Source: a virus. Taken from it: a DNA stretch of 20,267 bases. The position numbers were made by a program, and so were the translations under genes. This document shows positions 1-20,267 of this stretch, piece by piece; the first letter of the stretch is position 1; every line of letters starts with the position of its first letter. Where the stretch lies: IMG/VR virus record IMGVR_UViG_3300045107_000494, positions 1 to 20,267 of that record; one strand, 5' to 3'. Under the pieces are notes generated by a model. The model was not told where the DNA came from. It saw only the letters and a list, made by a program, of their open reading frames with translations, and did not search any database.

Positions 1-396
1 CGGGTTCCCGCTGTTGTACTGGCCGGTGGCGACGTTCAGACTGTTGAACCGGGGCGTACCGGCCGGGAGACAATCCCCCATCAGGACCGAATCGGCCGAA
101 TAGCCGGCGCGCGGCCCGTCCGCGATCTGGGACGGGGTCCGGGCCATTACCACGAAGTTGACCCAGGGCAGGGCGGCCAGGGCCGACCGGATCGCGGCGG
201 ACATGGTCGCGAACGCCGCGGCCCCGATCCCGTTCCCGGTCGGCGCCGACACGGTCACGACCTGGGCCGGCGGGACGTGCCGGCGCGCGACGTAGTCCGC
301 CGCAACGGCGACGCTGTCCGGGTCGTCGCCGTTCCTCACGACCAGGACGCGGGCCGGGTGTGCCCGGCGCAGGTTGCCCGAAGTGTCAATCGGCAT
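1..396 (-). CDS. TIGR03790-like protein of unknown function, partial (C-terminus outside window)
   Basis: The frame is open for 132 codons from an ATG at 396 to the window edge, so only the N-terminal part is seen. A purine-rich GGGGGAGGGGG lies just upstream as a ribosome-binding site, and the start overlaps the preceding gene by 11 bases. Residues 16-50 read as a strand-turn-helix (ARVLVVRNGDDPDSVAVAAD, then YVARRHVPPAQVV). This resembles the N-terminus of the TIGR03790 family, whose members begin with a 'valued nucleotide-like' pattern of L-V-V-x-N-x-x-x-P-D-S followed by A-x-Y-x-x-x-R-x-x-P. The family has no known function and is, as I recall it, a bacterial chromosomal family rather than a phage one. 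There is no signal peptide in the visible part. The gene follows two small membrane proteins, where many phages carry an endolysin, so a role in lysis or the cell surface is possible but unproven. The family match is from memory of the pattern only. Confidence 0.6.
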   Translation of the reverse strand, partial: MPIDTSGNLRRAHPARVLVVRNGDDPDSVAVAADYVARRHVPPAQVVTVSAPTGNGIGAAAFATMSAAIRSALAALPWVNFVVMARTPSQIADGPRAGYSADSVLMGDCLPAGTPRFNSLNVATGQYNSGNP

Positions 397-673
397 TCGC
401 GGCGCCCCCTCCCCCGTTCCAACTGGTTTTGGGCGACCTGATGAAGGCCAGCGCCGCGATCACGGCGGCGGCCCAGGCCAGCACGCGCGCGGCGTGCGGG
501 GCGACGTCCATCTTCAGCGCCGAGGCGAGCACGACCGTCCAGGCGCCCACCACGGACGCGCCGAACTCCGCGTACCGGAACGAGCCGAAGTAGCGGTCGA
601 ACAGGCGCAGCGCTCTGCGCGGCGCCGCCTTCAGCGCGGCGCGGCCGCGCGTCTGAATGAACTCGTCGATCAT
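386..673 (-). CDS. small membrane protein, holin-like
   Basis: This is a 95-residue protein starting at ATG 673, which overlaps the TGA of the preceding gene in an ATGA arrangement, so translation is probably coupled. Residues 1-33 are basic and amphipathic (RGRAALKAAPRRALRLFDRY). Two hydrophobic segments follow, about residues 37-53 (FGASVVGAWTVVLASAL) and 64-79 (VLAWAAAVIAALAFI). The tail is short and glycine-rich. Size, two membrane spans and position after a second small membrane protein fit a class II holin, which opens the inner membrane at lysis. The sequence itself is not one I recognise, and any small membrane protein would look similar. The next gene starts inside its last codons. 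Confidence 0.6.
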   Translation of the reverse strand: MIDEFIQTRGRAALKAAPRRALRLFDRYFGSFRYAEFGASVVGAWTVVLASALKMDVAPHAARVLAWAAAVIAALAFIRSPKTSWNGGGGAANAD

Positions 674-987
674 GGCGTTCGCGATCTCCCTCCGCCGGCC
701 GCCTGGGCGCCCACCTGCGCGAGGAGCAGGTCGAGCTTGGCCTCGACCACGGCCAGGCGCGAAGCCCGGTCCTCCTTCACCTGCGTCCAGTCGGCGAGCA
801 GCTTCTCCACCTTCGCCAGCGTCTCGGTCTGGCGGTCGTGCATCATGTCGTGGCGCGCGAGGGTCTTCTCGACGCGCCAGGCCCACCCCACGAGGAGCAT
901 CACCAGCGGCACGAGGAACTTGAACAGGTCCCACTGGTTGGCCGGCTGGAGGAACCAGTGCAGCGCCCCGTTCTCGGCCGGGTGCAT
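670..987 (-). CDS. small membrane protein with coiled coil, XhlA/holin-like
   Basis: This is a 105-residue protein starting at ATG 987, twelve bases after the preceding gene, with AGTAGG upstream as a weak ribosome-binding site. One hydrophobic segment lies near the N-terminus at about residues 20-37 (DLFKFLVPLVMLLVGWAW). It is followed by a charged, heptad-patterned helix through residues 38-92 (TLAKVEKLLADW, RLAVVEAKLDLLL). One membrane span plus a coiled coil is the build of haemolysin XhlA-type and some holin-accessory proteins, although XhlA carries the span at the other end. With the adjoining 95-residue protein it may form a holin pair or a holin with regulator. A structural or spanin-like role cannot be excluded. 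Confidence 0.6.
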   Translation of the reverse strand: MHPAENGALHWFLQPANQWDLFKFLVPLVMLLVGWAWRVEKTLARHDMMHDRQTETLAKVEKLLADWTQVKEDRASRLAVVEAKLDLLLAQVGAQAAGGGRSRTP

Positions 988-999
988 AATGGCCTACTT

Positions 1000-1404
1000 T
1001 CAGCCCTTGCCCCGCGCGCAGTCGCACGCCAGGCACAGGTCGTCGGTGCGGGCCGGGTCGGTGGCCAGCACCTGGTAGCGTTCTTCGCCCCCGCCCTGGG
1101 CGGGCACGACGATGGCGTCGCCCGGAGAGACCGCGGCGCCCCAGGGCAGCAGCACGCGGGCGTCGGCGACGGCCACCGGCCGCCCGGCCTGCTGCACCTC
1201 GCGCGGCTGCCGGATCGGCGCGACGGCGCAGGCCGACCGGACACGTTCCACGGGGAACTCCGTGCCGCCCAGGTCGTCCTGGACGCCGGTCCCTTGCCGC
1301 TCGATCACGCACGGCGTCCGGAGCGCGGCCGACATGGCGGCCCGGAGCGTGACCAGGTCGCCGGGGGTCAAGTTATCGCACCCCTCAAAACCAGGTGTCG
1401 TCAC
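1000..1404 (-). CDS. head-closure / head-tail adaptor protein (SPP1 gp16 / HK97 gp10-like position)
   Basis: A 134-residue protein starting at GTG 1404. GGAG sits seven bases upstream of the start, and the gene overlaps the preceding one by 20 bases. The layout is typical of small neck proteins: a short helix, then a beta-rich body with a 'x-V-E-R-x-R-S-A-C-A-V-A-P-I' strand at about residues 51-64 and a 'DARVLLPWGAAVSPGDAIVV' segment at residues 81-100, ending in a Cys-containing tail. Head-tail adaptor and DUF6093-like minor proteins carry a comparable pattern in which a strand is followed by G-D-x-I-x-V. These proteins sit below the portal and close the head after packaging. Assignment rests mainly on size and on its place after coat protein and a helical connector; the family is not certain. 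Confidence 0.55.
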   Translation of the reverse strand: MTTPGFEGCDNLTPGDLVTLRAAMSAALRTPCVIERQGTGVQDDLGGTEFPVERVRSACAVAPIRQPREVQQAGRPVAVADARVLLPWGAAVSPGDAIVVPAQGGGEERYQVLATDPARTDDLCLACDCARGKG

Positions 1405-1726
1405 GTGTCAGCTCCGCGGTCCGGGGCCGGGCGCGCCCGGCGAACTCGCGCGACAGGGCCAGGCACCCCTCGCGCTTCTGGCTCAACTTGAACTCCTGGT
1501 CGCTGCTCTTCATGTCCACCTGCCGGGCGTAGCGCGCGGCGAGGGTGAGCAGCACGTCGGAGGCGGCGCCCCACCGGTCGTACCGGGTCTCGCCGTCCTC
1601 CTCGTAGGCCCGCTCCAGGAGCGCGTCCTGGACGGTCTCGTCGTCCAGGTCCTCCAGCAGGTCACCGGCGGCGATGGTGCGCCGGACGCGCCGGATCTCC
1701 TCCGACAGCTCAGGCAGCAGCGCCAT
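1385..1726 (-). CDS. head-tail connector protein (gp6-like, helical)
   Basis: A 113-residue, mostly helical acidic protein starting at ATG 1726, with GGGGGAGG a few bases upstream and a 17-base overlap with the preceding gene. Its order of segments, an N-terminal helix (LSEEIRRVRRTIAAGDLLED), D-D-E-T-V-Q-D-A-L-L-E-R-A, then a long helix with R-W-G-A-A-S-D-V-L-L-T-L-A-A-R-Y-A, is like HK97 gp6/SPP1 gp15-type connectors. These form a ring beneath the portal, and the K-x-S-x-Q-E-F-K-L-S motif after the helix is also common in that group. The gene lies exactly where this protein is expected, between the coat gene and the head-closure gene. Confidence is good for role by position and moderate for family. 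Confidence 0.6.
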   Translation of the reverse strand: MALLPELSEEIRRVRRTIAAGDLLEDLDDETVQDALLERAYEEDGETRYDRWGAASDVLLTLAARYARQVDMKSSDQEFKLSQKREGCLALSREFAGRARPRTAELTRDDTWF

Positions 1727-1958
1727 CGCCCTCCCCCTTCTCGCCCTTCTTCGCGCGCGGCCGCCGGGGCGGTGCGCCGTCGTCGTCGAGGCGGTGGTTG
1801 GCCAGCTCCTCCTCGGTCGGCGGGGTCAGGCCCTGGCCCGAGTAGAACGCGGCCACCTCCTCGGGGGTGGCGTCGCGGAAGCCCTCGGCGAGCAGCCCCT
1901 CGCGGCGGGAGTCGGGGACGGAGTGGGTCGCCCCGTCGGGGTTGACGAGGTAAGTCAT
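1710..1958 (-). CDS. small hypothetical structural-module protein
   Basis: An 82-residue protein starting at ATG 1958; an in-frame ATG at 1994 would add twelve residues, but its purine-rich tract is only two bases away. The N-terminal half (MTYLVNPDGATHSVPDSRR, then EGLLAEGFRDATPEEVAAFY) resembles short phage proteins that follow the coat gene and carry an L-x-x-x-G-F-x-x-A-T-P-E-E motif. The C-terminal 20 residues are a lysine- and glycine-rich tail. It may be a head-decoration or completion protein or a virion-bound peptide. I do not recognise a named family. Expression is probably coupled to the coat operon, because a hairpin but no U-rich terminator separates them. Confidence 0.6.
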   Translation of the reverse strand: MTYLVNPDGATHSVPDSRREGLLAEGFRDATPEEVAAFYSGQGLTPPTEEELANHRLDDDGAPPRRPRAKKGEKGEGDGAAA

Positions 1959-2034
1959 GGCCGGCCCTTGCCCCGGGGGGGGTACCCGGCCCATTCCCTC
2001 GGTTGGGGGTTTCCCCCCCGCCGGAAGGTCAGTG

Positions 2035-2051
2035 AACCCCGTGGCGGGGTT
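2035..2051 (-). terminator. hairpin overlapping the coat-gene stop codon
   Basis: On the minus strand AACCCCG, a 3-base loop CCA and CGGGGTT form a perfect 7-bp stem starting inside the TAA stop codon of the coat gene. No run of U follows, so this is more likely an mRNA 3'-end stabiliser or a leaky attenuator than a full terminator. Confidence 0.5.
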
Positions 2052-2949
2052 ACGAGAGGACGACGACGCCGCTCACGTCGCGGAGCTTCTTGACGCCGTA
2101 CAGGATGTCCATGCCGACGCGCAGGCCGCGGTCGGCCATCGAGTACTGCGCCAGGATGCGGAGCGTCAGGCCCGACTCGGTGTCGGTGATGCTCTGCGCG
2201 GTGACGCCGGAGCCTTCGGGCGGGGCCTCCAGGGCGCGGGTGGCGAGCACCATCGCCTCGGGGTGGACGGCCAGGTTCTTGGTCGAGGCCGGCGTGCCGG
2301 CGACCACCGGGACGCGGTTCGACTCGAAGATGTCGAACCCGTCGAGGCGGCCGATGCTGCCCTCGCTGACGGCCTCGGCGCGCTGGTTGGCGAAGTAGTT
2401 CGCCAGCTTGTCGTCTCCGAGCAGGCCGGTGCCGTCCTTGGGCGAGATGACCAGCGCTCGGCCCGCCGTGGGGACGTTCTGCGCGTTCATCTTCTCGCGG
2501 GCCTTGGTGACCACCGAGCGGGCCAGGTCCGTGCCGCTGGTGCCGACCGACTGGGTGAACTGCGCGTAGAGAGCGAACAGCTCGTCTTCGACGGCGACCG
2601 CCAGCGCCTCGGCCATCGGGTCGAGGTAGGTGTCCATCAGAACCGGGTTCGCCTGCGCCTTGGTAAGGTCCGGGACGAGGATGTCCACGTACTTGTGGTG
2701 GTCCAGGGTGACCGTGACCTTGCTGCCGCCCGTCGGCTCCTGCACCGTCGCCTGCGCGCCGGTCTTCTCCTGGGCGGCGAGCGTCCCGTAGTACGGGATG
2801 GTCAGGCTCTCGCCCTTAGAGAACTCGCCGAAGTCGGTGTCCTTGCGGCACACGCGGGCGAGCACGATCTTGTTGCGGAACAGCATCAGGGCGCGGTTCG
2901 CCCAAATTTGGGGCACAAACCCCGCCGCCTTCGCGTTCGCGAAGTTCAT
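2050..2949 (-). CDS. major capsid (coat) protein, P22-coat-like HK97 fold
   Basis: A 299-residue protein with ATG at 2949, preceded by GGGAG at eight bases; this beats an in-frame ATG at 2973, which has no such site. The start (FVPQIWANRALMLFRNKIVL) and the following F-x-K-G-E-S-L-T-I-P, then V-T-V-T-L-D-H-H-K-Y-V-D-I-L-V, match the P22-type coat protein pattern: 'W...A...L...LVLA', a GD/GE-x-x-x-I-P strand, then the 'Y' strand and helix with P-M-A-E-A-L-A-V-A-V-E-D-E-L. The C-terminal domain contains the usual F-D-I-F-E-S-N-R-V-P. No N-terminal delta domain is seen, in line with use of a separate scaffold, which is the preceding gene. The product self-assembles into the icosahedral shell. 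Hairpins flank the gene at both ends, which may set its high expression apart from neighbours. Confidence 0.88.
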   Translation of the reverse strand: MNFANAKAAGFVPQIWANRALMLFRNKIVLARVCRKDTDFGEFSKGESLTIPYYGTLAAQEKTGAQATVQEPTGGSKVTVTLDHHKYVDILVPDLTKAQANPVLMDTYLDPMAEALAVAVEDELFALYAQFTQSVGTSGTDLARSVVTKAREKMNAQNVPTAGRALVISPKDGTGLLGDDKLANYFANQRAEAVSEGSIGRLDGFDIFESNRVPVVAGTPASTKNLAVHPEAMVLATRALEAPPEGSGVTAQSITDTESGLTLRILAQYSMADRGLRVGMDILYGVKKLRDVSGVVVLS

Positions 2950-3007
2950 GGTGTGATCTCCCGCGGGGCGCACCCGGCCCGCCCCGCCCTCTCTCCCGTG
3001 CTAAAGC

Positions 3008-3032
3008 GCCAACGCGACGGTGCCGCGTTGGC
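3008..3032 (-). terminator. strong hairpin between scaffold and coat genes
   Basis: GCCAACGCG and CGCGTTGGC form a perfect 9-bp stem with a 7-base loop. On the minus strand the stem is followed by GCTTTAG, a short U-rich tail, so it could end part of the scaffold transcripts. It may instead act as a processing or stabilising site at the 5' end of coat mRNA. Confidence 0.5.
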
Positions 3033-3034
3033 AG

Positions 3035-3049
3035 GGGCTGTTTCAGCCC
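3035..3049 (-). terminator. second small hairpin at the scaffold stop codon
   Basis: GGGCTG, a 3-base loop and CAGCCC form a 6-bp stem overlapping the scaffold TGA at 3043-3045. It lies directly before the 9-bp hairpin, giving tandem stem-loops between scaffold and coat genes. Confidence 0.4.
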
Positions 3050-3729
3050 TGGACGATCCGGCCCTCTTTGACGGCCAGGTGGATGGCGGCCTGGTTGGCC
3101 GCGTAGAACTTGGGGTCGGCGATCTGGGACGTGGTGAACGACTGGCCCGCGCCGGTGCCCCCGCCGGTCCCGCCGTTGGTGGCCCCCACCGCCGGCACCT
3201 GCGGCCGGCTGGGCGCCCCCTCGGCCTTCAGGTAAGGCTTGGCGTCCAGGACGCCCTTGACCAGCTCGGAAAGGTTCGTCGGCTCGCCGTTCGCGTCCCG
3301 CTGGATCTTGGCCTCGTCGATCAGGTGGCGGACCAGGTCCGGATCGACCGCGCCGGCCTGCTGCGCGGCGAGCTTGATCTCGGTGGACAGCACGCGCGCG
3401 GCGGCCGCCTTGGCGTCGGCCTCCGCCTTGGAGGCGCGCTCCTCGGCCTTCTGCTGCTCGCTCAGGCTCGCCTGGCGGCGCTCCTCGGCGTCCTTCTCGA
3501 ACTGCTGCACGCGGGTCTCAGCGCCGGCCTTCTCAGTCTTGAGAGCCTCGATCTGCGCGAGGGCCTGCTCCAGCGTGAGCGCCGGTTGGGCGCCGCCGCC
3601 AGCGCCGCCGTCGTTCGTCCCGCTGCCCTGGCCGACGGTGCCCTCAGACCCGCCGGAAGCGCCGGTCCCGCCGCCCGTGCCGCCACCGGCACCAGTGACA
3701 TCAGAGAAATGAGCGCGAATGAAACGCAT
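3043..3729 (-). CDS. capsid scaffolding protein
   Basis: A 228-residue protein from ATG 3729. Residues 1-50 are a glycine/serine/threonine-rich linker. Residues about 50-125 form a long charged coiled coil (EQALAQIEALKTEKAGAETR, then EERASKAEADAKAAAARVL). A second helical section follows with V-D-P-D-L-V-R-H-L-I-D-E-A-K-I and L-S-E-L-V-K-G-V-L-D-A-K-P-Y-L. Residues about 180-200 are again glycine-rich before a C-terminal helix. This coiled-coil plus D-x-D-L-V plus L-x-x-L-L-K-x-x-P-Y-L layout is that of gp20/GP20-type phage scaffolds, which co-assemble with coat protein and are released before or during packaging. It directly precedes the coat gene, as expected. A candidate late promoter lies about 100 bases upstream. 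Confidence 0.85.
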   Translation of the reverse strand: MRFIRAHFSDVTGAGGGTGGGTGASGGSEGTVGQGSGTNDGGAGGGAQPALTLEQALAQIEALKTEKAGAETRVQQFEKDAEERRQASLSEQQKAEERASKAEADAKAAAARVLSTEIKLAAQQAGAVDPDLVRHLIDEAKIQRDANGEPTNLSELVKGVLDAKPYLKAEGAPSRPQVPAVGATNGGTGGGTGAGQSFTTSQIADPKFYAANQAAIHLAVKEGRIVQG

Positions 3730-3826
3730 CGCCGCATGGGTCCCCTCGTTCGCGGAGTTGGGGACGGGGAGCAGCGCGGCCGGGGCGTGGTGCCCTCTTC
3801 GCGCCGCTGCCTGCCGTCCGTTTCGG

Positions 3827-3859
3827 CTATTAATCGGGGAAGGGGGGCGGGCGACAAAC
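3827..3859 (-). promoter_or_regulatory. candidate late promoter, copy 2 (GTTTGT-N17-CGATTAATAG)
   Basis: On the minus strand GTTTGT is followed after exactly 17 bases by CGATTAATAG. The same two blocks with the same 17-base gap occur at 9598-9630, upstream of the terminase operon, while the 17 bases between differ in the two copies. Orientation is set by context: only minus-strand genes follow this copy. The site lies about 100 bases before the scaffold start, between the 3918-3953 terminator and the gene it would serve. Confidence 0.6.
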
Positions 3860-3917
3860 GGGACGCGGGGAGTCCACGTCCACGCCCGGCTCGATCACCT
3901 GGGTGGCGATCAACGGA

Positions 3918-3953
3918 AAGGCCCCCTCTCTCGGTCGCGAGAGAGGGGGCCTT
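3918..3953 (-). terminator. strong (bidirectional) intrinsic terminator
   Basis: A perfect 16-bp stem (AAGGCCCCCTCTCTCG against its complement) encloses a 4-base GTCG/CGAC loop. On the minus strand the stem ends CCTT, followed by TCC. It ends the terminase-portal-head transcript after the small gene ending at 3992 and separates it from the scaffold/coat unit. The plus-strand side runs into the palindrome CTTACGTAAG at 3951-3960. The bases from 3730 to 3991 hold no gene that I can support. Confidence 0.8.
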
Positions 3954-3991
3954 ACGTAAGAACGTCGAAACCGTGGTTTCGGGCAACAAGC

Positions 3992-4297
3992 CTACTGTGC
4001 TTTGTCCGCCGCCTCCGCCTCGGCCACCCGCTGCTGGAAGGCGGGGTCTTCCCACCACCGCTTCGGCTGGCGGCGTACGAGGGTCCCGTCCGCCGCGAAG
4101 AGCTGGGCGTCTCCGGGGCCACCCCGTTCGACCGACTCGGCGATCCGGGCCATGTGCCCGCTGAGGTTGGTGTGCGGCCAGGGGATGCGCTCCGGGCCGC
4201 TGACCTGAGCGGCCTGGTCGATCAGCCCGACCCTCCCGCGGACGGCGTCCCTGGCGGGGGAGGCGACTCCTGAGGGCTTACGTTCGGTTTTGGGCAT
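3992..4297 (-). CDS. small hypothetical protein at end of head operon
   Basis: A 101-residue protein. ATG 4297 is chosen because GGAGGTGA lies eight bases upstream, a near-perfect ribosome-binding site that itself contains the stop codon of the preceding gene; an in-frame ATG at 4315 has a poorer site. The N-terminus is basic (MPKTERKPSGVASPARDAVRGR), the middle holds I-P-W-P-H-T-N-L-S-G-H-M-A-R-I-A, and the C-terminal part has A-D-G-T-L-V-R-R-Q-P-K-R-W-W-E-D-P and a charged helix. Tryptophan-rich short basic proteins of this kind are often virion-associated. No named family is recognised. It is the last gene before the strong terminator. Confidence 0.6.
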   Translation of the reverse strand: MPKTERKPSGVASPARDAVRGRVGLIDQAAQVSGPERIPWPHTNLSGHMARIAESVERGGPGDAQLFAADGTLVRRQPKRWWEDPAFQQRVAEAEAADKAQ

Positions 4298-4305
4298 CGT
4301 CGCGC

Positions 4306-6051
4306 TCACCTCCATCCCTGGGCGCGCAGCAGATCGCCTATTGCCCTGGCGACCGCCGCGAAATCGTCGTCATCCCATTGTACCGGATAATCGACCTCCC
4401 GCTTCACGCGCATCTCCGCGAGCTGGAGCAGCGCCTCCGGGTCGCCGCTCTCGACGGCGATGAACTGTGCGTAGGACCGCGCCCACAGTTCACTCGGCTG
4501 GAGGGCGTAAGCCAGGAAGTCCTTCCGTACCTTGTGTACCCCGATGTCGCCGCCGTCCAGGGCCACGTCGATCTCGTCCGGACCGTCCAGGAGACGGATC
4601 AGGGTTTGGACGGCGCGGGAGCGGAAGACGGCCACACCCCACGGGGTCATCGGCCCCATCCCCTCGTCCTCCGAGCCGTACCCCTGGTTTTGGCCGAAGA
4701 TCGTCAGGTCGATCATGTGCCCGATCTCGTGGGCCACGGTCATCTCGGGGTGCGGGGTGCCCTCGAATATGCCCAGGTTCTCCGCCACGTACCGGTCCGC
4801 GGACTCGCTCCAGGCGGCGCGGAAGATGCCCAGACCGTCCTTGCCGTCGTCCGGGACGACCGGGATGCGGGGCAGTTCGCCGTCGTCGTGTACGGCGTCT
4901 ATCACCGACACGGCCCGCGCGACGCGACGCCCGAGCGGGGTGTCGGGGATGTCGAGCGCGGCCGACACCGGCGACCGGCGGGGGGGCACCTGGACCTCCG
5001 GCAGGCCCCCCTTCCGCTTCCCGCCGAACCCCTTGCCCGGCGGCCTCACCTCGCGCGAATCCTTCACCGCCGCGGCCTCCCTCGCCTGCATCAAGCCCCT
5101 AGTGTACCGCGTGGTGCCCCATCGCTCGGACTCGTGTTCGCCGACGAAGTCGCCGAGGCGCACCTCGCCTCGGCGGTACGCCTCGCCCGCGGCCTTGCCC
5201 AGGATCTCGTCCTGGATGGCCTCCGGCTGCCGCGCCAGCCACTCCTCCCCGGTCTCCCGAGAGGGAAGGTCATCCAAGTGTGGCACGCACGAGCAGCGGC
5301 AGTTGGGGTGAGTGCCGAACGGCTCGCTGACGGGGAACAGCTTCCCATCCATCGCGAGGCAAGCAGGACAGGTGCGCCTGGACTTGGCACAGACCCACCG
5401 GTACAGGGGCACGCCGCTCTGTTCATAGGCAGCCAGGTTCGCCGCCCGGTACGCGCGGAGCTGCTCGGTCCTGCTTATCGTCAGCGCCCTGGTCAGCGAC
5501 ACCCCGAGGGCGTCCCGGAGGCGCGGCCCGACCAGGCGCGGGGCGAACCCGACGGCGAGGCCCCCGGCGAGCACGTCGCCCGCGACCTTCGCCCCCTCCG
5601 CGGCCACCGACCGGAAGAGTTCGTCCACCGGCGTCCCGTCGGACAGGAAGCCGGCCAGCGCCTCGACCCCGCCGACGTTCAGTTGGGTGAAGGACGCGGC
5701 CACCGCGGGTCTGGCAGCCCGGACCAGCTCCGCGGCGTCGGGCACCGCCACCGATATCGCGTCCCGCTGTGCCGCCGTGACGCGCCGCGCGGCCCCCGAA
5801 CCCAGGCGCGCCATCTCGTCGTCCACCTGCCGCCGCAGCGCCTCGTAGCGGGCCTGGCGGCGCAGCCAGGAGGCGGAGACACGCTCGCCGGTGGCCTTCG
5901 CCTCGGCGACCCGGCCGGCGACGCGCGCCACCTCCTCGTCGAGCCGACGGGCGGCGGCGGACCAGGCCCGCGTCAGGTCCGCCGCCGCGGCCTCGTCACG
6001 GGCGAGAAGCCGGGCGCGGTGCTCCTTCTGGAGGTTCCAGACGTCCGCCAC
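4306..6051 (-). CDS. head morphogenesis (MuF/SPP1 gp7-like) protein fused to a zinc metalloprotease domain
   Basis: A 581-residue protein starting at GTG 6051, two bases after the portal stop. Residues 1-200 are helical and charged. Residues about 190-260 carry the MuF signature: L-T-I-S-R-T-E near 191-196, R-W-V-C-A-K-S-R-R-T-C-P-A-C (cysteines 221, 228, 231) and H-P-N-C-R-C (248-253). MuF proteins sit with the portal and are packaged in the head. After a proline-rich link, residues about 370-581 form a separate domain with H-E-I-G-H at 441-445 and a downstream E-L-W-A-R-S-Y-A-Q-F starting at 521. This is the zincin pattern of two histidines plus a distant glutamate ligand. MuF proteins with C-terminal enzymatic or toxin domains are known. 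The domain may cleave a virion or host protein, or be injected. The protease assignment rests on the motif pair. Confidence 0.85.
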   Translation of the reverse strand: MADVWNLQKEHRARLLARDEAAAADLTRAWSAAARRLDEEVARVAGRVAEAKATGERVSASWLRRQARYEALRRQVDDEMARLGSGAARRVTAAQRDAISVAVPDAAELVRAARPAVAASFTQLNVGGVEALAGFLSDGTPVDELFRSVAAEGAKVAGDVLAGGLAVGFAPRLVGPRLRDALGVSLTRALTISRTEQLRAYRAANLAAYEQSGVPLYRWVCAKSRRTCPACLAMDGKLFPVSEPFGTHPNCRCSCVPHLDDLPSRETGEEWLARQPEAIQDEILGKAAGEAYRRGEVRLGDFVGEHESERWGTTRYTRGLMQAREAAAVKDSREVRPPGKGFGGKRKGGLPEVQVPPRRSPVSAALDIPDTPLGRRVARAVSVIDAVHDDGELPRIPVVPDDGKDGLGIFRAAWSESADRYVAENLGIFEGTPHPEMTVAHEIGHMIDLTIFGQNQGYGSEDEGMGPMTPWGVAVFRSRAVQTLIRLLDGPDEIDVALDGGDIGVHKVRKDFLAYALQPSELWARSYAQFIAVESGDPEALLQLAEMRVKREVDYPVQWDDDDFAAVARAIGDLLRAQGWR

Positions 6052-6053
6052 GG

Positions 6054-7559
6054 CTACTCACCGCCCCCGCCGCTAATGCCCCCGCCGCTAATGCCACCGC
6101 CGCTAATGCCACCGCCGAAGGGGCGGCCGCCGTCGAACTGGCGCAGCAGTTCCGACCCTACGTCGCCCGACTCCTTGCGTTCCTGGGCGATCAGCTTCTT
6201 CTCGGTCTCCCAGTTGTAACCGAACTCGGCTGCCAATGTGGCCTTACTTACGATCCCCAACTGTTCGTGGAGCACGGCGGTTTCCGCCCGCTCCTGGTCG
6301 TTGGCGGGGGTAGGGTCGGGCCAGGAGGCGGTGACCTCGCGGTCCGCCCAGCCGCCCAACTCCAGCAGGCACACCGACACCCGCTCCAACAGGTCGCCGA
6401 GGAGCTGCTGCTTGGTCAGCGTCTTGCTGATCAGCGGGGCGTACAGGACCTTGAGCGCGGTGCCCGAGATCTGCCCGAGCTTCTCCATCCGGCTGGACAC
6501 GTCGGGCGTCCGGGCGCGCTGGTAGATCGACTCCTTCAGGTACCGGGCGAAGGCCATCGCGTCGGGGATGCTGCTCGGGATGTCCACGGCGTCGATCCGA
6601 GCCCCGCCCCCGCCGCCCGCCCCGCCGACGCCGCCCCCCGGCAGGCAGATCATCTTGCCCGGCTCGTTGACGAGCTGGCTGGCCTGTACGCCGACGGCGT
6701 ACAGGATCGGGTGCCCGTAGTGGCGCACGACCCGCTTGACGTTGCTGGTGACGAAGTTCAGGTCCTCGTTCAGCTTCAGAAGGTCCGGCGTCAGGTCCGC
6801 GGTGCCGTAGTAGCCGGACGGGTTGGGGTTGCCCTGGGCGTGCTGGACCGGGCACCACGGCAGCGGCCAGACCGCCGGCGCGCCGACGCCCATCCAGGTG
6901 CGGCCGCCGTCCAGGCTCTCCTCGTCCACGATCTGCCAGAAGACGCCCTCCCGCACCTCGCCCGAGTCGTCCGCGGCCGGCAGCACCGTGCGGAAAATCC
7001 TCTGGCGGGTGAGCACCGTCTTCCCGCGGTCCCCCTGCCGCTCGCCCCGGATGCACACCTCGACGACCAGGTCGCGGTCGTCCGGGTCGTGCTGCACGTC
7101 CACGACGCGCGGGTCGAGCGCGACGACGCGCGGGTAGTCGGAGCCGGGGGGCATGAGCACCTTGAGGAACACGTCGCCCGCGACCGCGCCGTGCAGGGCG
7201 GCGGCGTGCAGCAGGCTGTCCAGCTTGTTGCGCCGCCACGCCTCGGCCAGGTACTCGGCCTCGGGCGTGTCGCCGCCGCCGTCCCCGAGCTGGAAGGTCA
7301 CGCCCTTGCCTACCACCATCGAGACGCCGGTGTCCACGACGTCGGCCATGACGTTCTCGGAGACGTTGTCGCGGGCGAACGGGTCGGCCTTGGTGGGGGC
7401 GAGCGCGGGCGGGAAGGTGCCGGCGTAGGCGTTGTACTGCCGGGCGAGCCGCGCGGCCCTGTCCGCCCCGTAGAACGCCTCCTGCGCCCCGCCGGGGGTC
7501 GCGAGGCGCGTGAACCACTCCCGGACCTTGTCGATGGTCAGCGGCCAGTTCCACTGCAT
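6054..7559 (-). CDS. portal protein, SPP1 gp6-like
   Basis: A 501-residue protein from ATG 7559, with GAGGAG eight bases upstream and 25 bases after the large terminase stop. The N-terminal region (R-A-A-R-L-A-R-Q-Y-N-A-Y-A-G) leads to N-V-x-E-N-V-M-A-D-V-V-D-T-G-V-S-M-V-V-G-K-G, then V-A-G-D-V-F-L-K-V and V-V-A-L-D-P-R-V-V-D-V, which is the order of conserved blocks in SPP1-type portals. The C-terminal half has R-T-P-D-V-S-S-R-M-E-K-L-G-Q-I-S-G-T-A-L and S-K-T-L-T-K-Q-Q. Twelve subunits form the channel through which DNA is packaged and to which the connector ring binds. Its last residues are G-G-G-I-S repeats. Gene order terminase, portal, MuF is conserved in siphophages and supports the call. 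Confidence 0.9.
   Translation of the reverse strand: MQWNWPLTIDKVREWFTRLATPGGAQEAFYGADRAARLARQYNAYAGTFPPALAPTKADPFARDNVSENVMADVVDTGVSMVVGKGVTFQLGDGGGDTPEAEYLAEAWRRNKLDSLLHAAALHGAVAGDVFLKVLMPPGSDYPRVVALDPRVVDVQHDPDDRDLVVEVCIRGERQGDRGKTVLTRQRIFRTVLPAADDSGEVREGVFWQIVDEESLDGGRTWMGVGAPAVWPLPWCPVQHAQGNPNPSGYYGTADLTPDLLKLNEDLNFVTSNVKRVVRHYGHPILYAVGVQASQLVNEPGKMICLPGGGVGGAGGGGGARIDAVDIPSSIPDAMAFARYLKESIYQRARTPDVSSRMEKLGQISGTALKVLYAPLISKTLTKQQLLGDLLERVSVCLLELGGWADREVTASWPDPTPANDQERAETAVLHEQLGIVSKATLAAEFGYNWETEKKLIAQERKESGDVGSELLRQFDGGRPFGGGISGGGISGGGISGGGGE
6066..6110 (-). repeat. tandem 15-bp repeat at the portal C-terminus
   Basis: Three near-identical 15-bp units ([A/C]CCGCCGCTAATGCC on the plus strand) encode three G-G-G-I-S units at the end of the portal protein, just before its stop codon. 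Copy number could vary by slippage. The coding frame is kept in all units. Confidence 0.75.
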
Positions 7560-7584
7560 AGGTGTGTCTCCTCGGTCTCCTCTT

Positions 7585-8832
7585 CTAGATCAGGCTGTCG
7601 GCGTATCCGACGACGCCCGCGCTCGCCGCGTGCCAGGCGAGCATCAGCGACACGACGGTGTCGTCGTTCATGCCCTGCGGCGCGCCGTAGGTGGTCTGTC
7701 CGCCGCGGGTCGTGGTGCCCTCGAAGGCCAGTAGCTCGCCCTCGGCGATCTGGCCGATCCGGACCGCGTCCTCGTTCCGGTAGGCGGCCTCCAGCAGCTT
7801 CAGCGACTGCTGCTCCAGTGCGAGCGTGAGGCCGTCCACGAGGACGCCCTTGCTCGGGTTGCTCATGTGGAACGGCATCACCGGCAGCCCCATGCGCTGG
7901 AGGCTCTCGATGTTCTGCTGGCCGATGCTGTTCGATTCGCAGAGCATCACCGTCGGGCGGAACAGGTCGTAGGCGGCCCGGAGCCGGCCGTGCTGCTGGG
8001 TAAACTCGATGCCGGTGAAGCGGTCCACGTAGGCCACCTCCGACAGCATCTGGTCGATCACGGTGATGACCGTGTGGTCGTGGTTGCGGCCCCAGTCCAC
8101 GCCCGCGACGTACTGATGGCCGGGCAGCGCGCCGGGCTGCCCCTTGGCCAGCATCGCCGCCCCGACCTTGCGGAACACGGCCCCCTCGCCGCTCAGGAAC
8201 TCGGCCAGGTACTCCTGGAGGAACTTGCGCTCCTCGACCGTGAGCTTCTTGCGCTCCAGCCAGGCCAGGACGTTCTTCAGCGTCGGGTTGGCCGACGTGG
8301 GCGCCTTGTGGCTGGCCCAGTCGGGCAGGTTCGGGTCGAGGCCCCACTGCCACAGCGTGTGGAAGAAGTTCAGGCCCTTCGGGGTCGAGAGGAACCAGGC
8401 CGAGCCGTCGAAGGTCAGCAGCGTCGGCTCGATGCACTCCTGCCACAGGTCGCCGAGGTAGCGCACCATCGCCGCCTCGTCCACGACCACGAGCCAGTAC
8501 TCGCGGCCGCGGGCGGGGTCCTGGCCGTCCATCGTCCAGAACTCGATGGAGCCGCCGGTGACCAGCTCGATGCGCTTCTCGGTCCGGTCGATCTTGGCGA
8601 TGACCGGACCGAGGCGGCGGATGCACTCGCGCCAGACGGGGGCGAGCAGCTTGTAGGTCGGGGCGAACCAGGCCACCGGGAAGCCGCGCAGCGCGCCGTC
8701 GATCAGGCGGTTTGTGCCCAAGATCGACTTGCCGAACCGGCGGCCACAGGCGACGACGTTATACTTCCGGGCGGCGCCCAGGATGGACTGCTGCCCCGAG
8801 TGGGGGCGCGGGAGGCGGACGCGGTAGCTCAT
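7585..8832 (-). CDS. terL: terminase large subunit (packaging ATPase-nuclease)
   Basis: A 415-residue protein from ATG 8832, overlapping the small terminase stop by four bases (ATGA). The ATPase domain has Walker A C-G-R-R-F-G-K-S at 29-36, Walker B L-V-V-V-D-E-A at 114-120 and S-T-P-K-G at 149-153, the coupling motif. The nuclease domain shows V-D-W-G (D246), L-C-E-S-N (E299) and N-D-D-T (D390/D391), the acidic triad that binds two metals in an RNase H-like fold. The protein pumps DNA into the prohead through the portal and cuts it. Length is normal for the family and no key residue is missing. Its operon start lies near the candidate late promoter at 9598-9630. Confidence 0.93.
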   Translation of the reverse strand: MSYRVRLPRPHSGQQSILGAARKYNVVACGRRFGKSILGTNRLIDGALRGFPVAWFAPTYKLLAPVWRECIRRLGPVIAKIDRTEKRIELVTGGSIEFWTMDGQDPARGREYWLVVVDEAAMVRYLGDLWQECIEPTLLTFDGSAWFLSTPKGLNFFHTLWQWGLDPNLPDWASHKAPTSANPTLKNVLAWLERKKLTVEERKFLQEYLAEFLSGEGAVFRKVGAAMLAKGQPGALPGHQYVAGVDWGRNHDHTVITVIDQMLSEVAYVDRFTGIEFTQQHGRLRAAYDLFRPTVMLCESNSIGQQNIESLQRMGLPVMPFHMSNPSKGVLVDGLTLALEQQSLKLLEAAYRNEDAVRIGQIAEGELLAFEGTTTRGGQTTYGAPQGMNDDTVVSLMLAWHAASAGVVGYADSLI

Positions 8833-9461
8833 CCATCGCCGCCCCCGCCGGTGCCCTGGTCGCCCTCGTCGCCGTCGGTCTTGGCCTTGCCGCCCGCGGC
8901 CGCCTCGTCCACGTACTCGACCACGACCAGGAGCGGGCCGTCGCCGGTGGAGGGCGGCGCCTTCTCCCAGTAGCGCGCGATGGTCCGGAGCGCGGCCCCT
9001 TTGTCGTGCAGAACGACGTTGACATCGCCCTTGGCACCGAACTTGATTTGCTTGACCAGGCGAAGCAGGCCGGCGTCCTCCATGCCCTGCCAGTCCACCT
9101 CGGGGCGGGTGATCGTGATCTTCTTCGGCTTCTTCTCGGTGCCCAGGTCCAGCTCGTGCTCGACGACCTGGATGAAGTCGCCCACGTCGGCGCGGGCCTG
9201 GTCCGTCAGCTCCTGGAGGACCTCGTCGCGGGACATGATGGAGCGCTCGACGGCGAGGCCCACGGCGGCCCGGACGCGGGGGTTCGCGAGCAGGCGCGAG
9301 GCGGTGACGGCCAGGGTGCCGCCGTCGCCCTGGTAGCCGGCGGCGCGGGCCGCGGCCACGCCGTTGCCTCGGGCCGGCCCGAGGTAGGCGTCCACGAACC
9401 GCCGGTGCCGCAGCTTGAGGGGCGGGCGCCCGTCCTGCCCGCCATGCCCGTCGTTCCCCAC
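8829..9461 (-). CDS. terS: terminase small subunit
   Basis: A 210-residue protein. GTG 9461 is preferred because GGAG lies ten bases upstream; an in-frame ATG at 9575 would add 38 residues, partly encoded by a palindromic repeat element (9554-9579), and looks less likely. The N-terminal region carries L-K-L-R-H-R-R-F-V-D-A-Y-L-G, N-G-V-A-A-A-R-A-A-G-Y and L-A-V-T-A-S-R-L-L-A-N-P-R-V, the helix-turn-helix of Terminase_2-type small subunits. It is followed by helices with E-V-L-Q-E-L-T-D-Q-A-R-A-D-V-G-D-F-I-Q. The C-terminus (P-S-T-G-D-G-P-L-L-V-V-V-E-Y, then a Gly/Asp-rich tail) probably contacts TerL. It recognises packaging sites and is the first gene of the structural operon. Confidence 0.85.
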   Translation of the reverse strand: MGNDGHGGQDGRPPLKLRHRRFVDAYLGPARGNGVAAARAAGYQGDGGTLAVTASRLLANPRVRAAVGLAVERSIMSRDEVLQELTDQARADVGDFIQVVEHELDLGTEKKPKKITITRPEVDWQGMEDAGLLRLVKQIKFGAKGDVNVVLHDKGAALRTIARYWEKAPPSTGDGPLLVVVEYVDEAAAGGKAKTDGDEGDQGTGGGGDG

Positions 9462-9553
9462 CTGTAGTGATCTCCGGAGTGCCTGATAGCGGGCAGGCTC
9501 TAAGTCATGGCAAAATGTTGTATGCCGGTCCCGCGCCCTGCCGCGCGGCCGGT

Positions 9554-9579
9554 GCACAGGAGCACGGTGCTCCATGTGC
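9554..9579. repeat. palindromic element, diverged copy (family 1)
   Basis: GCACAGGAGCAC and GTGCTCCATGTGC form a stem around one central base, with one unpaired base. The sequence matches the two 26-bp copies at 11919-11944 and 14850-14875, except that the G-C pair next to the centre has become A-T on both arms (GGAGCAC/GTGCTCC against GGAGCGC/GCGCTCC). It lies between the terminase leader and the sigma gene. In the terminase reading frame it would encode M-E-H-R-A-P-V-H, close to the T-E-R-G-A-P-V-P of the other copies. Confidence 0.6.
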
Positions 9580-9597
9580 GTGGCAGGGGCGGGGCGA

Positions 9598-9630
9598 CTA
9601 TTAATCGCGTCCCGCGCGCCGGCTACAAAC
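9598..9630 (-). promoter_or_regulatory. candidate late promoter, copy 1 (GTTTGT-N17-CGATTAATAG)
   Basis: On the minus strand GTTTGT, exactly 17 bases, then CGATTAATAG, with TCG following (CCG in the other copy at 3827-3859). It lies about 140 bases before the small terminase start, so the leader would contain the palindromic element at 9554-9579. A sigma-70 match is poor at the upstream box, which favours a special sigma or activator. Confidence 0.6.
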
Positions 9631-9645
9631 CGTCGGCATCAGCGG

Positions 9646-9664
9646 ACCTTAGCAAACCTTAGCA
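9646..9664 (-). repeat. 10-base-period direct repeat upstream of late promoter
   Basis: On the minus strand TGCTAAGGT occurs twice with one base between (9656-9664 and 9646-9654), about 16 bases before the GTTTGT box. A 10-base period puts both copies on one face of the helix, as for a dimeric activator or repressor. It could equally control the divergent sigma gene. A separate 8-bp hairpin (GCGGCGCG/CGCGCCGC, 9667-9687) lies in that gene's leader. Confidence 0.5.
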
Positions 9665-9704
9665 GGGCGGCGCGTCGGACGCGCCGCAGGAAGGCCGGAA
9701 GGCA

Positions 9705-10364
9705 ATGGCAAGAGTGGCAGGGATCACACACAGCAGCGGCCCGCGGAGCGGCGGGCAGAACCGCTTCGGGGTGGCGCGGGCGCCGCGCCGCGCCACGGGG
9801 CGGGACATCGGGGACAGGATCGCGGCGCTGCGCCCCTACATGCTCGCCCGCGCGGAGCGCTGGATGCCGGACGTCCACGTCCAGGCGCGGGAGGACGTGG
9901 TCCAGGAAGCGCTGTACCAGGCGTGGGAACGGGCCGACGCCGGGGGGTTCCGCGAAGAGGGGGACGGCCGTGACGAGGGGGCGCTGACGGCGTGGGTGAG
10001 CGTGTTCCTGGAGCGGCGCTGCGTGGACGCGCTGCGCGCCCCGGCCGCGCGCCGGGAGGTGCCGGCCTCCGACGCCCTGGACCTGCTCCCGGAGGCCGGG
10101 CCGGGTCCGGACGCCGAGGCACTGATCGCGGGGCTGGCGGCCGAGGAAGAGCGGGAGACGCTCTGGGAGCTGGTCGCCGCGGCCGACCTGTCGGAGAAGC
10201 AGGTGGAGTGCCTGCTGGCGCGACTGCGGAACGAGTCCGGCGCCGAGACCGGTGCGCGGCTCGGGATCACGGGCCGGTGCGCGGCCGCCCACTACCACGC
10301 CGCGGTGACCAAGATCCGGGCCGCCTGGGCGGCACGCCTGGCCGAGACGGGCGGGAAACTCTAA
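9705..10364 (+). CDS. ECF-like RNA polymerase sigma factor
   Basis: A 219-residue protein from ATG 9705, with GGAAGG nine bases upstream. Residues about 35-110 form region 2: R-P-Y-M-L-A-R-A-E-R-W-M followed by A-R-E-D-V-V-Q-E-A-L-Y-Q-A-W at 61-74, the classic D-x-V-Q-E-x-x-x-x-x-W core. Residues about 160-210 form region 4: L-S-E-K-Q-V-E-C-L-L-A-R-L, G-A-R-L-G-I-T-G-R-C-A-A-A-H-Y-H-A-A-V-T-K-I-R. The first 34 residues are a basic extension. It is the only plus-strand gene in the centre of the map, placed head-to-head with the structural operon and next to candidate late promoter 1. A role in directing host polymerase to late genes is therefore plausible but inferred. A perfect terminator follows at 10434. 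Confidence 0.82.
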   Translation: MARVAGITHSSGPRSGGQNRFGVARAPRRATGRDIGDRIAALRPYMLARAERWMPDVHVQAREDVVQEALYQAWERADAGGFREEGDGRDEGALTAWVSVFLERRCVDALRAPAARREVPASDALDLLPEAGPGPDAEALIAGLAAEEERETLWELVAAADLSEKQVECLLARLRNESGAETGARLGITGRCAAAHYHAAVTKIRAAWAARLAETGGKL

Positions 10365-10377
10365 GGCGCCTCAAAGG

Positions 10378-10407
10378 TTCGCCCCCGTCGTAGAATGGGG
10401 GCGCGAA
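10378..10407 (+). other. hairpin in the sigma-gene 3' region
   Basis: CGCCCCC and GGGGGCG (10380-10386 and 10397-10403) pair around a 10-base loop, with flanking TTCGC/GCGAA pairs and a two-base bulge. It lies 14 bases after the sigma stop and before the main terminator, and may protect the mRNA end. Confidence 0.4.
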
Positions 10408-10433
10408 ACTCTCGTCCCCACCCCCATAGGGAC

Positions 10434-10465
10434 AGGGGTCCGGCCGTGCGGCCGGACCCCTTTTT
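10434..10465 (+). terminator. intrinsic terminator of the sigma gene
   Basis: AGGGGTCCGGCC and GGCCGGACCCCT form a perfect 12-bp stem with a GTGC loop, followed by TTTTT (10461-10465). It ends the plus-strand sigma transcript just before the stop codon of the convergent gene at 10470. The same stem on the minus strand lacks a U-tract. Confidence 0.9.
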
Positions 10466-10469
10466 CATG

Positions 10470-10742
10470 TCAGTGGAACGTCGAGGCGCGAGCGTTGACG
10501 GGGGTGCCATCCGCGACGAAATCGATGATCGCTCCGTCCCTTGTGCAGCCAAACCAGCCCGCAGCCCGCTCCGGGATCGGCTGGGCGAAGTACCGCCACA
10601 GCGGGGTGCCGGCGTAGGCGTCCGGGTGCCACGGGTCCTCGCCGCGCTCCCAGTGATGTACGTGCCGCTTCGGGGAGGGCTCCTGCGTCTCGCTGACGGT
10701 CACGAGGGCCTCAGCATCGGGTTGTGATTCTTCAGTGGTCAT
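10470..10742 (-). CDS. small hypothetical early protein
   Basis: A 90-residue protein. ATG 10742 is chosen because AAAGGG lies seven bases upstream; an in-frame ATG at 10769 that overlaps the preceding stop (ATGA) has no good site. The first 30 residues are acidic and polar (MTTEESQPDAEALVTVSETQ). The rest is rich in Trp, His and Pro (HVHHWERGEDPWHP, PLWRYFAQPIPERAAGWFGC) and ends in an A-x-I-D-F-V-A-D-G-T-P strand. A lone cysteine and several histidines give no clear metal site. No family is recognised. It is the last gene of the early operon. Confidence 0.55.
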   Translation of the reverse strand: MTTEESQPDAEALVTVSETQEPSPKRHVHHWERGEDPWHPDAYAGTPLWRYFAQPIPERAAGWFGCTRDGAIIDFVADGTPVNARASTFH

Positions 10743-10765
10743 GTTCGCACCCTTTCTGACGTGGG

Positions 10766-10978
10766 TCATCGCGGCACCGCAGCGTTAGTGCGTTCGGGGG
10801 CGGTGGTCGGCTCCGAAGGTGGCGGCGCGTCGTTCGGGTCGTCGTAGTCGTCGGCGGACGAGAAGCCGCACTCTTCGCAGTCCACCCAGAAGGCTTCGGG
10901 GTCGTCGCTCATCTCGTCCCCGCGGGGCGAGAGCGGGGCGCCGCACTCCGGACAGAACCCGTACGATCCGCTACTCAC
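10766..10978 (-). CDS. small zinc-ribbon protein
   Basis: A 70-residue protein from GTG 10978, with GAGGAG eight bases upstream. An in-frame ATG at 10996 has no ribosome-binding site and would overlap the preceding gene more deeply. Y-G-F-C-P-E-C-G-A-P-L at residues 6-16 and W-V-D-C-E-E-C-G-F near 31-40 form two C-x-x-C knuckles, a typical zinc ribbon. The C-terminus is acidic and then Pro/Thr-rich and probably disordered. Such short proteins often bind nucleic acid or host enzymes. It overlaps the upstream gene by eight bases. Confidence 0.6.
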   Translation of the reverse strand: MSSGSYGFCPECGAPLSPRGDEMSDDPEAFWVDCEECGFSSADDYDDPNDAPPPSEPTTAPERTNAAVPR

Positions 10979-11321
10979 GGTGGACGCTCCTCGCATCGGC
11001 GTGCCGGATGTCGGCGGCCATCACCGGGACCGCGCGCTCCCACTCGCGCCGGAAGTCCTGGTCCGGCAGGAGGATGCCGGCGACGACCCGCTCGGCGACG
11101 ACGGGGTACCGGCCGGAGTGCTCCAGCTCGCCGGGCGCGGCGGGGCGCTGCCGGCGGCGGTGGGCCTCCCAGGCGTGCTCGACGTGCCGGGCGCAGTAGC
11201 GGCGCCCGTCGGGGCCGAGCATCGTTCCGCGGAACGAGCAGGGGCGCTGCCGGCGCGAGCCGGTCTCGACCACGGTGAACGAACACGGCGGCTCGGCGGG
11301 CGCGCGGCGTGCGTCGCCCAT
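10971..11321 (-). CDS. small Cys/His-rich hypothetical protein
   Basis: A 116-residue protein from ATG 11321, which shares one base with the TGA of the ATPase gene (TGATG) and has GGAGGA eight bases upstream, a strong coupled start. P-C-S-F occurs twice (C13 and C28), followed by G-P-D-G-R-R-Y-C-A-R-H (C43, H46), a possible C-C-C-H zinc site. The C-terminal half (Y-P-V-V-A-E-R-V-V-A-G-I-L-L-P-D-Q-D-F-R-R-E-W-E-R) is amphipathic. The family is not recognised. The layout suggests nucleic-acid or host-protein binding together with the adjoining ATPase. Another frame over the same bases was rejected because this one has the better start. Confidence 0.6.
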   Translation of the reverse strand: MGDARRAPAEPPCSFTVVETGSRRQRPCSFRGTMLGPDGRRYCARHVEHAWEAHRRRQRPAAPGELEHSGRYPVVAERVVAGILLPDQDFRREWERAVPVMAADIRHADARSVHRE

Positions 11322-13405
11322 CAGGTGTTTCCTCCATCTCCGTGCCCCGGATCTGCCGGGAACAGCGCGTCCGCGGCGCAGAGCAGCGCCCCGTCGGCGG
11401 TGACCAACTCGTCCCCCTCGTCCAGGAGGGCGCGCAGGGCGGCCACGAACTCCCTCGACGACACCTTCTGCCCGACGCGCGCCGCCAGCTCCAGCCGCGA
11501 CACCGGCCCGTAGCCTTCGAGCCGGGCCTCGACCAGGGCGCGCAGGGTCCGGACGGCGAGCGACTGCGTCCCGCCGAGGCGGGACGTCCACAGCGCGACC
11601 AGGTGGAGCGTCACGGCCTCCTGGGGCCGCCCGCGCGGGTCCGACACGCCCACCGCGGCCAGGCCAGCGGGGGTGACGGCGTCGGAGGCGTCGAGTCCGG
11701 CCCCACCGAACTCCGCCCAGCCCTGGTCGCGCAGGGCGTAGATGGCGCGGCGGGTGTTGCGGGACAGCGCGCCGCTGCCGGGCTCGACGGCGGTGGACAG
11801 CCCGGCCAGGCGCAGCGCGGTCCGGCGCCGGACCGGGGCGCCGCGCCACGCGGCGAGAACCATCAGGAGGCGCTGCGCCCCCGCGGGCAAGGCGAGGAAG
11901 GCCGAAGACGGCGGGGCGGGCACAGGAGCGCCGCGCTCCGTGCCGGGCGGCTCCGGCATGGGCGCCGCCCCAGGTTTCTCCTCGATGGCGGGGACCTCGG
12001 GGGTATCACCACGGTCGTCACCAGGCTCATCGCGGTACCGCTGCGATGGCGCGTTAGCGTCCGGAACCACGTTTGCCAGTACAGGGTCCGGGGCACCCTC
12101 CGCCGGATCGTCATCGAGGGCGGCCAGCGGTTCCAGCACGGCGAGCAGCTTGCCGACCCCCTTGTCCAGGCCCGCGGCCACGCCGGTCACCTCGCGGATC
12201 GCCGCCAGCGTCTCGGCCGAGATCACCTCGACCGGGTAGGGCACGACGAAGGGCCGCTCGATCACGCGCACCACGGTCCGGACCGCGGGCGGGACCGTGG
12301 CGGCCATGCCGGGCAGAGAAACCTGTGCCGGGACCCGCGCCGCAGCAGCGGGCCGGGGCTCGCCCTGCTGCTCCCTGGCCTCCTTCAGGGCCTGCTCCAG
12401 GGCGGCGATCCGGGCGTTGGCGCCCTCCAGCGTCGCGGCCTGCCCCTCGGCCTCGGCGGAGAGCGCGGCGAAGTGGCCCTGGAGCAGCGCCCGCAGCGAG
12501 TCGGACGTGGGCGGCGCCGCGGCGGCCGCGCCGAGCAGGCCGACCGGCGGCCGGTGGGTGAGCGTGTCGGGCACGGACACCACCGCGACCTCGCCTGCCC
12601 CGCCCAGTGCCGGGGCGAAGGCCGGCCCCTGCACGAAGAACTCGCCGCGGCGCATGGCCTTGAGGCGGGCGGCGTCTTCCCGCGACAACCCCAGGTCGTC
12701 CGCGGCCCGCTTGCGGCGGATGTCCATCGCGATGGTGCCGACGACCTTGTTGCGGAGGTTGGAGATCGCCCCCTTGTCGATCTGCTCGACGTTCTGGGTG
12801 GCGAAGACGGGCACCATGCCCCGCTTGCGGCCGATGGCGGGCAGGTTGAGCAGCGCGGACTTGGCGGGCGAGTCGCCGCTCTGGGGCGCGTACAGGTGGG
12901 CCTCGTCCACCACGACCAGCACGGGGTGCCACAGGGCGCGCGGGGTGGCCAGCAGCTCGCCGAGGAAGGCGGCGACCCAGAGCGGCCGGTCTTCGACCCG
13001 CATCCCGGACAGGTCGGCGATCAGCGAGACGCCGACCTCCATCACCCGCTGGCACAGCACGCCCGCGGTGGCCACCGACAGCGGCAGGTCGGACCCGTCG
13101 CCATGCATGGAGCGCGGCGCTCCAGTGCCGTCGCCCCCGGCGATCAGGTAGTCGAACCGCTCCCGGAGCGTCCAGAACTCGCCCTCGCTGTCGATCACGA
13201 CCTGGTGGACGCGGCCGTGCGTCTCCTCCAGGAGGAAGCGCAGCAGGTGGCTCTTGCCGCTGCCGGGGCCGCCGTAGACCAGGAACCCGGCCGCCTCGGC
13301 CTTGACCCACTCCAGGTCCACGGCGAGCGCGCCCGCGGGCGGGCCGGCCGCGAGCGAGAGCGGGGGCGGGCCGTCGCCCCCGTCGATCGGCATCTTCTGC
13401 TGCAT
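11321..13405 (-). CDS. HerA/DUF87-type ATPase with C-terminal winged-helix region
   Basis: A 694-residue protein from ATG 13405, with GGAGG ten bases upstream. Residues 45-52 (G-G-P-G-S-G-K-S) are Walker A, I-D-S-E-G-E-F-W-T-L-R at 71-81 resembles the HerA/DUF87 block after it, V-L-V-V-V-D-E-A-H at 162-170 is Walker B, and A-T-Q-N at 202-205 is the sensor motif. This places it with hexameric DNA translocases of the HerA-FtsK class. Residues about 310-350 are a coiled coil. The C-terminal part (about 540-690) is Leu/Ala-rich with repeated helix-turn-helix-like stretches (R-R-T-A-L-R-L-A-G-L-S, V-S-R-L-E-L-A-A-R-V-G). Two palindromic elements lie inside, giving G-T-G-A-P-R-S at 93-99 and a G-T-E-R-G-A-P-V-P near 510. 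It probably acts in phage DNA replication or DNA handling; the exact role is unknown. Confidence 0.8.
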   Translation of the reverse strand: MQQKMPIDGGDGPPPLSLAAGPPAGALAVDLEWVKAEAAGFLVYGGPGSGKSHLLRFLLEETHGRVHQVVIDSEGEFWTLRERFDYLIAGGDGTGAPRSMHGDGSDLPLSVATAGVLCQRVMEVGVSLIADLSGMRVEDRPLWVAAFLGELLATPRALWHPVLVVVDEAHLYAPQSGDSPAKSALLNLPAIGRKRGMVPVFATQNVEQIDKGAISNLRNKVVGTIAMDIRRKRAADDLGLSREDAARLKAMRRGEFFVQGPAFAPALGGAGEVAVVSVPDTLTHRPPVGLLGAAAAAPPTSDSLRALLQGHFAALSAEAEGQAATLEGANARIAALEQALKEAREQQGEPRPAAAARVPAQVSLPGMAATVPPAVRTVVRVIERPFVVPYPVEVISAETLAAIREVTGVAAGLDKGVGKLLAVLEPLAALDDDPAEGAPDPVLANVVPDANAPSQRYRDEPGDDRGDTPEVPAIEEKPGAAPMPEPPGTERGAPVPAPPSSAFLALPAGAQRLLMVLAAWRGAPVRRRTALRLAGLSTAVEPGSGALSRNTRRAIYALRDQGWAEFGGAGLDASDAVTPAGLAAVGVSDPRGRPQEAVTLHLVALWTSRLGGTQSLAVRTLRALVEARLEGYGPVSRLELAARVGQKVSSREFVAALRALLDEGDELVTADGALLCAADALFPADPGHGDGGNT
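11919..11944. repeat. palindromic element, copy A (family 1)
   Basis: A 26-bp element, GGCACAGGAGCG followed by CCGCGCTCCGTGCC on the plus strand, identical to 14850-14875. The arms pair over 11 bp with one bulged A and a 3-base loop. In the ATPase frame it encodes G-T-E-R-G-A-P-V-P within a Pro-rich linker. Confidence 0.75.
13105..13129. repeat. palindromic element, inverted copy C (family 1)
   Basis: Read on the minus strand it starts GGCACTGGAGCG and continues CCGCGCTCCATGC, matching the plus strand of copies A and B at all but about three positions. It is therefore inserted in the opposite direction. It encodes G-T-G-A-P-R-S-M-H in the ATPase N-terminal domain. Confidence 0.65.
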
Positions 13406-13753
13406 CAGGTCCAGTCCTCCGTCGTCTCCGTACCAACACTACAGACACTATCGAGCGGGCCGCGCCTCCGCGGGGAGGGGGACGGCGGGCCGCCGTGGAA
13501 CACACGACCAGCGGACCCTGCGTCGGTCAGGCTCTCCGCGGCCGGGGCGACGTGACGCCCGCCTGTCGGCCATAACATCCGGCCTCCCCTCCCTGAGCGC
13601 CACGTGCCCGGAGGGGAACTCCCCAGACCGCCCGAACGGGGGAGCGGGACGGAACGGGAGGGGCCGGCCCACCCGTGGGCGGGCAGCCCACCGCACACGA
13701 CGGCCACCCGCGAGAGCGGCCCACCGTCCACAAGCCCGCGGCGCCAGCGCGCG
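13406..13753. other. 348-base gap without a supported gene
   Basis: Open frames cross this stretch, but their translations are Gly/Pro/Arg-rich with no recognisable motif and no good start, as expected for GC-rich noncoding DNA. An AT-richer patch at 13427-13451 with CACTA twice (9-base period) is the most promoter-like part for the ATPase gene, though no -35/-10 pair is convincing. A small hairpin GGGGA/TCCCC lies near 13615-13626. The gap follows the large replication-type gene and could be a regulatory or origin region. Confidence 0.35.
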
Positions 13754-15625
13754 TCACGCACCGCCCTGGGCCTCCCCCGCCCCATCCGCTCCCCTCTGTG
13801 CCCACCCGCCGAGCAGCTTCAGCTCCATGCGCGACTTGACGACCGGGGCGGGCGGCGCGTAGGCGAGACGGCCGCCCTTCTCGGCCTTCAGCTCCGCGAT
13901 CACCTCCGAGCGCAGGGCGCCCCGCTGCTCGGGCGTGAGCGCGTCCAGGCGGCGGCGTGCCTCGGCCTTGCCGGCGGCCACCGGCGGCGCCGCGGCGGGG
14001 GCGAACGCCCGGCGGGCCGACGCCTCGCCCGGCGGCGGGTCATCGTCCGGCCGGCCCGGCGGCGGCGCTGTCGCTGGCGGCGACACCGGCTCGGGCGTCC
14101 GCTCGGGCTCCTGGTCGGTCACGCCCGGCGTGACTTCGGCGAACGCCTCGGCCGCCGCGGCGGCGTCGCGCAGCATCCGGACCATCTCGTCGGTGCGGCG
14201 CAGGTGAACCTCCTCCCGCTCCCACCACCGCTCGAAGGCCTCGGGGAACTCGCTGAAGTTCTCCCAGACGGTGCGGACGTAGCCGCCCATGTTGCCGACC
14301 GGGGGCTGCCCCGGCCGGTTGCGCCACCGGGCGTAGAAGGCGAGCTGGAGCCCGACGGCGGCGAAGTCCAGCCCCTTCGCCCTGCACTCGGCGCGGATCT
14401 GCTCGCGGAGCGGGAACGACGCCCCGACGGCCTTCAGGGCCTGCTGCGCGCGGCGGTCGCCCCGGTCCCCCCGGCCGGCCGCGGCTTCCCTCGCGTGTGC
14501 GGGGGCCTGTGCGCGTTGTTCTGTAGTACGAGACGCATTTTTGCGGGTAGGAACCAGTCTGGCGGGGGGACCGTCGGCGGGCACCGCCGCGCGCTCCCCC
14601 GCCCCCTTTTCCGTAGACTCAACACTACAAGAAGCGGAAGCGGACGGGTCAGACGGGGCGCTGCCCGCCTCCGGCTGTCGTGTTCGGGTTAGGGATGGAT
14701 CGGGGGAAGAAGAGGACCCGGCCGGGGTGCGCGGCGAGACCCCCCCGGCGCCCGGAGCGTGGGAGGGCAGGGGGGTCTTCCCTTTGGCGAGGAGCTGCTC
14801 GACCGACGCATCCGCCCAGGTCGCGGGGTCGTCGGGGTCATAGGCGCGCGGCACAGGAGCGCCGCGCTCCGTGCCCGGCGCGGGACGATCCTCGGCGTCA
14901 ATCACTTGATTGGCTTGCGCGGCCGCGTCAGCCTCGGCGGTCACCGCGGAGATTTTGGCGGCCTCGTCCGCGGGCGTCGGCACCGGCTCCAGGTCGCCGC
15001 GGAGCAGCGGTCGGAGCGCGTCGGCCACGTCGCCCCTCACGAGCGCGAGGAGGCCCGACAGGTCGTAGCAGTTGGTCGGGCCGTACCCCTTGGGCTCGGG
15101 GTAGTCGTGCGGGCCGGGGCCGTCGGCCAGCTCCTTGGGGTCGGTGATGACGCGGACCAGGCGGAGCGCCTTCGCCTCGCGCAGCGCGCGGTCCACCGTG
15201 GCGAGGTTGACCGGGTCCGCGCCCTCGGGGGTCATGTCGTCGGCGAGGCACTTGCGCGACGCCCAGACGCGGTTGCCGCGCCAGCCGACGTGGCTCATCA
15301 GCGCCCGGACCAGATCGATGATGCCCTGACGGAAGCGGGTCAGCTTGCGGGGCAGGAACTCGGTCAGGGCGCCGGTGACGTAGCGCACGACGTGGATGCG
15401 CTCGCCGGGGACCCGGCGGCGGAGCAGGTCGCGCCGGCGCGTGCGGCTGTAGCCGCCGCCGACGCCCGCGGCCGCGTAGGCGCGGGCCTGGGCGTGCTTG
15501 CGGAAGCGCTGCGCGCGATCCGGATCGGCGGGCTTTCGGGCCGCGGGGTCGTCCGGGAACAGGTTGTCGGAAGGGGTCGGGCCGGCGGCGGCAGTGCCGG
15601 CGGCGGGGGCGGGCGTCATGTCCAT
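13754..15625 (-). CDS. probable replication initiator-like protein with N-terminal winged-helix domain
   Basis: A 623-residue protein from ATG 15625; an ATG four codons shorter is close by, and neither has a strong ribosome-binding site. Residues 40-210 contain a helical, basic domain (R-K-L-T-R-F-R-Q-G-I-I-D-L-V-R-A-L-M) and a helix-turn-helix-like W-A-S-R-K-C-L-A-D-D-M-T-P, then V-N-L-A-T-V-D-R-A-L-R-E-A-K-A-L-R-L-V-R-V-I, typical of winged-helix replication initiators in which a second helix sets DNA contact and the strand follows. A long disordered Ala/Pro/Ser linker spans about 220-390. A second helical domain follows (L-R-E-Q-I-R-A-E-C-R-A-K-G-L-D-F; M-G-G-Y-V-R-T-V-W-E-N-F). Palindromic inserts of two families occur inside it. 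It heads its own operon after a terminator at 15742-15771. The role is inferred by pattern and place; no catalytic motif is seen. Confidence 0.55.
   Translation of the reverse strand: MDMTPAPAAGTAAAGPTPSDNLFPDDPAARKPADPDRAQRFRKHAQARAYAAAGVGGGYSRTRRRDLLRRRVPGERIHVVRYVTGALTEFLPRKLTRFRQGIIDLVRALMSHVGWRGNRVWASRKCLADDMTPEGADPVNLATVDRALREAKALRLVRVITDPKELADGPGPHDYPEPKGYGPTNCYDLSGLLALVRGDVADALRPLLRGDLEPVPTPADEAAKISAVTAEADAAAQANQVIDAEDRPAPGTERGAPVPRAYDPDDPATWADASVEQLLAKGKTPLPSHAPGAGGVSPRTPAGSSSSPDPSLTRTRQPEAGSAPSDPSASASCSVESTEKGAGERAAVPADGPPARLVPTRKNASRTTEQRAQAPAHAREAAAGRGDRGDRRAQQALKAVGASFPLREQIRAECRAKGLDFAAVGLQLAFYARWRNRPGQPPVGNMGGYVRTVWENFSEFPEAFERWWEREEVHLRRTDEMVRMLRDAAAAAEAFAEVTPGVTDQEPERTPEPVSPPATAPPPGRPDDDPPPGEASARRAFAPAAAPPVAAGKAEARRRLDALTPEQRGALRSEVIAELKAEKGGRLAYAPPAPVVKSRMELKLLGGWAQRGADGAGEAQGGA
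14116..14138. repeat. palindromic element copy 1 (family 2)
   Basis: A 23-base sequence centred on the inverted repeat GTCACGCC-C-GGCGTGAC, identical to 16892-16914. It encodes E-V-T-P-G-V-T in the minus-strand frame. Confidence 0.7.
14850..14875. repeat. palindromic element, copy B (family 1)
   Basis: Identical over 26 bases to 11919-11944, in a different gene. It encodes the same peptide G-T-E-R-G-A-P-V-P in the linker of the initiator-like protein. Confidence 0.75.
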
Positions 15626-15741
15626 TCTGTCAGGTCGGCCTTGGTCTATCCGCGCGGGCCACGAAGGGCTCCGCGCCGGGCGAAACTCTCGAAAGAGCTG
15701 CTTGTACTAATTGCGATCTTCGCCAATCGGCGTATAAACGC

Positions 15742-15771
15742 AGCAGGGGAGGCGTCGTGGCCTCCCCTGCT
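15742..15771 (-). terminator. intrinsic terminator of the 15777-18116 operon
   Basis: AGCAGGGGAGGC and GCCTCCCCTGCT form a 12-bp stem with a 6-base loop. On the minus strand it is followed by GCGTTTATACG, a U-containing tail, six bases after the stop of the gene at 15777. The AT-richer bases from about 15700 to 15740 just beyond may hold the promoter of the next gene, but no clear hexamer pair is visible. Confidence 0.7.
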
Positions 15772-15776
15772 CGGGC

Positions 15777-16166
15777 TCAACGGGAGCGGGCAACGGCAGT
15801 GCCGATGCGGGCAGCCGCGCCGGGCCGCCGTCTCTGCTGCGGCTCGGGCGGCGGCAGCCAGGTCTGGAGCAGGTGCTCCACCGAGGCCCACAGGTCGGCC
15901 GCGGCCGGCCCCAGTTCGATCTCGTCGGCCTCAAGGCGGCGCCGCACGTGCGTGTAGAGGCGCACGAGCCAGCAGTGGAAGTCGAGCTCGCTGGTGCGGG
16001 CGTCATCGAGGAGGCGCTGCCCGTCCGCGTACAGCCGCTCGCCGTCCGGGGTACCGGGCGGGCGGCGGCCTCCCCGCGGGCCGGCCCTGTCCTGGAGTGC
16101 CAGGATGTCGAACACCAGCGCGCGGCAGGGCGGGGCCAGGTCGTCATTCCGGGCAGTCCTGGCCAT
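15777..16166 (-). CDS. small hypothetical early protein
   Basis: A 129-residue, largely helical protein from ATG 16166, with GGAGG six bases upstream and a 23-base overlap with the preceding gene. The core runs C-R-A-L-V-F-D-I-L-A-L-Q-D, then L-Y-A-D-G-Q-R-L-L-D-D-A-R-T-S-E-L-D-F-H, L-V-R-L-Y-T-H-V and L-W-A-S-V-E-H-L-L-Q-T-W, a compact four-helix pattern. The C-terminal 25 residues are basic (P-E-P-Q-Q-R-R-R-P-G) and probably disordered, perhaps binding nucleic acid. No family recognised. It is the last gene of its operon. Confidence 0.55.
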   Translation of the reverse strand: MARTARNDDLAPPCRALVFDILALQDRAGPRGGRRPPGTPDGERLYADGQRLLDDARTSELDFHCWLVRLYTHVRRRLEADEIELGPAAADLWASVEHLLQTWLPPPEPQQRRRPGAAARIGTAVARSR

Positions 16167-16506
16167 GCTCCACCTCCGGCGCCTCCGGCGGGTTGGAGAC
16201 CGCCTCGCGCAGCATCTCCTCCCACTCGCCGGGGTCGAGGCCCTGGGCCACGGCGAGCGAACGCAGCGTCTCGTCCGCGTCCAGTGCGTCCAGAAAGGCC
16301 CGGACGTTGGCGAGCCTCTCCGCCGGGACGTTGCCGCCCTGGACCAGCGCCTGGAACGCGGGGTTGGGGTAGCTGACCGGCTCCGCCAGCACCCGGCGCC
16401 CCTTCGTGTCGGTGACGGGGACGCTGACGGTCAGCGCCCCCGCCTCGACGATCTCGGCCATCGCCCGCGCCCGGATCTGGTTGGCGCGCGTGACGACGAT
16501 GTTCAT
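16144..16506 (-). CDS. small hypothetical protein
   Basis: A 120-residue protein from ATG 16506, with a GAGGGGG upstream. A 63-base N-terminal extension in the same frame lies in a hairpin and lacks a good start. The first part is M-N-I-V-V-T-R-A-N-Q-I-R-A-R-A-M-A-E-I, followed by a beta strand pair (L-T-V-S-V-P-V-T-D, G-R-R-V-L-A-E-P-V), then helices including A-N-V-R-A-F-L-D-A-L-D-A-D-E-T-L. Acidic at the C-terminus. No family recognised; it belongs to the cluster of small early genes with a strong ribosome-binding site each. Confidence 0.55.
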   Translation of the reverse strand: MNIVVTRANQIRARAMAEIVEAGALTVSVPVTDTKGRRVLAEPVSYPNPAFQALVQGGNVPAERLANVRAFLDALDADETLRSLAVAQGLDPGEWEEMLREAVSNPPEAPEVEHGQDCPE

Positions 16507-16538
16507 TCGATCCCGTACCCCCTCGGTCCGCCGAAATC

Positions 16539-16567
16539 GGGGCGTAAGGCAAACGCCTTTTTGCCCC
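16539..16567 (-). terminator. nested hairpin between two early genes
   Basis: GGGGC (16539-16543) pairs with GCCCC (16563-16567), enclosing AAGGC/GCCTT with an AAAC loop. The run of T's (16558-16562) is on the plus strand, so it is not a standard terminator for the minus-strand genes. It sits in the leader of the gene starting at 16506 and may affect its translation. Confidence 0.35.
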
Positions 16568-16611
16568 ACACAGAGCGTACCAGAGGTTTTGAGGCCGTCG
16601 AAACATTTTGT

Positions 16612-16998
16612 TTAGCCGGCCTCCCTCGACCGCTCGTCCAGCCGCTCTTCCCCGCCCCTGCCGCCCTCGCCGCCCTCGCCGAGGAGCGTATCTGCTACCT
16701 CGGCGGCGGCGTCGCATTCGTCGGCGAGCACGCCCCACACCTCGGCGGTGACGCGGGCGCCCTCGGCCCGTCGGCGCCCCTCGCGCGCCCGGCACACGGA
16801 CGCGATCTCGCGCAGCAGCGGCGACGGGGATTCCGTCTCGCCGTGGACGGCGAAGTCCAGCGCGGCCCGGACCAGGCCCGCCGCGGCGTCCCGGTCACGC
16901 CCGGCGTGACTTCGATCCGGAGCGTGGCCGGATGCCCCTGCCGCAAGTCCGGTGCCGCGAGAGAGGCCAGTGTCTGCTTGATGCGTGTCGGGTTCCAC
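16612..16998 (-). CDS. small hypothetical protein, possibly frameshifted
   Basis: A 128-residue frame from GTG 16998, with GGGAG five bases upstream. The part from about residue 40 onward (A-A-G-L-V-R-A-A-L-D-F-A-V-H-G, then P-L-L-R-E-I-A-S-V-C-R-A, V-T-A-E-V-W-G-V-L-A-D-E-C-D) has coding-like third positions. The first 36 codons have fewer G/C third bases, while a different frame over the same bases reads P-W-N-P-T-R-I-K-Q-T-L-A-S-L-A-A-P-D-L and then E-V-T-P-G-V-T with normal codon use. A one-base loss beside the family-2 palindrome (16892-16914) would join these into one longer protein. It may thus be a frameshift, a sequencing error or two true frames. Alternative start: ATG 17016. Function unknown. 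Confidence 0.45.
   Translation of the reverse strand: MEPDTHQADTGLSRGTGLAAGASGHAPDRSHAGRDRDAAAGLVRAALDFAVHGETESPSPLLREIASVCRAREGRRRAEGARVTAEVWGVLADECDAAAEVADTLLGEGGEGGRGGEERLDERSREAG
16892..16914. repeat. palindromic element copy 2 (family 2)
   Basis: Identical over 23 bases to 14116-14138, centred on GTCACGCC-C-GGCGTGAC. In one minus-strand frame it gives the same peptide E-V-T-P-G-V-T, marking the frame that was probably original. Confidence 0.7.
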
Positions 16999-17022
16999 GG
17001 TATCTCCCGGTGACATGCCGGA

Positions 17023-17051
17023 GGCCGGCACGCCCACATGGCGTGCCGGCC
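17023..17051. other. 12-bp hairpin between early genes, ATG in its loop
   Basis: GGCCGGCACGCC and GGCGTGCCGGCC pair perfectly over 12 bases around a 5-base loop. On the minus strand the loop is ATGTG and holds a start-like ATG preceded by a GGGGGG tract. There is no U-tract, so it is a processing or regulatory structure or another palindromic element rather than a plain terminator. Confidence 0.5.
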
Positions 17052-17075
17052 CCCCTTCGACGAACGCCGCGGCCG

Positions 17076-17414
17076 TCAGGGCCGCCTCCTGCGGTCGCTG
17101 GCGCGGAGGGCACGCAATCGCACCTCGCGGTCGCTGGCGAAGCCGCGGCGCCGGTGCCAGAGCAGGTTGTCCGCTGCGAAGTCGGCGAGCGGCTGGCCGG
17201 CCGGGAGGGAGAGCGGCGCCATGTCCTCGCCGGTCAGCTCGCCGCCCACGTCGAACCAGGTCAGCGGGACGCGCAGGGCGCGACGGGCGGGCGCGGGTGT
17301 TGGCGCGGGCGGGACGGGCGGGACGCTGTTGCGCCCCACCACGAACCGGACCAGCAGGCCGCCGCGGCGGCGGACCACGACGCGCCGGAGCAGGCGAGGG
17401 TCGAACGGCTTCAC
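17076..17414 (-). CDS. small basic hypothetical protein
   Basis: A 112-residue protein from GTG 17414; the GTG overlaps the stop of the preceding gene (GTGA) and GGGAGG lies six bases upstream, so translation is coupled. It is strongly basic at both ends (V-K-P-F-D-P-R-L-L-R-R-V-V-V-R-R-R-G; E-V-R-L-R-A-L-R-A-S-D-R-R-R-R-P). The middle has P-V-P-P-A-P-T-P, then L-T-W-F-D-V-G-G-E-L, and L-P-A-G-Q-P-L-A-D-F-A. Probably nucleic-acid binding. No family recognised. Confidence 0.6.
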   Translation of the reverse strand: MKPFDPRLLRRVVVRRRGGLLVRFVVGRNSVPPVPPAPTPAPARRALRVPLTWFDVGGELTGEDMAPLSLPAGQPLADFAADNLLWHRRRGFASDREVRLRALRASDRRRRP

Positions 17415-17848
17415 GGCCGGCCTCCCTTCCGCGCGTGGGCGGCCAGGCGCAGCCCTTCCACGGCGTGGGCGATCTCGTGCCGCGCGGCCTCGGGCGCCCG
17501 CTCCGCACGTCCCGTCGCCTGCAACTCCTCCAGGAGGGCCAGGTGACGCTTGGCGCCCTCCTCCAGGTGCAGGACGGCGGCCAGGAGGCCGTCGTACGCG
17601 ACGAAGCGCTGGGCGTCCGCCGCGGCCCGGCGCGCGGCCTCCGGATCGACCGCGCCCTCGGCGAACGGGCTCGGCCCGAACAGGGCGACCAGCCTGCCCT
17701 CCTCGCCGCGGCGGAGGCCCTCCGCCTCGTAGACGGCGACGTGCTCGCTGATGGCGAGGAAGGCCGGGGTGAGGACGTAGTAGCCGACACGCAAGTCGCG
17801 GGCGGGCCAAGTGGGTTCAGAGGCGTTCTCAGGTGTGTTCTCAGACAC
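17411..17848 (-). CDS. small helical hypothetical protein
   Basis: A 145-residue protein from GTG 17848, with GGGGAGG six bases upstream, and an 8-base overlap with the preceding gene. The N-terminal part has R-D-L-R-V-G-Y-Y-V-L-T-P-A-F-L-A-I-S-E-H-V, then acidic/Ala-rich helices (D-P-E-A-A-R-R-A-A-A-D-A, L-L-A-A-V-L-H-L-E-E-G-A-K-R-H-L-A-L-L-E-E-L) and H-E-I-A-H at about 124-128. H-E-I-A-H fits the H-E-x-x-H zinc-protease pattern, but here it lies in a plain amphipathic helix near the end without a clear third ligand, so no protease call is made. Early-operon gene of unknown role. Confidence 0.6.
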   Translation of the reverse strand: MSENTPENASEPTWPARDLRVGYYVLTPAFLAISEHVAVYEAEGLRRGEEGRLVALFGPSPFAEGAVDPEAARRAAADAQRFVAYDGLLAAVLHLEEGAKRHLALLEELQATGRAERAPEAARHEIAHAVEGLRLAAHARKGGRP

Positions 17849-18116
17849 GGGGCGCCTCCCCCCCGGCCGGCTCCCCCGGCTCGACCTCGCGGATGGTCAG
17901 GTGGCACTTGGCGCAGCAGTGGAAGCGCACGTAGCCCCGGCCGCCGACGTGCAGCGGCTCGACGTAGCTGACGGCGTGCGCGCAGGACGGGCAGCAGGGG
18001 ACCCGCCGGAAGCGGGCGAAGGCCAGCACGGCGTCCTGGGCCGTGGAGAGGCCCGCGCGGGCGGCCGCGGGCGGGTGTCCGATTGACCCGGACGGAGGGC
18101 GAGTGGTAGACTGCAT
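17841..18116 (-). CDS. zinc-ribbon early protein
   Basis: A 91-residue protein from ATG 18116; longer in-frame starts reach into the hairpin upstream and are less likely, though the ribosome-binding site (AAAGG, 13 bases away) is weak. The N-terminus is basic and Ala/Pro-rich. The C-terminal half has P-C-C-P-S-C-A-H-A-V, a strand pair, then F-H-C-C-A-K-C-H-L-T-I, two C-x-x-C knuckles of a zinc ribbon. Short zinc-ribbon proteins in early regions often bind DNA, RNA or host polymerase. It overlaps the next gene by eight bases. Confidence 0.6.
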   Translation of the reverse strand: MQSTTRPPSGSIGHPPAAARAGLSTAQDAVLAFARFRRVPCCPSCAHAVSYVEPLHVGGRGYVRFHCCAKCHLTIREVEPGEPAGGEAPRV

Positions 18117-18188
18117 CGGTTTGTTTGGCCTTTCTGAGCGCGTGGGGTTCGCTGTCCACGGCGCGCTCGGGAGGGTTGGTTTGGTTAC

Positions 18189-18232
18189 GTGAAGGCCCTG
18201 CACCGGATTCGAGCCGGTGTGGGGCTTTTCAC
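18189..18232 (-). other. tRNA T-arm-like stem-loop after the first early gene
   Basis: On the minus strand the stem-loop CACCGG-CTCGAAT-CCGGTG is extended by GCCC/GGGC and GTGAA/TTCAC, with short internal mismatches. The 7-base loop resembles a tRNA T-loop (T-T-C-G-A-A-T) with C in place of the first T, and the stem is followed by a CA and acceptor-like pairing. The rest of a tRNA is missing. It follows the stop of the gene at 18236 by three bases and has no U-tract. Confidence 0.5.
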
Positions 18233-18235
18233 ATC

Positions 18236-18499
18236 TCAGGCGGAAGGAGCGGCCGCCGTCGCGAAGGAACTATCTGCGGTGTCGCTCGCCTGCTTCGGTA
18301 CCTGTCGCGCCTGGTACTCGGCAAGCGGCACCAAACGACAGGCCCGCACCGGCTCGATCACGATCTGGTGGTGGAGCAACATCTTCCGCAGCAGCGACGA
18401 ACGGTGCATCCCCATCTCCTTCGCGATCTCGTCGATGGAGGCGAACGACGCCTGCATCTGCTCTATCCGCCTCATCTGCGCGCTGTTGAAGCCTGGCAT
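18236..18499 (-). CDS. helix-turn-helix early regulator (Cro-like position)
   Basis: An 87-residue protein from ATG 18499, with GGGGG five bases upstream. Residues about 20-42 (A-S-I-D-E-I-A-K-E-M-G-M-H-R-S-S-L-L-R-K) form a classic helix-turn-helix with G in the turn. The C-terminus is Ala/Ser-rich. It is the first gene read from the minus-strand early promoter and lies opposite the repressor, the usual place for a Cro-type or early regulator. It lacks a long body for dimerisation and may act in the switch or as an antitermination/excision protein; no family is certain. Confidence 0.65.
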   Translation of the reverse strand: MPGFNSAQMRRIEQMQASFASIDEIAKEMGMHRSSLLRKMLLHHQIVIEPVRACRLVPLAEYQARQVPKQASDTADSSFATAAAPSA

Positions 18500-18509
18500 G
18501 ACGCCCCCT

Positions 18510-18526
18510 GTTTCACCGTTGTGAAC
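18510..18526. promoter_or_regulatory. operator 1
   Basis: GTTTCACCGTTGTGAAC, with palindrome TTCAC-CGTT-GTGAA (18512-18525). It lies between the minus-strand early start and its ribosome-binding site. Confidence 0.65.
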
Positions 18527-18539
18527 CAACGTCAGGGAG

Positions 18540-18569
18540 AGTGTAGCACGCCTGCTCACCGTTGTGCAA
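18540..18569 (-). promoter_or_regulatory. early minus-strand promoter candidate
   Basis: On the minus strand TTGCAC (18564-18569) and TACACT (18540-18545) are 18 bases apart, a fair but not perfect sigma-70 match. Operator 2 covers the upstream box and operator 1 lies just after the expected start. Confidence 0.5.
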
Positions 18570-18570
18570 C
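18554..18570. promoter_or_regulatory. operator 2
   Basis: GCTCACCGTTGTGCAAC; CAC-CGTT-GTG core, overlapping the -35 of the minus promoter. Its centre is 43 bases from operator 1 and 38 from operator 3. Confidence 0.65.
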
Positions 18571-18588
18571 AGTTTCGGGCACGGATTT

Positions 18589-18618
18589 TTGCCGCACAAC
18601 TGTGCAACAGCGTAGAAT
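18589..18618 (+). promoter_or_regulatory. repressor promoter candidate
   Basis: TTGCCG (18589-18594) and TAGAAT (18613-18618), 18 bases apart. The start would be near 18625, close to a GTG in frame with the repressor. Confidence 0.6.
18592..18608. promoter_or_regulatory. operator 3
   Basis: CCGCACAACTGTGCAAC; CAC-AACT-GTG core. It lies between the -35 and -10 of the repressor promoter, as for an autoregulated repressor. Confidence 0.65.
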
Positions 18619-18663
18619 GGCCCCGTGTCAGGCCAAGGCGAGGGGACGAAGGGACCGAACGTA

Positions 18664-19086
18664 ATGCTAGCCGACGCAGTCGCTCGCGTACTGTCAGAGC
18701 GAAAGCTGACGCTACGTCAGGCCGCCATCGCGACCGGCGTACCTTATTCGACCATCGAACGGATGAACAAGGGGCTGAACGTCGGTGTGGAGCCGATCAC
18801 CAAGTTCGCTCTGAACATCGCCCCTCATGGCAAGCGCTTCGAGACGGTCGTCCGCTGGTTGCGCCTGGCCGAAAAAGAAGACTTCGCGATCTTGCTGACG
18901 ATGGCCGCGGCCACAGCTCACCAAGAGTTGACAGCGGAGCATGAGGCGGCAGGGGAGCACCTGGTGGAGTTAAAGTCTGGTGCTCTGGTTAGTCTGCCTG
19001 GGGGGACCGAGTTCTCGGCAACTCCGGAAGTGCTGGCCATGATCGAGACGATGGTCTTGACCTACCGTCGGCTTCAGCGCGGTTGA
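18664..19086 (+). CDS. phage repressor-like helix-turn-helix protein
   Basis: A 140-residue protein. ATG 18664 has AAGGGA about ten bases upstream and gives a normal domain start; an in-frame GTG at 18625 would lie at the expected transcription start and add 13 residues. Residues about 16-38 (L-R-Q-A-A-I-A-T-G-V-P-Y-S-T-I-E-R-M) are an XRE-type helix-turn-helix. The C-terminal part (residues 75-140) is helical with an acidic patch and no LexA-type serine-lysine protease motif, so release may not involve self-cleavage. Its position beside three operators, and divergent from an early regulator, makes it the likely lysogeny repressor. Base composition is lower in GC than the structural genes. 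Confidence 0.75.
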   Translation: MLADAVARVLSERKLTLRQAAIATGVPYSTIERMNKGLNVGVEPITKFALNIAPHGKRFETVVRWLRLAEKEDFAILLTMAAATAHQELTAEHEAAGEHLVELKSGALVSLPGGTEFSATPEVLAMIETMVLTYRRLQRG

Positions 19087-19170
19087 TTGTTTCTCGGCCG
19101 TCCCGCCTCCGCGATCACCAGCTCGGGCGGACCAGCGCGACGATGGTGATAGGACCGGAGACCACTCAGA

Positions 19171-19665
19171 GTGACACCCCCTCAGTACCCCCAGCCCGGC
19201 TACGCGCCGGCTCCCCAGAAGCGTAGCCCTTGGCCCTGGATTCTCGGCATCGGCTGCGGCGCCCCCGCGCTGCTGTTCGCCGGCTGCATCGTGTGCGTCA
19301 GCACTGCCGCCAACCAGGTGGCGAAGGACCCTGAGTTCCGGAAGAGCATGAAGGAACTTCAGGAGGTGGGGAAGAACACGGCCGCCGAGAAGGTTGACCT
19401 AGTCGCGGGGTCACTCAAGATCACCCGCAACAGCCTGGGCGGCGTGGACATACAGGGCGCGATCAAAAACCGCACCCCGGACGCGATCCCCTACTTGCAG
19501 GTCAAGTTCGCACTCTTCGACAAGTCCGGCGCCCAAGTGGACACCGAGATGAGCAACACCACCGACTTGGCCGGGAAGGGCACCTGGAAGTTCAAAATCA
19601 GTTCCATGAAGGAAGACGTTGCGAACGTCAAACTGATCTCGGTCTCCACTTCCGCTCTCGACTAG
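19171..19665 (+). CDS. membrane-anchored protein with FxLYD-type domain
   Basis: A 164-residue protein from GTG 19171, with GGAG ten bases upstream. Residues 1-18 are Pro/Gln/Tyr-rich. A hydrophobic span lies at about 21-45 (W-P-W-I-L-G-I-G-C-G-A-P-A-L-L-F-A-G-C), so most of the protein is probably outside the membrane. Residues about 75-162 form a beta-rich domain with V-D-I-Q-G-A-I-K-N, Y-L-Q-V-K-F-A-L-F-D-K-S-G and G-T-W-K-F-K-I, the pattern of FxLYD domains in bacterial surface and prophage proteins. It follows the repressor on the same strand and is thus probably expressed in lysogens. Superinfection exclusion or a host-surface change is possible; nothing here proves it. Confidence 0.65.
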   Translation: MTPPQYPQPGYAPAPQKRSPWPWILGIGCGAPALLFAGCIVCVSTAANQVAKDPEFRKSMKELQEVGKNTAAEKVDLVAGSLKITRNSLGGVDIQGAIKNRTPDAIPYLQVKFALFDKSGAQVDTEMSNTTDLAGKGTWKFKISSMKEDVANVKLISVSTSALD

Positions 19666-19682
19666 GAGGAAGGTTCACGTCT

Positions 19683-19757
19683 GTGCGCGAGATCGGACCA
19701 GTGTGCAGACGAGTTCAAAGCAGTAGATGGGGGATCGAGCATCGTGATGACGGATGA
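19683..19757 (+). CDS. possible 24-residue leader peptide
   Basis: A short frame from GTG 19683 has GGAAGG nine bases upstream (part of AGGAGGAAGG after the previous stop), and ends inside the next gene's first codons. The strong ribosome-binding site has no other clear start. It could couple translation to the next gene or be chance. Confidence 0.25.
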   Translation: MREIGPVCRRVQSSRWGIEHRDDG

Positions 19758-20061
19758 GTTTGAGATAGCAACGGCGATCACTGCGGGGACATGGTTCCTG
19801 TTAGCCGCACTTATTGGGTATTGGGCGAGCAGCAAAGGCCGCTCCGGGTTGCTCTTCTTCATCGCTTCCCTGATACTGACGCCGCTCGTCGCAGCATTCG
19901 CTGTAGTGCTGATGCCAGCGGACCGAGTAGCCGTCGAGAGGAGGCTCTTACGCGGCGGCGCGATGAAGAAGTGCGCCAATTGCGCCGAACTGATCAAATC
20001 CGAAGCTCAGGTTTGTCGCTTTTGTGGCAACAGCTTTCTGCCCGCGTCTGAACGACGTTAA
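19744..20061 (+). CDS. two-span membrane protein with C-terminal zinc ribbon
   Basis: A 105-residue protein from GTG 19744, with GGGGGA nine bases upstream; an ATG one codon later is equally possible. Two hydrophobic segments lie at about 13-29 (T-A-G-T-W-F-L-L-A-A-L-I-G-Y-W) and 36-57 (L-L-F-F-I-A-S-L-I-L-T-P-L-V-A). The C-terminus carries K-K-C-A-N-C-A-E-L-I-K-S-E-A-Q-V-C-R-F-C-G (cysteines 77, 80, 91, 94), a zinc ribbon found at the end of many small bacterial membrane proteins. Codon use is more AT-rich than in the structural genes. It is the last gene before the hairpin at 20078. A role in exclusion of other phages is a guess. Confidence 0.65.
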   Translation: MMTDEFEIATAITAGTWFLLAALIGYWASSKGRSGLLFFIASLILTPLVAAFAVVLMPADRVAVERRLLRGGAMKKCANCAELIKSEAQVCRFCGNSFLPASERR

Positions 20062-20077
20062 GCAGCATGCGGCTCCA

Positions 20078-20108
20078 CCAACGCACCAACGTTACGTTGG
20101 TGCGTTGG
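20078..20108 (+). terminator. long perfect hairpin after the lysogeny genes
   Basis: CCAACGCACCAACG and its complement form a perfect 14-bp stem with a TTA loop. CCTTGACA follows on the plus strand, so there is no U-tract; it can act as a stabiliser, a roadblock or a two-way terminator. It ends two bases before the -35 box of the next promoter. Confidence 0.65.
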
Positions 20109-20110
20109 CC

Positions 20111-20140
20111 TTGACAGCCCGCCCGCGCGCCTGCTAAAAT
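20111..20140 (+). promoter_or_regulatory. strong sigma-70-type promoter
   Basis: TTGACA (20111-20116) and TAAAAT (20135-20140), 18 bases apart: a full match at the upstream box and five of six at the downstream box. It is the best promoter in the window and serves a gene beyond the right end. Confidence 0.8.
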
Positions 20141-20146
20141 CCCTCC

Positions 20147-20267
20147 AACCCCGCTGACCAGGCGGGGTCCAGAAACACGAAGACCGCTGCCCCTTCACGT
20201 ACTCCTCTTGGCCGGGCGAGTACGGACGGACTGCGGTCCTCTGGATCGGCGCATAGGAGGCGCCAAA
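20147..20267 (+). promoter_or_regulatory. folded 5' leader with the ribosome-binding site in its last hairpin
   Basis: From the expected start near 20147 the RNA can form: ACCCCGC/GCGGGGT (20148-20154 with 20162-20168); GACCGC/GCGGTC (20182-20187 with 20233-20238) enclosing CGTACTC/GAGTACG (20198-20204 with 20218-20224); and GGCGC/GCGCC (20248-20252 with 20260-20264). AGGAGG at 20255-20260 lies in the loop and stem of the last one, so the ribosome-binding site is partly hidden. The coding start is outside the window. No known riboswitch class is recognised. Confidence 0.55.

What the first reader, a model, noticed from the sequence alone, without database searches (positions are those of the whole stretch)
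9554..14875. Dispersed palindromic element inside genes encodes the same peptide, with a compensatory pair change
Two identical 26-bp copies (11919-11944, 14850-14875) lie in different genes yet are read in the same frame as G-T-E-R-G-A-P-V-P. A third copy (13105-13129) is inverted, encoding G-T-G-A-P-R-S, and a fourth (9554-9579) has both arms changed from G-C to A-T at the matching pair. Both insertion into coding frames without breaking them and stem conservation point to a mobile, selected palindrome similar in concept to Rickettsia palindromic elements.
Basis: partly seen in the sequence, partly recalled or inferred. Interest (0 to 1): 0.7.

Follow-up and report, generated by a model that had tools for sequence, protein, structure and literature searches.

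The report
Tiny mobile palindrome in phage genes
A 25-26-letter hairpin-forming DNA sequence occurs four times in one virus fragment, and in one gene it can be shown to have been inserted (33 letters, 11 amino acids, flanked by an 8-letter duplication), so it looks like a very small selfish element that jumps into bacteriophage genes without breaking them.

Summary
A 15-bp core palindrome, GGAGCRCSGYGCTCC, occurs exactly four times in 20 kb. Six bacterial genomes hold it only once or twice each. Two copies share an identical 26-mer. All three genic copies start on a codon boundary, and the fourth has paired changes in both arms.

The best new evidence is at copy 3. It lies in a HerA-like ATPase, and all 17 aligned homologues lack the 10-11 residues there. 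A perfect 8-bp direct repeat, 33 nt apart, brackets exactly those 11 codons. Removing the unit restores the homologues' loop length. This copy is therefore an insertion with a target-site-type duplication.

A second, unrelated short palindrome is repeated in the same contig, so there are at least two families.

I favour a mobile, probably selfish palindrome that works like Rickettsia palindromic elements or intragenic REPs, but in a phage and very small. No true relative was found in viral contigs or in the bacterial genomes scanned, and no mobilising enzyme is present. The planctomycete host is unproven, and structural selection is not separable from template-switch repair. New variant of a known kind.

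The parts
11919..11944 (+). Family 1, copy 1: GGCACAGGAGCGCCGCGCTCCGTGCC, inside the HerA-like ATPase gene (minus strand), in the Pro/Ala-rich stretch between the ATPase domain and the C-terminal part; read G-T-E-R-G-A-P-V-P
   Evidence: folds as DNA hairpin z -4.0
14850..14875 (+). Family 1, copy 2: identical 26-mer in a low-complexity stretch of ORF 13754-15625 (minus strand), same frame G-T-E-R-G-A-P-V-P
13105..13129 (-). Family 1, copy 3 (inverted): GGCACTGGAGCGCCGCGCTCCATGC inside the conserved ATPase domain; read G-T-G-A-P-R-S
13095..13135 (-). Insertion footprint at copy 3: direct repeats CCGTCGCC at 13095-13102 and 13128-13135 (GGCGACGG on the coding strand) around a 25-bp insert at 13103-13127; unit 33 nt = 11 codons absent from homologues
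9554..9579 (-). Family 1, copy 4: GCACATGGAGCACCGTGCTCCTGTGC, arms changed in pairs; probably intergenic between the terminase small-subunit gene (minus) and the sigma-like gene at 9705 (plus)
14116..14138 (+). Family 2, copy 1: CGGTCACGCCCGGCGTGACTTCG (17-bp odd palindrome GTCACGCCCGGCGTGAC) inside ORF 13754-15625, read E-V-T-P-G-V-T
16892..16914 (+). Family 2, copy 2: same 23-mer in ORF 16612-18159 (minus), in the likely coding frame read S-H-A-G-R-D
11321..13405 (-). Gene for a HerA/DUF87-like ATPase that carries copies 1 and 3
13754..15625 (-). ORF of unknown function that carries family 1 copy 2 and family 2 copy 1; no relative found

Best explanation
The repeats are a very short mobile palindromic element (about 25 bp) that inserts into DNA, makes a short target duplication, and survives inside genes only where it adds a harmless hydrophilic linker. 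Shown: copy 3 is an insertion of 33 nt (25 bp plus a duplicated 8-bp target) that leaves the reading frame intact and sits in a loop that homologous ATPases lack. Inferred: the other copies arose the same way. The extruded or single-stranded hairpin (6-bp stem, CCG/CGG loop, one-base bulge, about 5-bp outer stem) is what the mobilising machinery recognises. That machinery is supplied in trans by the unknown host, because no transposase was recognised in the contig. The shared reading register reflects that the GGC-ACN register gives Gly/Pro-rich peptides without Cys, tolerable in linkers. The element is most likely selfish or near-neutral for the phage.
For: Four core matches against 0 in 994/1000 null windows and against 1-2 per genome in six bacterial genomes. 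Unrelated host sites and both orientations. Insertion at copy 3 relative to 17/17 homologues from alpha- and betaproteobacteria, actinobacteria, haloarchaea and two phage records. The 8-bp direct repeat has P about 0.003 by local shuffles and about 0.002 by random positions, its 33-nt period equals the 11-residue gap, and removing it restores the homologues' loop length. All three genic copies start on a codon boundary. Paired changes 5 against 1.2 expected. A second repeated palindrome in the same contig suggests a palindrome-rich genetic background.
Against: Only copy 3 has homologues good enough for an empty-site test. The 6-bp flanking repeats at copies 1 and 2 are marginal (P 0.04-0.05) and imply 31 and 32 nt, not multiples of 3. 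Copy 4 has no flanking repeat. No second genome carries the family. No mobilising enzyme was recognised in the contig (no Y1 transposase). A 25-bp element leaves little room for two transposase-binding ends.
Confidence: 0.6

Rival explanations
1. The palindromes are binding sites (operators, stoperators or partition-like sites) for a dimeric phage or host protein, kept in several places because the protein must act there, and accommodated in gene linkers.
For: The core is a perfect odd palindrome, as expected of a dimer site; copy 4 lies in a probable intergenic region between divergent genes; all copies fall in a 5.3-kb block; family 2 has the same odd-palindrome design.
Against: Three of the four copies are inside genes rather than at promoters; copy 3 arrived as an insertion with a flanking duplication, not by point mutation of existing sequence; no sigma-70-type promoter-like site near copy 4 (one promoter type only).
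Confidence: 0.18
2. RNA hairpins with a regulatory role in the minus-strand transcripts (processing, stability or translational pausing).
For: Copies 2 and 4 fold better than most shuffles as RNA (z -2.2 and -2.9).
Against: In local context copies 1 and 3 do not fold into the element hairpin at minimum energy on the transcribed strand; orientation relative to transcription is mixed; no Rfam family matches at these sites.
Confidence: 0.08
3. Copies spread by ectopic recombination or replication template switching inside this phage rather than by a dedicated mobile system; the paired arm changes are hairpin-templated corrections, not selection.
For: Copies 1 and 2 are identical over 26 bp with little flank similarity; the paired changes come from one copy, which such correction also produces.
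Against: The 8-bp duplication at copy 3 with exact 33-nt insertion is more typical of a staggered cut and fill-in; two different families in one contig need two independent events.
Confidence: 0.12
4. Chance similarity in a 72% G+C contig.
For: Short G+C-rich matches are common: near-matches turn up in unrelated genomes.
Against: Null windows do not reproduce four cores, the 26-mer or the two repeated hairpins.
Confidence: 0.02

Closest known systems
Rickettsia palindromic elements (RPE)
   Same: Palindromic inserts in frame inside unrelated protein genes, adding a peptide; more than one family per genome.
   Different: RPEs described as about 150 bp in a bacterial chromosome (PMC10969869); here 25-26 bp (33 bp with the duplication) in a phage contig, no sequence relation tested or claimed.
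REP elements (GTAG- and CGTC-tagged palindromes, RAYT-mobilised)
   Same: 20-40 bp palindromes, sometimes within genes, many of those for DNA replication and repair (PMC3733652); the ATPase here is HerA-like.
   Different: No GTAG tag and no consistent CGTC tag at the foot of the hairpin; no Y1/RAYT transposase in the contig.
Small dispersed repeats of cyanobacteria (SDR5)
   Same: Very short repeat modules inserted precisely into a site (PMC4390886 mentions SDR5 inserted in HIP1); grouped with other short palindromic repeats in PMC3116915.
   Different: SDR5 targets HIP1; here the three genic sites share no target word. The original SDR paper was not held, so details are from memory.
Short palindromic repeats of Volvox organelle DNA
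   Same: Short selfish palindromes dispersed in a genome (PMC2670323, abstract only read).
   Different: Organelle DNA; no in-frame insertion with flanking duplication was compared here.
REP-like repeat of a Reyranella MAG (G349)
   Same: GCACTGGAGYGCCGCGCTCC matches copy 3 at 19-20 of 20 bases.
   Different: Its palindrome is centred elsewhere (GGCAC-TGGA-GTGCC with GAGC/GCTC outside, followed by CAGC) and it does not match the full 26-mer; judged a coincidence of a 257-Gb scan.

Membership tests
Rickettsia palindromic elements | In-frame insertion into protein genes relative to homologues | tested here: met
   Copy 3: 11 residues absent in 17/17 homologues
Rickettsia palindromic elements | Length of about 100-150 bp | tested here: not met
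   Repeat length 25-26 bp, at most 31 nt at 97% identity
Rickettsia palindromic elements | Residence in Rickettsiales genomes | not tested
   Host unknown; the scan of 84,980 species genomes showed no Rickettsia match to the strict pattern
REP/RAYT elements | 20-40 bp imperfect palindrome, dispersed | tested here: met
   Four copies, bulged hairpin
REP/RAYT elements | GTAG or CGTC tetranucleotide at one end | tested here: not met
   Flanks of copies 1, 2 and 4 carry neither next to the hairpin; CGTC at copy 3 belongs to the duplicated target
REP/RAYT elements | Associated Y1 tyrosine transposase | tested here: inconclusive
   None in the contig; the phage record is a fragment and the host is unknown
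Transposase-mobilised MITE | Target-site duplication of fixed length at each copy | tested here: inconclusive
   8 bp clear at copy 3; 6 bp marginal at copies 1 and 2; none at copy 4
Transposase-mobilised MITE | Full-length parent element with matching terminal inverted repeats | tested here: inconclusive
   No parent recognised in the window; pattern scans of viral and genome contigs gave no relative

The most novel reading that the evidence does not exclude
A phage lineage and its unsampled high-G+C host carry several families of about 25-bp mobile palindromes that transpose with an 8-bp target duplication. Insert plus duplication totals 33 bp, a multiple of three, so an insertion keeps the reading frame: the smallest such elements shown to build protein loops in a virus.
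Probability: 0.25. Interest if true: 0.8.

Novelty: new variant of a known kind. Interest (0 to 1): 0.55.

Why it matters
In-frame palindromic inserts are known from bacterial chromosomes. I found no report of them as dispersed elements inside phage genes, though the paper library is partial. Here one copy keeps its insertion footprint (empty site inferred from homologues, 8-bp duplication, 11 codons), which makes the question of how such minimal palindromes move directly testable. It also shows a concrete route by which a virus protein gains a new loop.

Tried and rejected
Pattern scans of viral contigs for the full, bulge-tolerant, A-variant and centre-relaxed forms gave only unrelated single matches, some of them terminator-like. 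About 400 Actinomycetota and 400 Pseudomonadota genomes showed multiple near-matches only in the Reyranella MAG; 720 kb of it were read and its repeat is a different palindrome. BLAST of 41-44-bp queries against plasmids and phages gave only weak matches. Related phage records (closest terminase 47% identical) lack the family. Relatives of the ATPase and of ORF 13754-15625 were sought in the related phages without success. Acidobacteriota gave only distant ATPase-domain matches. AlphaFold of the ATPase part without an alignment was unusable (mean pLDDT 35). I first noted family 2 as read in the same frame in both genes; codon-position G+C shows different frames, so that note is withdrawn.

Full report
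WHAT THE WINDOW IS. The window is a whole IMG/VR virus record of 20,267 bp, probably a phage fragment. Terminase, portal, head and coat proteins lie on the minus strand in the left half. The closest large-terminase relative in viral contigs is 47% identical. The host is unknown; nothing I could run shows that it is a planctomycete.

IS THE REPEAT REAL? The core GGAGCRCSGYGCTCC has four exact matches, at 9559, 11925, 13109 and 14856; the next best places have two mismatches. Order-5 Markov windows have none in 994 of 1000 trials and never more than two. Copies 1 and 2 share an identical 26-mer. Null windows reached 21 at most in 60 order-5 trials and 24 once in 150 order-4 trials. Six bacterial genomes chosen because they contain a match hold only one or two cores in 2.9-6.8 Mb each. 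A covariance model built from the four copies finds no further convincing copy in the window (the four training copies match by construction, and the next places score far lower). Chance is excluded.

ANATOMY. Oriented with loop CCG, the copies read GGCAC-A-GGAGCG-CCG-CGCTCC-GTGCC (11919 and 14850), GGCAC-T-GGAGCG-CCG-CGCTCC-ATGC (13105, on the minus strand) and GCACA-T-GGAGCA-CCG-TGCTCC-TGTGC (9554, on the minus strand). The design is a 6-bp inner stem, a 3-base loop, one bulged base and a 5-bp outer stem. As DNA, copies 1/2 and 4 fold at z about -4; copy 3 folds only its inner stem. Paired changes number 5 against 1.2 in shuffles, but with four sequences they stem essentially from copy 4, so they are one or a few events. 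Hairpin-templated correction would give the same pattern, so selection on the stem is not demonstrated.

FRAME. Copies 1, 2 and 3 start exactly on a codon boundary of GC3-biased minus-strand ORFs: GTERGAPVP, GTERGAPVP and, with the element inverted, GTGAPRS. All six frames of the element are open. The two GGC-ACN registers give Gly/Pro-rich peptides; three of the other four frames contain Cys. The shared register has chance 1/9 for two further copies, so it is suggestive only. Copy 4 is probably intergenic: the stretch ahead of the terminase small subunit has weak codon bias, and the Pfam domain begins at residue 57 of the longest ORF.

THE INSERTION TEST. Copy 3 lies in a HerA/DUF87-like ATPase. 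In an alignment with 17 homologues from plasmids of alpha- and betaproteobacteria, actinobacteria and haloarchaea plus two phage records, every homologue lacks the 10-11 residues that the palindrome encodes. On the DNA the palindrome is flanked by a perfect 8-bp direct repeat, GGCGACGG on the coding strand (13128-13135 and 13095-13102). The two copies are 33 nt apart, i.e. 11 codons. Removing one unit gives a loop of the same length as in four of six homologues checked and within one residue in the other two. Such a repeat arises by chance at about 0.003 under local dinucleotide shuffling and about 0.002 at random window positions, before counting the match of its period to the protein gap. 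This is the strongest evidence in the case: copy 3 was inserted, with a target-site-type duplication. At copies 1 and 2 the flanking repeats are only 6 bp and marginal (P 0.04-0.05) and their periods (31 and 32 nt) would not keep frame; copy 4 has none. So a fixed 8-bp duplication is shown for one copy only.

A SECOND FAMILY. The 23-mer CGGTCACGCCCGGCGTGACTTCG, with the perfect odd palindrome GTCACGCCCGGCGTGAC, occurs at 14116 and 16892. In ORF 13754-15625 it reads EVTPGVT; in ORF 16612-18159 the likely coding frame reads SHAGRD. Ten viral contigs hold single or paired exact matches to the 17-mer in unrelated contexts, about what chance would give by my rough estimate. The window is also enriched in stems of 8 bp or more (18 against 6.8 expected), but some other phages are too, so this is context rather than proof.

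RELATIVES. None were found. Four pattern scans of 2.9 million viral contigs and one of 84,980 species genomes gave only unrelated single matches. Targeted searches of about 800 genomes found multiple near-matches only in a Reyranella MAG. Reading 720 kb of it shows a different, differently centred palindrome.

MECHANISM. I favour a minimal mobile palindrome, moved in trans by an unidentified host enzyme, that survives in genes only where a short hydrophilic loop is tolerated (0.6). Shown: repetition, both orientations, unrelated sites, in-frame insertion with duplication at copy 3. Inferred: same origin for the other copies, hairpin recognition, trans mobilisation, neutrality. Rivals: protein-binding sites (0.18), intra-phage template switching (0.12), RNA hairpins (0.08), chance (0.02).

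COMPARISON. It works like Rickettsia palindromic elements (about 150 bp, often in frame, PMC10969869) and like intragenic REPs (20-40 bp, PMC3733652), but it does not meet the length of the former or the GTAG/CGTC tag of the latter, and no Y1 transposase is present in the contig. I therefore call it a new variant of a known kind, not a member of either.

Noticed in passing
window 14116-14138 and 16892-16914: A second repeated 23-mer palindrome (CGGTCACGCCCGGCGTGACTTCG), unrelated to the first, inside two different ORFs.
   Followed up: partly
window 3918-3953, 10434-10461, 15742-15771, 20078-20108: Strong intergenic hairpins with stems of 12-16 bp; the one at 10434 is followed by a T run and looks like an intrinsic terminator.
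   Followed up: no
window 19171-20061: An FxLYD-domain protein and a zinc-ribbon membrane protein at the right end look like bacterial rather than phage genes; the contig may end in host DNA or carry cargo.
   Followed up: no
window 6063-6122: A 15-bp tandem repeat (GCCCCCGCCGCTAAT) at the 3' end of the portal gene, adding a GGGIS repeat tail.
   Followed up: no
L195-L200 (Reyranella MAG, G349): An intergenic REP-like repeat GAGCGGCACTGGAGTGCCGCGCTCCCAGC, seven copies found by one pattern; one variant keeps its stem through paired changes (CCACTGGAGTGG).
   Followed up: partly
L115 43-155: Two copies of GTCACGCCCGGCGTGAC 96 bp apart with similar flanks in an unrelated viral contig, possibly paired operators.
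   Followed up: no
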